From the NCBI GenBank assembly GCA_027622275.1, contig JAQBZB010000001.1, forward strand, positions 58,175 through 122,174: 64,000 bases of DNA. Direction: 5' to 3'. Of this stretch, positions 1-64,000 are shown in pieces; the stretch's first letter is position 1, and every line of letters starts with the position of its first letter. The stretch comes from Planctomycetota bacterium (lineage in GTDB: Bacteria > Planctomycetota > Planctomycetia > Pirellulales > Pirellulaceae). The notes under the pieces were generated by a model. It searched no databases. It saw only the letters and a list, made by a program, of their open reading frames with translations, and had not been told where the DNA came from. A program made the position numbers and the translations under genes.

Positions 1-1
1 C

Positions 2-478
2 GACGACTGCGAAGAATGCGGCCAACCCTTGAGCCACATCAATACCGGGACTCATGCCAACAACATCGAGCGATCTTTGATCAAAGACCGCGTGGCCGCG
101 CTGGCTCCCAAACAGCCATGCACCGTTTCGCCAGATGCGACGGTCGGACAAGTGCTTCATGAGATGGCGACCAATCGGATCGGTTGCGTGATGATCGTCG
201 ATGGCGGCAAGCCTGTTGGGATTTTCAGCGAACGCGACGCCCTGCTCAAGTTGAACACCGAAGCGGCATCCCTCAGCGATCACCCCATCTCCGAGTTCAT
301 GACGGCGAATCCCGAGACGTTGCAGGACAGCGCGAAGATCGCGTTTGCCGTTCAAAGAATGGATTTAGGAGGTTATCGCCACCTCCCGATCGTCTCCAGC
401 GACGATCAACTGCAAGGTATAATTTCGGTGCGAGCGATCTTGAACTATCTCACCGCCCGCATGACCTCGGCGAGCTAA
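2..478 (+). CDS. CBS-pair protein with zinc-ribbon start (5' end cut by window)
   Basis: The frame is open to the left edge of the window, so the gene begins upstream. The first visible residues form a C-x2-C-G knuckle (DDCEECGQPL) that looks like the second half of a short zinc ribbon. Two CBS domains follow, roughly residues 25-90 and 90-155 of the visible part, with CBS-type stretches such as GKPVGIFSERDAL and RHLPIVSSDDQLQGIISV. CBS pairs bind adenosyl ligands and usually regulate a partner protein; neither ligand nor partner can be read here. A TTG at 29 could be taken as a start, but it would discard the cysteine knuckle, so I prefer the longer partial reading. Confidence 0.85.
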   Translation, partial: DDCEECGQPLSHINTGTHANNIERSLIKDRVAALAPKQPCTVSPDATVGQVLHEMATNRIGCVMIVDGGKPVGIFSERDALLKLNTEAASLSDHPISEFMTANPETLQDSAKIAFAVQRMDLGGYRHLPIVSSDDQLQGIISVRAILNYLTARMTSAS

Positions 479-556
479 GCCGCGTTCTTGTTCGCTTGGC
501 TGCCTTCTTCTTCGCGGTTAGGAAAAGTCCCGAAATAAGTTTCGGAACTGTGATAG

Positions 557-615
557 TAGCGGAAGGGCGCAAGCCCTCCGGTTCGCGGCACCGGTCGGCT
601 TGCGCCGTTCCGCTA
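557..615. repeat. Intergenic inverted repeat
   Basis: Arms of 18 bp (557-574 and 598-615) with one mismatch surround a 23-nt loop. It lies between the ends of the CBS gene and the convergent receiver gene, so it could act as a bidirectional terminator. It is one of many palindromic elements in this window. Confidence 0.75.
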
Positions 616-665
616 ATTCGGGATGTTATTTTGGGACTGATCCTTAGTGTCCCAATCGTGTGGTG

Positions 666-1163
666 CTAGTCGCGAATCTCGGACTTCCGCGAATCGCTTC
701 GTTGGCGATGCAACCCGGACGGACGCGGTGTCGATCGGGCTGGCACGTGTCGCTCGAATCGCGATTTGACGAGGTGCGGCATCCACAGGGCTTTGCCAAC
801 CAGTTCGATCAAGACGTCCGGATCAAACGGCTTGCGGAGGTAGTACGTGCCGCCGGCGTCGTGGGTGCGGCGGATGATGTCGGGCATTTGAGCGCTGGAG
901 ACGAACAACACCGGAACGTCTTCCTGACCGTGTACTTCGCGGAGTTCTTGGACGAGATCGAGTCCGCTCTCGCCTTCCAGGTTCACATCGCAGATAATCA
1001 AATCGATCGGCAGCGTGCGGGCGGCTTTCGTCGCGGCTTCGGCATCACGGGCACAGTGGCATTCATAGCCTGCCATGTCGAGTACGGCGGCAACGCCCGT
1101 AAGAGTCAACGGATCGCCGTCGATAACGAGAATCACTGCGGGATCTTGCGGCAGGTTGTACAT
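666..1163 (-). CDS. Single-domain response regulator (receiver)
   Basis: A stand-alone receiver domain of 165 residues. Visible features are the acidic pocket (VIDGDP, D15 and D17), the phosphorylation site D59 in LIICDVNLEGESG, the Ser of FVSSAQ and the conserved lysine in YLRKPF. After about residue 130 there is a basic tail rich in Arg, Ser and Pro without a recognisable output domain, so it probably acts by protein contacts. I chose the ATG at 1163 because the receiver fold starts directly after it; a longer reading would add 23 residues unlike any receiver. No histidine kinase is adjacent. The gene converges with the CBS gene. Confidence 0.85.
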   Translation of the reverse strand: MYNLPQDPAVILVIDGDPLTLTGVAAVLDMAGYECHCARDAEAATKAARTLPIDLIICDVNLEGESGLDLVQELREVHGQEDVPVLFVSSAQMPDIIRRTHDAGGTYYLRKPFDPDVLIELVGKALWMPHLVKSRFERHVPARSTPRPSGLHRQRSDSRKSEIRD

Positions 1164-1481
1164 CGGCTTCGCCTTTCTGAAAGAAACAGTGCCCGATGCC
1201 GCTCCGTCGGCGATTCGATCTCCTCTAACCATGTTTCTTCGACATCGCGGACTCAGTCCGTCAAAAAAGATCCAGCGAAGCGCCTGATCGGAATAGCTCG
1301 CGACATGCGCAAATCGGGAATAACCGACATCCTCGCTACTGGTATTCCGCCGGTGAGTCTAGCATGGTTTTTGCGGGTGTTGACGATCAGCGTCCCGCTG
1401 GCCGCCCGTCTGACGATGCGGGAATCATCAAACGACAAACGGTACTTCGAATCAGTAATCTGTATCACTACGAGGTGCGTC
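1164..1481. other. Divergent intergenic region
   Basis: About 320 bases between the starts of the receiver gene (minus) and the small zinc ribbon gene (plus). It must hold both promoters, but I see no clear -10/-35 pair, operator or RNA element. Reading frames here are antisense or non-coding in appearance. Confidence 0.5.
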
Positions 1482-1688
1482 ATGTGGCGAATGTTTGCTG
1501 TGTTCGGAGCCCGCTTTCTCGGCGGAGCGGACCGAGTGATTCGCGGGCGGAAGGATTTAGATCTCTTGATGAAAGGGAAGAAAACGCAGGGTCCGAAATG
1601 TCCGCATTGCGGTACCGCGGTGGGGGTCGTGGACGGCATCGCGTTTTGCGGAAACTGCAAGACGAAGGTGACGTTGCCGGGTGAGTAG
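1482..1688 (+). CDS. Small zinc-ribbon protein
   Basis: A 68-residue protein. The C-terminal half is a clear four-cysteine zinc ribbon (CPHCG then CGNCK, 15 residues apart); the N-terminal half is hydrophobic and basic (MWRMFAVFGARFLGGADRVI). The ATG at 1482 is preceded by GAGGTG at good spacing. The ribbon could bind nucleic acid or simply a metal. No specific function is recognised. Confidence 0.6.
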   Translation: MWRMFAVFGARFLGGADRVIRGRKDLDLLMKGKKTQGPKCPHCGTAVGVVDGIAFCGNCKTKVTLPGE

Positions 1689-1712
1689 TTCGAGCGCTAG
1701 CCCGCATGTTTC

Positions 1713-1785
1713 ATCAGCCGCTTGGCGCTAGCCTGCGGTTCTCGCGAAGTTCGAGAGAACCGCTGGCTATCGCCAAGCGGCTGAT
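1713..1785. repeat. Long inverted repeat between convergent genes
   Basis: Two 31-bp arms (1713-1743, 1755-1785) with two mismatches around an 11-nt loop. It sits between the ends of the zinc ribbon gene and gltD and could terminate both. The core word GGCGCTAGCC recurs in the repeat at 21073-21153, so the two belong to one family. Confidence 0.8.
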
Positions 1786-1794
1786 TTGCGTGAC

Positions 1795-3327
1795 CTAAGC
1801 GGGCGCGGGCAAGTTGCTGTGTCCCATCAGGAACGTGTCGATCGCGCGAGCGGCTCCTCGCCCTTCGTTGATGGCCCAGACGACCAGCGATTGGCCGCGG
1901 CGGCAGTCGCCGGCGGCGAAGACCTTGTCGACGCTCGTCTTGAATTCGCCGTGCTGGGCTTTGAAGTTGCTGCGCGGGTCGTACTCCAATCCGAGCATGT
2001 CCGAGACGGTTTGCTCGGGACCGACGAAGCCCATCGATAGGAAGACCAGATCGCCCTCAAAGACCTCTTCGCTGCCGGGCACTTCCGTGAACGGAGCCTT
2101 GTCGCCCGGCTTGGCCCAGTCGATACGAACCGTCTTGATCCCGGCGACATTTCCTTCGCCGTCACCGATGAACTCTTTCGAGAGAACCGCATACGTGCGA
2201 GGATCGTTGCCGAACTTCGCTTCGGCTTCGGCGTGGGAATAGTCCACCCGGAAGATGCGCGGCCACTGCGGCCACGGATTGTTCTCCGCCCGCTCGACCG
2301 GCGGCGTGTCGAGCAGCTCGAAATTGACAACGCTCGTGCAGCGGTGACGAATCGATGTGCCAATACAGTCCGCTCCGGTATCGCCGCCGCCGATGACGAT
2401 GACGCGTTTCCCTTTCGCGGAGATATACGACTTGTCGGCCAATTCCGAATCGAGCAGGCTCTTGGTGTTCCGTGTCAGAAAGTCCATCGCGAGGTGAATG
2501 CCTTTCAACTCGCGGCCCGCGATCGGCAAGTCGCGCGGCTTCGTCGCTCCGGTCGCGAGCAACACGGCGTCGTGCTCCTGCGAAAGGTCGTTGGGATCGA
2601 TGTATTTGACCGGGCAGCCGCGCTCTTCCATGATCTGCGTCATGTGCCCCGCGGGAAAATCTTCCTTCTTGCCAACATGGGCGTTGGTGACAAACGTGAC
2701 TCCTTCCGCGCGCAGCAGATTCAGCCGCCGTTCGACGACGCCCTTGTCGAGCTTCATATTCGGAATGCCGTACATCAGCAAGCCACCGATGCGGTCGGCC
2801 CGCTCGTAAACGGTCACCGTGTGACCGACTTTGTTCAGCTGATCCGCGGCGGCCAGACCGGCCGGGCCGGAACCGACGATCGCCACTTTCTTGCCCGTGC
2901 GAGTCTTGGGAGGCTGCGGGCGGACCCAGCCTTCGGCGAAGCCGCGATCGATGATGGCGTTCTCGATATTCTTGATCGTGACCGCCGGATCGATGATGCC
3001 CAAGACGCACGCGCCTTCACACGGAGCGGGGCATGTGCGGCCGGTGAATTCGGGAAAGTTGTTGGTCTTGTGCAGCCGTTCCAGAGCGTCGCGCCAGCGG
3101 CCGTTGTAGATCAAGTCGTTCCACTCCGGAATCAGATTATCGATCGGACAACCGCTGGCCGATTGGCAGAACGGCACGCCGCAGTCCATACAGCGGGCCC
3201 CCTGCGTGCGCAGATGTTCCTCGTCGCCTTCGGTATAGATCTCGCCGAAGTCCTTGATGCGAACCAGCGGCTCGCGATACGGCACGGCTCGGCGCGGATG
3301 TTCCTTGAAACCTGTTGGCTTTCCCAT
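1795..3327 (-). CDS. gltD: Glutamate synthase small subunit
   Basis: The 510-residue beta subunit of NADPH-dependent glutamate synthase, which feeds electrons from NAD(P)H to GltB for reductive transfer of glutamine amide nitrogen to 2-oxoglutarate. The N-terminal Fe-S domain shows the usual cysteine clusters ([11 protein letters not shown], then [12 protein letters not shown]). The FAD-binding Rossmann motif is at about 150-160 ([14 protein letters not shown]) and a second, NADPH-binding GGGDTGADC motif at about 313-321. It follows gltB with a 70-bp gap that holds a short palindromic repeat. Length is normal for GltD. Confidence 0.97.
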
Positions 3328-3367
3328 CGCTACGTTTCTTTCTCATTGCGTCTCGGACTTGTTCGTT

Positions 3368-3393
3368 CCTTTCGCGGAGCGAAAGGCCACGTA
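3368..3393. repeat. Half-copy of a palindromic element between gltB and gltD
   Basis: A 19-bp palindrome (3368-3386, arms CCTTTCG/CGAAAGG) followed by CCACGTA. This is one arm of the element found as a perfect pair at 48525-48597. Seen from the gltB mRNA it starts 4 nt after the gltB stop codon. Confidence 0.7.
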
Positions 3394-3397
3394 GGGC

Positions 3398-6300
3398 TCA
3401 ATCGTTGGGGCCTTCCGCGCGGACGGTCGATTCCTGTTCCTCGTCGTGCGACTTGCGTTCCATCAAGACGCGTTTGTAATCCAGCGGCATGACTTTCACG
3501 AACTCTTCCAAGACGTCAGGCCATTGCTCGAGCATTTTGCCAGCGACGGTTGAGCCAGTGAACTTGTGATGATCCTCGATCATTTCCAGCAACTCGCCGA
3601 TGTCGTCGTCCGACTCGACGTCTTCCAGATCGACCAGGGCCAGATTGCAATTCAACCGGAACTCGTCGCGATCGGGAGCCCACACGTAGGCCGTGCCGCC
3701 TGACATGCCCGCGGCAAAGTTACGTCCCGTCGGCCCGAGGATGATTGTGCGGCCGCCGGTCATGTATTCACAACCATGATCGCCAACACCTTCCACCACC
3801 GCCCAAGCACCGCTGTTGCGCACACAGAATCGCTCGGCAGCTCGTCCGCGGAAGAAGGCTCGGCCACCCGTGGCTCCGTATAAACAAACGTTGCCGACGA
3901 GAATATTGTCTTCCGGCACAAAGCCGCTCTCCTTGGGCGGATAGATGACCACACGGCCGCCGGACAGCCCTTTGGCAACGTAGTCGTTGGCATCGCCCTC
4001 GAGTTCCAGCGTGATCCCGCGAGCCAACCAGGCACCGAAGCTCTGTCCGGCCGAGCCGGTGAACTTGATATGAATCGTGTCGTCGCCAAGTCCATCTTCG
4101 CCCCACTTCTTCACGACGTTATGGCTCAAGAGCGTGCCGACCGTTCGATTCGTGTTAATGATCGGCAACTCGAATCGCACCTTATCACCGTTGTCGATCG
4201 CCGGAGCACACAGATCGAGCAGGTGAGTATTGTCGAGCGCGAATTCCAAGCCGTGGTCTTGCTTGATCGTACAGCGGGTTTCGACATCCTCGCGTGGCTT
4301 CTTGGCCGGCGTCAGGATCGGCGTCAAGTCGATGCCGTCCGCCTTCCAGTGATCGATCGCAGCCGCCATGTCGAGCACATCCGCTCGCCCAACCATCTCG
4401 TCCACCGTGCGGAAACCGAGCTGAGCCATCACGCGCCGCGCGTCCTCGGCCACCATGAACAAGTAATTGACAACATGTTCCGGCTTGCCCGTGAACTTCT
4501 TGCGGAGAATCGGATCTTGCGTCGCGACGCCAACCGGGCAGGTGTTCAAGTGACACTTTCGCATCATGATGCAGCCGAGCGTGATCAGCGGAGCGGTCGA
4601 GAAGCCGATTTCCTCCGCGCCGAGCAAGAGCCCGATGACGACGTCGCGCCCGGTCTTCATGCCGCCATCGGTTTGCAGCACCACGCGGCTGCGCAGATCG
4701 TTCATCACCAGCGTCTGGTGCGTTTCCGCGATCCCCAACTCCCAAGGCAGTCCCGCATGCTTGATGCTGGTCAACGGCGAAGCGCCGGTCCCGCCTGCGT
4801 CGCCCGAGATCAGAATGTGATCGGCGTGAGCCTTGGCAACGCCGGCCGCGACCGTGCCGACACCGACTTCCGAGACCAGCTTCACGCTCACGCGGGCCGA
4901 CGGATTGGCGTTCTTCAAATCGTGAATCAGCTGCGCCAGATCCTCGATCGAATAGATGTCGTGATGCGGCGGCGGGCTGATTAGTCCGACGCCGGGTGTC
5001 GAGTGACGGATGCGGGCAATGTAGTCATCCACTTTGTGACCCGGCAGCTCGCCGCCTTCACCGGGCTTTGCGCCCTGCGAGATCTTGATCTGCAACTCGT
5101 CGGCGTTGGTCAAATACCAAGCGGTCACTCCAAATCTTCCTGACGCAACTTGTTTGATCGCCGACCGCTTGGAATCGCCGTTGGGAAGCGGTTTGAAGCG
5201 GTTCGAGTCCTCGCCGCCTTCGCCGGTGTTGCTCTTGCCGCCGAGCCGATTCATCGAGATCGCCAACGTCTCGTGCGCCTCGGCCGAGATCGAGCCAAAG
5301 CTCATCGCGCCGGTGCAGAACCGCTTGACGATCTCGCTGGCGGGTTCGACTTCTTCGAGCGGAACCGGGCCGCCATTGACGCCGTCCTTGAATCGGAGCA
5401 GCCCGCGGAGCGTGTACCGCTTGCGATTCTCGTCATTGATCTGTTTCGCGAACCGCCAGTAAGCGTCTTCGTCGTTGGCGCGGGCGGCGATCTGAAGATC
5501 AGCGATCACATCCGGCTCCCAGCCGTGTTTCTCGCCTTCCGCTCGCCAATGGAACTCGCCGGGGTTCGGCAGCGACGGCAGCGCGTCTTCCTGACGTTCC
5601 GGGTAACCCAAGGCGTGGCGTCGAAGAATCTCTGTCGCGAGAACTTTGAAGTTCACTCCCTGCACGCGGCTTGCCGTGTTCGTAAAACAGCGGTCGATGA
5701 CCTCGTCCTTCAAGCCCACGGCTTCGAAAATCTGGGCTCCCTTGTAGGACTGCAACGTCGAGATCCCCATTTTTCCCATCACCTTCAGCACGCCTTTGGC
5801 GACGGCTTTGCGGTATGCGTTAACGACCTTTTCATCGTCGCTGAACTCGTGCGGATCAAGTCGCCCTTCGATGCGTGCCTGCCACAACGCTTCGAATGCG
5901 AGGTACGGGTTAATCGCATCGGCACCATAACCGACGAGCAAACAATGATGATGCACCTCGCGAGCTTCGCCGGTTTCCAGCACGATCCCAATCCGTGTCC
6001 GCTTCGCTTCGCGGATCAGGTGGTGATGCAGACCCGCGGAGGCCAGCAGCGTACTCAGCGGGACGCGGTCGTGGCTGATTGCACGATCGGACAGAACGAC
6101 AAGACTGAAGCCGTCCTTGATCGCTTGTTCTGCCTCGGCGCAAATCCGATCGAGTGCCGCCAACATCCCGGTTTCGCCATCCGCGCGAGGGAACGTGATG
6201 TCGATCGTCTTGGATTTCCAGCCGCGATACTTCATGTGCTTGATCGCACCCAGCTCTTCGTTGGTCAGAATCGGATGCGAGATCAGCAAACGATGCGCAT

Positions 6301-7999
6301 GATCCTTGCTGGTTTCGAGCAGATTGTGCTCGGGACCGATATAGCATTCCAGCGACATGATGATCTCTTCGCGGATCGAATCGATCGCCGGATTCGTCAC
6401 CTGGGCGAACAGCTGCCTGAAGTAGTCGTACAGCATCCGCGGCTGATCGCTGAGGCAAGCCAACGCCGAGTCGTTCCCCATCGAACCGACCGGGTCACGC
6501 TTCTCGCGAATCATCGGTTGCAAGAGGAAGTGCATTGTTTCAAGCGTATAACCAAACGCCGCCATCCGGGGCAGCAGCGTCTCGGGCGTGAAGCCGTGCG
6601 GCTCTTTGTTGGGCCGCAGATCGGTCAGTTGAATCCGTTGGTCGCGCAGCCACTTGGCATACGGGCGGCGGGCCGAGAACTCGCTCTTGAGATCGTCGTC
6701 CGAGATCAGCTTCCCCTGCTCGAAATCGACGAGGAACATCTTGCCGGGTTGCAGCCGCCCTTTCTCTTTGACGTTCGCCGGCTCAATTGGCAACACGCCA
6801 ACTTCGCTCGCCATGAGAACCCGGTCGTCGTGCGTAATGTAGTAACGGCTCGGCCGCAAACCGTTACGGTCCAGCACCGCACCGATGTACTTGCCGTCGG
6901 TAAAGACCACCGACGCCGGCCCGTCCCACGGCTCCATCAAGCAGGAATGGTACTCGTAAAAAGCACGCTTGTCTTCCGACATCGTATCGTGCTTCTGCCA
7001 CGCTTCGGGAATCATCATCATGACCGCTTCTTGCAGCGTGCGGCCTGACATCAATAGGAATTCGAGCGCGTTGTCGAATCCGCCCGAGTCGGAACAATCC
7101 GGTTCCATCACGGGGAAACACTTCTCGAGATCGTCGCCGAACAACTGGCTCTTCATCACGCCTTCGCGAGCACGCATCCAGTTCATGTTGCCGCGCAGCG
7201 TGTTGATCTCGCCGTTGTGCGACATGAAGCGGAGCGGTTGCGCCCGGTCCCAACTCGGGAACGTATTGGTCGAGAACCGCGAGTGAACCATGGCCAGATG
7301 GGTGGTGTAGCCGGTATCTCGCAAGTCCGGGAAATACGCCATCAATTGCAGCGTCCGCAACATCCCTTTGTAGATGATCACTTTGGTCGAGAGGCTGCAA
7401 ACATAGAAGATCTTGCGCTGCGTGAGTGACTTATCCTCGCGCAAGATGCGCGTCGCCCGCTTGCGGATCAAATACAGCTGCCGCTCGAACGCATCACCTT
7501 CCAGAGCGTCCGTCGCGGCGATGATTAGCTGCTCCATGTGTGGTTCCGACTGCCGAGCCGTGGGTCCAACATCCGCCGCATCGCTTTCGGTGGGAACCTT
7601 TCGCCAACCGACCAATCGCTGGCCTTGTTCGGCCACGATCTGCTCGACAACTCGTTTGCACCGCAGGCGTTCGTTCGCATCTTGCGGCAGAAAGACGATG
7701 CCGGCACCGAACTTCCCCGGCTCCGGCAGATCGGCTTTCAATTCGTCCTTGGTGACGCGGGTGAAGAACTCGTGTGGCAGTGCCGTCAGAATCCCGGCAC
7801 CATCGCCGGTGTTCGACTCGCATCCGCACGCGCCGCGATGCTCCATGTTCTTGAGCACGACGTACGCATCTTGAACGATCTGATGGCTGCGCTGGCCTTT
7901 GATATGCGCGACGAAGCCCACGCCGCAACTGTCATGCTCGTTCGCCGGATCGTACAGGCCCTGCTTCTCGGGATAACCGAATTGGTTGAACGCTGTCAT
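3398..7999 (-). CDS. gltB: Glutamate synthase large subunit
   Basis: The alpha subunit, 1533 residues. The propeptide of about 24 residues ends before C25 in NEHDSCGVGF, the N-terminal nucleophile that hydrolyses glutamine after processing. The glutaminase domain is followed by a central domain, the FMN/2-oxoglutarate synthase barrel (GGTGASPLTSIKHAG region), the cysteine cluster of the 3Fe-4S centre (CIMMRKCHLNTCPVG) and the C-terminal GXGXG beta-helix. Its start codon overlaps the stop of the upstream LysR gene (ATGA), so the two are probably translationally coupled. Confidence 0.98.
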   Translation of the reverse strand: MTAFNQFGYPEKQGLYDPANEHDSCGVGFVAHIKGQRSHQIVQDAYVVLKNMEHRGACGCESNTGDGAGILTALPHEFFTRVTKDELKADLPEPGKFGAGIVFLPQDANERLRCKRVVEQIVAEQGQRLVGWRKVPTESDAADVGPTARQSEPHMEQLIIAATDALEGDAFERQLYLIRKRATRILREDKSLTQRKIFYVCSLSTKVIIYKGMLRTLQLMAYFPDLRDTGYTTHLAMVHSRFSTNTFPSWDRAQPLRFMSHNGEINTLRGNMNWMRAREGVMKSQLFGDDLEKCFPVMEPDCSDSGGFDNALEFLLMSGRTLQEAVMMMIPEAWQKHDTMSEDKRAFYEYHSCLMEPWDGPASVVFTDGKYIGAVLDRNGLRPSRYYITHDDRVLMASEVGVLPIEPANVKEKGRLQPGKMFLVDFEQGKLISDDDLKSEFSARRPYAKWLRDQRIQLTDLRPNKEPHGFTPETLLPRMAAFGYTLETMHFLLQPMIREKRDPVGSMGNDSALACLSDQPRMLYDYFRQLFAQVTNPAIDSIREEIIMSLECYIGPEHNLLETSKDHAHRLLISHPILTNEELGAIKHMKYRGWKSKTIDITFPRADGETGMLAALDRICAEAEQAIKDGFSLVVLSDRAISHDRVPLSTLLASAGLHHHLIREAKRTRIGIVLETGEAREVHHHCLLVGYGADAINPYLAFEALWQARIEGRLDPHEFSDDEKVVNAYRKAVAKGVLKVMGKMGISTLQSYKGAQIFEAVGLKDEVIDRCFTNTASRVQGVNFKVLATEILRRHALGYPERQEDALPSLPNPGEFHWRAEGEKHGWEPDVIADLQIAARANDEDAYWRFAKQINDENRKRYTLRGLLRFKDGVNGGPVPLEEVEPASEIVKRFCTGAMSFGSISAEAHETLAISMNRLGGKSNTGEGGEDSNRFKPLPNGDSKRSAIKQVASGRFGVTAWYLTNADELQIKISQGAKPGEGGELPGHKVDDYIARIRHSTPGVGLISPPPHHDIYSIEDLAQLIHDLKNANPSARVSVKLVSEVGVGTVAAGVAKAHADHILISGDAGGTGASPLTSIKHAGLPWELGIAETHQTLVMNDLRSRVVLQTDGGMKTGRDVVIGLLLGAEEIGFSTAPLITLGCIMMRKCHLNTCPVGVATQDPILRKKFTGKPEHVVNYLFMVAEDARRVMAQLGFRTVDEMVGRADVLDMAAAIDHWKADGIDLTPILTPAKKPREDVETRCTIKQDHGLEFALDNTHLLDLCAPAIDNGDKVRFELPIINTNRTVGTLLSHNVVKKWGEDGLGDDTIHIKFTGSAGQSFGAWLARGITLELEGDANDYVAKGLSGGRVVIYPPKESGFVPEDNILVGNVCLYGATGGRAFFRGRAAERFCVRNSGAWAVVEGVGDHGCEYMTGGRTIILGPTGRNFAAGMSGGTAYVWAPDRDEFRLNCNLALVDLEDVESDDDIGELLEMIEDHHKFTGSTVAGKMLEQWPDVLEEFVKVMPLDYKRVLMERKSHDEEQESTVRAEGPND

Positions 8000-8979
8000 C
8001 TGTCTACCGTTTCTTCTTGCTGCTCGAACGATTCCGCCGCGGCAACCGCCGGGCTTGTCGTGCGTGGTGTTTCGTTTTCGAAGTCGTTGCCGAGTGCGGC
8101 GTGGTCGCTCCGTAATAGTTGTATGAATCGCTTGGCGGTTTTGCCGAGTTCCGCGCCGCGGCGGCAGATGATCCCCAACGGGCGAACCAATTTGGTATCG
8201 CCCAACGGACGCGTGACGAGCGTGCCGGCCGCGACTTCTCGCGCGACGGTCGGCTCGGGCAGTAAGCTGACGCCCGCGTTGATCTCGATCGCCCGCTTGA
8301 TCGTTTCCGTATTGTCGAAGTCCATCACGTGCCGGACGCTCACGCCGTGCGACGCCAGGGCCTTGTCAACTTCCAGGCGGATACGCAGATTGTCGTCGAA
8401 GCCAATGAACGCTTCCCCGTCCAATTGCTGCAACGCGATTGCCGAGTGATCCGCCAACGGGTGCTCGGGCGCACAGACAAACACCATCGGCTCGTCGCGC
8501 CACGGGATGGCTCGCACCGTCCGCGAGTCGCGCGGATAGCTGACCAGCCCTAAATCAACGCCATCGTTGCGGACCAGCTCATAGACCCGGTCGGGATGCT
8601 GGTACTGAAGCCGGACGTTGGCCTTCGGATGCTGCCGCATGAAGTCCTGAACGAAGCGACTCATGTGGCTCAGCCCGACCGAGTAGATCGACGCCACGCT
8701 GACTCGCCCCGCAACCTCCTCGTGCAACGTCTTGACTTCTTCCTCCAGCGCGTTGAACTTTTGGACCAGCCGGCGGCAACCGTCGTAATAAACTTGACCT
8801 TCCGGAGTTAGCACGAACGGGCGTTTCGAGCGGTCGATCAGCTTGACCCCTAAGTCCTCTTCCAAATGAAGCACCATCTGGCTGGCACCGGACTGCGATA
8901 TACCATTCTCGTCGGCCGCGCGCGAAAACGAGCGCCGCCCCACAACATCGCAGAAAATCTTCAGGGACTTGAGATGCAT
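7996..8979 (-). CDS. LysR-type regulator of the glutamate synthase operon
   Basis: A 327-residue LysR-family protein. The N-terminal winged helix-turn-helix is at about 1-60 (SFSRAADENGISQSGASQMV), followed by a linker helix and a two-lobe substrate-binding domain (about 90-300). The final 25 residues are low-complexity. The gene is first in the same operon as gltB and gltD and overlaps gltB by four bases, an unusual layout because LysR genes are mostly divergent from their targets. It therefore probably controls glutamate synthase in response to a nitrogen or carbon metabolite, and its own expression as well; the effector cannot be read from sequence. Confidence 0.93.
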   Translation of the reverse strand: MHLKSLKIFCDVVGRRSFSRAADENGISQSGASQMVLHLEEDLGVKLIDRSKRPFVLTPEGQVYYDGCRRLVQKFNALEEEVKTLHEEVAGRVSVASIYSVGLSHMSRFVQDFMRQHPKANVRLQYQHPDRVYELVRNDGVDLGLVSYPRDSRTVRAIPWRDEPMVFVCAPEHPLADHSAIALQQLDGEAFIGFDDNLRIRLEVDKALASHGVSVRHVMDFDNTETIKRAIEINAGVSLLPEPTVAREVAAGTLVTRPLGDTKLVRPLGIICRRGAELGKTAKRFIQLLRSDHAALGNDFENETPRTTSPAVAAAESFEQQEETVDR

Positions 8980-9104
8980 ACGTCAATATCTAGATAAGCA
9001 ATGTAAATAGAGCGCCGCATCAGAATTAGCAGCGAACATACCAAAGTATTCACTGCAGCGTAGGGCGTCAACTGGCAAGCGGGCATGAGGCGACGTCTCT
9101 AACG

Positions 9105-9905
9105 CTACCAGGCTGTCCAGCCGCCATCGATCACCAGATTCTGCCCGGTCATATAGCTGCTGGCGTCGCTCGCCAGAAAAACGACCGCTCCCTTCAACTC
9201 ATGCGGCAACCCCATTCGCGCCATTGGGCATTTCGGCGTCAGTCGATCGACGAGGCCATCGGGTACCTTGTCCGGATTCGGAAAGGCTCCGGGGGAAAGG
9301 CAGTTCACCCGGACTCGATCCTTCGCCCAATAGACCCCCAAATGCCGAGTCATGTGGATCACGCCCCCTTTCAACGCGTGATACGCGACGGGGCTGGCCG
9401 AGCAGACTCCGTCATACGCATCAGGATACGAGCCCACGATGCCGTACATCGATCCGATCATGACAATGGCGGCCGGGGCGTTACGTTTCACCGCGTGATC
9501 GCGAACGCGTCGCGCGAGATGGAAGTATCCCGCGGCGTTGGCCAGTTGTCCTTTAAACTGCTCGGTGGTCACGTCCGTCCAGTCATTCGGCGGACCGTGT
9601 TGGCCGTTGTTCACGAGCACGTCGACGGCTCCGGCACGCTCGAAGACCGACTGAAATCCCCAATCGATCGAGCCCTCGTCGAGCTGGTCCAACACGACGC
9701 CGAAGTGCTGCTGTCCGTGCTCTCTGGAAAGCTCTTTCGCCGCCCTATCGGCTCGCGTTTGATCACGGCTGGCACAGGCGACGGTAGCCCCGGCTTCGGC
9801 CAAAGCACTCGCCATCGCCGACCCTAGATATCCCGAGGCACCAGTAATCAAAGCAACTCGCCCAGAGAGATTGAACAGCTCGGCGACGGCGTATTTGTTT
9901 GGCAT
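9105..9905 (-). CDS. SDR-family oxidoreductase
   Basis: A 266-residue classical short-chain dehydrogenase/reductase. The cofactor motif TGASGYLG is at about 21-28, the NNG motif follows strand 4, the catalytic Ser is in MIGSMYG and the catalytic pair is in YHALK. The C-terminal VIDGGW is typical of classical SDRs. The substrate is probably a sugar or sugar acid by family, but is not determined here. It stands alone, divergent from the molybdenum hydroxylase operon. Confidence 0.93.
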   Translation of the reverse strand: MPNKYAVAELFNLSGRVALITGASGYLGSAMASALAEAGATVACASRDQTRADRAAKELSREHGQQHFGVVLDQLDEGSIDWGFQSVFERAGAVDVLVNNGQHGPPNDWTDVTTEQFKGQLANAAGYFHLARRVRDHAVKRNAPAAIVMIGSMYGIVGSYPDAYDGVCSASPVAYHALKGGVIHMTRHLGVYWAKDRVRVNCLSPGAFPNPDKVPDGLVDRLTPKCPMARMGLPHELKGAVVFLASDASSYMTGQNLVIDGGWTAW

Positions 9906-10029
9906 GTTGAGAGCCGCTCATAGAGACTTGTGGCAGGCAGGAAACAGACGGACGCGCTGGACCGCAGTATATGCCGGGCAGCAAGGAAAACCACCTGGTG
10001 TGCCGGCTGTGCCGCCGCCCCCGCACCGA

Positions 10030-10260
10030 AATCGCGTTAGAGGGGGCCTTCCCGATCCCGATCCGGCCAACCAGGACAAGCGCGAGTTCGGCTGGATGAC
10101 GGTCCACTCCTACAAGGCGAACAAGCCGGTCTCGCAGCCGTTCAAAGATCTGTCGTCGCTCGACGTGGAATGAACGCCCGACGTATCCAAACGCGAAGTC
10201 TCGCTCGGCGGAAAGTGTGTCGAAACGCTGCAGGAGGCCCGCTCACAGTGTGTCAAGCAA
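10030..10260 (+). pseudogene. Remnant of an unidentified coding gene
   Basis: One frame reads as protein-like sequence (DPDPANQDKREFGWMTVHS, then KPVSQPFKDLSSLDVE) up to a TGA at 10171-10173, and continues in the same frame as REVSLGGKCVETLQEARSQ almost to the repeat at 10262. No plausible start or ribosome site is present. I read it as the decayed 3' end of a gene I do not recognise. The rest of the 9906-10459 gap shows nothing else beyond the inverted repeat and the upstream region of the next operon. Confidence 0.3.
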
Positions 10261-10261
10261 C

Positions 10262-10346
10262 GTAGGCCGGAACAAGTCTTCGCAGTTCCGGCATCCGCCA
10301 GCCGTCACACTGCTGCCGGAACCGCGCAAAGCCTTGTTGCGCCTAC
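10262..10346. repeat. Imperfect inverted repeat
   Basis: Arms at 10262-10293 and 10314-10346 begin GTAGGC and end GTTCCGGCA, with several internal differences. It lies 114 bases upstream of the molybdenum hydroxylase operon. Confidence 0.6.
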
Positions 10347-10459
10347 TTGAACAATCCCGGCGAATATCCCGGCGGCCAAATTGCACGCTCGCTCAGGTTC
10401 GATAGAATACGGGTCTTACTAATTCCTGCTTCAGGCCCAACCAAGGATCAGACAACCGC

Positions 10460-11356
10460 ATGCACGCTTTCGACTATCAGGCCCCAACCACGGTGGCGGA
10501 TGCCATCCAGTTGATGGCGAAACACAATGGCACCGCCCGCCCGCTGGCCGGCGGCACCGATCTGATCGATCAGATGCGAGTCGGCCGGCTCACCCCGGAG
10601 TTGCTGATCGACGTCAAGAAGCTCAAGGAGCTGAACGTCTTGTCAGCCGGCCCGGACGGCTTGCATCTCGGTGCGGCGGTCCCCTGTTATCGCATCTACG
10701 GCGACGAGACGGTGAATTCGCAATACACCGCGTTGGCCGACAGTTGCCACATCATCGGCGGCATCCAAATCCAAAGCCGCGCCAGCATGGGCGGGAACCT
10801 GTGTAACTCCGGCCCGGCAGCCGACTCGACACCCAGCATGATCGCGCTCGACGGCGTCTGTGTGATCGCGGGACCGGACGGCACTCGCGAAGTCCCGGTC
10901 GAAGCGTTCTGCACCGGCCCCGGCCAGAACGTGCTGAAGCCGGGCGAGCTGCTGGTCGAAGTGCGCTTCCCGCCCCGGCCTGCCCACAGCGGATCGCACT
11001 ACCGCCGCATGATCCCGCGCAACGAAATGGACATCGCGGTCGTCGGTGTCGGCGCCAGCGTCGTGCTGGATCAAGGCGGCCAGAACTTTGTGTCGGCCAG
11101 GATCAGCTTAGGTGCCGTCGCGCCCACGCCGCTGTTCGCTCAAGCGGCCGGCGATTTGCTGGCGGGACAGTCGGTCAGCGACGCGAGTTTGGATAAAGCG
11201 GCGGCGGCGGCGCGCGAGATCGTGTCGCCCATCACCGATATGCGAGGCACTCGGGAGTATCGAATTCACGTGACGGGAGTGCTCGTCAAACGTGTGCTGC
11301 AAGCGGCCGTCGCCCGTGCCCGAGGTGAAGAGATTGACTACCGTCGAGGACACTAA
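10460..11356 (+). CDS. Molybdenum hydroxylase FAD subunit (CoxM/XdhB-like)
   Basis: The 298-residue FAD-binding medium subunit of a xanthine dehydrogenase-family enzyme. It shows the FAD pyrophosphate motif LAGGTDL at about 31-37 and the second FAD motif SMGGNLCNSGPAAD at about 109-122, followed by the CO-dehydrogenase-type C-terminal domain. In such heterotrimers it passes electrons from the 2Fe-2S subunit to the final acceptor. It is the first gene of the operon with the 2Fe-2S and Mo subunits downstream. Confidence 0.95.
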   Translation: MHAFDYQAPTTVADAIQLMAKHNGTARPLAGGTDLIDQMRVGRLTPELLIDVKKLKELNVLSAGPDGLHLGAAVPCYRIYGDETVNSQYTALADSCHIIGGIQIQSRASMGGNLCNSGPAADSTPSMIALDGVCVIAGPDGTREVPVEAFCTGPGQNVLKPGELLVEVRFPPRPAHSGSHYRRMIPRNEMDIAVVGVGASVVLDQGGQNFVSARISLGAVAPTPLFAQAAGDLLAGQSVSDASLDKAAAAAREIVSPITDMRGTREYRIHVTGVLVKRVLQAAVARARGEEIDYRRGH

Positions 11357-11433
11357 CGCGGCGAACCAGCCATGTGAGCCCATGCTCGCCGGCCACTCGC
11401 CCCATAAAACATAAACACATCTTGGAGTCATTC

Positions 11434-11919
11434 ATGTCAGGTAAACGCGTTGTCACGCTAACGGTCAACGGCGATCGAGTCGAGTTCCTGTGCGAAGCTC
11501 GGCAGACGCTGCTCGAAGTCTTGCGAAACAATCTCGATCTCACCGGTACCAAGGAAGGTTGCTCGAACGGCAACTGCGGTGCTTGCACGGTGATCATGGA
11601 TGGTCGGCCGGTCGTCAGTTGTTTGGTGCTGGCCGTCGAAGCCGAAGGATCTGAACTCCGCACGATCGAGGGCGTCGCCCGCGGTTCGCATCTGGACGAA
11701 GTTCAATCCGCGTTCCTTGAGGGAGCGGCGTTGCAGTGCGGCATTTGCACGCCCGGTTTCATCGTGCAAACCGAAGCGTTACTCGAGGAGAACCCTAATC
11801 CAACGGAAGACGACATTCGCTTCTATCTGGCTGGCAACTTGTGCCGTTGCACGGGCTACGACAAGATCGTCCGAGCCGTCCAAGCTGCCGCCGAAGCCAG
11901 GCAGGTCGCTGCCAACTAA
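11434..11919 (+). CDS. Molybdenum hydroxylase 2Fe-2S subunit (CoxS-like)
   Basis: A 161-residue small subunit with two 2Fe-2S clusters. The plant-ferredoxin-type cluster is in EGCSNGNCGACTV, with its fourth cysteine in VVSCLV; the second cluster is in LQCGICTPGF and NLCRCTGY. I chose the ATG at 11434 (MSGKRVV) because it has a GGAG ribosome site and matches the family start; 20 further in-frame residues upstream look non-coding. It carries electrons from the Mo centre to the FAD subunit. Confidence 0.96.
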   Translation: MSGKRVVTLTVNGDRVEFLCEARQTLLEVLRNNLDLTGTKEGCSNGNCGACTVIMDGRPVVSCLVLAVEAEGSELRTIEGVARGSHLDEVQSAFLEGAALQCGICTPGFIVQTEALLEENPNPTEDDIRFYLAGNLCRCTGYDKIVRAVQAAAEARQVAAN

Positions 11920-11925
11920 CTAACA

Positions 11926-11959
11926 AAACTTCCGAAGTCTTCTGAGACTTCGGAAGTTT
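11926..11959. repeat. Perfect hairpin between the 2Fe-2S and Mo subunit genes
   Basis: Perfect 15-bp arms (11926-11940, 11945-11959) with a 4-nt loop. Being inside an operon it may attenuate transcription or protect the upstream mRNA. The core AGACTTCGGAAGT recurs near 46032-46047. Confidence 0.8.
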
Positions 11960-11989
11960 GCAATCACCGTACCAGGAGTAGACAACACC

Positions 11990-14260
11990 ATGGCGACCGC
12001 AGAGAACCCAAAATACAAAGTCATTGGCACGCGCCCAGTCCGTCACGACGGTGCCGACAAGGTGACCGGACGTGCGAAGTACGGCGCGGACATCAAATTG
12101 AGTGGCATGCTCTACGCCGCGACGCTTCGCAGCCCACACGCCCACGCCAAGATCAAGAGCATCGACACGTCGAAGGCCGAAGCCCTGCCCGGTGTCCGGG
12201 CTATCGTGACGTCAGCGGACTTGCCCGCGCAAGGCGATCGCATCGTCGAGCTGGGCGAAGGTGCCGCCAACATGCGACATCTGACTGCGAATGTCTTGGC
12301 CCGCGAGAAGGTTCTCTACAAAGGCCACGCCATCGCCGCGGTGGCTGCCGACAACATCCACATCGCCGAAGAAGCCATCAAGCTGATCGAAGTCGTCTAC
12401 GAGTTGCTGCCGCCGGTCATGGACGTTCGCAAGGCGATGGCCGCCGATGCGCCGATTCTGAACGACGATATTCGCACCGCGTCAGTCGGCTCGGCCCCGG
12501 CGGCAAAGGACTCGAAACCCACCAACATCGCGAAACACTTCTTGTTTGAAAAGGGCGACATCGCGGCCGGATTCGCGAAGGCTGACGTCATCGTCGAGCG
12601 TGAGTTCGATACGGCAATGGTCCATCAAGGCTACATCGAGCCCCACAACGCAACCGCACTCTGGAACACCGACGGCAAGATCACGGTCTGGATGAGCACG
12701 CAAGGCTCGTTCAGCGCACGACAACAGACCGCGGAACTGTTGAAAGTTCCGATCTCGAGCGTCAAGGTCATCCCGACCGAGATCGGCGGCGGGTTCGGCG
12801 GCAAGATCTCCGTCTACTTTCCGCCTGTCGCGGCGTTGCTGTCGAAGAAGTCGGGACGCCCGGTCAAGTTGGTGATGTCCCGCGCGAGCGTCTTCGAAGC
12901 CACGGGCCCAACGCCCGGCTCGCACATGAAAGTCAAACTCGGTGCGACCAAGGACGGCCAGCTCGTCGCCGGCGAAGCCTGGATCGCGTTCGAAGCCGGC
13001 GCTTACACCGGCTCGCCGATCGGCCCGGCCTGCATGTGCGTCTTTGCCTGCTACGATCTGCCGAACGGCCGCGTCGAAGGTTTTGATGTGTGTGTCAACA
13101 AGCCGCGAACCAACGCGTATCGCGCGCCCGGCTCGACGCACGTTGCTTTCGCGACCGAGACGCTGGTCGACGAGATCTGCGAAAAGATCGGGATGGATGC
13201 TGCTGACTTCCGCATCAAGAATGCGGCGAAAGAAGGCGTACGTCGTGTCGATGGGCCGGTCTATGCGCGGATCGGCATGGTCGAGACGGTCGAAGCGATC
13301 AAGAACAGCGACCATTACAAGACGCCGCTCGAAGGCAAGTATCGCGGTCGCGGGATCGCTTCCGGATTCTGGTTTAACTGCGGACTCAAATCGTCCGCTT
13401 CCGCAACGGTCAATCCCGACGGAACGGTTTCGCTGCTCGAAGGCTCCACCGACATCGGCGGTTCGCGAGTGGGCATCGCGATGCAGCTGGCCGAAACACT
13501 CGGCATCACGGCGGAAGAAGTCATCCCGACGGTTGGTGACACCGACAGTGCCGGTTATTGCGATGTCACCGGCGGCAGTCGCGTGACGTTTGCCACCGGC
13601 ATCGCCGCGATCGAAGCCGCGAAAGACATCCAACGTCAGCTAGTCGAACGGGCGGCGATGATCTGGGAGGTGGATGTGGCGCAAATCTCTTATCGCGACG
13701 GCGGCGTTCATGGCCCCGACGGGAAGTTCCTGTCGTTCAAAGAGATGGCCGGAAAGTTGCATGCCACCGGCGGAGCCGTCATCGGTCGCGGGACCTCCAG
13801 CGCGGCCACGCAAGGTGGCGCGTTCGGCACACATTGCGTCGACGTCGAAGTCGATCCAGAACTTGGCAAAGTCCAAATCCTGCGCTACACGGCCGCGCAA
13901 GATTGCGGAACCGCGATCCATCCGAGCTATGTGGAAGGTCAGATTCAAGGCGGAGCCGTGCAAGGGATCGGCTGGGCTTTGAACGAAGAGTACTGGTACG
14001 ACGAGCGCGGCGAGATGCGCAACGCGACGTACCTCGACTATCGCATTCCCACTTGCTACGACGTGCCGATGATCGACACGATCATTGTCGAAGTCCCCGA
14101 TCCGCAGCATCCGTACGGCGTCCGCGGCGTCGGCGAAGTTCCCATTTGTCCGCCACCCGCCGCCATTGCCAACGCGATTTACGCCGCCGTCGGTGTCCGC
14201 ATGCACGATTTGCCCATGTCGCCGCCGCGCTTGTCGGCGGAGATATTGAAGAAAAAGTAG
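11990..14260 (+). CDS. Molybdenum hydroxylase large subunit (CoxL/HcrA-like)
   Basis: The 756-residue molybdopterin-binding catalytic subunit. Seen are the N-terminal a/b hammerhead (RVTG-like VTGRAKYGADIKL), the GGGFGGK motif, AYRAPGSTHVAFATE (an AYRAPG substrate loop, not the AYRCSFR of true CO dehydrogenase) and the catalytic glutamate in GVGEVPICPPPA near the C-terminus. It is therefore a general Mo hydroxylase that oxidises an aldehyde or aromatic/heterocyclic compound, not a carboxydotrophic CODH. The neighbouring aldehyde dehydrogenase and MoaD-like gene support an oxidation pathway. The TAG stop codon is the first triplet of the inverted repeat that follows. Confidence 0.94.
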   Translation: MATAENPKYKVIGTRPVRHDGADKVTGRAKYGADIKLSGMLYAATLRSPHAHAKIKSIDTSKAEALPGVRAIVTSADLPAQGDRIVELGEGAANMRHLTANVLAREKVLYKGHAIAAVAADNIHIAEEAIKLIEVVYELLPPVMDVRKAMAADAPILNDDIRTASVGSAPAAKDSKPTNIAKHFLFEKGDIAAGFAKADVIVEREFDTAMVHQGYIEPHNATALWNTDGKITVWMSTQGSFSARQQTAELLKVPISSVKVIPTEIGGGFGGKISVYFPPVAALLSKKSGRPVKLVMSRASVFEATGPTPGSHMKVKLGATKDGQLVAGEAWIAFEAGAYTGSPIGPACMCVFACYDLPNGRVEGFDVCVNKPRTNAYRAPGSTHVAFATETLVDEICEKIGMDAADFRIKNAAKEGVRRVDGPVYARIGMVETVEAIKNSDHYKTPLEGKYRGRGIASGFWFNCGLKSSASATVNPDGTVSLLEGSTDIGGSRVGIAMQLAETLGITAEEVIPTVGDTDSAGYCDVTGGSRVTFATGIAAIEAAKDIQRQLVERAAMIWEVDVAQISYRDGGVHGPDGKFLSFKEMAGKLHATGGAVIGRGTSSAATQGGAFGTHCVDVEVDPELGKVQILRYTAAQDCGTAIHPSYVEGQIQGGAVQGIGWALNEEYWYDERGEMRNATYLDYRIPTCYDVPMIDTIIVEVPDPQHPYGVRGVGEVPICPPPAAIANAIYAAVGVRMHDLPMSPPRLSAEILKKK

Positions 14261-14374
14261 CCGTCACGCTCCGCCGTGACGAGCCTTTGGGAGCGAGCCC
14301 GATTTGAATTGAGAATCCTCCATTTTGTTTCACGCCTAACTTGGAAAGCTCATCACGGCGGAGCGTGATGGCTA
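14258..14374. repeat. Paired palindromic element abutting a stop codon
   Basis: Outer arms 14258-14283 and 14349-14374 match inversely with two mismatches; each arm is itself palindromic (CACGCTCCGCCGTG type). The left end provides the TAG stop of the Mo subunit. A second copy is at 27683-27816. Confidence 0.85.
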
Positions 14375-14382
14375 CAATTAAT

Positions 14383-14646
14383 ATGCCACGCGTCTTCATC
14401 CCACCTCCGATGCGACCATTAACGGCGGGAGAGGAAGTTGTTGAAGTCGCGGGCGCGAATATCGCTCAGGTAATCGAGAATCTTGAGCAACGGTTTCCGG
14501 GAATGAAAGAGCGACTTTGCCAAGACGACGCCCTGCGCCCCGGCTTGTCCGTGGCGGTGGGCGACTCGGTCGCGACGTTAGGCATGTTGCAGCGCACCGG
14601 TCCCGATGTGGAGATACACTTTTTGCCCGCGATCGGCGGTGGTTAG
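14383..14646 (+). CDS. MoaD/ThiS-like ubiquitin-fold sulfur carrier
   Basis: An 87-residue beta-grasp protein (MPRVFIPPP...) that ends in Gly-Gly-Gly, the tail that is adenylated and thiocarboxylated in MoaD and ThiS. Its place directly after a molybdopterin enzyme suggests a role in molybdopterin sulfur transfer, although family members also serve other pathways. I chose the ATG at 14383; an ATG at 14368 lies inside the repeat arm and is less likely. Confidence 0.8.
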   Translation: MPRVFIPPPMRPLTAGEEVVEVAGANIAQVIENLEQRFPGMKERLCQDDALRPGLSVAVGDSVATLGMLQRTGPDVEIHFLPAIGGG

Positions 14647-14697
14647 TGGCCTTTCGCTCCGCGAAAGTGCCCGTGTTCACGGAGTGAACGGCCACGT
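14644..14697. repeat. Imperfect copy of the TACGTGGCC palindromic element
   Basis: Two inverted palindromic arms (GTGGCCTTTCGCTCCGCGAAAG and a diverged partner ending GGCCACGTA). It begins at the TAG stop of the MoaD-like gene. Relatives occur at 3368-3393 and 48525-48597. Confidence 0.65.
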
Positions 14698-14737
14698 ATA
14701 TCACGAAATCACTAGTCCCTGAACAAGGAGAAACACA

Positions 14738-16216
14738 ATGGCAACCGTACTCGAACCAACCTCGTTCGCCCCGCCGAAAGTCCGGCAAACCCAACTCCTG
14801 ATCGGCGGCAAATGGCGAGACGCCGTGAGCGGCAAGACGTTCGCCACGGTCAATCCCGCGACCGAAGAAGTCATCGCCGAAGTCGCCGAGGGCGATGCGG
14901 CCGACATCGATCTGGCCGCCAAGGCCGCGCGAGCTGCCTTTGAATCGGGACCGTGGGCCAAGATGGATGCCCGCGATCGCGGCAAGCTGATGACCAAGCT
15001 GGCGAACTTGATCGAAGACAATTTCGACGAACTCGCCGCCCTCGAATCGCTCGACAACGGCAAACCGATTTGCGACGCGCGGGCCGCCGATCTTCCATTG
15101 ACCATCGATTGCTTGCACTACTACGCCGGTTGGGCCGACAAGATTCATGGCCAAACGATTCCGATTCGCGGCGACTATTTCTGCTACACGCGACGCGAGC
15201 CGCTCGGCGTGTGCGGCCAGATCATCCCCTGGAACTTCCCGATGCTGATGGCAGCGTGGAAATGGGGACCGGCTTTGGCCGCCGGCTGCACGGTCATCAT
15301 GAAGCCCGCCGAGCAGACGCCGCTGACCTGCCTGCGAATGGGCGAGCTGGCGATGGAAGCCGGCTTCCCGCCGGGCGTCATCAACGTCGTGCCCGGCTAC
15401 GGCCCGACTGCCGGTGCTGCCCTGGTCAAACATCCGGGCGTCGACAAGATCGCGTTTACGGGCGAGCATCGCACGGCTCAGATCATCATGGCCGACGCCG
15501 CCCAAACATTGAAGCGGCTGACGTTCGAGCTGGGCGGCAAGAGCCCGAACATCGTCTTCGCCGACGCCGATCTCGATGCGGCGATCGCTGGCGCCGAGTT
15601 TGGTTTGTTCTTCAATCAGGGCCAGTGCTGTTGCGCGGGCAGCCGCTTGTTCGTGGAAGAATCCGTGCATGACGAGTTCGTCGACAAGATGGTCGAGCGG
15701 GCGAACACTCGCGTACTAGGCAATCCGTTCGATTCCAAAACGACGCAAGGACCGCAAGTCGATCGGGCTCAGTTCGACAAGATCTTGAGCTATATCGAAA
15801 AGGGCAAGGAGCAAGGCGCGGCGTGCGTCACGGGCGGGAATCGATACGGCGACAAGGGCTACTTTATTGAGCCGACCATTTTCACGGGCGTCACGGACGA
15901 CATGGCGATCGCCACGGACGAGATCTTTGGCCCGGTGATGAACATCTTGAAGTTCAAAGATTTTAATGAGGTGGTGGAGCGTTCGAATCGCACCAACTTC
16001 GGGCTCGCCGCGGCCGTTTGGACCCGCGACGTGTCGAAGGCCCATCGCATCGCCAACTCGGTGCGGGCCGGAACCGTCTGGGTGAACTGCTACGACGTCT
16101 TCGACGCCGCCGCGCCGTTCGGAGGCTTCAAAATGAGCGGCATCGGCCGCGAACTCGGCGAAGCCGCGCTGGCCAACTATACCGAGTTGAAAACCGTCAC
16201 GATGAGTCTTGCTTAG
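14738..16216 (+). CDS. NAD-dependent aldehyde dehydrogenase
   Basis: A full-length aldehyde dehydrogenase (492 residues). The oxyanion Asn is in [18 protein letters not shown], the general-base Glu in FELGGKSPN, and the catalytic Cys in [11 protein letters not shown]. The NAD-binding loop reads FTGEHRTAQ where most members have FTGSTEVG. It would convert an aldehyde to its acid, probably linked to the Mo hydroxylase upstream. Its last 180 bases are repeated, diverged, at 16939-17118 beyond a toxin-antitoxin pair. Confidence 0.96.
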
Positions 16217-16262
16217 CGTACAATGCTCAGACTGGCTTCCAGGGACCATGCGTGAGGATGTG

Positions 16263-16463
16263 ATGATGGAACCAATCACTGCGACTTATCGAAACGGCGT
16301 ATTTGCTCCGGAAGGTCCAGTTGAGATTCCAGAGGGAGCGCGTGTGAATCTGGTCATCGTTCCCGAGTCGGAAGACGTCGAACATCTGAGCGACGAAGAT
16401 CGAGCCTTTCTCCGAGAACTGGCGGAAAGACGAAAAAGTGTGTTTCAACGCCTGGCGGAATGA
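16263..16463 (+). CDS. Antitoxin, AF2212/DUF104-like
   Basis: A 66-residue protein starting ITATYRNGVFAPEGPVEIPEG, the signature of the AF2212-like (DUF104) antitoxin family, followed by an acidic helical tail that would bind the toxin. The ATG at 16263 has a GAGG site; a second ATG follows at once. The toxin gene begins 7 bases downstream. It lies just after the aldehyde dehydrogenase stop codon. Confidence 0.8.
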   Translation: MMEPITATYRNGVFAPEGPVEIPEGARVNLVIVPESEDVEHLSDEDRAFLRELAERRKSVFQRLAE

Positions 16464-16470
16464 GCCGAGC

Positions 16471-16863
16471 GTGAAATACCCAACGTACGAGCTCCTGTTG
16501 GAATTGCACACGTATCTGATGCACGACGCGTGGCAGGAAGAGTACTATGGCCCACACCGTCCGGAGCTGTTGGAATCGGCGTTAGCTCGACCGAGGCAAG
16601 CCGCCGCGTACGCCGAAGCGGACGCGATTTCGCAAAGCGCTTACTTGTTTCACGGTTTGTTGATGAACCACGGTTTCGTGCAAGGCGACAAACGCACGGC
16701 CTACGCAACCTTGGAGTGGTTCCTGCACACGAACCACATTGCCAAGATCACCGCCTCGGATGAAGCCGTCGTCGCGTTCTGCTTGAACGCGGAGAACGAG
16801 AAATGGTCCGTGGAACAAGTTGATGCGTGGTTGCGTTCTAACGCCGCGACGGTTAACAAGTGA
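16471..16863 (+). CDS. Doc/Fic-family toxin
   Basis: A 130-residue Doc-like protein from a GTG start. The Fic core HGFVQGDKRTAYATLEW is at about 68-84, close to the Doc form HxFx(D/N)xNKR; the usual N of NKR is D here (GDKR) and the first acidic position is Q. Doc toxins phosphorylate EF-Tu, whereas classical Fic proteins AMPylate their targets. It follows its antitoxin by 7 bases and ends before a strong terminator. A weaker GTG lies 33 bases upstream inside the antitoxin gene. Confidence 0.83.
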   Translation: MKYPTYELLLELHTYLMHDAWQEEYYGPHRPELLESALARPRQAAAYAEADAISQSAYLFHGLLMNHGFVQGDKRTAYATLEWFLHTNHIAKITASDEAVVAFCLNAENEKWSVEQVDAWLRSNAATVNK

Positions 16864-16869
16864 TCTGGT

Positions 16870-16922
16870 GGGACGCAGCTCATTACCGCGCGGTGCAATG
16901 AGCTGCGTCCCGTTTGTCTTTA
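16870..16922 (+). terminator. Rho-independent terminator after the toxin gene
   Basis: Perfect 15-bp arms (16870-16884 and 16897-16911) with a 12-nt loop followed by a T-rich stretch, starting 7 bases after the toxin stop codon. Confidence 0.8.
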
Positions 16923-16938
16923 CCCTTTTGTCTTTACG

Positions 16939-17118
16939 AAGGCCCATCGCATCGCGAACAACGTCCGAGCCGGAACCGTGTGGGTGAACTGCTACGACGT
17001 GTTCGACGCCGCCGCGCCGTTTGGCGGCTTCAAGATGAGCGGCATCGGCCGCGAACTCGGCGAAGCCGCGCTGGCCAACTATACGGAATTGAAAATCGTC
17101 ACGATGAGTCTTGCCTAA
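16939..17118 (+). pseudogene. 3' remnant of a second aldehyde dehydrogenase
   Basis: This 180-bp frame matches the last 60 codons of the aldehyde dehydrogenase upstream (16037-16216) from the AHRIA region to the stop codon. Differences are almost all in third codon positions, so it derives from a diverged homologue that was under selection, not from a recent local duplication. No start or 5' part exists; the preceding bases are a T-rich spacer after the toxin terminator. Confidence 0.85.
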
Positions 17119-17378
17119 GCGCGTTTAGGAAGAAATGGGGATGAGTCCAAAGGTTAGCTTATTTGGACTTATCCCCTTCTTGAACTCCCCTTCTTGGGCT
17201 TCGATGGCGTTCAATCCACCTCACGCAATTGTAAGTCGCTGCCCGAACACCTACAGTGTATCGAGTTCGGAACAAACTCTCGATTCCCAGACTGCTCTAA
17301 CTAGTTTCGAATTACTTCAAGCGTTCGATCGTATACGCCGTGCCGGTCGATTTGAATCAGTGAATGGAGGCTCACTAG

Positions 17379-17942
17379 ATGCGAGGACCAACGGATTTGC
17401 CGCAGCCCATTCCTTACCAGGGCAGTAAGCGCCTCATCGCACCTGAGATTCTCCGCCACTTTCCTGCAAAGATTAATCGGCTTGTAGAGCCGTTTGCGGG
17501 CTCCGCTGCAATTTCGATAGCTGTTTCCGCACAGCAGCGAGCGACACGCTTTTGGATGAATGATGCGCACCCTCCACTCATTGAATTGTGGCGCCGCATC
17601 ATTGAATTTCCCGACGAATTGTCCGGCTCGTACGAGGCGTTGTGGCAGGCGCAACTCGGTTGCGAGCGCGAGTTCTTCAATGAAGTTCGCGCGCGATTCA
17701 ACCGAACGCATGATCCCGCCGATTTTTTGTACTTACTCGCGAGATGCGTTAAAGCCGCGATCAGGTACAACTCGAGTGGTGAATTCAATAACACACCGGA
17801 TAATCGACGCAAAGGTGCTCGCCCTGCTGAAATGCGGAGAAGAATCGAACACGCGTCGGAACTTCTACGTGGACGAACAGAGCTTACGTCAAGTGACTAC
17901 CGAGACGTTTTGGAGAAATGTGAGCAACGCGACCTGGTCTAA
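17379..17942 (+). pseudogene. D12-class adenine methylase, N-terminal part, cut by TAA
   Basis: 187 codons of a Dam/DpnII-type N6-adenine methyltransferase: the N-terminal PIPYQGSKRLIAP motif, the SAM-binding VEPFAGSAAIS and the target-recognition region. A strong GGAGG site precedes the ATG. The frame stops at a TAA (17940-17942) just before the catalytic motif; the same frame goes on with ATG GAC CCG CCC TAC (M-DPPY). In the family a residue such as Tyr fills the stop position, so this looks like a TAC to TAA change. It may be a recent pseudogene or two separately translated halves. Confidence 0.85.
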
Positions 17943-18281
17943 ATGGACCCGCCCTACCAAGGCGTCTGTGGGAATCGCGACCAGCGTTATCTTCCGACGG
18001 TTTGTCACATCGAATTCTGCAAAGTGCTGGATCGCCTCAATTCAAGAGGGATCATGTTTGCGGTCTCGTACGATGGTCGGACGGGAGACAAGGTCTTCGG
18101 TGAGCCGATGCCCGAGTCACTGGCCCTTCGCCATCTCGAAATCAAAGCCGGCCGTTCGACTCAAGCAACTCTGCTTGGACGACAAGACATCACGTACGAA
18201 GGCTTCTACCTCTCGCCTGCGCTGGCCGAACTCATTGACGCTTCCGGTGTTGGGCAACAATCGCAAATGGCGCTGTGGTAA
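17943..18281 (+). pseudogene. D12-class adenine methylase, C-terminal part with DPPY
   Basis: Continues the previous frame directly after its TAA, starting with ATG and the catalytic DPPY motif (residues 2-5), then the rest of the methylase core (GIMFAVSYDGRTGDKVFGEP) to its natural stop. The ATG touching the stop codon would allow re-initiation, giving a split enzyme; otherwise the methylase is dead. The nuclease gene follows after 10 bases. Confidence 0.82.
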
Positions 18282-18291
18282 GGAATATCAG

Positions 18292-18537
18292 GTGGCCAAG
18301 AAAAGCAGGGCTAAATCGAAGCAAGATCTCCCACCGGAATTCCTCAAAAAGCTTCGGTCGATTACCGCGAAACGCGCGAAGACGGTGATTGATCACATTC
18401 TCAAGCACGGCTTCATCACAACCGAAGACTTGAGCACAAAATATGGCTATGATCACGCGCCGCGTGCGGCACGCGACGTACGTGAGCAAGGAATTCCTCT
18501 CGACACTTTTAAGGTAACGGCAGCCAACGGTCGCTAA
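18292..18537 (+). pseudogene. HNH restriction endonuclease, N-terminal part, cut by TAA
   Basis: 81 residues from a GTG start with an AAGGA site, beginning with a Lys-rich stretch and then a winged-helix-like domain (TVIDHILKHGFITTEDLST, RAARDVREQGIPLDTFKV). The frame hits TAA at 18535-18537 and then continues as AAYRFGDPS into the HNH domain. The two parts read as one protein with a single nonsense codon, possibly TCA to TAA. Confidence 0.75.
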
Positions 18538-19206
18538 ATAGCTGCGTATCGATTCGGCGATCCCTCGAAGGTAAAGGGTGGTCGTGAGGGCGGACGGACG
18601 ACTTGGTCTAAGGACTTTAAGGAGTCGTTGCTCACCGCAGCTGGATCCCGATGTGCTGTTTGCAACGCCAAGTACGAGACGCGTTATCTTCAAATAGATC
18701 ATCGCGTTCCCTACGAGGTGGTAGGTGATCCTTCGGGGAAGCTGTTAATCGACGACTTCATGCTTGTATGTGGTTCGTGCAATCGCGCGAAGTCGTGGTC
18801 ATGTGAACACTGCGCAAACTGGCGGGACACGCACGATGCTGGGGTTTGCAGAACTTGCTACTGGGCATCACCGAATAAATATCTACATGTCGCTTTGAGA
18901 CTTATTCGGAGATTGGACGTGACGTGGACGGAATCCGAAGTGTCTGATTACGACCGCTTGAGCGAGTTGGCTGGACGCGCTGAGCAGAATCTTCCCGACT
19001 TCGTGAAAGCCGCGCTTCGACGCTCGATAGATTCTGAGTGGCACCGTCCCGACAGGACGAAGGTCGGGTCAAATGGGTCAGCGGACTCGTTGATCTGTTC
19101 AAGAGTGTTCCACGAGTTCAATGACCAAACCGAGCGAGGTGACGACCGCATGAAACCGGGACAGTGGTACGCCGTCGCCTTGTTCGATGGCTCGCACAAC
19201 CGTTGA
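18538..19206 (+). pseudogene. HNH restriction endonuclease, C-terminal catalytic part
   Basis: In frame with the previous entry. It carries an HNH/zinc-finger nuclease core: CAVCNAKYETRYLQIDHRVPYEV followed by LVCGSCNRAKSWSCEHC, with the DH pair and paired CxxC knuckles. There is no good start codon between the TAA and the HNH core (only a TTG at 18628 within conserved sequence), so without readthrough this half is probably not made. The last 108 bases overlap the convergent HTH gene, so the real end may be earlier. Confidence 0.75.
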
Positions 19207-19416
19207 TGGGACGTTCGCGATCTTGCCGAGTTCGTAGCGGGTCATGCCGCGCTGCTCACGCGCCGCAAAACTCTGAGATGGGATGCCGGGCGGTGGTGTC
19301 TTTTGTTGAACGGGTTTTGGCGGGAAGTCTTGTTGCGCGCCATCGCGAATGGCTCCGGCCTGCTGGCGTTGCTCGTCGGTAAGCGAGCGGTTGACATGTT
19401 TTAATTCTTTGGCCAT
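19099..19416 (-). CDS. XRE-type helix-turn-helix protein
   Basis: A 105-residue protein. The C-terminal half (about 55-103) is an XRE-like helix-turn-helix (MTRYELGKIANVPSTVVRAI ... AVVTSLGLVIELVE); the N-terminal half is a Pro/Gln-rich linker after a basic start (MAKELKHVNRSLTDEQRQQA). Lying next to a restriction-modification locus it could be a control protein, but this is inference. Its 3' end overlaps the end of the HNH frame. Confidence 0.7.
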   Translation of the reverse strand: MAKELKHVNRSLTDEQRQQAGAIRDGAQQDFPPKPVQQKTPPPGIPSQSFAAREQRGMTRYELGKIANVPSTVVRAIEQGDGVPLSRFHAVVTSLGLVIELVEHS

Positions 19417-19601
19417 CGAGTCAGTCCGCAGGGTTCCGGGACTTCATATCGCAGGGGGCAGTGACTCGTCATTGTGATGTTTCAGCGCGGCCGGGTCGAG
19501 TGGAGCGGAACTGACCGGCAAGGAGAGTAATCGCAGTCGGTGTCAATTGATACCTGGTCGAGCCGACTCTATGATCGAAGGAACCGAAAGAAGGTCGAAC
19601 A

Positions 19602-21047
19602 ATGGCGATTGGAGCAGTAGATCGAATGTTATCTAACGTCCTAACCAGATCCTGCGCTCTTTACCTGATCTTATCGGCGGTAACCAGCATGGCAGCCGAG
19701 CCATGCCGGATCGAGGTCGTCGATGCGGCGTCCGGCTGGCTCGTGCCGCTGGTCGAGTTGCGAACGGTCAGTGGCCTTCGCTTCGTCTCGGACAATGTCG
19801 GCGTGATCGCTTGCGACGCGCCGGAGCTGACGGGACGCGAGACTTGGTTTCAAGTGTTAGGCCAGGGTTACGGCGTCAAGCCAGATGGTTTCGGCTATGA
19901 AGGCGTGCGGTTGACTCCAAAGCCGGGCGGCACGCTGCGCGTCGAAGTCGACCGCCGCGTCATTGCCAAACGGATCGGGCGGGTGACCGGCAGCGGACTG
20001 TATGCCGAGTCTGAAAAGCTGGGCGACAAGCCGCTTGTGCCGGAATCGGGAATCGTCGGCTGCGACAGCGTGCAGACTGCCGTACATCGCGGCAAACTGC
20101 ATTGGATCTGGGGCGATTCGAATCTCGCGCACTATCCGCTCGGCATCTTTCACGCCAGCTCGGCGACTTCCGCGCCGCAGCCACTTCGATCGCTTGAACC
20201 GCCGCTGGAGCTGTCGCTCGATTACTTTCGTGATCCAGACGGCCGGCCACGCGGCGTCGCCAAACTTCCCGGACGGGGGCCGACGTGGCTGTTCGGCTTG
20301 GTGAGCCTGGATGACGCCGGCGGGACGTCGCACCTGGTGGCAACATACGCGAAAGTTGACGCTCCGCTAGCCGTCTGGCAGCGCGGACTGTGCGAATGGA
20401 ACGACGCGACGGAATCGTTCGAAGTCAAACACATCCTGTGGAACAAAGAGGACGCCGCGCCGGAGCCCAAGATCCCACACGGGCACACGGCGTTTGGGAC
20501 GGACGATGCCGGTCAGAAATGGGTGCTCTTCGGCAATCCGTTTCCCACGCTCAAGTTTCCGGCGACGTATGAGGCTTGGAGCGATCCCGCGACGTGGGAA
20601 CCGATCGACGCGCCGGCACAGTTAGCCTCCGCCGACGGTGCCGCCGTCAAACCTCACAGCGGCAGCATCGTTTGGAACGGATATCGAAAGCGGTGGGTGA
20701 CGATCTTTATGGAAGCGTTTGGCAAACCGTCCGGTTTCGGCGAGATCTGGTACGCGGAAGCCGAATCGCCTTTCGGCCCGTGGGGCACCGCCGTGAAAGT
20801 GCTCTCGCACCAGAACTATTCGTTTTACAATCCGCGCATCCATGCCGAGTTCACGACGGCCGATTCGCCGCATCTGTTCTTCGAGGGGACTTATACGACT
20901 CTGTTTGCCAGACCGTCGAAGACGAACTCGCTGTCGCCTTCCTATCCGCAAGCCACGCCCCGGTACGATTACAATCAGATTCTCTATCGGCTGGATCTTG
21001 ATGACGAGGCATTGGCCGCGACACGTGAGCAAGCGAAAGTCCGCTAG
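19602..21047 (+). CDS. Secreted beta-propeller-like protein of unknown function
   Basis: A 481-residue protein with an N-terminal signal peptide (hydrophobic LYLILSAVTSMAA, cleavage near AAEPC). The mature part has repeated short strands with W and G-rich turns (KLHWIWGDSNL, GPTWLFGLVSL, KWVLFGNPFP, EIWYAEAESPFGPW), typical of a glycosidase- or sialidase-like propeller. No catalytic motif was identified. The ATG at 19602 has an AAGAAGG site. The product probably acts outside the cytoplasm. Confidence 0.75.
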   Translation: MAIGAVDRMLSNVLTRSCALYLILSAVTSMAAEPCRIEVVDAASGWLVPLVELRTVSGLRFVSDNVGVIACDAPELTGRETWFQVLGQGYGVKPDGFGYEGVRLTPKPGGTLRVEVDRRVIAKRIGRVTGSGLYAESEKLGDKPLVPESGIVGCDSVQTAVHRGKLHWIWGDSNLAHYPLGIFHASSATSAPQPLRSLEPPLELSLDYFRDPDGRPRGVAKLPGRGPTWLFGLVSLDDAGGTSHLVATYAKVDAPLAVWQRGLCEWNDATESFEVKHILWNKEDAAPEPKIPHGHTAFGTDDAGQKWVLFGNPFPTLKFPATYEAWSDPATWEPIDAPAQLASADGAAVKPHSGSIVWNGYRKRWVTIFMEAFGKPSGFGEIWYAEAESPFGPWGTAVKVLSHQNYSFYNPRIHAEFTTADSPHLFFEGTYTTLFARPSKTNSLSPSYPQATPRYDYNQILYRLDLDDEALAATREQAKVR

Positions 21048-21072
21048 TCCAACACCCTTTGCTCGCAGAGAT

Positions 21073-21153
21073 GTGAGCGGTGCGGCGCTAGCCGCCGGTT
21101 TTTCAGGTTCAACGTCGATTCGAAGAACCGGTGGCTAGCGCCATGCCGCTCAC
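21073..21153. repeat. Inverted repeat overlapping the ftr stop codon
   Basis: Arms of about 30 bp (21073-21102, 21123-21153) contain the GGCGCTAGCC core shared with 1713-1785. The right arm begins, on the minus strand, with GTGAGCGG and supplies the TGA stop of ftr. Confidence 0.8.
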
Positions 21154-22055
21154 AATAGTTCGCGAAGATGGAAGTGGAACTTGCCGAGTTTGCCGCCGTA
21201 GTTGCCGGCGGTGATGGCCACGATACCTTCACCGACCGCCGCGTAAAGGAGGGTTTTCATGCCGGTCGCGACCGCCGCTTCGTCGATGCCATCGAGTACG
21301 ATTTCGTAGACGCAGTTGACGCCGTCGTGCAGCTTGGTTTCCACGCGGCCGCGCAGCGTCGGGCAATAGGCGTCGGCCGTGGAAGCGGGCAGGCCGCTGT
21401 AGCGTGAACCGACTTTACTGCCGCTTCGCGCGACGCCTCCCGGAAACGGAGCGATCACGCCCTGGCAGGGCGAAACGGCTTCGATCGCACGGCGCACAGC
21501 GGCAAGTCCCGTCGGCATGTCGATGGATTGTACGATCACGTTTCCGCCCGCCACTCCCTTCTCGATGCCAACCCGATCTTCGACCAGAAACTCGCCGTCC
21601 ATTACGGGCACACGCCAGTAGCGACGCCCTTCGAGGAGCTTACTCTTTTGAAAACCGTCGCCGAAGAAGCGGATGTTCTTGCCGAGTGCAACTCGCGTTT
21701 CCGCGGCGGGAAGCCCATCGAAAACCGCGGTCGTCGGACAAGTCATGACACATTGGCCGACGCGATTGACCAGCGCCTTGCCAACCGCTTCGGGAGAGAA
21801 GCCAAAGACCAGCACGCTGGCACCGACGCGACCATCGGGCGTCGCGTCCGCGGCGAGCATCTGTTCGATGCCCGTCTCCGCGTCGCAGGCGATCACGGAC
21901 GAACTGTAACCGGTCAATTCACGCAAGGCGGCGTCGAGCCAATGTTCGTCGTGGGCCGTGATGCACAGCCGGGCATAGACCATGCGGAACGCTTCCGCAA
22001 ACGTGTCTTCGATGGTGGTGTCGCCGAGTTTCAACGAAAATCCTTTCGGAGTCAT
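21150..22055 (-). CDS. ftr: Formylmethanofuran:H4MPT formyltransferase
   Basis: A 301-residue Ftr (FhcD in bacteria), which transfers a formyl group between methanofuran and tetrahydromethanopterin in the archaeal-type C1 pathway found in methylotrophs and Planctomycetes. The start (TTIEDTFAEAFRMVYARLCI) and the interior (SVIACDAETGIEQML, CPTTAVFDGLP) are characteristic. It is not next to the formylmethanofuran dehydrogenase genes at 46-50.5 kb, unlike the fhcCDAB operon of methylotrophs. The next gene upstream of it is unrelated. Confidence 0.96.
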   Translation of the reverse strand: MTPKGFSLKLGDTTIEDTFAEAFRMVYARLCITAHDEHWLDAALRELTGYSSSVIACDAETGIEQMLAADATPDGRVGASVLVFGFSPEAVGKALVNRVGQCVMTCPTTAVFDGLPAAETRVALGKNIRFFGDGFQKSKLLEGRRYWRVPVMDGEFLVEDRVGIEKGVAGGNVIVQSIDMPTGLAAVRRAIEAVSPCQGVIAPFPGGVARSGSKVGSRYSGLPASTADAYCPTLRGRVETKLHDGVNCVYEIVLDGIDEAAVATGMKTLLYAAVGEGIVAITAGNYGGKLGKFHFHLRELL

Positions 22056-22078
22056 GAGCGATTGAGGTTGACAATTCT

Positions 22079-22137
22079 GTACGATGGCCTTCCAAGGCCG
22101 TCGATCGCTTCACGACGGCCTTGGAAGGCCATCGTAC
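22079..22137. repeat. Perfect paired palindrome, GTACGATGGCC family
   Basis: Perfect 25-bp arms (22079-22103, 22113-22137) with a 9-nt loop; each arm holds an inner palindrome. It lies between the kinase stop and the ftr start. Other copies: 28484-28542 (full) and 50606-50627 (single arm). Confidence 0.9.
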
Positions 22138-22147
22138 GGGGCTTCTG

Positions 22148-23026
22148 CTACGTTTCGTTGTCCGACTGCACCTCGCGAATCATCCGCAAAAAGTCGCCGC
22201 CCGTTTGAGGGCGTTGGTTGGGATTGGCCGAGAGGCACTGCATGATGGCTTGTGCGAGTGTGTGATTGAGCTGTGGAGCATATCTCAGGATGTCTTCGGG
22301 GGCGGTCGCGCTATATGCCAACGCCGACATGGCAGGTTTGTCCGAGACTGGCCAAGGCAATTCGAACGCACAGAGTTGGTACGCCGTCATCCCGAACGAG
22401 AACATATCGAGGCGCTGATCCGTCTTTCGGCGGCGACTCACTTCCGGCGCCATATAGGCTGGAGTGCCCGTTCGATTCCCCGGCTGCATAAACGGTTCGG
22501 TGGCTGGTAACGTTAACCCGAAATCAATTAACTTCAACGATGAAGCGTCTGGCGCACAAATGAAGTTTCGCGGACAGATGTCGCGGTGGATGTAACCTTC
22601 GCGGTGGACATAATCGATGGCTTCCGCCATCTCCCGGATCAACGTCAGCCGCTTGCTCTCGAGAATCGTGACTTCGTCATTAATCAACGCGTGCAGCCCC
22701 TGTCCTTCGAGAAACTCCATGACGAGAAAGCGGAGCCCGCTTTTGGTCATCCCGTAATCGAAGGTCTCGACGACGTTAGGATGCTTGAGCTTCATGGCGA
22801 TCTCACCCTCGCTCGGCTTCTTCAACCCTCGGAAGCGAGCTTCGAACGCGGTGAGCTTCTCTTGATCGGCGATCTTGAGACCAACAATCTGATCGGTCGT
22901 GCGATCACGCGCCATGTAGAACTTGGACATCGTGCCGGAGACGGCTTCGCGCAACAACTCGTAACGAGCCAATACGTCGAGTGGCTCTTTACCGAGCAGT
23001 CCTTTCAACTTATCGAGGAAGCTCAT
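22148..23026 (-). CDS. Serine/threonine protein kinase
   Basis: A compact 292-residue eukaryotic-type kinase without extra domains or membrane segments. Seen are the ATP-binding lysine (VGLKIAD, K51), the catalytic loop YIHRDICPRNF (D149), the DFG at about 168-170 and the APE region (GTPAYMAPEV). The glycine-rich loop is weak (REAVSGTMSKFYMAR). It should be a soluble, active kinase; targets are unknown. It follows accD by 26 bases, so they may be co-transcribed. Confidence 0.93.
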   Translation of the reverse strand: MSFLDKLKGLLGKEPLDVLARYELLREAVSGTMSKFYMARDRTTDQIVGLKIADQEKLTAFEARFRGLKKPSEGEIAMKLKHPNVVETFDYGMTKSGLRFLVMEFLEGQGLHALINDEVTILESKRLTLIREMAEAIDYVHREGYIHRDICPRNFICAPDASSLKLIDFGLTLPATEPFMQPGNRTGTPAYMAPEVSRRRKTDQRLDMFSFGMTAYQLCAFELPWPVSDKPAMSALAYSATAPEDILRYAPQLNHTLAQAIMQCLSANPNQRPQTGGDFLRMIREVQSDNET

Positions 23027-23052
23027 CGGCCATGTGCCTGCTTGCTGGGGGC

Positions 23053-23886
23053 CTACTTGCCACAGTAGTCGATAGTCCGCGCGATCTCGCTTTTCAGCTT
23101 GTCGCGAGGAACGATACGATCGATGAAGCCATGTTCGAGCAAGAATTCGCTCGTTTGAAAGCCTTTCGGCAACTCGATCTTGAGCGTCGCTTTGATCGTG
23201 CGCGGTCCGGCAAAACCGACCAGCGCCCGCGGCTCGGCAAAGACGACATCACCCAGCGAAGCAAAGCTTGCCGCCACGCCCCCCATCGTCGGATTCGTGA
23301 GCACCGACATGTAGAGGCCACCGGCTTCGTTGTAGCGGGCCAAGGCGGCGGAGACTTTCGCCATTTGCATCAAGGAGAGGATGCCTTCGTGCATTCGAGC
23401 GCCGCCGCCGGAACCGCTGATGATAATCAGCGGCAGCTGTCGCTGAGTCGCTTGTTCGACCAAACGCGTCAGCCGTTCGCCAACGACGGAACCCATACTG
23501 CCCATGAAAAAGGCGGAATCAGTTACACCAAACGCAACTCGCCGAGCGCGAATCATTCCAGTGCCGGTGATCGCCGCGTCCAGCAACCCTGTGCGTTCCT
23601 GTTCGGACTTCAATTTCTCGACATAAGGACGCTTGTCGGAGAACTCCAACGGATCAGCCGGACGAAGGTTTGCATCCCACTCCTCGAACGTGCCTTCGTC
23701 CAAGACTTGGCGGATGCGTTCCTTTGCCGAAACGTAAAAGTGATGATCGCACTCGGGGCAGACGTTCAATCGCTCTTCCGCGGTCTTGCGGAATACCGTG
23801 GCCTGGCAACCGGGACACTTCAACCACAGCCCCTCGGGGACACCTCGCTTTTGTCGCTTTTGTGCTGTTTGTACGGGATCGCTCAT
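23053..23886 (-). CDS. accD: Acetyl-CoA carboxylase carboxyltransferase beta subunit
   Basis: A 277-residue AccD. The N-terminal zinc ribbon (CPGCQ at about 24-28 and [10 protein letters not shown] at about 43-52) is followed by the crotonase-like carboxyltransferase core with the acyl-CoA-binding [11 protein letters not shown] and [12 protein letters not shown] motifs. It pairs with AccA to make malonyl-CoA for fatty acid synthesis. Confidence 0.97.
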
Positions 23887-24001
23887 TATTTTGTCTGCTT
23901 CGCCTGGGAAGACGTTTTTTCTGCTCGTATCTTTTTAGCGTCGCAGAAGTCCTGAGACTTCTGGAACTCCGAACTCTCACGAGTCCGGCTACCTGAATGT
24001 C

Positions 24002-24047
24002 TTGTGTTCGCGGAACACTACAATGCTTTGTGTTCGCGGAACACTAC
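24002..24047. repeat. Tandem duplicate of a 20-bp palindromic unit
   Basis: The unit TTGTGTTCGCGGAACACTAC occurs at 24002-24021 and 24028-24047. Each holds the palindrome GTGTTCGCGGAACAC. The second copy supplies, on the minus strand, the TAG stop of the phosphatase-like gene. Confidence 0.8.
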
Positions 24048-24625
24048 GGTGCCGTCGCCAACCTTCCCGGTTCAAACTGAAATGCTTCCCAACCACCGCC
24101 GCGACACTCGGCCCGCCACAGGTCGCCGAGCGCACTGTCGTTGAGCTGACTCAAGATAACACTCGTCAGCGGTTCCGGGACGATCAGGGCGACTACGCCA
24201 TCCTTATGCTTTTTGATCAATTTCGCAAGCGCTGTATCGACCCGTTGCTTGGCATCGGAAAGTGGCTCACCCTCTGGCGGACAGACCGTCTCCGGATGCT
24301 CTTGCCATTGGCGATAGACTTTTGGCTGTTGTTGCTTCACTTCCTCGACGCGCTTTCCGTGCCACAAACCGTGATTCAGATTATTGAGTCCTTTGAGCGT
24401 CTTGGCTTTCATATCGCGGCTCTTGGCGAGCAACTCCGCAGTCTGCTGACAACACTGGCATGGCGACACATAGATGGCATCGATGTCTTCGCCAGCGAGT
24501 TCGTCGATCGTCTGAGCGACTTGCGCAGTCCCGTGGTCGTTGAGCGGAATGTCGAGCGTGCCTTTAATGCGACCTTGCTCATCAAAGTCGGTCACGCCAG
24601 GACGGATTAGTAAGAGTTTTAACAT
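24044..24625 (-). CDS. Histidine-phosphatase-fold protein lacking catalytic residues
   Basis: A 193-residue protein of the phosphoglycerate mutase-like fold, recognised from the start (LKLLLIRPGVTDFDEQGRIKG) and the spacing of later blocks. The catalytic RHG motif is RPG (R8-P9-G10), the second Arg of SPLxRAxxTA is Cys (SPCQCCQQTA), the acid of LxExxxGxWEG is missing (LNNLNHGLWHG) and the second His is gone (VALIVPEPLTS). It is therefore probably a non-catalytic binding or regulatory protein. It follows rpe by 16 bases. Confidence 0.85.
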   Translation of the reverse strand: MLKLLLIRPGVTDFDEQGRIKGTLDIPLNDHGTAQVAQTIDELAGEDIDAIYVSPCQCCQQTAELLAKSRDMKAKTLKGLNNLNHGLWHGKRVEEVKQQQPKVYRQWQEHPETVCPPEGEPLSDAKQRVDTALAKLIKKHKDGVVALIVPEPLTSVILSQLNDSALGDLWRAECRGGGWEAFQFEPGRLATAP

Positions 24626-24641
24626 TGCGTTATTGCCACCT

Positions 24642-25331
24642 TTAATCTGGTAAGGCCAAGTCGGTTAGCTTTCGCACCGCTTCGCGATAACTTGTTTCGC
24701 GAAAGATCGCTGACCCCACGACCAGCAATTGCGCTCCGGCAGCTTGGCAGTCGTGAATCGTCTCGCTATTGATGCCACCGTCGACTTCCAAGAGTACCTC
24801 GTCTCCGACAAGCTGCTTCAAGCGTCGGAGCTTGTCTAAAGCGATGGACTGGAATCTCTGACCGCCGAATCCCGCTTGGACGCTCATCACGAGAACCAAA
24901 TCACAGAGCGAAAGACTGTCTTCGATCGACTCGACGGGTGTATCCGGGTTGATGGCGAGTCCTGCGCCGCAGCCGAGTTCTCGGATTTGCGACAAAACCT
25001 CGCCCGGCGCATCGACGGCTTCGGCGTGGATGGTGATCACATCAGCGCCGGCATCGTGAAATTGCTTGATGTACTGTTGCGGCTGTTCGATCATCAAGTG
25101 GACGTCCAACGGCAAGTCGGTCAGCCGGCGGCAGGCTTCGACGATCGGCATTCCATAAGTCAAGTTGGGCACGAATCGCCCATCCATCACGTCCAGATGC
25201 AACGCTCGCACTCCGGCCTCTTCCAACTTTCTCACCTCATGTTCGAGGTTGCCGAAATCGCAGAGCAACAGCGATGGCAGGACCGCAGGTGGTGCTTGGC
25301 GTAATTCCACAAGATGCCGGCGTCGTGACAT
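24642..25331 (-). CDS. rpe: Ribulose-phosphate 3-epimerase
   Basis: A 229-residue TIM barrel interconverting ribulose 5-phosphate and xylulose 5-phosphate. Diagnostic segments are PSLLLCDFGNLE, the metal-site LHLDVMDGRFVPN, LPLDVHLMI, VMSVQAGFGGQRF and LEVDGGIN with the phosphate-binding GAQLLVVGSAIF. Length is normal with a short basic N-terminal extension. It belongs to the pentose phosphate pathway. Confidence 0.96.
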   Translation of the reverse strand: MSRRRHLVELRQAPPAVLPSLLLCDFGNLEHEVRKLEEAGVRALHLDVMDGRFVPNLTYGMPIVEACRRLTDLPLDVHLMIEQPQQYIKQFHDAGADVITIHAEAVDAPGEVLSQIRELGCGAGLAINPDTPVESIEDSLSLCDLVLVMSVQAGFGGQRFQSIALDKLRRLKQLVGDEVLLEVDGGINSETIHDCQAAGAQLLVVGSAIFRETSYREAVRKLTDLALPD

Positions 25332-25576
25332 AGGGCAAGTGGTCTGAAGGTGATCGAGAAAGCTGTAGAGAGTTCTACTGCGAGCGACTCAGGTGATCAT
25401 GAACACCGGAAGAGTAAGGAATTGGCTCTGGTTCTGTACTTGTCGTCTGTTTCGTTTCAGAGCTTTGCCGCGAGCGATCAAGAGAGAATAGTGAAGCGTA
25501 ACAAGAGGTTCATTGTACCAACGAGCCGAATCGACGCCAACGCGAGCGACCGCCTCGCAAGACAACCTATTATGCT

Positions 25577-26326
25577 CTAGTCACTTACGTCGAATTCCCG
25601 GCTCTGCGGAAGCTCGTCGATACTGGCCATGCCGAACAGATCGAGAAAGCGGTCGGTCGTGTGGTACAGCGGCCTCCGCGGGTTTTCTTCGGTTCGTTCG
25701 ATGCGTAGCAGTTCGCGTCGGACAAGCTGTGACAAGACGGTCCCACTGGATTGACCACGCAATTCGTTCACCGCATCGCGCGTGATTGGTTGCCGGTAGG
25801 CCACCATCGCCAGCACGTCGATCGCAGGTTGCGAGAGCTTGGCCTCGCGGACTCGGCCGTAGAACTTGTCGCGCAGGCGAGCGAATTCAGGGCGGAGCTG
25901 TAACGAGTAGCCAGAGCCAGCCGAAACAATGTGGTAGGGGCAGGCTTCGGCCTCGTAAGTCTCGTTCAACTCCTGCACCATTTCATCGATCTCGCGAGGA
26001 CTCACACCTCGCATCAATCCCGCAACGACGCGTCCCGAGAGTGGTTCGTTAGTCGAGCTGCCGACGAACAGCATCGCTTCCAGGATGCCGCGAGGAGTAA
26101 CTTCGACTTCGTCCGAGTCTTCGCCTTGCTCGCCTAGATCTTCCTCGTCCGGCTCGTCTTCCTCGATCTCTTCCACCTGATACGGATCGGCACCGCCATC
26201 GATCAACTGAGCGTACGCTTCGCTGAGGTCTTCGAGCGACAGACCTTGATCGTCGGGCACCTTGGAGAGTCCTTCCAAAGGGAGTTCATCGTCCGCCGAT
26301 TCTTTTTCGGAATGTTCGCGATCCAT
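25577..26326 (-). CDS. scpB: Segregation and condensation protein B
   Basis: A 249-residue ScpB. The C-terminal 170 residues hold the two winged helices (LEAMLFVGSSTNEPLS, LSQPAIDVLAMVAYRQPITR, GTVLSQLVRRELL, YHTTDRFLDLFGM). About 80 N-terminal residues are very acidic (EEIEEDEPDEEDLGEQGED) and not part of the usual domain. ScpB works with ScpA and SMC in chromosome compaction; scpA is not in the window. The ATG at 26326 was chosen because sequence upstream of it is a repeat-bearing spacer. Confidence 0.93.
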   Translation of the reverse strand: MDREHSEKESADDELPLEGLSKVPDDQGLSLEDLSEAYAQLIDGGADPYQVEEIEEDEPDEEDLGEQGEDSDEVEVTPRGILEAMLFVGSSTNEPLSGRVVAGLMRGVSPREIDEMVQELNETYEAEACPYHIVSAGSGYSLQLRPEFARLRDKFYGRVREAKLSQPAIDVLAMVAYRQPITRDAVNELRGQSSGTVLSQLVRRELLRIERTEENPRRPLYHTTDRFLDLFGMASIDELPQSREFDVSD

Positions 26327-26458
26327 TTCGGAACTATAGCGCGGTGAGCGAATGTTCGGCAATAGCAGACGAAGTCGGGAGTTCAGTTTGGTGCTGTCGA
26401 TGCGGATCAAAACGGTGTCGCTTCCGTTCCGCATGGATTTCTTCCTGGGACTCCTGTC

Positions 26459-26706
26459 CCCCAACGAGATTGTCTCGTTGGAGGCAAAAGATTCGAGAGT
26501 TAGACGCGAACGTACACGAGGCCAAGACCCCAACGGGCTTGCCCCGTTCGGTGAATGAGATTCGATGTCCGCGTGATCCGGGTGCGACAACGGCGGGCCG
26601 CAAAAACTGATTCACCCACGAGGCAAGCTCGTGGGGGTCTTGGTAATCGCACGACATTCTACTAACCCACTAATCTTGGGTTCCAACGGGACAAGCCCGT
26701 TGGGGA
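26459..26706. repeat. Four short palindromes of CCAACGGG...CCCGTTGG type
   Basis: Within the 480-bp gap 26327-26807 lie four related palindromes near 26460-26482, 26529-26551, 26614-26636 and 26692-26705, each a 7-8 bp arm around a CTTG/CAAG-type centre (for example CCACGAGGCAAGCTCGTGG). No gene is supported in this gap. Confidence 0.7.
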
Positions 26707-26807
26707 CCGCGGAACAGATTCAGTATTACTCAAGAGGGCCGATTTCATCACGGATGACCAAATCCCGAACACCCCACTCCCGATCCCGTCCTGGCAGTTC
26801 CCGCGGA

Positions 26808-27653
26808 CTACCAGCGTTTGGCGTACTCAGCTTTCATGAACGCCAGACCATCGCTGGCCAATTGCTCTTCACTTTCGTACATCCGTCGCCAAATCTTCGT
26901 CGCGGCAACGAGTTCGGGGAGTGCGAGTCCGAATGCTTCGATCATCAGCCAGCCGTCGTAGCCAACTTCCTTCAGCGTATCGAAGTTTTCGGCCCAGCGA
27001 ACGTTGCCCGTTCCTGGTGTACTGCGATCGTTCTCTGAAATATGAACATGGCAGCAAACATCGGCACAACTGCGGATGGCGTCCGCGATATTCTTCTCCT
27101 CGATGTTGGCATGGAAAGTGTCGTACATCATGCGGCAGTTCGGGTGATCCACTTCTTTGACGAAACGAGCCGAATCTGCGTGGGTATTTAACAAGTAAGT
27201 TTCGAAACGGTTCAAGCACTCGACGCCCAGCGTGACGCCGACGCTGCCCGCGTGTTCCGCGACTTGACGCATGCTGTCGACACCCCACTTCCATTCGTCG
27301 GCGGTCGGCCCTTGGCCCGAGAAGACTCCTAACGCCGAATGGTAGGGACCGACGAGATGTGTGGCTCCCACCGTGGCACAACAATCCAGCACCTTCTTCG
27401 TGTTGGCAACGCCCGCTGCGCGAACGGCTGCGTCCGGGCTGATTGGATTGTCTGCTTCGCCTCGCACGGTGACCGCGGTCCGCTCCAGGTCGACTTCATC
27501 CAAATGCTTGCCCCATGCCGCGTAATCGAGATCGACGTTAAACAAGGGCAACTCGACGCCGTCATAGCCCATATGCTTTAACGACGCGAGTACGGGCTTC
27601 AAATCATCGTTGAGTTCACCGGTCCAGAGCAGCAGGTTCATTCCAAACTTCAT
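26808..27653 (-). CDS. Sugar epimerase, D-tagatose 3-epimerase-like TIM barrel
   Basis: A 281-residue xylose-isomerase-like TIM barrel. The segment GVECLNRFETYLLNT matches the metal-ligand Glu region of D-tagatose/D-psicose 3-epimerases, followed by MMYDTFHANIEE (Asp ligand), HVHISENDR (His) and the last Glu in GWLMIEAFG. All four metal ligands appear present, so it is probably an active ketose 3-epimerase or related sugar isomerase. The substrate is not certain. Confidence 0.9.
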   Translation of the reverse strand: MKFGMNLLLWTGELNDDLKPVLASLKHMGYDGVELPLFNVDLDYAAWGKHLDEVDLERTAVTVRGEADNPISPDAAVRAAGVANTKKVLDCCATVGATHLVGPYHSALGVFSGQGPTADEWKWGVDSMRQVAEHAGSVGVTLGVECLNRFETYLLNTHADSARFVKEVDHPNCRMMYDTFHANIEEKNIADAIRSCADVCCHVHISENDRSTPGTGNVRWAENFDTLKEVGYDGWLMIEAFGLALPELVAATKIWRRMYESEEQLASDGLAFMKAEYAKRW

Positions 27654-27682
27654 CGGTTGTCTCCTCGTAGGTCAGGGCAGCG

Positions 27683-27816
27683 TAGCCGTCACGCTCCGCC
27701 GTGACGAGCCATCTTGGTGAAGGCCCGCGCTACAAACACCTGTCTGTGAATATTCAAGGTTGTACGAACTGCTATCTCTCTCAGGGAAGGCTCATCACGG
27801 CGGAGCGTGATGGCTA
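27683..27816. repeat. Second copy of the TAGCCGTCACGC paired palindrome
   Basis: Arms 27683-27710 and 27789-27816 surround a 78-nt loop and match the element at 14258-14374. The right arm encodes, on the minus strand, the last residues (HHAPP) and the TGA stop of the neighbouring gene. Confidence 0.85.
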
Positions 27817-28466
27817 CTTTCTTCGCCGGCCAGCAGTTCCGCCGATCGTTGTCGGACCAAACGGCGTGCCTGCGGGAAGAACTCGGCGAGAGTTTCGGGT
27901 AACACTGGCAGCCGAACGCGTCGCATGACGTTGTTCAGCCGAAACAGCAGTGTGCCATCCTCGGCGTAGTCGTACAAGAACCGCTCCGCCGAAAACCTCG
28001 GGATAAAGAACGCCAGCATCCCGGTTTCCCGCGTCGCCATGCGGTTGACGGTTCGGTTGACGACGTACGGATCCAGCGAATCCATGATGGCGTAGTAGCG
28101 GTCCAACATGGCCGGATGATCTTCGATCAGCATCGCGTCCAACAGCAATTCAACAAGGATATGGCCCAAGAAGCTGGGACGGAATCCGTCATCGTCCGGC
28201 AGTCGATCGCGGATCTCCTTCGTAAAGTACAGGTTCAGCTCGGCGAAGGCGCGGGTCTGATGGAACCAATCATCGTCGTGGTGGTGCTGCATGATCCCTT
28301 TCGCGATCGACGCGACACGCGGATCTTCATCGTCCGCGTACGAAGCGGCCAACTTCGAACGTGCCCGCATGCGCCGGTTCACGACACTCAACCAATCCGG
28401 TACCGCGGTGCCCGCCACGAAGTACGGATCGTCGAGGTAGTGGCGCGCGTGAGCGAAGTAGTTCAT
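27795..28466 (-). CDS. AcpH-like (ACP phosphodiesterase-type) protein
   Basis: A 223-residue alpha-helical protein starting MNYFAHARHYLDDPYFVAGT, with clustered His/Asp residues (QHHHDDDWFHQT) and LGHILVELLLDAML, a pattern resembling the HD-like acyl-carrier-protein phosphodiesterase AcpH. The similarity is to motif order, so the activity is only proposed. The C-terminal five residues and stop codon come from the inverted repeat, so the original end was different. Confidence 0.6.
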   Translation of the reverse strand: MNYFAHARHYLDDPYFVAGTAVPDWLSVVNRRMRARSKLAASYADDEDPRVASIAKGIMQHHHDDDWFHQTRAFAELNLYFTKEIRDRLPDDDGFRPSFLGHILVELLLDAMLIEDHPAMLDRYYAIMDSLDPYVVNRTVNRMATRETGMLAFFIPRFSAERFLYDYAEDGTLLFRLNNVMRRVRLPVLPETLAEFFPQARRLVRQRSAELLAGEESSHHAPP

Positions 28467-28483
28467 GGAAGATCAGACCGTTT

Positions 28484-28542
28484 GTACGATGGCCTTCCGA
28501 GGCCGTCGAGTGCGTCACGACGGCCTCGGAAGACCATCGTAC
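28484..28542. repeat. Second copy of the GTACGATGGCC paired palindrome
   Basis: 25-bp arms (28484-28508, 28518-28542) with one mismatch, same family as 22079-22137. It ends two bases before the stop codon of the giant protein gene. Confidence 0.88.
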
Positions 28543-28544
28543 CA

Positions 28545-31500
28545 CTATTCAACAATCATCTCGCCGTTCATAACCAACCAATGCCCAGGGAACGTACAAA
28601 GGTAGGGATACCGCCCGGGTTGCTGCGGAGCATGAAAGTAGATCGTAAACTCGTCGCGCGGCAAGACGATATCGGTATAAGCTAAAACATCCGTCGAGTC
28701 TGGGATGTATTGCCGAACGACGGCTTCCGGGTCCGAGATTAAACGATTCGCCAGGTCGCCGACGCGCTGAAGCGTGCCGGGTTTGATCAAAGCCCAGTTG
28801 TGAGGCACGACGTCCGGGTTCGAGAGCGTCAACTCGATCGGCTCGCCGGCGCGGACGCGAAATGACCGAGTCTCATACGACAGGTTGCTGCCCGTTTCGA
28901 GGGTAATCGCTCTGGCTTTCGCCAGCTTGTCTTGATGAGGGTTGGGGATGCTTCTGGTCGCCATCGCCAAATCAGCAAGGATCGGATGCATGGCAATCTG
29001 CTTGCTGGTTGGTTTGTATCCTTCAAAGCTGGTGAACGGTCGATCAAGTTTGTGAACCGTGGCGAATAGATCATGGAACTCCCCCGGACTGGTCTGGACG
29101 CGAATGTGCAATTGGTTAACCGGTTGCAGCTCTGGGATCTCCAAAAAGAGTGTCTTCGAACCGGACACGACGTGCGCCGCCGTGATTCGTAAGGCATCGT
29201 GGCCGCGCATCCCGAAGTGCTTGGTCGAAAATTCGGGCGAGCCGTAAGCGCTGCCGTAACGATAGTTCCAGCATTGCGCAAAGTGACTTGCCGATTGCGA
29301 GGCGACGTTGCCATCCAAGGGAGACGAAAACGTGATCGCGACGCCGTTCTCATGCAGTCGAATGCCAACGGGCAACTGAACGTCGGCTCCTGTGTAGCGG
29401 ACGCGTTGGAATGACCCGTCATCGGGCGTGTAAGAACCCCAGCCTTGCATACCGGATACGTAAAGCTGTCCATCGGCGGGGCTGAAGCGGCCGCGATGGG
29501 CACCTGATCGAAACTCGCCCGGCAATGGCACGACAGTCCCTTGCAGCTGTCCATCGACTTCATCTCGCAGCACAAGGAAATGCGAGCCGGTACCAAACGA
29601 GAAATGCAAAAGCTGTCCCTCCAGCGGCCCCCAACGATCGCTCGTCACCGTCGTCTGGCCGCCCGACGAGTTATCAAGTCCGCGCGGAAGGTAGGCGAGC
29701 GGCAATGCAGGAACTTGCTCGTTCTTCGGTCCTGGATAGCCAAAGTAGGGCGCGGCACTCTCCACGTCGGTCAACTTCGTCGCACAGATCATCGATGCGG
29801 GAGTCCACTCTCCTTCAGAACATGGAATCGTCAACAGCCCGTCCGGCGAGACGCCCAATCCGTCGGGATTACGGAACCCAGTCGCAACGACGTCAGCTCG
29901 TTTCCCATCACGCGAGATACGCACCACGCCTTGATTGCCCGACGCCGTGTAGAAGTTGCCGGCCGCATCTCGTTCCAAACCGCAGATGAAATCGTGACCG
30001 GCCGGAGAAGTTTCAAAGGCGTTACTAAAACACTCGTAGTAGTCCGCTTCGCCGTCACCGTTCAGATCGTGCAGTCTCGTAATCTGGTCACGACCGAGCA
30101 CGAAGATCCCGTCCTTGTCAACAACAACTCCCTGTGCGAAACCCAATCCCGAAGCAAAGCGCCGCCAGACGGCTTTCTTGGAGGGATACGCGAAATCGGA
30201 GACTCGCCACACGTCGCCGCGCGTCGTGCAGACGATGGCCGATCCGTCGGGCAGGAAGCCATGTCCGCCGCAAAACAGCGTTGCGTTCCACGGGTTGTCG
30301 GTCGGTAACTCGATCGTATCAACGGCGTAAGGCGAGCCGCTGCCATGATGAATCGACGTTTCAATCGTCTGCGGCCATTGTGGCGGGCCTCGGTGAAGCT
30401 CTGGCCGCAGCGGATGTTCCGCTGCTGGTGCGACGACGCGCGTGAACTTGCCTTCTTCGATCCACGGCGCGTCGAGGAATTCCTGCCCACCGATCCGATA
30501 AGCGAAAACAACTCGTTTGCCCACGCGATAGCAGCCTTGGTATTCGAACGGCTGCTGAGGCTTCGTTTGGGCGGGTGTCGGCAGCGCGGTTCCATCCATC
30601 ATCGCGCCGTGCATGAAACCGTGACGCACCGACGAGAACTTGAGGAACCCGCCACTCCAGACGACGTCATAGGTCAACGTGTCCGGATTGAAGCAGGCGG
30701 ATATCCCGCCAGCATCACCCAACCGAACGCAGACTCCGCGCGGGACCGTCACGCCCGCGCCGCGAAAGATGCCACTCTGGACCGAACCAAGTTTGACTTG
30801 ATTCCAACGGTCGCTGGCCCAAGTCTCTTCGTTCTGGTTCCCCCAATGACCGAGTATGCCGCCGTCGAGACCTGGAAACTCCGGCAATAGCGGTGGCACG
30901 GTTGGTTGCGCGCGGAAGTAGTCCGCTTCCTTGGCATAGAAGTCGTACAACCGGTTGCGATTCACGTGCGCCTGCCAGCTCGGCCAATCGTCGGGATGAA
31001 GTGGCATGCGGTCGTAAGGGAACGTGGCGGGCCCATGCGAGTGTGCGTTGGCATGTTCCAGCAGCACGTTCATTTCGGCGGCCGGCACTCCGTTCTCGCC
31101 ACCCAAATCAAGGAGGAAGCGGAACAAGTCGTTCGCTTGTTCGGTCGACATGGCCGCCAGCAAGTTGTCTGGCATCAAGGTGCCGATCGGTTGTTCAAAT
31201 TCGATCGACGCGATGTCGAATGTTTCCTCCGGAGCTTGGGGGCGAGTCGGATCGCGTAACACCAACTGCTTGTCGTCACGGCGTACGATGTAACCACGAT
31301 GTGAATTGCCATCGTCGGTGATCACGAGCTGCGCGGCATACTCGGGTTTGACGTGCCGTTTCGGCCAGAGCACCGACTCGACAAGTTCTTGTGCCTTGCG
31401 TGGCGGGTCGAGCTTCGTCAAATCAGGACCGACGCTCCCGCCGTACACGCCGATCTTGTGGCAGGAGAGGCACGCGGACTTGGCCGACGCGAACACGACC

Positions 31501-33071
31501 AGTCCCCGCTGCGAATTGCCGGTTTTTGTCGCCTGCGTAACAAACTGCTCGACGAGTTCTTGTGAATATTCAGCCGGAACGATTGTGTGCGTGCTGTCGG
31601 TGGCGGATGCTTGTCCTGTTTTGCCGGAGTCCTCTCGACGCCACAGCAGTAATGTCGTGTCGTCTTTCTCGACGCTCGCACTCGAATCGGAATCAAGCTT
31701 GCGAACGCCACGCGAAATGTGGACCCACTCCATGGTTCCCGTGCATCCGAGTCCGCCTTCCACCAATCCGCCAATTGCCAGGCCGCCGGGAACCGCGGCG
31801 CGATCCGTTCGCTTGATCGGCCGCTGGGCGACCCGCTTACGATCAACGAACAGTTCCACGCGTTCCGCCTCGTAAATCATGGCAACTGTGTGCGGCTGGC
31901 CGTCGCAGATCATGGCCTCGCTACGGACGTGATCCGGCTCGCAGCCGGGAAGATACGCGGTCAACATGCCAGACCCGTTCATCGAGAAGAGTTCCCAATG
32001 CGCGCCGGATTGCTTGGTGTCGCTGGCAACTAAGATGTTGTATCCGTCTTTGCTTGGCAGCGTGACTTGGCACTCGATCGTCAGCGGGGGTTGGCGAAAC
32101 TCGCCCTTCCCCTCAATCACGATCGTCTGGAAGCGGTTCGCGTTCTTTGGGGCAGCAGAGATGGGTGACCAGGTGCGCGGCTTGGGCTTCTCGCCCGCCG
32201 GCTTTCCGCTGAGCTGCGGCACGATCCAATCCAAACCATCGAGGTTGTCGCGCAGTCGCTGCTCGACGTCGTCTTGCGTGTGTCCGATGATTCCGATCGG
32301 CCCAGCGTATCCGGAATCGCGGATCGTTTTCAACAACGCGACGTCGAACTCACCCTCGCCCAACGGAAGAATCTTCTGCCCTTTCTGCTCGCCGTCGCGG
32401 GTCATGCCGTTCAGATTCAAACAGAGCAAGTATGGCTTTATCTGTCGCAAGACATCCGCGAAATCGTCGATGTGCTCGTGAGCATGATGCAGGTTGTAGA
32501 CAATGCCGACATGATTGGCATCGTGATGCTCGCGCAAGTACTCACAAACCGCGACCATGTTCTCCGGTTCGCCACTCCAACCGCCGTGATTATAGAGGCC
32601 GAGCTTGCTGCCCAGTTTCCGTGTCCGCTCGACCAACGGCAACATCTGCGTCGCGGCCTGCCGCACACGCTCTTGCTGGGTGTCAGCATTCGGCGAAGGA
32701 GCTATCTGCCAAATCTGTGGGTGCAGTCCATGTTTCTCGAACAGCTTGAACGCTTCCTCATGCACGCTCCAAAAGGCGAAGTATTCAAGCCCCTGCCGCT
32801 GATACTCGAGGATCTCTTCCTCAAACTTCGGCACATGCTCTTCGCGCCAGTCGTAGGCCACACGCCGCAGCCCAAGTTCCTTCAGCATCGCTGCCCGCTC
32901 GGCAGGCCCGCGCTTCTTGCCATCAAACGGCACGATGCACCAGGCGACCAGTTTCTCATGCGCAAAGATCGCAGGGTGATCGTCACCCTGCACCAGCGTC
33001 TCGCTGCCCGTGATGGCGACAAAGAAGAGGGCGAATCCGAGCGTAAAAGTCATACATAGAGATCGTTTCAT
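28545..33071 (-). CDS. Giant secreted TIM-barrel/cytochrome c/propeller/cupredoxin protein
   Basis: A 1508-residue exported protein. The signal peptide is at 1-29 (TFTLGFALFFVAITG). About 35-310 form a sugar-isomerase-like TIM barrel; about 330-480 a LamG-like concanavalin domain; residues 534-538 are the heme-binding CLSCH of a planctomycete-type cytochrome c domain; about 640-1300 form a DUF6797-like and glucose-dehydrogenase-like beta-propeller region. The C-terminal about 110 residues are a cupredoxin with azurin-type ligands H1424, C1492, H1497 and M1501 (CTFPGHWLVM). It should move electrons from a carbohydrate-type substrate through heme and copper in the periplasm. The ATG at 33071 gives a proper signal peptide; a longer frame adds 27 unlikely residues. 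Confidence 0.88.
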   Translation of the reverse strand: MKRSLCMTFTLGFALFFVAITGSETLVQGDDHPAIFAHEKLVAWCIVPFDGKKRGPAERAAMLKELGLRRVAYDWREEHVPKFEEEILEYQRQGLEYFAFWSVHEEAFKLFEKHGLHPQIWQIAPSPNADTQQERVRQAATQMLPLVERTRKLGSKLGLYNHGGWSGEPENMVAVCEYLREHHDANHVGIVYNLHHAHEHIDDFADVLRQIKPYLLCLNLNGMTRDGEQKGQKILPLGEGEFDVALLKTIRDSGYAGPIGIIGHTQDDVEQRLRDNLDGLDWIVPQLSGKPAGEKPKPRTWSPISAAPKNANRFQTIVIEGKGEFRQPPLTIECQVTLPSKDGYNILVASDTKQSGAHWELFSMNGSGMLTAYLPGCEPDHVRSEAMICDGQPHTVAMIYEAERVELFVDRKRVAQRPIKRTDRAAVPGGLAIGGLVEGGLGCTGTMEWVHISRGVRKLDSDSSASVEKDDTTLLLWRREDSGKTGQASATDSTHTIVPAEYSQELVEQFVTQATKTGNSQRGLVVFASAKSACLSCHKIGVYGGSVGPDLTKLDPPRKAQELVESVLWPKRHVKPEYAAQLVITDDGNSHRGYIVRRDDKQLVLRDPTRPQAPEETFDIASIEFEQPIGTLMPDNLLAAMSTEQANDLFRFLLDLGGENGVPAAEMNVLLEHANAHSHGPATFPYDRMPLHPDDWPSWQAHVNRNRLYDFYAKEADYFRAQPTVPPLLPEFPGLDGGILGHWGNQNEETWASDRWNQVKLGSVQSGIFRGAGVTVPRGVCVRLGDAGGISACFNPDTLTYDVVWSGGFLKFSSVRHGFMHGAMMDGTALPTPAQTKPQQPFEYQGCYRVGKRVVFAYRIGGQEFLDAPWIEEGKFTRVVAPAAEHPLRPELHRGPPQWPQTIETSIHHGSGSPYAVDTIELPTDNPWNATLFCGGHGFLPDGSAIVCTTRGDVWRVSDFAYPSKKAVWRRFASGLGFAQGVVVDKDGIFVLGRDQITRLHDLNGDGEADYYECFSNAFETSPAGHDFICGLERDAAGNFYTASGNQGVVRISRDGKRADVVATGFRNPDGLGVSPDGLLTIPCSEGEWTPASMICATKLTDVESAAPYFGYPGPKNEQVPALPLAYLPRGLDNSSGGQTTVTSDRWGPLEGQLLHFSFGTGSHFLVLRDEVDGQLQGTVVPLPGEFRSGAHRGRFSPADGQLYVSGMQGWGSYTPDDGSFQRVRYTGADVQLPVGIRLHENGVAITFSSPLDGNVASQSASHFAQCWNYRYGSAYGSPEFSTKHFGMRGHDALRITAAHVVSGSKTLFLEIPELQPVNQLHIRVQTSPGEFHDLFATVHKLDRPFTSFEGYKPTSKQIAMHPILADLAMATRSIPNPHQDKLAKARAITLETGSNLSYETRSFRVRAGEPIELTLSNPDVVPHNWALIKPGTLQRVGDLANRLISDPEAVVRQYIPDSTDVLAYTDIVLPRDEFTIYFHAPQQPGRYPYLCTFPGHWLVMNGEMIVE

Positions 33072-33407
33072 CACGAAAGGTCCGTTCCTTATCGGGTTTG
33101 CAACTAGTGGGGTCCGTAGCCTCCCGCCCGTCGGCAAAGTGTTTGCAAGCACTCACAGCATAACACCCGACGACTTACCTTTCTCCTGGCTGTGCAAGCA
33201 TTTAGTCCCCGTGGCTGAAGGTGGTGAGAGTTCACATGTTGTCGCGTTTTCCCGACTCTCACGACTTTGGCTACAGATTTATAGGCCGGATAACCGTTAC
33301 AACCGGACAATCAGGGCAATCGGTCTAATTGGGGAATCTGTGATGACCGAAAAAGAAAGAACAACCGTTACATTCGTTAAATCCCGCATTCTTGCCCGCG
33401 GTGTTGT
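33072..33407. other. Divergent promoter region
   Basis: 336 bases between the start codons of the giant protein (minus) and the efflux operon (plus). A short inverted pair GTGAGAG/CTCTCAC (33224-33230, 33256-33262) is the only structure I can point to; it could be an operator but there is no proof. No coding frame is convincing. Confidence 0.4.
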
Positions 33408-34802
33408 GTGTTTGTTCGACATTTGGCTTCCATTTTATACCTGATGCTAGCAGCGGGGTGCGTTTCGCCGATGCACCTTTCGCGTAGCCATGTCAGTGGC
33501 GAAGTCTTCGCACGGACGGGATACGAGCTTGGCCCATCGGTGTCAGCCTGTGATCTGGCTTTCGACGAAGGGGTTGTTTGGGAAGATGGCCTGACCGAAG
33601 AAGAAGCAGTTGTAGTTGGGCTGTGGAACAATCCGGGTTACCAAGAACTGCTCGCAGATCTCGACATCTCGCAAGCCGACATCATTCAAGCGCAGCAGCT
33701 ACAGAACCCGCAATTGCTCACCATGTTGCCGATCGGTGTGAAACAGTGGGAGCTCGCGCTGTATGCCCCGATAGATATTCTGTACGTTCGACCGATTCGG
33801 ATTTCGGCGGCTGAACTCGAGTCGCACCGAGTCGCTGAGCGGTTGGCACAGGACGGGTTGAACGTCGTCCGAGATATACGCGTGGCCTATATCGACTGGC
33901 AACTTGCGGCGCAGCGCTCCGAGTTGGCTGTGCAAGGAGCGGCCCTTCGCAGCGAGATTGCCCGGATTGCAAAGGCGCGTCTCGCAGCAGGCGACGTTGC
34001 GGAACTCGATGTCTCCGCGATCCGATTGGACGCGCTGGTCGGAGCGAGTGACGTCTCGCGCACAGCTCGAGACGCGGATCTGGCGCGCGAACGCTTGCGG
34101 TATTTGCTGGGGATCCAGCTCACGAACGTGCCGCTGAGCCCGGCTCCGCTGCCGGATGCACCCGCCACGAAATTCGACCTTCCATCGCTGCTGGGCGATG
34201 CCGTTTCGTCACGCCCTGATTTGCGGGCAGTCGAATTGGCGGTCAACGCAGCCGAAGCTCGCGCCGAGCTCGCGCGACGCGACATCTGGCAACTGACGGG
34301 AATCTTGCCCGACATCAACGCGCGTGGTGAGAAGGGTTTCGAGGCAGGTCCCGGGCTGCGATTCACCGTTCCGATATTCCATCAAAACCAAGGCGCGATC
34401 ACGCGAGCCGAGGCGGACGCGGAGCGACTGCGACGCCAATACATCAACCGCCGCGACCTAGCCGCCTGGGAAGTCAATCAAGCGTACATTCAGCTCTTGC
34501 AAGCCCAGACCGATTTGGAGATCTGGCGCGACCAGGTCTTACCGCAAGCCGAGCAGGCTGTGACTAGTTCGCGAAAGGCACTCGAAGAGAATACGGTTTC
34601 GCTGTTGTTGGTGTTGGAGACCACTCGGCAGTTGCTGACGGCCCAACAACGCGAGCGGGAAGCCAACGCTCAGCTTCGTCGAGCGATTGCGGAACTCGAA
34701 CGGAGCGTTGGACACCGTTTGCTCGACAGTGCCGAGGCCGTCCCGATGGACGCGGACATACTGCCGGTTTCAAGGGTAGACGTGGGAGAAGAGATGCCAT
34801 GA
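33408..34802 (+). CDS. TolC-family outer membrane lipoprotein of an efflux pump
   Basis: A 464-residue outer membrane factor. The GTG start is followed by a short signal sequence with a lipobox (LMLAAGC), so it is lipid-anchored like CusC. The body has the duplicated coiled-coil pattern of TolC proteins (LAAQRSELAVQGAALRSEIA, ITRAEADAERLRRQYINRRD). It is the first gene of a three-gene operon and overlaps the next gene by four bases (ATGA). Confidence 0.92.
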   Translation: MFVRHLASILYLMLAAGCVSPMHLSRSHVSGEVFARTGYELGPSVSACDLAFDEGVVWEDGLTEEEAVVVGLWNNPGYQELLADLDISQADIIQAQQLQNPQLLTMLPIGVKQWELALYAPIDILYVRPIRISAAELESHRVAERLAQDGLNVVRDIRVAYIDWQLAAQRSELAVQGAALRSEIARIAKARLAAGDVAELDVSAIRLDALVGASDVSRTARDADLARERLRYLLGIQLTNVPLSPAPLPDAPATKFDLPSLLGDAVSSRPDLRAVELAVNAAEARAELARRDIWQLTGILPDINARGEKGFEAGPGLRFTVPIFHQNQGAITRAEADAERLRRQYINRRDLAAWEVNQAYIQLLQAQTDLEIWRDQVLPQAEQAVTSSRKALEENTVSLLLVLETTRQLLTAQQREREANAQLRRAIAELERSVGHRLLDSAEAVPMDADILPVSRVDVGEEMP

Positions 34803-36064
34803 ATAAGCGAATCAACTTGCCAGCGGCGATTGCCATCGTTGCAACCTCGTTGCTGCTAGGATGTCACAAGACCGCGAAGCAATCGCCGCCAAAGACCGAA
34901 CCGGCCCATGTCGAGCAGCACGTTGACGAGCAAGACTTGAACCGAGTCACGTTGACCGCACAAGCGGAAGCGAGGCTAGGCATTCAACTTGCCGACACGA
35001 TGTTGACCGAGGTTCAGCGGCGGCGGACCGTGGGCGGAGAAGTGATGCTCCCACCCGGCCAAACAATCATGGTGTCGGCACCTGTCGCCGGGACATTGTC
35101 CAAGCCATCCGCCGGCACCGTACCCGTTCCGGGCAACCGCGTCGAAGCTGGTCAAGCGATATTCACGATCAAGCCGCTGCTCACTCCCGAACGCGACGTG
35201 TTAACGCCCTCGGAACAGATTCAAGTCGCACAAACCAAAGCGAACGTAGCCACCACGCAGATCGATGCCGAACGACAAATCGAGTCCGCCAAAATCTCGG
35301 TCGACGCAGCTCAGATCGCTTACGACCGAACCGTGGAACTCTTGAAGAACAAAGCCGGAAGTCAACGCAATGTTGATGAAGCATCAGCGATCTTGAAACT
35401 TTCACAAGAAGCGTTGACGACGGCAAAGACTCGATATACGTTCCTCTCGGGCATCAAGCTCGACGAACAAGCGGGCGAACTGGCCAGTCGCGAGATCGAG
35501 TCGCCCGTGGCGGGCGTGCTCCAAAGTCTCGGTGCCGCCGCGGGTGAGACGGTCGTCGGCGGCAAAGCACTGTTCAGCGTGATCACAACGAACCGTGTGT
35601 GGATTCGCGTTCCCGTCTACGTCGGCCAGTGGCGCGAGATTGATACGACGCGTGTGGCGACGATCGCCGAGTTCGGCCAGCCGTCGAATACGACTTCTCA
35701 GGAGGCGAGGTACGTGTCAGCGCCGCCATCGGCAAATCCAATCGCGACCACGGTTGATGTCTACTACGAACTCGACAACGAAGACGGAAAACTGTATCCG
35801 GGGCAACGGCTGGCGGTCACGGTTCCCTTGCACAGCCGAGCCAAGAGTCTGGTTGTTCCATTTAGAGCAGTGCTCTACGACATTCACGGCGGAGAGTGGG
35901 TCTACGAGCAGATAGCCGAACACGTCTATGCACGACGACGGGTCTCGGTGGAGTACGTGGATGGCGATAACGCAATTCTCGTGTCAGGCCCGGAACCCGG
36001 AAGCAAAGTCGTGACAGATGGCGCGGTGGAGCTGTTCGGCACCGAGTTTGGAGTAGGGCACTAA
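34799..36064 (+). CDS. RND efflux membrane-fusion (adaptor) lipoprotein
   Basis: A 421-residue periplasmic adaptor of the CusB/CzcB type. The lipobox LLLGC is at about 18-22, the lipoyl/barrel-sandwich halves include [15 protein letters not shown] and [15 protein letters not shown], a helical hairpin lies between (about 140-220), and a beta-barrel domain follows ([13 protein letters not shown]). It links the inner-membrane pump to the outer membrane channel. Its stop codon overlaps the start of the pump gene (TAATG). Confidence 0.94.
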
Positions 36065-39000
36065 TGCTTCGAACCATCGTCTCATCTTCGTTGCGACAAC
36101 CGTTTCTCATGCTCGCGCTCGCTGCCGCGATGCTCGTGATCGGCTACCGGAACTTGCGGAACGCACCGCTCGACGTGTTTCCGGAATTCGCTCCGCCATT
36201 GGTCGAGATCCAGACCGAAGCCCCAGGCCTGTCGACCGAGGAAGTCGAAAGCCTCGTGACCGTGCCGTTGGAGAATTCTCTCAACGGAACACCCGATCTA
36301 AAAACGATCCGCTCGAAATCGGTTCTGGGTCTGTCGTCGATCGTGCTGATCTTTCAAGAAGGCACGGACGTCATGCAGGCCCGGCAATTGGTCGGCGAAC
36401 GACTGGCGATCGAAGCGTCGCGTTTGCCCGTCGTCGCCATGCCGCCGGTGATCTTATCGCCCCTTTCGTCGACTAGCCGCGTCCTGAAGATCGGCATCTG
36501 GTCGGACAAGGACGAGCAAGGCCACGACGTCCTGTCGCAGATGGAGATGTCCGAGTTGGCGCGATGGACCATCCGACCTCGGCTAATGTCCATTTCGGGA
36601 GTCGCCAATGTCGCGATCTGGGGGCAACGCGATCGCCAATACCAAGTCCTCGTCGATCCAGAACGACTGCGGTCCCACAATCTGCTGCTCGCCGATGTGG
36701 AACGAGCTGCTGGCGACGCGGCTCTGGTGTCGGGGGGAGGTTTCATCGATACGCCGAATCAACGGCTGGCGGTACGTCACGTCTCGACGATCGTCACCGC
36801 CGAGGATCTGGCTCGCACGGTAGTCGCATTTCGCGACGGAGCACCGCTGCGGTTAGGCGACGTCGCCGAGATCAAAGAAGGTTTTCCACCACCGATCGGT
36901 GATGCAATCATCAACGACGTCGAGGGCTTGCTGCTGATTGTCGAAAAACAGCCAGCGGGCAACACGCTCGACGTGACACGCAACGTCGAAGCTGCCTTGG
37001 AGGACATGAAGCCAGGTCTCCGAGGAATTCAAGTCGACTCGACCATCTTCCGTCCCGCGACGTTCATCGAGATGTCGTTGGAGAATCTCGGTTGGGCAAT
37101 GGCGATTGGCTGTGTGCTGGTCATTGTCATCCTGGTCGCGTTCTTATGGGATTGGCGGACGGCTTTGATCAGCACAACGGCGATCCCGCTGTCGCTCGTC
37201 GCGGCTGCGCTCGTGCTTCGCCAAGCGGGCGTCACGATCAATACGATGGTGCTTGCCGGGTTGATCATTGCGCTCGGCGAAGTCGTGGATGATGCGATTA
37301 TCGACGTCGAAAACATCGTCCGTCGCTTGCGGCTCAATCGTGAAGCCGGGAATCCACGCTCTGCGTTTGCCGTCGTTCTCGACGCCTCGATCGAAGTCCG
37401 CAGCGCCGTCGTGTACGGCAGCTTCACCGTGATGCTCGTCATCATGCCGGTGTTTTTTCTGGAAGGTCTGGCGGGTTCGTTCTTTCGCCCGTTGGCGCTG
37501 GCGTATGTATTAGCCATCTTCGCGTCGCTGATCGTGGCGCTAGTGATCACCCCTGCGATGTCGCTGCTGCTGCTTCCCGGTCGATCCGATCAGCACCGCG
37601 AATCGCCGCTGATCACGCTTCTGAAGAAACCGTATCGCGGTGTCTTGCCGTCGTTGATACGGCGTCCCGCACTTTCGATCATCGCACTGCTTGGTTTGTT
37701 TGTGGGGACGATCGCAACGGTCCCGTATCTGGGCGAAGAGTTTCTGCCCAACTTCCAGGAATACGACTTCCTGATGCATTGGGTCGAGAAGCCGGGGACG
37801 TCGATCGAAGCCATGGACCGCATTACCATACGAGCGAGCAAGGAACTGCGCGCAGTTCCCGGTGTCCGCAATTTTGGCTCGCACATTGGCCGGGCCGAGG
37901 TCGCTGACGAAGTCGTCGGCCCGAACTTCACGGAATTGTGGATCAGCTTGGACCGCGACGTCGACTATCCCAGCAAGGTCGCCGAGATCCAGGAGATTGT
38001 TGATGGCTACCCCGGTCTCTATCGGGATCTGCTGACGTACTTGCGAGAGCGAGTCAAAGAAGTGCTGACTGGTGCCAGCGCGAGCATCGTTGTCCGCATC
38101 TATGGCGACGACATCGAAAAGCTTCGCCAACACGCGGGCCGAGTCCGGGATTCGATCGCCGACGTCGAGGGTGTGAGCGATCTCAAGATCGAGCAACAAG
38201 TGCTCGTTCCGCAACTCGACGTGCGATTGAAACCTGCGGCCGCCGAGCAATTCGGTCTCACGCCAGGCGATGTTCGCCGAGCCGCAACGACATTGATCAA
38301 AGGCCGAACGGTGGGCGAAGTTTATCGACGGCAAAAGGTCTATCAGGTTGCTGTTTGGGGTGTCCCCGAAGTGCGCGGCGACTTGGAAGCGATCCGTAAT
38401 TGCCTGATCGAGACCCCAGCGGGCGGCCATGTGCTGTTGAGTGAAGTTGCTGACATCGCCATTGTCGCCGCGCCAAACATAATCAAGCGCGAGAGTGCTT
38501 CACGGCGCATCGACGTTACCTGCAATGTGCGAGACCGCGATCTGGGGAGCGTCGCCCGCGACATCGAAACCCAAGTGCGACAAGTCGAATTCGAACGCGG
38601 CTACCATCCTGAGTTTCTGGGCGAGTACGCCGCTCAACAGGCATCGCGCCGCCAGATGATTTTCATGGGTGTCGTCGCAATTGCGGGTATCGTCGTCCTG
38701 ATCTATTCGGAGTTCCGAGCATGGCGACTCGTCTCACTGGTCATGCTCAGCTTCGCCTTTGCCATGATCGGCGGTGTGCTGGGCGTCTGGATCGGGGGCG
38801 GCAGTCTCTCGCTAGGATCGCTCGTGGGCTTCGTCACCGTCGTCGGCATCGCCGTCCGTAACGGCATCATGATGGTCAGCCACTACCGGCATCTCGAAGT
38901 CGAGGAAGGCATGGAGTTCGGAAGCCAACTCGCGATACGCGGAGCGGAAGAACGTCTCGCTCCAATTCTCATGACAGCGTTAACCGCCGCGCTGGCCCTG

Positions 39001-39165
39001 CTGCCGCTGGTGATTGCCGGCAACAAGCCTGGTCATGAGATCGAATATCCGATGGCGCTCGTCATCATCGGCGGCCTTGTGTCGTCGACCTTGATGAACC
39101 TGTTCTTGATGCCTTCGCTGTACTGTTTGCTCGGCCGAGTGAACCGCAGCGAAATCTTGGAGTAG
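36064..39165 (+). CDS. Heavy-metal-type RND efflux pump
   Basis: A 1033-residue inner-membrane RND transporter of the HME (CzcA/CusA) branch. The N-terminal segment and [13 protein letters not shown] are typical of HME proteins, and transmembrane helix 4 holds the proton-relay acids in [18 protein letters not shown]. Two large periplasmic loops and twelve membrane helices are expected from the hydrophobic blocks seen. It probably exports a metal cation such as Cu, Zn or Co; which one cannot be decided. No metal sensor gene is adjacent. Confidence 0.95.
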
Positions 39166-39184
39166 GCCCTTCATGGCGATTCTG

Positions 39185-39284
39185 GTTCCCAGGCTCTGCC
39201 TGGGAACCCACCGCTCGTCCGGCTCCGCCGGAGATTGCGAGGCAGCGCCTCGCGGTCAGTGCGTTCCCAGGCGGAGCCTGGGAA
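39185..39284. repeat. Cluster of four short hairpins
   Basis: GTTCCCAGGC...GCCTGGGAAC palindromes at both ends (39185-39206 and about 39263-39284, inverted to each other) enclose CCGGCTCCGCCGG and CGAGGCAGCGCCTCG palindromes. It lies between the convergent ends of the RND pump gene and the oxidoreductase gene and could terminate both. Confidence 0.8.
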
Positions 39285-39295
39285 CGAGTTGCTAG

Positions 39296-40432
39296 TTAGC
39301 CAACATTGGTCCACTGACCGGACTTGGCACTGGCGAGCACCGCGTCGCAGATCTTTTGCGTTTCCAACGCTTCACGGAATGTCGGACTCACCGGCTTGCC
39401 GGTCGACAGACCTGCCAGGAAGTCGGCGACTTGATGCACGAAGGTGTGTTCGTAGCCGATTTGCAAACCTGGAACCCACCACTTGTTCATGTAGGGATGG
39501 TCGCCATCGGTGACGTGAATCGAGCGCCAGCCACGAAGACGGCCTTCGGGGCCATGCTCAAAATATTCGAGACGATGAAGATCGTGCAGATCCCACTTGA
39601 GGGAACCATGCTCGCCGTTGATCTCGAGCGTATAGAGTGCTTTGTGGCCACGAGCATAACGGGTCGACTCGAACAAGCCGAGCGATCCGTTGCCGAAGTG
39701 GCAGAGGAACGCACAAGCGTCGTCAATTCCTACCGGCTCAACTTTCCCCGTCAAATTGTGCATGCGCTCTTTGACGAACGTTTCTGTCATCGCTGTTACG
39801 TTGGTCACATTGCCGTTCAGCCAGATGGCTGTATCGATGCAGTGAGCCAGCAGATCGCCCGTCACTCCCGAACCTGCGGCTGCGGCATCCAAGCGCCACA
39901 AAGCGGCCCCACCCTGTGGCAAGTCTTCGGCGATGGTCCAATCCTGCAGGAAGTTGGCCCGATAATGAAAGATGCGTCCCAGCTTGCCCTCGTCGATCAG
40001 TTGCTTGGCAAGCGTCACCGCGGGAACGCGGCGATAGTTGTACCACACCGTGTTCACGACACCGGCCTTCTCGACCGCCGCACACATCTCTTCGCCCTCG
40101 GCCACATTCATGGCCAGCGGCTTCTCGCACAAGATCATCTTGCCGGCCTCGGCGCAAGCGATCGCCATCTCTTTGTGCAGATTGTTGGGAACGCAGATAT
40201 CGACCGCGTCAATGTCATCTCGCGCGATCATATTCCGCCAATCGGTCTCGATCGATTCGTAGCCCCACCTACCCGCGAAGTCCTTCAGTTTTTCGGCATC
40301 TCGCGCACAGGCAGCCTTGAGAACGGGTTTGTATTCGTTATCAAAAAAGTTGCTGACGCGGTTATAGGCGTTCGAATGCGTACGGCCCATGAAGCCGTAT
40401 CCGATCATGCCGATATTGAGTGGCTTTGTCAT
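39296..40432 (-). CDS. Gfo/Idh/MocA-family oxidoreductase
   Basis: A 378-residue NAD(P)-dependent sugar or inositol dehydrogenase-like protein. The Rossmann start is [19 protein letters not shown], the family EKP motif is in [17 protein letters not shown], and the catalytic His region reads [14 protein letters not shown]. It neighbours sugar-isomerase-like genes, so it likely oxidises a sugar or polyol. The substrate is unknown. Confidence 0.93.
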
Positions 40433-40482
40433 AGTGAGGCTCCGTGTTTTTCAGTAATCGGTTTCAATGGGAAACGTACGGG

Positions 40483-40924
40483 GAATGACCAAATCCCAAT
40501 GTCCAATGACCAATGAAAGAGAATTAGTTGTCGTTGTCTTCGTCTTTTGAGTTTCGATGGATGGCTGCGAAGATGCGGTTCAATTCGTCGGCTTCCTTCC
40601 ATAAAGCGCGAGCGTCGGGCTTCTTGTCCGGCACGGCCGCTGCAATCATCCGCAGCCAGTATTTAGTTTCCTTCGATTCTCGCTTGCAAATGCTAATGAA
40701 ATTACGGAACTGCTTTTTTGTCCCCGCTTCATCGGCTTCCGAATAATTAGCTCCAATACTTGTGCCCGACCTAACGACTTGACGAATCAATGGGCTCGTA
40801 ATGTCATTCACCGGCAGTTGCTTGAGGAAAGCAATCAACTCCTCACCAAACACAGCCGTCCGTTCAGTCAAATCAAATTTACGACCGTCTTCGTTGGTCA
40901 TTGGTCATTGTGGCTTGGACATTC
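40483..40924. repeat. Inverted repeats framing the four-helix-bundle gene
   Basis: The left block 40483-40516 is built of AATGACCAA/AATGTCCAATGACCAA words; the right block 40894-40924 is its inverse (TTGGTCATTGGTCATTG...GGACATTC). The gene between them starts inside the right block. This looks like a small cassette. Confidence 0.75.
40524..40901 (-). CDS. Four-helix-bundle protein (23S rRNA intervening-sequence type)
   Basis: A 125-residue helical protein of the family encoded by intervening sequences in some 23S rRNA genes; the IRQVVRSGTSIGANYSEADEA segment is diagnostic, followed by FRNFISICKRESKETKYWLR. It is not inside an rRNA gene here. The function of the family is unclear. The ATG lies in the flanking inverted repeat, which suggests gene and repeats travel together. 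Confidence 0.9.
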   Translation of the reverse strand: MTNEDGRKFDLTERTAVFGEELIAFLKQLPVNDITSPLIRQVVRSGTSIGANYSEADEAGTKKQFRNFISICKRESKETKYWLRMIAAAVPDKKPDARALWKEADELNRIFAAIHRNSKDEDNDN

Positions 40925-40929
40925 AAGCG

Positions 40930-41973
<1,044 letters not shown>

Positions 41974-42001
41974 GCTTTTATTCCTTGAGGGGCTCTTTCG
42001 T

Positions 42002-42745
42002 TCACGGTGAGTTCAGTCGAGGACGCAGCTCTTCGATGAGTTCTCGCAGCACGGCGTTTTCCGAAAGCTGGTCGAGCTTGCCGAGATGATGATCGATATC
42101 GTTGGGAGTTACGAAAGGAAAGGCGAGGCTGTGGTCGAGCGTCTCGTATTCGCCCGCATCCGACAAGCGAAAGAAGTGCATCTTCTCGCCTTCGTGACGC
42201 CACACTTCACTAATCTTCAGCGATGCAAATCCCGGCATTCGATCCAGGCAACTATTCGTCACATCAACTTCGACCAACAAGTCAGGTGGCGGGTCGACGT
42301 CCGGGACGTAAGTCTTCTTGCCGCGGACGACAGCTTCGTTCGCAACGTAATAAGCTTCATCCGGCTGGAACCCCTTCTCGACGCTCTCACCAGTCAACGT
42401 CGTCGAGCCAACACATTGGATATCGACGTCAAAGCTCCACGCAATGGTTTCGATGATGCGTCCGATAAAACTCTTGATCCAATCGTGATCCTTGCGCGGC
42501 GACATCAGCTCAAGTTCTCCTCCGTCATACGTATGACGCAACGAGCGATCACCCAACGCATCGAGAAATCGCATGTAGTCCTGCCACGTAACGCTGTGCA
42601 ACAAACTTGGCACTTCGAGTGCCCCACGGTCGTACGTGTGACGGAGATGATACTCGCCCAACGCGTCGAGAATCCCTTCGTACATCTCCCACGAAATTCC
42701 GTAGAGAACGACAAACGAATCGGTGGCCTGTTGTTTTGAGATCAT
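42002..42745 (-). CDS. Uma2-family (DUF820) nuclease-fold protein
   Basis: A 247-residue Uma2-type protein with a PD-(D/E)XK-like fold. The family core [15 protein letters not shown] is at about 150-164, preceded by [13 protein letters not shown] and followed by [15 protein letters not shown]. Family members are widespread in cyanobacteria and planctomycetes and their function is largely unknown. A second copy precedes it by 15 bases in the same direction. Confidence 0.88.
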
Positions 42746-42760
42746 CGAGCGCTGGTGTTC

Positions 42761-43411
42761 CTACAACTGTCCTCTGACCCAATCCTCGAACTGCAATTCT
42801 GTTTCCGTGTCGTCCATTTCGTCGCGTAATTCGATAAATCGATTCAGGTCGTCCGATGACAGAAACGAAAAGTGGCGGCTCCGCTTGATTTGACGATAGC
42901 GACCGTCCTTGGTCAGCCCCAGGAACGTAACGACATAGTTTCGACAACGCCAGACCTCCTGCACGCCTAGGAGGCGATACATCTCGATACGATGCTTCGA
43001 ACTGGCCGTGACATCGACCTCGACGACCAAATCCGGCGGAGGATCGATGTCGGCGTAATACTGACTCTTGCCGCGCATCGCCGCAGCGGAATCCTTGCCG
43101 AGAAAGAAGCACTCGTCCGGCTCCAGACCGCGTTCGAAGTCTTCTCGCTTCATCGTGGTTGAACCGGCGTTTTGGCGAGGCATTCGACAGACGCGGCACA
43201 GGGCCGCCACAAGATTGCCGATCAACGTCTTTGACGACTCATGTTCGTAGGAAGGCGTCACGACTTCTAACCTCCCTTCAACAAAGGTATGCCGCAGCCG
43301 CCGCTCGCCGAGCGATTCGAGCAACGCCTCGTATTGCTCCCATGACAGACCGTTAAAGACGAACTGCTGAAGGGGCTTTAGCGAGTCGACAATCGGTGCC
43401 GCAACAATCAC
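42761..43411 (-). CDS. Uma2-family (DUF820) nuclease-fold protein, second copy
   Basis: A 216-residue paralogue of the next gene. It has the same order of motifs: FNGLSWEQYEALLESLGERRLRH-type start, GLEPDECFFLG, DPPPDLVVEVDVTASS and VQEVWRCRNYVVTFL. The first 25 residues are similar to those of its neighbour, pointing to an old tandem duplication. Function unknown. Confidence 0.88.
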   Translation of the reverse strand: MIVAAPIVDSLKPLQQFVFNGLSWEQYEALLESLGERRLRHTFVEGRLEVVTPSYEHESSKTLIGNLVAALCRVCRMPRQNAGSTTMKREDFERGLEPDECFFLGKDSAAAMRGKSQYYADIDPPPDLVVEVDVTASSKHRIEMYRLLGVQEVWRCRNYVVTFLGLTKDGRYRQIKRSRHFSFLSSDDLNRFIELRDEMDDTETELQFEDWVRGQL

Positions 43412-43419
43412 AATCGAGC

Positions 43420-44661
43420 CTATCCCTTTCGGTAATCGCCGACGCTCGGCACGCTCGCGAATGCGTCAGGCCCGAAGTAACGTAGTCCTTCGAGCGGCTC
43501 GCTGCCGGTGTTCTCGATCTCGACTCCATTGGTGGCGGCTTCGTGACTGATGAAGACTTCGTCTTCGGTCTCGGCACCAAAGCGAATCATGGCTGGCGTC
43601 TGTAACGCAAGTTTTCCCATGCGGCCTTTGCCCTGGACGGTGATCCAACCGCTGGCACCAGGATCTTTCAGGACACACTTCGCGCCTGGCTGTAGCGTGA
43701 GTCGTTTCGCGCTGAACAGCTGCGCGTCGTTGACACGACCGTACACGATCCAATCATCGCGCCAGCCGTTTCCTTCATCCGCCATGATTGGTTCGAGATA
43801 GTTGTTGTCCTTGAAGTTCGGATCAACATTCTTCTCCCAATCCAATTCGCCGACGATGAAGTCGAGATCTTGGTGCTTCTCGGCCGGCATGTCCTTCACC
43901 AACAGGGACCAGGGGACATAGCGGCCTTCGACGATGTTCTGGTACATGCCGAACACGTCGCTGCCCCACTGCGGTTCGTAGGTGCAAAGTGAACCGGGGG
44001 CGTGCAACACGCCCGGCGGGATGAGCCAACCGGTGCCGCGCTTCAAGCGGTAGGCCTTCGACAAATCGAGGATGCCGTTGTCGCCTTTGCCCCAATCTTC
44101 GAGACACTTGCGAACATCCGCCTTCGTCGTTCCTGGCTCTAGGCCCATGAACGTATAGGGAAAATTGTTGTCACAGTTGTTGTACTGCGGCGCGAAGTAA
44201 TAGCTTTCCGGCTTGCCTTCCTGTCCCACCAGTTTGGCATCGGCAAAGCTTTGATGCATGTGATGCGGGATGGGACCCATGTTGTCGAAGAATTTTGAAT
44301 AGATGGGCCACCGCTCGTACTGGTCCCACATCGCCTTGCCGATCATTCGAGTACCGGCTTCGGCGACGGCGTCCTGCAGTTGAAAGTGCTGATCTTCGAA
44401 CAAGGCAAAGCTCTGCCCTTCATGCCAGACACGCCCTTCATTGGCCGCGTCGGTCGTGCTGGCGAACCATCGCTCGTCGATACCGCCGCGTTCCGCGCCG
44501 TATTTGTAGTAGTCCGCCGGATGCAGCTTGATCCGCTTGCCAGGATGCAGAAAGCTTCGCGGGACCCACGTTGGCGAAAGACGCAGCAAGCCGCCTCCCG
44601 CGTCGAGTGCCCGGTCGAGGATCTTGGCAACACTATCGCCCATTGCGATGTTCTCCATCAT
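43420..44661 (-). CDS. Cupin-fold sugar isomerase-like protein
   Basis: A 413-residue protein with metal-binding cupin features resembling class I mannose-6-phosphate isomerase: MGPIPHHMHQSFADA (clustered His), then GTGWLIPPGVLHAPGS with the second-half His, and a C-terminal cupin-like strand region (ALQTPAMIRFGAETEDEVFIS). It probably isomerises or binds a sugar. It is the first of a series of minus-strand genes running to the oxidoreductase at 39.3 kb. Confidence 0.8.
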   Translation of the reverse strand: MMENIAMGDSVAKILDRALDAGGGLLRLSPTWVPRSFLHPGKRIKLHPADYYKYGAERGGIDERWFASTTDAANEGRVWHEGQSFALFEDQHFQLQDAVAEAGTRMIGKAMWDQYERWPIYSKFFDNMGPIPHHMHQSFADAKLVGQEGKPESYYFAPQYNNCDNNFPYTFMGLEPGTTKADVRKCLEDWGKGDNGILDLSKAYRLKRGTGWLIPPGVLHAPGSLCTYEPQWGSDVFGMYQNIVEGRYVPWSLLVKDMPAEKHQDLDFIVGELDWEKNVDPNFKDNNYLEPIMADEGNGWRDDWIVYGRVNDAQLFSAKRLTLQPGAKCVLKDPGASGWITVQGKGRMGKLALQTPAMIRFGAETEDEVFISHEAATNGVEIENTGSEPLEGLRYFGPDAFASVPSVGDYRKG

Positions 44662-44814
44662 GTTCGCTTACGCTCCGAATTGACTTTTATTGGTTCAGGC
44701 CGTGAATTGGTTTGAAGAGGGTTCACTTCGGACACGGCAGGCCGTTTCCGGCGATTTAGAACCTACTTCTCTAACATTTGGGGGGGCAGTTGGCAAGGCA
44801 GCGGAGCATTCGGT

Positions 44815-44930
44815 AGTGGTACAGTTTGGCGACGTCGGCGATTGTTTGTAACCCGACGCGTAAGCGAGGCAAAGCGTTTCGTCCTCGCTTACGCGTCGGG
44901 TTATTAGGTGAATCGCCAAACTGTACCACT
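44815..44930. repeat. Nested pair of perfect inverted repeats
   Basis: The outer repeat has perfect 18-bp arms (44815-44832, 44913-44930); inside it lies a second one with perfect 21-bp arms (44849-44869, 44883-44903) and a 13-nt loop. The two are unrelated in sequence. It occupies the middle of the 549-bp gap 44662-45210, which otherwise holds only the promoter region of the next gene. Confidence 0.9.
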
Positions 44931-45210
44931 GCGGAGCGTTCGACCGAGTCAAACCCTGGAATGCTCAAGCTGCTGTTTCACCGCGAAACGCTCGCGGTCC
45001 GCGGCGTTTTTTAGCTGCGTCGAGAGTCCGCCAAATCCACACGACGAAAGCCCTTGGAGAAAATTGGCCAAGTTGGTCTAATCGGAATTCCTGCAACTCG
45101 GTGTCACGAATGCGCGAACCGTGTTGCGGTTCATGGAGTAATTAACTTTGGCAGAAGTCCCGAGCGGTCAACTCGGGCAACCAAGGAGTCTTTCGGAACA
45201 AGGAGGTAAC

Positions 45211-45927
45211 ATGGCCACCAAGGATCAACGCCGTCAGAAGAAGCTGGAACGTAAGAACGCGAAACGCAAGGAGGTACGCAAGGAGTTGGCAAGCCGAGAC
45301 CAGGGCGGCTTGGCGACACAGTTCGCTCGTTACGCGAAGGCACCGATCTTGCACAGTCGCGTCGCGGCTTCGCTGTGGGACGTCGGAATCGGCTACGTCT
45401 TGCTGAGCCGCGAGTTGCACAACGGCCAAGTCGCGATTGCGAATTTCCTGGTCGACGTGTGGTGTCTGGGAGTCAAGAACATCCACGCGGACATTGTGTC
45501 GGTCGGCCAATACCGCAACAAATTCTTACCGCAGCTGAATCGCCTCGGCCCGCTGCTCGATGTCTCGCCGAGTTACGCCCGTAAACTCGTCGAAGGGGCT
45601 GTCGAGTATGCCCGAGATCTTGAGCTTCCACCGCACCGGGAGTACCGTATCGCCCGCGAATTGTTCGGCGACATCGATCCCAACGAATGTACGGAGCAGT
45701 TTGCATTCGGACGCGAGGGCAAACCTTTCTTCGTATCGGGCCCCCACGATTCACCACAGCGCTGTGCGCAAATCGCCAGCATTTTGACTAGCGTCCGTGG
45801 CCAGGGAAACTTCGACTACTTGGTGAACATGTCAGCGGACGAGTTTGGATCGAGTGGAATCACGCTCATCGATGAAGAAGACCTCGACGATTTAGAAGTG
45901 GAAGAAGTCGACGGATATCTCGAATGA
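45211..45927 (+). CDS. Conserved hypothetical protein with basic N-terminus
   Basis: A 238-residue soluble protein. The start is a Lys/Arg-rich helix (DQRRQKKLERKNAKRKE), the core has hydrophobic helices (SLWDVGIGYVLLSRELHNGQ, NFLVDVWCLGVKNI), and the C-terminus is very acidic (LIDEEDLDDLEVEEVDG). The ATG at 45211 is preceded by a strong AAGGAGG site, so an upstream extension is rejected. I do not recognise a function. Confidence 0.7.
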   Translation: MATKDQRRQKKLERKNAKRKEVRKELASRDQGGLATQFARYAKAPILHSRVAASLWDVGIGYVLLSRELHNGQVAIANFLVDVWCLGVKNIHADIVSVGQYRNKFLPQLNRLGPLLDVSPSYARKLVEGAVEYARDLELPPHREYRIARELFGDIDPNECTEQFAFGREGKPFFVSGPHDSPQRCAQIASILTSVRGQGNFDYLVNMSADEFGSSGITLIDEEDLDDLEVEEVDGYLE

Positions 45928-45942
45928 GTCGCACGCGACGTA

Positions 45943-45963
45943 GGACGGACGCCTCGTCCGTCC
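45943..45963. terminator. Short hairpin after the hypothetical gene
   Basis: Perfect 8-bp arms (GGACGGAC / GTCCGTCC) with a 5-nt loop, 16 bases after the stop codon and without a T tail. A second small palindrome (AGACTTCGGAAGTCT) follows at 46032-46047 before the end of fhcC. Confidence 0.55.
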
Positions 45964-46056
45964 ACCCGATAACCATTGACTCCGGCCGGCGCATGCCCGG
46001 CGATCTTTACGTACACTCCTGCACGCGAGTGAGACTTCGGAAGTCTGAGTCCACCT

Positions 46057-46872
46057 CTACGCCGAGTTCCAAACCAGAACCTCGCCCTTGCCCGGAACCG
46101 AGGCGTCACCTGAATACAGCTCGTACGCCCCGTCGGCAGGATCACACGGGAGAGTGATACCAAGCTGCTGTAGTTGGCGCGAATAGACTTTCAGGAAGTC
46201 GGGCGTGTATTGGCAGGCATAGGAAAACGTGGGGAGGATCTGGAGCGGGACGAGCGAGATGATCGTGCCGCGGATCATCCAGGCACCGGTTCGGATCTCG
46301 GCCCCGGAGAGCAAGACGATTGTGCCGCCTTTCATCTGCAAGCCGGTAAAGTCTTTCGCCGGGCCGCCGATTACGATGGTGCCGCGTCGCATTCGCATGC
46401 CAACCTCGAGCCCCGCCGAGCCGTCCACGATGATCGTTCCGTTGCGCATACCCTTCAGGCTGCCGCGGTATCCGGCTCCGATCTGGCCGCCGCCGTTGCC
46501 ATGAACGCGGATCAGACCTCTTCTCATTTCAGCGCCGATCCAATCGCTGGCGTTGCCGTGGACTTCGATCTCGCCACCCTTCATGTAAGCGCCGAGATGC
46601 ATTCCAACCGAGCCATGCACCGTGATCCGGCCGCGCGACATGCCGCGCCCGATCCAGCGGACGCGATGCAAGTTGCCGTGCAGTTCCAGATCGTCGCTAC
46701 GTTCGCCCTCGACGTCGAAGAAGTCGTCCACGCGGCGCTGTCGCTTGCCGTGATAGACGATCTTCGACCGGATCTCGTCATTCGACAGATCGGCGAACGT
46801 GTCCGGCGAGAGCACTTCGGCTTCCAGCGGCACGGTGGGCTGTTCTTTGAGCCGGAGGATGATCTTACTCAT
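46057..46872 (-). CDS. fhcC: Formylmethanofuran dehydrogenase/transferase subunit C
   Basis: A 271-residue right-handed beta-helix subunit with the GXGXG repeat fold shared with the C-terminus of glutamate synthase. Repeats such as GSVGMHLGAYMKGGEIEVHG, GSAGLEVGMRMRRGTIVIGG and KGGTIVLLSGAEIRTGAW are plain. In the Fwd/Fhc complex it scaffolds the A and B subunits. Its start overlaps the fhcA stop by four bases (ATGA). Confidence 0.95.
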   Translation of the reverse strand: MSKIILRLKEQPTVPLEAEVLSPDTFADLSNDEIRSKIVYHGKRQRRVDDFFDVEGERSDDLELHGNLHRVRWIGRGMSRGRITVHGSVGMHLGAYMKGGEIEVHGNASDWIGAEMRRGLIRVHGNGGGQIGAGYRGSLKGMRNGTIIVDGSAGLEVGMRMRRGTIVIGGPAKDFTGLQMKGGTIVLLSGAEIRTGAWMIRGTIISLVPLQILPTFSYACQYTPDFLKVYSRQLQQLGITLPCDPADGAYELYSGDASVPGKGEVLVWNSA

Positions 46873-48503
46873 AAGTTCGGCACACAGTCACGAATGTCAG
46901 GGTTCTCCAGGCGTTCCATTTCGACCGGGTAATTCTCGAACGCCATGGTGTAACAATCTTCGAACAGCGGCTGCAGGAACTGTTCAGTTCCCGGATCGTA
47001 ATGCGGCTTGATGATGAACTCGCGTCCGTCCGGGGTGGCGCGAATCTCGCCTTCTTCGATAACGACCTCGCCGCCCTTAATCACATATCGTGGGTGACCG
47101 AACATGCGAGCCACGTCATCATCATGTTCGTAGATCACGACATCGGCATCACAACCCACGCCGAGATTGCCCTTCTGATGCAACCCGAGCGCCCGCGCCG
47201 GGCCGGCGGACATCGCGGTTGCGATCTCGTACAGCGTGTACTCGCGAACAATCTCCGGCAACGTGATCCGCTGCTTGATCTTGTCCGGCAGCTTCTTCAA
47301 GCACTCTTTGCGGAAGTCGGCACACATCAGCAACTGAATGATCTCCGGATAACGCCAGAAGCAGCCGCCGTTGGGATGATCGGTCGACAGGAAGACCTGC
47401 CACGGATTCTTGATCAACAGCAGCAGTTCCAAGCCGACCGACCACTGAATCGCATTGACCAAATTGCTGGGCCGATAGGTGTAAGGAACGATGCCGCAAC
47501 CTGTCTCGTTCTCGATGTCCAGGTTGCCCCATTTGCGTCCGGTCAGCTTATACAGCAGATGCTGCCACGGACCGTCCGCGGTGATCGTCACGGTGTCGCC
47601 GAACAGTACAGCGCCGGCGTCGGTGGTAATGTTGGGATGCGTGTTGAAGTACTCAGCGAGTTGTGCCGTCTCGGATCGCATCTCGTCCCAGTCGTCGCCG
47701 CCATAGGCGTGATACTGGGAGTGAGCGATATGCGCTCGGTGTCCTTCGAGATGTTGCAAGGTGTCGAGCGTCGTCGAAATGTTGCCGGGCGCTCCGAGGT
47801 TGTTGCAGTGCAGATGCATCGGATGCGGCAGACCCAGATCGTCGCAGATCCGTGCCAATTGCAGGATGATGTCGCCCGGGGTCAACTTGCTGTAGCCTTC
47901 GATCGACGACGTCAGCTGCTTCGCGTCTTTACCCCACTTCCACGCCGCGACGCCGCCCGGATTGACGGCTTTCACTCCGTACGACTTGGCGGCCCAGATG
48001 TACCAGGCGACGATATTCTTCGCTCGTTCGTACTCGCCGTTCTCCAGCAAGTCGAGCACGATCTCGTTGTTCGCCATTAGCACGAGAGTACTCTTATCGA
48101 CAATGGGAATGTCGCCGAGTTCTTCGTGGGTGTGTCGCGCGGAGAGTACCGGGACTGCCGCTTCGTTCACCGTCGTCCAGCCCATGCCGGCATACAGGTA
48201 ACCGGTCGCGAAGGTGGTGGGAGCCATCCCGCCGAGTCCCGAGCGGCGAGTCTGCGAGCGGATGAAGGCTTGGGTGCGGCGATGGTCTTCGGGAGTCATC
48301 GCTCGCGCGAAATTGATCGCCCCGCCCGCGACATGCGTATGCACGTCGACACCGCCCGGAAAGACGATCATGCCCGTGGCGTCGATCGTCCGACCGCTTT
48401 CGACGGCCGACACGAACTTTCCGTCAGAGACGCAAAGTTCTCGCACCTCGCCGTCGATGCCGTTCGCTGGATCGTAGACTTTGCCTCCCGTGATTCGAAG
48501 CAT
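46869..48503 (-). CDS. fhcA: Formylmethanofuran dehydrogenase/transferase subunit A
   Basis: A 544-residue amidohydrolase-type subunit with a dinuclear metal site that links formate and methanofuran to formylmethanofuran. Seen are the metal motif VDVHTHVAGG (H55, H57), the lysine candidate in GVKAVNPGG, LHCNN, the His of HIAHSQYHAYGG and the Asp of FLSTDHPNGG. Length and order fit FwdA/FhcA. It lies between fhcB (96-bp gap with a palindromic element) and fhcC. Confidence 0.96.
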   Translation of the reverse strand: MLRITGGKVYDPANGIDGEVRELCVSDGKFVSAVESGRTIDATGMIVFPGGVDVHTHVAGGAINFARAMTPEDHRRTQAFIRSQTRRSGLGGMAPTTFATGYLYAGMGWTTVNEAAVPVLSARHTHEELGDIPIVDKSTLVLMANNEIVLDLLENGEYERAKNIVAWYIWAAKSYGVKAVNPGGVAAWKWGKDAKQLTSSIEGYSKLTPGDIILQLARICDDLGLPHPMHLHCNNLGAPGNISTTLDTLQHLEGHRAHIAHSQYHAYGGDDWDEMRSETAQLAEYFNTHPNITTDAGAVLFGDTVTITADGPWQHLLYKLTGRKWGNLDIENETGCGIVPYTYRPSNLVNAIQWSVGLELLLLIKNPWQVFLSTDHPNGGCFWRYPEIIQLLMCADFRKECLKKLPDKIKQRITLPEIVREYTLYEIATAMSAGPARALGLHQKGNLGVGCDADVVIYEHDDDVARMFGHPRYVIKGGEVVIEEGEIRATPDGREFIIKPHYDPGTEQFLQPLFEDCYTMAFENYPVEMERLENPDIRDCVPNL

Positions 48504-48524
48504 GCTTGGCGATTCTCTCTTATT

Positions 48525-48597
48525 TACGTGGCCTTTCGCTCCGCGAAAGTGCTCTTCCGGTAGCCGCGCGTCCTTTCGCGGAGCGAAAGGCCACGTA
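48525..48597. repeat. Perfect paired palindrome between fhcB and fhcA
   Basis: Perfect 25-bp arms (48525-48549, 48573-48597), each itself palindromic (CTTTCGCTCCGCGAAAG type), around a 23-nt loop. It begins two bases after the fhcB stop codon. Relatives are at 3368-3393 and 14644-14697. Confidence 0.9.
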
Positions 48598-48599
48598 CG

Positions 48600-49934
48600 T
48601 TAAACCTGCGCTGCAATCATCTGCGCGCCATCGGGCATCCAGAACGGCTTCTTGGCGATCGATTCCTTGATGCGGCGAACGACCTCTTCGTCCGTGGGAT
48701 ACGGCGATTTGAGAGCCGGCTTCAACGGCAACGGAATCTCGTCCATCCGATAAGCCGTTCCCGGTGCGGAAATCCCCGCGACGGCGGTCGTGATATGCAC
48801 CCGCGACAGCTTGCTGGTATGCGTTATGTGTGGGTCCAACACGATTGTGGGAATACGAGCGAGATGATCGATCGCCGGTTGAGGCATCGTCGCGCCGGGA
48901 TCGGCTCCGATGATGAATGCCGCGTCGGCGTCGCCTCGGACCAGCACATCGACGGTCGAGAACTCGCCGGGGTTGTAACGCGGATAGCCGCGATTGAACG
49001 TGATCCCGAACGGATAACCGGTTTGCCAACGCATGACGACGTCGGCTCCCGTAACATTGCCGTGACCGCGCATCGGCATGGCGACGAATTTGGTGAAGGC
49101 GTTCATCTCGGCAGCGAGCGTCAATAGCGCGGCGGAGTTCATGTGCTTGCCCCGCGTCATCGACAATCCCATGCCAAAGAACACGCAGCCAAACTTCGCC
49201 TTCTTCATCCGCGCGACGAGATCCGTACATTGTTCCAGCGTCACGCCAGTCTCCGCAACAGCTTCCGCACTGATTTTCTGATCCTTGATCATCGCACGCA
49301 GGATCGTGATCAGTTCAAAGTCCTTACCCGGACGAACTTGCAGGAAGATGTCGGCGGCTTTGGCGCTCTTCGTCGGGCGGATATCAACCAGCACGACCGT
49401 CCGATCCTTCCGGCCATTGGGCAGGAACTTGCTCTTGGGCATCAACGCGTACTTCGTAAAATGCCGGGGGTGGCACTCCGCGGGATTGCCTCCCCAGTAA
49501 ATAATAAAATCGCCTCGGTTCTTCACTTCACCGAGCGTACAAGTGACTTTGCCACCCAACTGGGCAGCGATTTCCGTGGGACCGTGTCACAAAGATGTGT
49601 GACTGTCCAGCAGACCACCCAGCAGGTCCGCCAGGGCCACACACTCGCGTTGTGCTTCGCAGGTTGTATTGCTCATCCCGTAGACCAACGGCATGTCGGC
49701 CTCGTGCAAGTACGTCGCGGCGACTTCGATGGCTTCGTCGAGCGTCGCTTCTTTGCCATCGATCAAAGCATCGGGATACTTGCGTTCGGCGGTATGGTTA
49801 AGAAACCAAGCCGTCCCCAGCACGCACGCCTTTTTCGCTTTGACAATGCGGACGTCGTCGGCGTGCAACTCGATATCGTCACAGACACAGCCACAGAACG
49901 TACACGTCGCGTTATTTACGACAGTGAGAGTCAT
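48600..49934 (-). CDS. fhcB: Formylmethanofuran dehydrogenase subunit B, putative selenoprotein
   Basis: A 444-residue FwdB/FmdB-type subunit read through a TGA at 49587-49589 (codon 116). The N-terminal CTFCGCVCDD (C11, C14, C18) is the 4Fe-4S motif. The TGA reads x-HGPTEIAAQLGG, and in FwdB and in formate dehydrogenase FdhF the residue before HGP is the Cys or Sec that coordinates Mo/W. Both sides are in one frame with no other change (then TLGEVKNRGDFIIYWGGNP). A SECIS-like hairpin starts 18 nt downstream. Selenocysteine is therefore the best reading; a nonsense mutation is the alternative. The start has a GGAG site. sel genes are not in the window. Confidence 0.88.
49551..49568 (-). promoter_or_regulatory. 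Candidate bacterial SECIS element in fhcB
   Basis: On the mRNA a 7-bp stem (GCUGCCC pairing with GGGUGGC, including two G-U pairs) carries an AGUU loop. The stem begins 18 nt and the loop 25 nt after the UGA at 49587-49589. A G near the start of a small apical loop at this distance is what bacterial SECIS elements recognised by SelB show. No folding energy was computed. Confidence 0.7.
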
Positions 49935-49999
49935 CGCATCTCCCGTTAGTTAGATTCTTCAACCGCCGGATCGTCCGAACTGGACGGAACGAGGAACGT

Positions 50000-50161
50000 T
50001 CAGCCAAGGGCTCGGCCCTGGCATGATCCTCGTACTCGGCGCGGCATATATCGGCCTGCTTCGACTTCTTCCCACGCCGGAACCTGTTCGGTCTCGGCAG
50101 GGAGCGCGAAGTGAGGGCTGTCGGCAGCCGTCAGATCGACTTCAGGTTTTGGTTTGTTCAT
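50000..50161 (-). CDS. Small protein between fmdD and fhcB
   Basis: A 53-residue protein (MNKPKPEVDLTAADSPHF...) with an acidic first half and a conserved-looking basic end (GRYMPRRVRGSCQGRALG). An AAGGA site precedes the ATG at 50161. It begins 25 bases after the fmdD stop and is followed by fhcB after 65 bases, so it is part of the operon. It has one cysteine. The position suggests an accessory subunit or assembly factor of the formylmethanofuran dehydrogenase; this is inference. Confidence 0.65.
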   Translation of the reverse strand: MNKPKPEVDLTAADSPHFALPAETEQVPAWEEVEAGRYMPRRVRGSCQGRALG

Positions 50162-50186
50162 CGCGGGTATTCCTTCTGACACTTTC

Positions 50187-50534
50187 TTACTCGGCGGTCT
50201 CGATCCGTTCAACTTCAACTTCCCAACCCTTGGAGGTGGGCATCCCTGTCCCGTCCGTATCTCCGCCCATTAACTGGCAAGTCGGCGGGCCGTACGGAAT
50301 GAACAGCAATCCGTCAGGGACTTTCGCTTCGGTACATTGAAAGATCGCCTCACCAAACTCGGTGCTGACGCGGACCGAATCGCCGTTGGCTACCCCCAAA
50401 GATTCCATATCGGCGGCGCTGATCTCAAGGGTGGTGACAATCTTCTGGTATTCGTCGCCATATTTGCCGACATTGATCTGCGACCCTTGCTTGGCGGTCC
50501 GCATGGGGTTCAGGATAAACTTTTTGGATTGCAT
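50187..50534 (-). CDS. fmdD: Formylmethanofuran dehydrogenase subunit D
   Basis: A 115-residue molybdopterin-dinucleotide-binding domain like FmdD/FwdD and the C-terminal domain of formate dehydrogenases. Typical are the start FILNPMRTAKQGSQINVGK, GDSVRVSTEFGEAIFQ, and the VPDGLLFIPYGPPTCQLMGG ... GTGMP segment near the end. Its presence means that the complex can hold a Mo or W bis-pterin cofactor, unlike the FhcABCD of aerobic methylotrophs. I chose the ATG at 50534 to fit the family start; ATGs at 50564 and 50597 are possible. Confidence 0.92.
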   Translation of the reverse strand: MQSKKFILNPMRTAKQGSQINVGKYGDEYQKIVTTLEISAADMESLGVANGDSVRVSTEFGEAIFQCTEAKVPDGLLFIPYGPPTCQLMGGDTDGTGMPTSKGWEVEVERIETAE

Positions 50535-50605
50535 ACGGCACCATTGTAGCTGAATCCTCGCCATAACCAAATCGGTAGACGTACCAATCTCCATCACAAC
50601 GGTCT

Positions 50606-50627
50606 CGGCCTTGGAAGGCCATCGTAC
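50606..50627. repeat. Single arm of the GTACGATGGCC element
   Basis: The 22-bp word CGGCCTTGGAAGGCCATCGT plus AC matches one arm of the paired element at 22079-22137. No second arm is seen. It lies upstream of fmdD. Confidence 0.7.
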
Positions 50628-50741
50628 ATCTTGCGCAACTTAAACAAATCAAATACTCGCGCCATCACACGAGTTCTCTTGCGACCGATCGGATTTGTCG
50701 GGTATCCTGCGGAATATGTGGCGATTCGTGAATGAGGTTTT

Positions 50742-52604
50742 ATGCCTGTGGCTCCCTGGAAGATGAAGCACTGCATCCTGTTGCTGGCCGTTGCGATGCT
50801 CGGTGGCCACACGCCGCTGCGAGCTGCCGATGATCGCGAGGCAACTCATCAGGAGCAAGAAGCGGAGATTGCCCGGCTGATTGAACAGCTTGGTTCGCCG
50901 CAGTTTGCGACGCGTGAGAAGGCGCAGTCGAGAATTCAGAGCCTGGGGCTCGCTGTGTTTGACGCCTTACTGGAAGCGCAACATCATCGCGACATCGAAG
51001 TGGCCCGCCGCGCGCGTTATCTGCTCCGCGGGATGCCCGTCGATTGGGACGTCGATACCGACCCGCAAGAAGTCCGTAGTTTATTGCGGAACTACGGTCA
51101 ACAAGGACGGGTCGAACGGCTCAGCCGCATCAAACAGCTCGCCACCCTGAATGATTCGCTGGGCGGCGAAGCACTCTGCCGGATCGTGCGATTCGAAGCG
51201 GATATTGTCCTCTCGAAGCAGGCCGCGATTCAGCTGATGTGGCATCACGCGTCCGCCGACCTGGAGGATCGAAAGGCCATCGCCGGACGTATCCGCGCAG
51301 CCATCGGTTCCAGTCGGCGCCCGGCGGCTCGTTGGTTGCAGACCTACGCGGATACTCTGGTCTCCTCCGAGCCGACACTGGAAGAATGGGAACGGATTAC
51401 TCGCGATGAACTGGAGACGTTGGTCAAGACGCCCGATGAAACGCAGCGCAGCGTCGTGCGTGATTTATTGCGATGGCATGTCGATCTGTTGTGGGGCTTG
51501 CAACGCAACGAAGAAGTCCAGGCCGAAATCACTCGCATCATCGAGCTTGTTGAACCGAATCGCGAAGAGCTGTTTGATGTTGTCGATTGGGCACTGGAAC
51601 GGGAAGCATGGTTCGTCCCGCAACTTTTGGCGGAGCGGTTTCCGGCGGAGTACTGGCAAGATGAGTTGCTCGTCTATCGGCTTGCCGAAGCGAAACGGAA
51701 GAGCGGCGACGAGGCGGCAGCCCAAGAGACAGCGAAGTTGGCATTGGCGATGAATCCCAATCACGACGTCTTGCATCGCGATGTTGCGCGGCGATTACGC
51801 TACGAGCGGCAGATGTTTGATTGGTCCGAAGCTGAATTCCGTCAGATTATCCAGACCGCCGGCGAATTGCATGAGGTCGAGTTGGTCGCTCGCGGATTGC
51901 TCGCGGAAATGTTGGGCGACCTCCAGCGCGAACGCGAAGCGGCGGAAACGCTCCAACCATCGGTCGAGATTGGCGAGAAGGATCCGGCCGCCTTGGCATC
52001 CGCCTATGAATTGCTCTACGGCCAGTCATTTTCGACGGCTGATCTGCGTGCAAAAATCGACCACTTGCTCGCAATCCACTATGGACGGGAGGGCGAAGTC
52101 GACAAACAGAAGGATCTGCTGCAAAAGGCTCTCGCCGTCGATATCGAGAACATCGACATCGTGATTGCGTTGCATGGTGTGGCTGACGACGGCAAGGCTT
52201 GGCGAGAGAAGGTCGACAACTTGCTCGCCGAGCACGTGCAACGTATTGAGTCGCGGATGAAAGAACTGGAGCGGATCCTGACGTCCAACGAAGACCGAGG
52301 GGTACGCGACCTGAACCGCGAGGAATTCGCGCAAAAGAATAACGAGTTCGCCTGGTTGGTCAGCAACACCGCTGGCGACTATCAGAAAGCGGTTGCTTGC
52401 AGCCAGAAGTCCCTGGAACTCGTTCCCGATTCGTGGGCCTATCAGGACACGCTGGGTCGTTGTTACTACGCGGTCGGCGATTACAAGAACGCGATTCGCT
52501 ATCAGAAACTGGCGGTTGCACAGGCTCCGTACATGCAACAGATGCGGCGTCAGCTCAAGCTGTTTGAAGATACGCTCGCCGAAACCGCAGCCAAGGCAAA
52601 CTGA
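50742..52604 (+). CDS. Exported HEAT/TPR-repeat protein
   Basis: A 620-residue protein with a signal peptide (MKHCILLLAVAMLGG, cleavage near LRAAD). The N-terminal part has HEAT-like helices including LIEQLGSPQFATREKAQSRI, a motif common in planctomycete secreted proteins. From about residue 290 onward TPR-like helices follow, ending with AYQDTLGRCYYAVGDYKNAI. No enzyme motif is seen. It probably scaffolds protein contacts in the periplasm. A GAGG site precedes the ATG. Confidence 0.8.
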   Translation: MPVAPWKMKHCILLLAVAMLGGHTPLRAADDREATHQEQEAEIARLIEQLGSPQFATREKAQSRIQSLGLAVFDALLEAQHHRDIEVARRARYLLRGMPVDWDVDTDPQEVRSLLRNYGQQGRVERLSRIKQLATLNDSLGGEALCRIVRFEADIVLSKQAAIQLMWHHASADLEDRKAIAGRIRAAIGSSRRPAARWLQTYADTLVSSEPTLEEWERITRDELETLVKTPDETQRSVVRDLLRWHVDLLWGLQRNEEVQAEITRIIELVEPNREELFDVVDWALEREAWFVPQLLAERFPAEYWQDELLVYRLAEAKRKSGDEAAAQETAKLALAMNPNHDVLHRDVARRLRYERQMFDWSEAEFRQIIQTAGELHEVELVARGLLAEMLGDLQREREAAETLQPSVEIGEKDPAALASAYELLYGQSFSTADLRAKIDHLLAIHYGREGEVDKQKDLLQKALAVDIENIDIVIALHGVADDGKAWREKVDNLLAEHVQRIESRMKELERILTSNEDRGVRDLNREEFAQKNNEFAWLVSNTAGDYQKAVACSQKSLELVPDSWAYQDTLGRCYYAVGDYKNAIRYQKLAVAQAPYMQQMRRQLKLFEDTLAETAAKAN

Positions 52605-52622
52605 GTTGTCGGATCGCCGCTG

Positions 52623-53120
52623 ATGCAACCTCCACCAAGCAATCTGAACGCGCTCGCGGTCGCGGCCAACGACAGCGCGGTCGAACGAACGAACGACCGG
52701 CCCGATACGGCGTTGCATTGGACCTTTCTCGGCATCTCGGCGGTCGTCGTGCTGTTGGCGGTGCTCTTGCGAGTGCGCGGCGAGGAGCAGGTCATCATAC
52801 CGGGCATCGGCATTCCGCTGCCCGGCACGTGTACCTTCAAGGAATTTGTGGGAGCCGACTGTCCGGGCTGCGGGCTGACTCGCTGCTTCGTGAGCATGGG
52901 ACACGGGCAACTCGAGCGGGCGTGGCACTTCAATCCGGTTGGGATCGTTTTTTTCGCGATCGTCGCTAGCCAGATTCCGTTTCGAGCGATTCAGCTGTGG
53001 CGGCTAAAGTACCGCGCGGCGGAGATACGTTTGGGTTGGTGGGGCTACTCGACGATGGTCCTGGTCCTGGCCGCGCTGCTGGTGCAATGGATCGTTCGCC
53101 TGATCATCAGATTCGCATGA
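52623..53120 (+). CDS. DUF2752 membrane protein
   Basis: A 165-residue membrane protein with the DUF2752 signature GADCPGCGLTRCFVSMGHGQL and three to four hydrophobic segments (TFLGISAVVVLLAVLL, NPVGIVFFAIVASQIPF, STMVLVLAALLVQWIV). Function of the family is unknown. It follows the TPR gene by 18 bases and its TGA overlaps an ATG of the hydrolase gene frame. Confidence 0.88.
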   Translation: MQPPPSNLNALAVAANDSAVERTNDRPDTALHWTFLGISAVVVLLAVLLRVRGEEQVIIPGIGIPLPGTCTFKEFVGADCPGCGLTRCFVSMGHGQLERAWHFNPVGIVFFAIVASQIPFRAIQLWRLKYRAAEIRLGWWGYSTMVLVLAALLVQWIVRLIIRFA

Positions 53121-53128
53121 GGTACTGG

Positions 53129-53920
53129 ATGAAGACCGTTAAGCTGCGCGATGCAATGTTAAACGTCGCTGATGTCGGGAGTGGCCCGGTTTTGCTGCTC
53201 GTGCATGGCTTTCCGCTGGATCATTCGATGTGGCGGTTCCAGCTCGAAGCACTCAGCGACTCGTACCGAGTCATCGCGCCCGACCTGCGCGGCTTCGGAG
53301 CCAGCACTGGGGCAACCGAGACGATCACGATGGAGCAGTTAGCCGACGATATGACGGAACTGCTGGACGAACTCGGCATCGTCGAACCGATCACCCTCTG
53401 CGGTTTATCGATGGGCGGCTATGTCGCTTGGCAGTTCTGGCAACGGCATGCTAGCCGGCTTGCTCGGCTGATTTTGTGCGACACGCGAGCGATCGCCGAC
53501 ACCGAGGAAGCCGCACGCGGGCGGTTAAACATGGCCGAGCGCGTGCTCGGCGAAGGCACATCGATCGTGGCCGAGGCGATGCTGCCCAAGTTGTTTGCCG
53601 AGACGAGTGTGCGCGAGCAAGCCGACACGGTTGAGGCAACTCGCCAAGTGATGCGATCGACCGCGCCGGCCACGGTTGCCGGCGCGTTGCGCGGCATGGC
53701 ACAACGGTCGGACATGACCAGCGAGCTGCCCAACATCGACATCCCGACGCTGGTGATTTGCGGCGAGCACGACGTCATCGCGACCGTCGACGAAATGCGT
53801 TTGATCGCGGACGCCCTGCCAAATGCGAGTTTCTTCGAAGTCCCCGGCAGCGGACACATGGCACCTCTGGAAGCTCCGCAGACGGTCAATGCAGCAATTC
53901 GCGATTTTCTCGTCCGATGA
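53129..53920 (+). CDS. Alpha/beta hydrolase
   Basis: A 263-residue hydrolase. The oxyanion loop is in LLVHGFPLDHSMW, the nucleophile elbow is GLSMGG (Ser), the acid is in VICGEHDVIA and the catalytic His in GSGHMAPLEAP. All triad residues are present. Similar proteins act on esters or enol-lactones; the substrate is open. The ATG at 53129 has a GAGG site 6 bases away; the ATG at 53117 overlaps the previous stop and is the alternative. Confidence 0.92.
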   Translation: MKTVKLRDAMLNVADVGSGPVLLLVHGFPLDHSMWRFQLEALSDSYRVIAPDLRGFGASTGATETITMEQLADDMTELLDELGIVEPITLCGLSMGGYVAWQFWQRHASRLARLILCDTRAIADTEEAARGRLNMAERVLGEGTSIVAEAMLPKLFAETSVREQADTVEATRQVMRSTAPATVAGALRGMAQRSDMTSELPNIDIPTLVICGEHDVIATVDEMRLIADALPNASFFEVPGSGHMAPLEAPQTVNAAIRDFLVR

Positions 53921-54194
53921 TCGTGCCTTGGTTGACACCGCCGCCATTGCTTCGCCGAACGCCGCAGCACCGGCATCCACGCGGTGTTTGCAGCCACGTT
54001 CCACGTGCTAAAAGCTGCGTGCATTATCGCACGATCGTGCTTCCTGCCGCACACCGTGTGACGCTACAGAGTTCCTCGTCGGTACAGATCCACCCCGGAA
54101 ATCGATGAAAACGCGGGGCTACACTCTGGCGCGCTCTTTGCATTCTGACCGAGGCGGAACACGAGTTCTCTCAATTGCCGAAAGGAGGTGCGTC

Positions 54195-54401
54195 ATGTTA
54201 GTTCGACAGCATGTACACGAGCACACGCAGTGGGAACTGTTCAAATGGATGATCCTCATCACTTTGGCTTCTGCCATCGCACTGGGGGTGTTAACCAGCG
54301 TGGCCGGAGCGGCGGATCTGAGGAAGGTGGATCGCGAGCCCGCGCCGTTGCCTACTGAGATCGAAGGTTTGGCGGTACCGATGGGAGATGTGGTAACCTA
54401 G
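54195..54401 (+). CDS. Small single-span membrane or exported protein
   Basis: A 68-residue protein with a strong AAAGGAGGTG site before the ATG. One hydrophobic segment (WMILITLASAIALGVLTSVAGAA, given here by its ends at about residues 19-41) could be a membrane anchor or a late signal peptide, followed by a short polar tail. No family is recognised. It precedes the histidine kinase gene by 49 bases and may be co-transcribed with it. Confidence 0.6.
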   Translation: MLVRQHVHEHTQWELFKWMILITLASAIALGVLTSVAGAADLRKVDREPAPLPTEIEGLAVPMGDVVT

Positions 54402-54450
54402 CCAATGTGGTTCCCCGTTCCTTCCGTTCCGAGCGTTACGATTCAACCCG

Positions 54451-56028
54451 ATGAGCACCTTCAATGTCCCCGATGGCTTGGCCGAGCGATATCGGCGGCT
54501 GCAACGCTATGTTGGCTGGAGCGATGACGACGCGCGACGCATTCTTGAGGTTGCACCGCTAGCTCGCGCGTCGTTCGACGAGTTGATCGAGGATTTCTAC
54601 GCGACCATCGCGACGGAGCCGCAGGCAGCGAAAGTCATCACGGGCGGGCAGACGCAAGTCGACCGTCTCAAGGTGACTCTGTGCCGCTGGCTGGAAGAGA
54701 TGTTCCAGGGCCCGTGGTCGGGCGACTACGCCGCCGCCCGGTGGCGTGTCGGTTGGCGGCACGTCGAGATCGGCTTGGATTCCGTCTTTACCGCCGTCGC
54801 ACTTTCGCGGCTGCGAGATGGCCTGGCGCAAGCCATCGAACGGAAATGGGCCGGCACTCCAAGCGCTCTGCTGGCGACGTTGCGCTCCGTGCATCGCTTG
54901 CTCGATCTCGACTTGGCGATCATTCAAGACGCTTATGAAGGCGAGTACGTGGCGCGTCAACGTCGATCGGAACGGCAACGAAGCGAGGCAGCGTTTCGGA
55001 ATCTGGTCGAGGCGGCAGGGAGCATGATTGTGATCCTGCGGTCGGATCGCACCATCGCCTACTTCAATCCGTACGCCGAAGCACTGACTGGCTATGCTGC
55101 CTCCGCCGTCAGCGGGAAGGACTATGTCGAGTTATTCCTGCCGGAACGGGAACGATTGGGAGTGGTTGCACAGCTGGCGGCAAATCAAGCGGGCGAACCA
55201 ACGCTTGGTTATGAGAACGCGATTCGGTGTCGAGACGGAAGCGAGCGATGTCTGGTTTGGAACGCCCAGCGGCTCGATGACTTTGAGGGCAAGCCCGCCG
55301 TGTTGGCTGTCGGCCAGGACATTACCGCGCGAAAGGTCGCCGAGGAGCGAGCCCTGCAAAGCGAGCGGCTGGCAGCCATCGGCCAGACCGTAACGGGCTT
55401 GGCCCATGAAAGCCGCAATGCGTTTCAACGCAGCCAAGCTTGTCTCGAACTGCTGGCACTCGAACTCGAAGACCGTCCCGAGGAACTAGAACTCGTCTCG
55501 CGAATCCAGCGGGCGTTAGACCACCTCCACCGGCTATACGAAGAGGTGCGCGACTACGCCGCGCCGATCAAACTCGACCGTCAGCTGTGCGATTTGGCGC
55601 ACCTGTGGCGCGATGCGTGGTCTCACTTGGAATTGAGCCGAGCCGGAAAAGAAGTCGAACTCCACGAGTCAGTCGAGTGCCTCGATTTGGCCTCGCATGT
55701 CGATTGGTTTGCCCTTGGGAAAGTCTTTCGGAACATCTTCGAGAATGCGATTGCCGCGTGCTCCGAACCTGGGGAAATCTGGATCAATTGCCGCGACGTG
55801 TCGCTGGACGATCATCCGGCGATCTCCATCCGGATTCGCGACAACGGCGCGGGGATTCCGAAGGACTCACGAGGCCGAGTCTTCGACGCGTTCTATACGA
55901 CAAAGACGAAAGGGACGGGGCTTGGCATGGCGATTGCACGACGCGTTGTCGAAGCACACGGCGGCACGATCGAACTGGGCAACCCGGACGAAGGTGCTGA
56001 GTTTGTGATCGTGTTGCCGCGTTTGTAA
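54451..56028 (+). CDS. Globin-coupled sensor histidine kinase
   Basis: A 525-residue soluble kinase. About 5-165 form a sensor globin with the proximal heme His in VGWRHVEIGLD (H104), as in HemAT-type and protoglobin sensors. A PAS domain follows at about 175-295 (VILRSDRTIAYFNPYAEALTG), then the phosphoacceptor H319 in GLAHESRNAF and an ATPase domain with NIFENAIAAC, DNGAGIP and GTGLGMAI. It would sense oxygen or another gas through heme and signal to the ANTAR regulator encoded 90 bases downstream. Confidence 0.9.
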   Translation: MSTFNVPDGLAERYRRLQRYVGWSDDDARRILEVAPLARASFDELIEDFYATIATEPQAAKVITGGQTQVDRLKVTLCRWLEEMFQGPWSGDYAAARWRVGWRHVEIGLDSVFTAVALSRLRDGLAQAIERKWAGTPSALLATLRSVHRLLDLDLAIIQDAYEGEYVARQRRSERQRSEAAFRNLVEAAGSMIVILRSDRTIAYFNPYAEALTGYAASAVSGKDYVELFLPERERLGVVAQLAANQAGEPTLGYENAIRCRDGSERCLVWNAQRLDDFEGKPAVLAVGQDITARKVAEERALQSERLAAIGQTVTGLAHESRNAFQRSQACLELLALELEDRPEELELVSRIQRALDHLHRLYEEVRDYAAPIKLDRQLCDLAHLWRDAWSHLELSRAGKEVELHESVECLDLASHVDWFALGKVFRNIFENAIAACSEPGEIWINCRDVSLDDHPAISIRIRDNGAGIPKDSRGRVFDAFYTTKTKGTGLGMAIARRVVEAHGGTIELGNPDEGAEFVIVLPRL

Positions 56029-56118
56029 CTTTTTAATCTCCTGATTGCTTTCTATTCCCGGTCGGTCTCTCGCGTGGCGTCTCGTAGGTGAGGTCACCGG
56101 CGGCGGTGAGGAAACGCG

Positions 56119-56724
56119 ATGGAACCACGACTTCGCATTGCAGTGGCGGACGACGAGCCGGACATGCGCGAGTACTTCGAGAAGATTCTGCCGCGCCTTG
56201 GACACGAAGTCGTCTCTATCGCGGAGACAGGTCGACAGTTGGTCGAGCATTGCGCCGCCTTGAATCCGGACCTCGTGATTACCGACATTAAGATGCCCGA
56301 TATGGATGGCATCGAAGCGGCCACGGCCATTTATCAAAAGCAAGCGGTTCCTGTTATCTTGGTCTCGGCGTTTCACAATCGCGAGCTGATCGAGCGGGCC
56401 GAGAGCAACCACATCATGGCCTATCTTGTGAAGCCCATCAAGCAGGCCGATCTCGAGCCGGCCATCGGTTTGGCGTGCAAACGCTTCGAGCAATTTGAAG
56501 CCTTACGACGCGAAACTGCGGACCTCAGGCAGGCCTTGGAAGACCGCAAGATCGTCGAGCGGGCGAAGGGCATTTTGATGCAGCGGACGGGGTTGGACGA
56601 GCAAAGTGCCTTCAAGCGGCTCCAGCGGCTTGCTAGCGACAAGAATCTGCGGATGGCCGAAATCTCGCGCACCATCCTGCTTGCGGACGAGGCATTCACG
56701 CGTGCGGCACCCAAACAGCCTTAA
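56119..56724 (+). CDS. ANTAR-domain response regulator
   Basis: A 201-residue receiver with an RNA-binding output. The receiver spans about 5-120, with the acidic pair at D11-D12, the phosphorylated D56 (LVITDIKMPDMDG) and the Lys in YLVKPIK. The ANTAR domain at about 130-190 has ERAKGILMQRTGLDEQSAF and the following helices. ANTAR proteins bind paired hairpins in mRNA leaders and prevent termination. Its partner kinase is clearly the gene upstream. Confidence 0.94.
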   Translation: MEPRLRIAVADDEPDMREYFEKILPRLGHEVVSIAETGRQLVEHCAALNPDLVITDIKMPDMDGIEAATAIYQKQAVPVILVSAFHNRELIERAESNHIMAYLVKPIKQADLEPAIGLACKRFEQFEALRRETADLRQALEDRKIVERAKGILMQRTGLDEQSAFKRLQRLASDKNLRMAEISRTILLADEAFTRAAPKQP

Positions 56725-56969
56725 AGTTACATGAATGCAGTTGACTCGAAACAGCAGATGTATAAATTGAGATGGATCATCTCGTTCACGACGGATGAGT
56801 CGATCAGGCGGATTTTGGTGCAGTGTCGACGCACCCTTCGACGTGCGATGGATAAAGTGCTGCCGCAATGATGCCTGCGACGCGAGGGAATTGATCGCGT
56901 CGCGTGCGGCTAAGACGGCTGCTGGAGACCATGGAAGTTACGTTCAACCCAGCCCACAGGAGCCGAAAC

Positions 56970-57241
56970 ATGGCGACATCGATGGATGCAAAGCTCGCTG
57001 CTCAACACAACCAAGTGTCCTCATTACCCAGCGGCGTCGAAACGCAAATCAAAGAGACACTCCACTTCACGCAACACGCCGCGTTGCGTTGCGTTGCGTC
57101 ACCTACAGCATCGATGGGGACACCGTCGTCCTGTACGGCCGAGTTCCGTCGTACTACCTGAAACAGTTGGCGCAAGTCAAGGTGGCCTGCGTCCCCGGTA
57201 TTGAACGGGTGGACAATCGGATCGAAGTGGCAGTGTCTTAA
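56970..57241 (+). pseudogene. BON-domain protein, frameshifted at a GCGTT repeat
   Basis: The start (MATSMDAKLAAQHNQ, ATG at 56970 with AGGAG) reads VETQIKETLHFTQHAALR and then loses the BON sequence; the rest of the domain (TVVLYGRVPSYYLKQLAQVK ... VDNRIEV) is in another frame to the stop at 57241. Removing one GCGTT unit from the repeat at 57081-57100 joins the frames into one BON protein of about 88 residues. BON domains bind membranes or lipids. The gene is either switched off by slippage or recently broken. Confidence 0.8.
57081..57100 (+). repeat. Pentanucleotide tandem repeat inside the BON gene
   Basis: Three GCGTT units followed by GCGTC. One unit too many shifts the reading frame of the BON-domain gene. 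Confidence 0.9.
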
Positions 57242-57252
57242 GCGGCTCACAA

Positions 57253-57323
57253 GTAGGATGGACTTCTAGTCCGCCCCGTCATCTCGCAAGGGGAGTTGCG
57301 GACAGACTGGAAGTCCATCCTAC
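57253..57323. repeat. Inverted repeat, GTAGGATGGACTT family
   Basis: Arms of 21 bp (57253-57273, 57303-57323) with a few mismatches around a 29-nt loop. It lies between the convergent BON gene and sulfatase remnant and ends 7 bases from the sulfatase stop codon. Confidence 0.8.
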
Positions 57324-57330
57324 CTCGCCG

Positions 57331-58518
57331 TCAAGGCCGCCAAGGCTCGGGGCCGCCTTCCTTGGCACGCAGGAACTTGGCGTCGACCTCCTTGTACCAC
57401 GCGTGCAAGCTCTCCCGCATGTTCGCGACTCGATCCGGCATCATGTCCGCTAGATCGTGACGCTCGCCGAGATCATCCTTGAGATTGTACAAGTGGACTC
57501 GGCCGTCCTCAAACCGTTCGAGCAGTTTGTAATCTCCCGCGCGAATGACGCCGCCCGGGAACCCGCCTTGATTCGCGTAATGCGGATAATGCCAGTAGAT
57601 CGCGTCGCGGTTGATCGTGCCCTCCTGTTTCAGCAGCGGGACCAAGCTGACTCCGTCTCGATGCTGGTCCGGCTTGGCCGACAAGTCGGCCATCTCGAGC
57701 ATCGTCGGATAAAAGTCGGTGCTGACAACCGGCACATCGCAGGTGCTGTTCGACTCAGCAACACCCGGCCACTTGATGACAAACGGCTCGCGAATGCCAC
57801 CTTCATACAACCATCCTTTGCCGCCGCGCAGCGGAAGATTCGACGTCGGTGATCCTTCCGAAGTTGAAAGGCCGCCGTTGTCGGACGTAAAGCAAACGAC
57901 CGTGTTGTCGTCGAGTCCCAACTCCTTCAGCTTGGCGCGCACTTTCCCAACCGCTTGATCCATTGCCTCGACCATGGCCGCGTAGACCGCGTGCTTTTAC
58001 AGAATCCGAACCCGCCGCTCGTCCTCGACCGGCAAGATCTGTTCTTCGGGAGCAAACTCCGGTTGGCCGATCAAACCCAATCGCTCGGCCTTCTCCTCGT
58101 ACTTCTCAACGAGATCGGGCCGCCCGATCAACGGAGTATGCACCGAGTAAAACGCGAGATAGGCAAAGAAGGGTTGGTCCTTGTGTGCTTCCATGAAGTT
58201 GTTTGTCTCCGTTGCCAGACGATCCGGCAAGTGCTCTCCGCCCGGCCCGTCGGCCAGCCGTGGATTGCCGTAGGGCGAGAAATACTTCTTGCCGCCGTAA
58301 GGACCACCGCGTTCGCAGCCGCCACGATTGAAATCAAAGCCCTGCTTCTCCGGCCAGTACTCCTCGGTCGGACCCAAGTGCCACTTGCCCGCGAATTGCG
58401 TCGCATCGCCGTGCTCCTTGAGTGCCTCGGCAATGGTGACCTCTTCAAGCGGCATGCGGTCATTCAGAATCGCCGGCTTGAAGCGGCTGGAAGCCACCGC
58501 CACTCCAATATCGGACAC
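57331..58518 (-). pseudogene. Sulfatase remnant, N-terminally truncated and with in-frame TAA
   Basis: The C-terminal two thirds of an arylsulfatase-type protein. Visible blocks are TIAEALKEHGDATQFAGKWHLG, PFFAYLAFYSVHTPL, VVCFTSDNGG and the LRGGKGWLYEGGIREPF segment. The N-terminal part with the CxPxR formylglycine site is absent, and a TAA at 57997-57999 interrupts the frame between RRVRIL and KHAVYAAMVEAMDQ (probably CAA to TAA). It ends upstream next to an insertion-sequence remnant, which may have replaced its 5' end. Confidence 0.88.
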
Positions 58519-58615
58519 TTAATTCTCGAACGGTCCTTAACGGCTGGTTTTGGGGCTAGTGTTGATTTTCGATTATGGCGACACTCCCTTTCCCTATTAC
58601 GGAAAGGAGTCCGGG

Positions 58616-60066
58616 ATGTCGCGACTACAGGTGCAAGAATCGAAGGTCCAGGAACGTGTTTTGAATCGCGCGGATCGAGCGTGTCCGAAGTGTCAGCAGA
58701 AGATGCACGTTCGCTGCCGCCGCGAACGTAGTCTCCAGACCCTTCCACGGCCCGTTCGATGGAACGTCAAGCTCGTGCAGTGCCGAAATGAACTTTGCGA
58801 TCACAGAAAACTCCTCTAGTCCCGAGCAAGAATCCGGCGATGCCAGGCCTCGCTGGGGGATCGGTTGGGACGTCTTCTGCTGGATCGGTCAGCGACGTTG
58901 CTCCAGGCATTGGTCCGGGCCTCAAATTCGCCATGAACTTAGCGACAGCTACGACATTCCCTTGTCCGACGACGCCATCGAAGATCACATTGCCTTGTAC
59001 CAGAACATGGTCGCGGCTCGTCATCAGGATGCGCACGAAATGGAGAACGCCTATCGCGACTCGCAAGAGGTCGCCCTGACGATCGATGGTTTGCAACCGG
59101 AGAAAGGACACGAGTCGCTTGATGTTGTTCGCGAAGTGACTCGCCATCGCGTCTGGTTTGCCGAGCCGCTGCTGTCGGGCGCGACCGACGAGATCAGGAA
59201 GCTGTTTGTCCGCGCCAAGGAAATTGCCGACAAGTTGAATTTGCAAGTCGTGTTATGGATCTCCGACAAGCAGGATGCTTTCCTGAAGTGCATCGCCGAA
59301 GAGTTTCCCGACGTGCCGCACCGCTATTGCGAGAACCACTTCTTTCGCGATCTGGCCAAGCCGGTGCTCGAGATGGATCGTACGGCGAAGAAGAAGATGC
59401 GTGCCACAATCAGGGGATTGCGGGCTCTGGAACGTGAAGTCCTCGAGGCTCGGCGAGGCGCGTCAGACGACACCAGTCCCCCGGCGGACGATGTCGACAA
59501 GACGGCCACTCTCGCCAGAGAGAGTGGCGATGTGGTACTCGACTAGTCCGCAAGAGACCTTGGCACGTGTGCGGGACTAGACCGACGAAGTGCATCAGGT
59601 GATGGACCTCCTGCGAGCTGACGACGGTCTGCCGCTGGCCGAGCGGGAGCCGCTATTCACGGCGCAGATCGACAAGATTTAGATCCGCACGGCGAACGTG
59701 ATGACGTCCATTGAGAAGGGCCTATTCGCGGGAGCGGACCTGGCCTGTTACCCGCGTGACAACTTGGACCTGGAGCGTTGGTTCCGTCTGCCGAAATCGC
59801 CTGAACGTCGGATTCACGGTCACCACCACGCGGGCCTTCGCATTGTCCGAGAAGGCTCGACATTAATCCCCACGTTGGACGCTCACGCCGCGCACCCAGA
59901 CGTCTTTAGCCGTCAAGATATTTCGCCCTTCGAGACGGTCGCAGCACCGCCCAGCCAACTCGCCTCGCAACAGCGACATGCCATCATGCGGAAAGGCCGT
60001 TCCCCCCAAAAAAAAACGCCCCATCCTGCTAAAAGAACCAGACAGCCGAATCCGCAAAGCCAGTAG
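58616..60066 (+). pseudogene. Degenerate insertion-sequence transposase
   Basis: A decayed transposase with an N-terminal zinc knuckle (ACPKCQQKMHVRC, LVQCRNELCDH) from an ATG at 58616 with a GGAG site. The frame shifts near 58810 into the catalytic part (LTIDGLQPEKGHESLDVVRE, LWISDKQDAFLKCIAEEF, HRYCENHFFRDL), stops near 59546, and continues in a third frame from about 59581 (FTAQIDKI, stop, then WFRLPKSPERRIHGHHH). At least two frameshifts and stops make it inactive. Bacterial IS family not assigned. No terminal inverted repeats were identified. Confidence 0.8.
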
Positions 60067-60087
60067 ATAAGCGGGACATTGAGTAAA

Positions 60088-60116
60088 AGGGCGAGCCATG
60101 TGCTCGCCTCTTTTTG
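60088..60116. terminator. Hairpin with T tail
   Basis: Perfect 7-bp arms (GGCGAGC 60090-60096, GCTCGCC 60102-60108) with a 5-nt loop, TCTTTTT to the right and AAAA to the left, so it may work in both directions. It would stop transcripts leaving the nuclease gene on the minus strand. Confidence 0.65.
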
Positions 60117-60123
60117 TGGCAAG

Positions 60124-60182
60124 CATAGTCGTGGTTCGCTCCGCGAACAGAACGTATGTTCGCGGAGCGAACAACGACTATG
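60124..60182. repeat. Paired palindrome overlapping a stop codon
   Basis: 25-bp arms (60124-60148, 60158-60182) with one mismatch and a 9-nt loop; each arm holds GTTCGCTCCGCGAAC. On the minus strand it supplies the TAG stop of the adjacent gene. Confidence 0.88.
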
Positions 60183-60843
60183 CAGCACGCCGATAGAGCC
60201 GCGCGTTGACTTGCTTGCCACAATCTTCCAAAGCAGCTGTCTTGCGCAGGCAATAGGCGATTTGTTGAGCTTTGCTCCGCGAGATATTCATGGCTTCCGC
60301 GAGGTGTCCCGTGTGAAACGGCTCGGGTAAGTCCGCCGGGATCAATCGCAACAGATCGCGGAGGCTTTGAAAGCGGTGGATTTCGTGAAGCTTGACGAGC
60401 TTCTGGTCTTCGACCACGTGGTCGCGCTGGCGACGATAACGCCGACGTCCGTGCCCCGGATACCGCCACTCTTCGATATCAATCAACGGAACCTCCAGCG
60501 TCAGGTTGGGATGCGGGAAGACTCGCGTGAAGTAGACCAGCTCGTCGAACAGATCCAGGACCGAACCTTGCTTCGGGCTGAGCCGCCGTTCAACGACACG
60601 CCCCCCGGCGGATTTCAATTTCACCAACTGTTTGCGGACGATGATTGGCTTGACGACGAGCATCCGGTGCTCGGCCGTTAGATCCGCGACCTTGTCTCGA
60701 ATCGCCGCCAACGAACCGTGTTGGATCTCGATCAGCTCACCGTCGCAGACGACATCGATTCGATAACGCCCCAGCTTATGCTCAACTTCCGCGCCGTGGT
60801 CGGCGTAAAGTTCCTTGAGTTGCTTGTGAAGAGAGCTTTCCAT
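60178..60843 (-). CDS. Possible restriction-like nuclease with C-terminal winged helix
   Basis: A 221-residue protein. The N-terminal 70 residues have a PD-(D/E)XK-like pattern: LKELYADHGAEVEHKLG, then YRIDVVCDGELIEIQHGSL, where Asp and the E-x-Q would be catalytic. The C-terminal part (from about 150) looks like a winged helix (EPFHTGHLAEAMNISRSKAQ). Nuclease activity is proposed only from this pattern. Its stop codon lies in the palindromic element downstream. The ATG at 60843 was preferred to a TTG four codons upstream. Confidence 0.55.
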   Translation of the reverse strand: MESSLHKQLKELYADHGAEVEHKLGRYRIDVVCDGELIEIQHGSLAAIRDKVADLTAEHRMLVVKPIIVRKQLVKLKSAGGRVVERRLSPKQGSVLDLFDELVYFTRVFPHPNLTLEVPLIDIEEWRYPGHGRRRYRRQRDHVVEDQKLVKLHEIHRFQSLRDLLRLIPADLPEPFHTGHLAEAMNISRSKAQQIAYCLRKTAALEDCGKQVNARLYRRAA

Positions 60844-60957
60844 CGGACGAGCCAACGCGAGAGAGGAGGTATCTCTCTTCGTATCGGTCGCTCACCTTCC
60901 TGACTTCGACGCGAACGCAAGAAAAGCTGCTAGCAGACTCGCGAGATTGCCTCGCTG

Positions 60958-61506
60958 TTACTCCGGCTCGATACCGAAGTCACGGATCGTCAGCAGCGAT
61001 CGGAGCGGATAACCTCGTGCGGCAAAGATCTCGGCAGCTCCGGCGAGTCGATCGACAATCGAGATCACGCCGACCACCTTCAAGCCCGCGGCCTCAGCCT
61101 TCTCAATCGCCTTGAGCGAACTGCCGCCGGTCGTTGTCGTGTCTTCGACGATTACGACGGAGTCACCCGCTTCGACCGGTCCTTCGACATCGCGTCCTGT
61201 GCCGTGTTCCTTCGATTCCTTGCGAACGATGAAGCCTTTGATCGGCTTGTTCTGCTGCCCCGCGACGGTGATCAAGGCAGCCGTGATGGGATCAGCTCCA
61301 ATCGCCATGCCACCAACGGCGTCGGGCAGCTCCTCGCCAAGCAACTCCAGAATTCCTTCGGCGATCAAGTTGGCACCGCGCGGGTGCAGCGTCACCTTAC
61401 GGCAATCGAGATAAAACGACGCCTTCTTACCCGATGCCAGCGTAAACTCGCCGAACTCGAGTGCCAGCTCCTTGATCAATTCAATCAACGCTTGCTTGTC
61501 GTACAA
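60958..61506 (-). CDS. pyrE: Orotate phosphoribosyltransferase
   Basis: A 182-residue PyrE, which joins orotate to PRPP in UMP synthesis. The PRPP-binding loop is VVIVEDTTTTGGS at about 117-129; the start FGEFTLASGKKASFYLDCR and the GFIVRKESKEHGTG loop are typical. Length is slightly short but complete. Confidence 0.96.
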   Translation of the reverse strand: MYDKQALIELIKELALEFGEFTLASGKKASFYLDCRKVTLHPRGANLIAEGILELLGEELPDAVGGMAIGADPITAALITVAGQQNKPIKGFIVRKESKEHGTGRDVEGPVEAGDSVVIVEDTTTTGGSSLKAIEKAEAAGLKVVGVISIVDRLAGAAEIFAARGYPLRSLLTIRDFGIEPE

Positions 61507-62447
61507 AATAATCTCCTTCCACCATCTCAGTTTCCGTGCCCGTTGATACCACGCGAGGATCGGTTGTTGAAGGGGCTGTGTCTGAGATTTTGACCGAAGT
61601 CTGAATCACTTCGAAAGCTGGCCGTTCAACCTCGCATAGAGAATTGAGCCTCAGCTTTGCGGATACGATGTGTGCGTATCACCGCCAATCTGGGGCAGCA
61701 CTGCCACTCCTTGACCGACGCATCGGGCGACTCTCCCACGTCTGGCCTGGCGTTCTCAAAGAGCACCCGATCCTCTGGGGCCAAAATTCCATACGCGTTC
61801 TGGACTGGCGACTCCATTGCGGCGGACGCTTCTGAGAGGCCCCGCCTCTTCAAGATTCATCTCGCCAAGGGGCGGCTGTTTCCTGTTTTGACGCAACGCG
61901 GAGTCATGCTGCCCCGAGCAAATCTCCCAAGAACCGGCGCGCAGCACAAGCTCGACGTTCGAACGCCAGCTTTCGAGTCTGTTACGACGCGAGGCGTCTT
62001 TCGCCGCCAAGCCGCCACTAATTCTGCCGCTTCGACGCTCAGCGCGCGCCCTCCTGTGCAGTATGGAATGGAGCGATTGCGCGCTCAGGACACGATCTCC
62101 GGTGAAGGTTTTGATTGCGCTAAAAGTACAAAGGACGTTTTGTCATTTGTACTTAGCGAAGTCGCGAGTGCATCATCTTGAGCACGCTCGATCAAGGGGG
62201 TCATTCAAGGGCTCTAAATCAGAGTGACTACACGCGTTAACTGCTTTCGGTTTGTTTCACCTCCGCGCGCAAACAGATTATGCTACGGTGCTCGGGCGTG
62301 ATCCCCTCGGTCGGTTGGGCGGGTCCCAGCTTCTAACTCAGGACGGCCATGGGTCGGGCGCCGACTCGCTTCGGGAAGGGAGCCCTTCCCAGAACACGTG
62401 CATTGCACTCGGCAGCGTCTCCGCCGGTAGCGGCGACGCCGTGGCAG
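61507..62447. other. Long region without a supported gene
   Basis: About 940 bases between pyrE and the transposase gene. Frames of 60-170 codons exist on both strands but overlap each other, have no ribosome sites and look like non-coding translation. Small hairpins are visible at 62375-62392 (GGGAAGGG/CCTTCCC) and 62415-62439 (GCGTCTCCGC / GCGGCGACGC with a GTA in the loop). The latter, directly downstream of the transposase gene, may be a REP-like unit. Confidence 0.4.
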
Positions 62448-63440
62448 TCAGCCTTGCCTTGCCGTTTTCATTACCAGTTGCGACTCAGCGCGGGAAATTT
62501 GGCGGCGGAAGAGGGCGGATTCCTCCTCTCGCTTCTTGGCTCGTCGCACCAAGTTCGCTGAGCTATCGGGGTGCCCCAGACCAAAGTGATCGGAAAGCTG
62601 TGCGAGTGTCGCGTTGGTGTACCGACGACAGAGCAAAGCCGCCATTTCTCGCCCTGCCGCCGGCGACCGAAAGCCGACATATTCTTCCGGCTCTACTTCG
62701 TGCATGTCGGCGACGGTTGCCATGACTTCGTCGATCGTCACGGCGCCCATACGACGCGTCAGCCTGCCCCGGCTCTTCTTGCCTTCTCCCTCCGCCAGGG
62801 CGACCATCCGTTTCAAGAACTCCTCCGACCCGATCACCCACTCTCTCAGGGCGGACTTCAGAGGGTTCTCCGTCGCTCCGGAAAGCCCCTCGGCAATGTA
62901 TCTGCGGTAGGCGGATGCAGGGTCTTTGCCGCCGCATTCCCCTCGCCATGCCTCATGCAGGATGTCGTACTGCACAAACGCGTTGCGTGCAGTCTTGCGA
63001 GCGTAGCCCGGATAGCTGCTCTGCGCCCAACCATCAGGATTTTCGGCTAACGGTCGTGCTCCTCGACAAGGATTCAAGTGGATGTAACGACTCAATGTCC
63101 AGAAGTAACTGTCGTCTTCGACCAGGAAGGACTTGTACCGTCCCTGGAACAAGTGCCCGGAGCGCCGATTGCGTTTGGAATACCAGTTGGCGTATCCACT
63201 GAGCCAGTGTTGCATGCCGGACGCCAGGTTGGGCTCGGGAGTTCGCACGAGAAGGTGGATGTGATTTGGCATCCAGCAATAGGCGATCACGTCCCACGCA
63301 GATCGCTGCACTTCGTCAGCCAGACCCTTTGTGATCCGAGCATAGTGACCGTCGTCATGAAAGACGGCCCGGCGACCATCACCGCGCGTGACGATGTGGT
63401 AAATCGCACCGGGGAATTGCAGACGCGGCGGTCTGGGCAT
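62448..63440 (-). CDS. REP-associated tyrosine transposase (RAYT)
   Basis: A 330-residue Y1-family transposase (TnpA_REP type). The HUH-like metal motif is in CWMPNHIHLLVRTPEP at about 56-71, and the catalytic tyrosine region is YRYKSFLVEDDSYFW-like after SGHLFQGRYKS, followed by SRYIHLNPCRGA, a RAYT signature. The C-terminal half has a helix-turn-helix-like part (ATLAQLSDHFGLGHPDSSA). RAYTs move or maintain short palindromic REP sequences, which are abundant in this window. The frame is intact, so it may be active. Confidence 0.93.
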   Translation of the reverse strand: MPRPPRLQFPGAIYHIVTRGDGRRAVFHDDGHYARITKGLADEVQRSAWDVIAYCWMPNHIHLLVRTPEPNLASGMQHWLSGYANWYSKRNRRSGHLFQGRYKSFLVEDDSYFWTLSRYIHLNPCRGARPLAENPDGWAQSSYPGYARKTARNAFVQYDILHEAWRGECGGKDPASAYRRYIAEGLSGATENPLKSALREWVIGSEEFLKRMVALAEGEGKKSRGRLTRRMGAVTIDEVMATVADMHEVEPEEYVGFRSPAAGREMAALLCRRYTNATLAQLSDHFGLGHPDSSANLVRRAKKREEESALFRRQISRAESQLVMKTARQG

Positions 63441-63565
63441 CGTTCAGGATCATTGAGGGTGGAAAAGCGGACCAATGTTGGTTATTCTATCCGATTGAAA
63501 ACCGAAAACCAAGTCTGACCCCGGCGAAGCCCACCGCGACCGGCGCACGCCCAGAAAGTGAACTG

Positions 63566-63739
63566 GTGTGTCCCTTGAGTCCTTTCTATCAGGAGGAGGT
63601 CGATCGGCAGACCTACTACGCTCGCCGTAGCAAAAAGGCATCCAAATCCCATCGCAAGAGACGCAGTAGGCAGCTTGCCGAACTCGGAATCGATCCCGAA
63701 CAAATCAAATCCGTTCCACCGAAAACACCACCATGCTAA
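63566..63739 (+). CDS. Short basic coding-like frame
   Basis: A 57-residue frame with protein-like composition (PFYQEEVDRQTYYARRSKK, RQLAELGIDPEQIKSVPP). The frame is open further upstream without a clear start; a GTG at 63566 is the nearest option and has no good ribosome site. It may be the 3' end of a lost gene. Confidence 0.25.
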   Translation: MCPLSPFYQEEVDRQTYYARRSKKASKSHRKRRSRQLAELGIDPEQIKSVPPKTPPC

Positions 63740-63749
63740 GATCAAACCA

Positions 63750-63875
63750 TCAGACTTGGCGCTGTCCAGTTAGGTTGCGCCATCGTTCCTGCGCCGTCAG
63801 CGATGTATCACCGGCAATACGCAGCAGCTCTTCATCAATGCCCTGTTCCCGTACCATCCGCTGGCCTCTCATCAT
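63750..63875 (-). CDS. Short hypothetical frame
   Basis: A 41-residue frame (MMRGQRMVREQGIDEELLR...) with protein-like composition, directly convergent with the previous entry. No family recognised. The remaining sequence to 64000 shows nothing I can support; an ATG at about 63990 may start a gene beyond the window. Confidence 0.25.
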   Translation of the reverse strand: MMRGQRMVREQGIDEELLRIAGDTSLTAQERWRNLTGQRQV

Positions 63876-64000
63876 GCAGTAAGTAGATCACCAACACACT
63901 CGCCGATGCTGCTCCTTAGTCCTGTGACAAATGCGGGATGCCTCCGTCAAGATAGATGGCAGCAATCGATTGCATAGGAACCCAATACGATGACCAAGAC

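Follow-up and report, generated by a model that had tools for sequence, protein, structure and literature searches.

A planctomycete fwdB gene with an in-frame UGA codon and a conserved SECIS-like hairpin, and a likely second, small selenoprotein gene directly upstream

Introduction

The closest described counterpart of the locus analyzed here is the selenocysteine-containing FmdB of the planctomycete P2 (Rhodopirellula) and of Lake Washington, reported in the available part of Kim et al. 2016 (PMC4807772). The corresponding part of a 2026 review (PMC13188914) marks the family as present in bacteria and archaea, and the term planctomycet* was not found in the main text of that review. Because of these two reports, a selenocysteine FwdB in a planctomycete is not new, as the original prediction had supposed it to be, and the UGA codon of the fwdB gene described below is a further member of an already reported case. 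According to the sections of PMC4807772 at hand, the FmdB of P2 and Lake Washington is, like ours, UGA-encoded and part of a bacterial operon of the order D-B-A-C, and other planctomycetes have Gly-type homologs, as do the relatives found here. In the same sections, P2 has both Sec and Cys copies, whereas our source genome has one FwdB above the cut-off, and no small UGA gene is mentioned between D and B, where the window (the whole stretch of 64,000 nucleotides that was analyzed) contains the gene that we provisionally call fwdU. What is added here to those sections is the comparison of 80 close relatives (the best of 198), all with the UGA, together with the SECIS core conserved among them and a phylogenetic tree. 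The FmdB of the GOS selenoproteome paper was considered as well and rejected, being, in the part of that paper available, a different family and a putative regulatory protein.

Other known systems are more distant. The Sec FwdB of methanogens belongs to the same family and concerns the same column as the FwdB of the window, but the archaeal SECIS lies mostly in the 3'-UTR (PMC13188914, in its available part), whereas the one proposed for the window fwdB is inside the gene. Bacterial FdhA/FdhF have in common with FwdB the U-H-x-P motif (PMC13188914, Table 1 as available) and an in-gene SECIS of similar general form; they are, however, a different family, the enzyme of the window being a TIGR03129 member with a separate D subunit. 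The small predicted bacterial selenoproteins in the same table resemble FwdU in being short, with a single Sec and no assigned function.

The window also shares the A, B, and C subunits and the Ftr of the C1 pathway with the Fhc complex of aerobic methylotrophs. The B subunit of the Fhc complex is not known to have the metal site. Unlike it, the FwdB of the window keeps the metal-ligand position, the Fe-S cysteines, and the active-site His and Arg.

Results

The fwd operon and the UGA codon of fwdB

The features of the fwd genes in the window, all on the minus strand, are as follows:
50187–50597, minus strand: fwdD-like gene, molybdopterin dinucleotide-binding subunit (NF042908, PF01568)
48600–49934, minus strand: fwdB/fhcB, formylmethanofuran dehydrogenase subunit B, 444 codons with an in-frame UGA (TIGR03129, translation)
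49587–49589, minus strand: UGA codon 116 of fwdB, predicted selenocysteine at the W/Mo-ligand position (relatives and alignment)
49551–49568, minus strand: SECIS-like hairpin of fwdB, 7 bp, loop AGUU, UGA-to-loop distance 25 nt (fold and conservation)
46869–48503, minus strand: fwdA/fhcA, amidohydrolase subunit (TIGR03121, 677.6 bits)
46057–46872, minus strand: fwdC/fhcC subunit (TIGR03122, 262.1 bits)
21150–22055, minus strand: ftr/fhcD, formylmethanofuran:tetrahydromethanopterin formyltransferase (TIGR03119, 396.4 bits)

The partner genes of fwdB are in place, with the fwdD-like gene upstream and fwdA and fwdC downstream. The fwdD-like product scored below the cut-off of NF042908 (84.1 bits against 175) and above that of PF01568 (37.1 bits). 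The ftr gene lies outside the fwd operon on the same contig; in the source genome (9.78 Mb, 96.2% complete), Ftr is found twice and Mch once above the respective cut-offs. A scan of flanking ORFs revealed no polyferredoxin gene. Between fwdB and fwdA, at 48533–48589, is a palindromic repeat in which CTTTCGCTCCGCGAAAG occurs twice, facing each other; the window contains four copies of the 17-mer and the genome 70, and the reversed control has none. This repeat is a REP-like element inside the operon. Farther away, positions 54451–56028 encode a protoglobin-PAS-histidine kinase fusion, adjoined by an ORF (56119–56724) that looks like a response regulator.

As the original prediction had stated, the frame at 48600–49934 is open over 444 codons with TGA 116 as its sole internal stop. 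Its product matched TIGR03129 with 508.9 bits (cut-off 327.8) over residues 8–426 in a profile search, and it is the single FwdB above this cut-off in the source genome. The TGA is directly followed by His-Gly-Pro, also as predicted, and its column corresponds to the W/Mo ligand Cys118 of the archaeal FwdB 5t5i_B. Opposite codon 116, 8rja_B has Cys and 9sfi_Q an X, and among the archaeal chains of known structure that were printed in the alignment, the column holds Cys with the exception of this X. In an alignment of 10 sequences, the active-site residues H117, R289, and H291 are invariant, as are C11, C14, C18, and C37. These four N-terminal cysteines are presumably the ligands of a 4Fe-4S cluster.

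Conventional annotation cuts the gene. The ORF of the window that starts at TTG126 covers only the part of fwdB at 48600–49559, and TTG126 is a Leu codon of the SECIS-like hairpin itself. Among the 120 closest FwdB relatives listed from the database, 93 are fragments of 300–325 residues, many of them starting at a codon within the SECIS, and 77 of these 93 have 319 residues, like the ORF of the window from TTG126.

A conserved SECIS-like hairpin inside fwdB

The hairpin that had been predicted 18 nt downstream of the TGA, a 7-bp stem with an AGUU loop, was present in the predicted fold (18 nt, GCUGCCC-AGUU-GGGUGGC). That part of the proposal stood; a search for a known SECIS and the folding energy did not add to it, as an Rfam scan of 48000–50200 returned no SECIS and only two chance miRNA matches, and the energy was ordinary (z = 0.99, with 162 of 200 shuffles folding at least as well). 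Because neither gave support, the case for a SECIS in fwdB rests on conservation.

Scanning GTDB species genomes gave 198 relatives, of which the best 80 were kept. These 80 loci, which are kin to one another, were picked with a query alignment consisting of UGA forms. Together with the window they gave 81 aligned fwdB genes, in which CAG125 and TTG126 were the only synonymous-invariant codons out of 257 testable. The two codons make up the hairpin tip, i.e., its loop with the stem bases next to it. Although TTG accounts for 23% of the Leu codons in the 81 genes, TTG126 is invariant in all of them. All 81 sequences have AGTT as the loop; all seven pairs form in 72 and six in the remaining nine. 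Compared with the bacterial SECIS criteria of the review PMC13188914, the hairpin has the AGTT loop, a 7-bp stem, and a distance of 25 nt, with a folding energy at or below −9.6 kcal/mol in 81 of 81. In seven loci of the nearer Cys clade, three to six of the seven pairs form and the AGTT loop occurs in none.

Selenocysteine machinery

The source genome contains the complete set of genes whose presence the original prediction called for: a tRNA-Sec (67 bits, also found by ARAGORN as tRNA-SeC with anticodon tca), SelA (567.8 bits), SelB (344.2 bits), and SelD (276.5 bits). The distribution across genomes was evaluated in 41 genomes, namely all those listed with a best FwdB match of E 1.6e-70 or better, out of 311 matching. 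All 10 genomes with a UGA FwdB had SelB above the cut-off, compared with three of the 31 without it (Fisher p 2.6e-7, ignoring kinship), and for SelA the counts were 10 of 10 and four of 31 (Fisher p 8.9e-7, again ignoring kinship), 11 of the 31 non-UGA genomes being classed by the lack of an internal stop and not by the residue. Among the close relatives, SelB was above the cut-off in four of the five genomes checked. In the fifth, that of locus L129 (G393:C90:12378-14331), SelB is in two adjacent pieces in different frames, which is probably an assembly frameshift.

These distributions also bear on whether another amino acid is inserted at the UGA of fwdB, either by Trp suppression or by near-cognate read-through. 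Some FwdB relatives carry Ser, Thr, Gly, or Arg at this position, and the Sec reading is itself a prediction. The column is Cys in the archaeal chains (X in 9sfi_Q) and Cys in the bacterial outgroups, however, and the association of SelB with the UGA form given above likewise speaks against it, so that we consider this explanation highly improbable. Judged from sequence, selenocysteine appears by far the best reading of UGA 116. Conservation and machinery together strongly support both parts of the prediction, a Sec as the W/Mo-ligand residue and a bacterial-type SECIS within fwdB.

Distribution of fwdB and origin of the Sec form

A TIGR03129 match above the cut-off was found in 25 of 392 sampled Planctomycetota genomes, and the 30 loci of this phylum sample have TGA (10), Cys (nine), Gly (five), or Ser (one) at column 116, or a deletion (five). 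Among the best 80 of the 198 relatives, TGA occupies the column in 80 of 80 loci, with no further internal stop; three of these records are titled Acidobacteria (L118, L129, and L130). The original prediction was to be refuted by close relatives with neither Cys nor Sec in this column, and this applies in part, since there are FwdB relatives at 60–67% identity with Ser, Thr, Gly, or Arg. Database relatives with Cys include P0004, P0015, and P0068, among others. Two genomes, G266 and G307, have a second copy above the cut-off, without the UGA, in addition to the UGA FwdB, which suggests two parallel complexes.

The gene order D-B-A-C is complete in 52 of the 80 loci (E 1e-5), the others being without one or more of the genes. 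Some of the incomplete loci are at contig ends, and L111, L113, L115, and L129 are without A or C despite 5 kb of downstream sequence. In L064 and L087, fwdC directly follows fwdB and the locus yielded no fwdA, while in L113 and L115, fwdU and fwdD are more than 1 kb from fwdB.

A tree of 67 FwdB sequences was built with the Sec column removed, including 22 of the 23 long database proteins fetched. The bacterial UGA forms make up one clade (99.5/100), with P0001, P0003, and P0005 nested inside. This clade lies within the Ser/Thr/Gly/Cys relatives, and those within the bacterial Cys enzymes (98.9/98). The Ser, Thr, Gly, and Arg relatives fall outside the Sec clade, except for P0003 and P0005 (Arg), which are inside on long branches. 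In P0001, P0003, and P0005, the Sec motif is lost by deletion, by a change to Arg, or in a rewritten motif; they possibly represent enzymes that lost the metal site or annotation artifacts. Of the archaeal sequences in the tree, only 9sfi_Q was taken as Sec (its record has an X), and it falls apart from the bacterial Sec forms. A cross-domain Sec clade uniting it with the bacterial UGA forms was rejected (AU p 1.2e-58, with P0001, P0003, and P0005 removed).

Since the UGA clade is inside Cys enzymes and the grouping with 9sfi_Q is rejected, parsimony favors a gain within Bacteria, in which the Sec form would have arisen from a Cys enzyme rather than been inherited from methanogens. An ancestral Sec with several losses would also be compatible with a tree in which the archaeal Sec forms are sampled by one sequence. 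Wells et al. (PMC7331816), in the part of the paper available, favor an ancestral Sec, and their set there includes no bacterial FwdB.

fwdU, a small gene with a second UGA

Directly upstream of fwdB is a second gene with an in-frame UGA, of which the original prediction made no mention. Its features, again on the minus strand, are:
49946–50161, minus strand: fwdU (provisional name), 71 codons with an in-frame UGA, stop TAA, located between fwdD and fwdB
50000–50002, minus strand: UGA codon 54 of fwdU, predicted second selenocysteine (conservation, mixed stops of the neighboring genes)
49972–49986, minus strand: SECIS-like hairpin of fwdU, CGUCC-AGUUC-GGACG, UGA-to-loop distance 18 nt (covariation in relatives)

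Cut at the UGA, fwdU would be annotated as a hypothetical protein of 53 aa. The gene is present in 77 of the 80 loci (tblastn, E up to 0.01; best 80 of 198 relatives). The three without it are L094, which has 193 nt of contig sequence ahead of fwdB, and L100 and L102, in which fwdD was not found either. In the phylum sample, fwdU accompanies nine of the 10 UGA loci, the tenth, L031, being cut by the contig end; it was not found within 1.5 kb of any of the 20 loci with Cys or other residues, of which only four had a detected fwdD and thus a visible D-B gap.

Upstream of the UGA, most members contain the core W-x-E-[VI]-x-x-G-R-[YF]-M-P-R-R-x-R-G-S-x-x-G-R-x-L-G. In the last 24 codons before the TGA, the differences by codon position are 0.18, 0.18, and 0.58, and the median dN/dS of the upstream core is 0.13 (250 usable random pairs). 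The core of fwdU evolves as a protein under purifying selection. The predicted structure of FwdU is poor (pLDDT 64.3).

The site itself is TGA in 78 of 78 sequences (77 loci and the window). Among the real stops of the same loci, omitting loci in which the gene was not found or runs off the end, TGA accounts for 35 of 73 in fwdD, 31 of 78 in fwdB, 36 of 61 in fwdA, and 36 of 55 in fwdC. The stops reached by fwdU after read-through are mixed as well (TGA 37, TAA 27, TAG 14; n = 78). The second codon after the TGA is Phe in 78 of 78, written as TTC in 40 and TTT in 38, the fourth is Val in 57, and the fifth Pro in 69. That both UGAs are sequencing errors or signs of decayed genes might be suggested by single in-frame stops seen in one assembly, but the comparison of relatives refutes it, with TGA in 80 of 80 other fwdB records and in 77 of 77 of fwdU and with the sequence conserved on both sides; we give it practically no credence.

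Another reading is that only fwdB is a selenoprotein gene and that fwdU truly ends at its UGA, the hairpin being a regulatory or mRNA-stability element. A profile search with FwdU listed 120 of 3402 proteins, and as called, 142 of 147 fetched database relatives of FwdU end at ...LG, exactly before the position of the TGA. The tail beyond Phe-x-Val-Pro is variable in length and sequence, and the codon-position pattern weakens past the TGA (0.32/0.17/0.50 over six codons). Against a true end stand the invariant TGA, whereas all three stop codons occur among the other operon genes; the Phe in all 78 sequences, with both codons used; the overlap of the read-through stop with the fwdB start as ATGA in five of 77 loci; and a hairpin whose spacing, together with a G-U in most loops, fits the published bacterial SECIS model (PMC13188914, as far as the available part describes it). 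We regard a true end at the UGA as quite unlikely.

Five of the database proteins run past the site. P0175 has Cys at the UGA position and continues in the same frame with TFLVPSSG, P0260 has Arg, and P0185, P0188, and P0229 have Trp. The last three are on JGI contigs of ~1 kb, and their Trp may come from code-4 gene calls.

The distance to fwdB is relevant to a further explanation, in which fwdU is mainly a selenium sensor: read-through would bring ribosomes to the fwdB start, fwdB would be translated solely when Sec-tRNA is available, and the peptide would matter little. In most loci, the read-through stop is indeed near fwdB, with a median gap of 54 nt, 11 nt before the ATG in the window, and the five ATGA overlaps (fwdB being counted from where its tblastn match begins, at residue 2 to 4 in some loci). 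In 17 of 77 loci, however, the stop and the fwdB start are more than 100 nt apart, and in two of the 17 more than 1 kb; purifying selection acts on the peptide core, as described above; and fwdB already has a UGA of its own. A role mainly as a sensor therefore seems to us unlikely, and we keep to the reading of fwdU as a likely selenoprotein gene.

The hairpin of fwdU

In the window, the fwdU hairpin starts 13 nt after the TGA and is a weak example, with 5 bp and −7.8 kcal/mol, not more stable than shuffles (z 0.47). Across the 78 sequences, a best-stem search, run without a null, found stems of 5–9 bp in 78 of 78, and the loop is GTT, GTC, or AGTTC in 69. The energy was within the bacterial SECIS criterion in 77 of 78, L117 falling outside with −7.1.

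Covariation was evaluated in 47 of 77 loci, chosen for a common register. In these, 96% of cells are paired versus 88.9% after shuffling (0 of 500 shuffles as high), a share that is raised because the 47 sequences were chosen to fit the register. Two-sided changes occur in 27 cells versus 5.7 when shuffled, again with 0 of 500 as high, and slid versions of the hairpin have at most 50% of cells paired. By pairs, five of eight have two-sided changes, and 37 of 500 shuffles do as well.

FwdU in databases and the literature

FwdU had no match in Pfam (28 members scanned, E up to 1). In NCBIfam (28 members), two families had a single matching member each (E 0.14 and 0.25), and neither is related to selenium. 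None of the selenoprotein families in the available Table 1 of the review (PMC13188914) was among the Pfam and NCBIfam models matched, a comparison that covers the families listed there with a Pfam or NCBIfam model. A PDB profile search gave one chance match (E 1.2). In the literature on selenium, Fwd, and planctomycetes, no report of a fwdU-like gene was found in the accessible parts of the papers; table S9 of Kim et al. may list one. An ISME J 2016 survey contained no occurrence of any term searched. The data suggest that fwdU is likely a second small selenoprotein gene, previously undescribed.

Discussion

Two UGA codons in adjacent genes, each followed by a SECIS-like hairpin, are very probably both read as selenocysteine, as comparative sequence evidence indicates. 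In the scheme that we propose, SelB bound to the fwdB or the fwdU hairpin would deliver Sec-tRNA to the UGA. In FwdB, Sec116 would serve as a ligand of W or Mo and perform the CO2/formate half-reaction. FwdA would then join formate to the furan coenzyme or release it there, linking the complex to Ftr and Mch of the methanopterin C1 pathway.

For FwdU, our guess from the gene position and the restriction to the clade is that it most likely serves as an accessory subunit co-produced with FwdB. A bolder proposal, which we put forward tentatively and with considerable doubt, is that FwdU is a new family working only with the Sec-Fwd, and that its read-through makes fwdB translation selenium-dependent, giving two checkpoints in series.

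If true, fwdU would add a new family to the bacterial selenoproteins, present at 77 loci in a collection with one genome per species and apparently missed because gene callers stop at the UGA; fwdB is cut likewise. The second Sec, found here only beside the selenium Fwd, would raise the question of why this form keeps a partner that was not found at the 20 loci with Cys or other residues.
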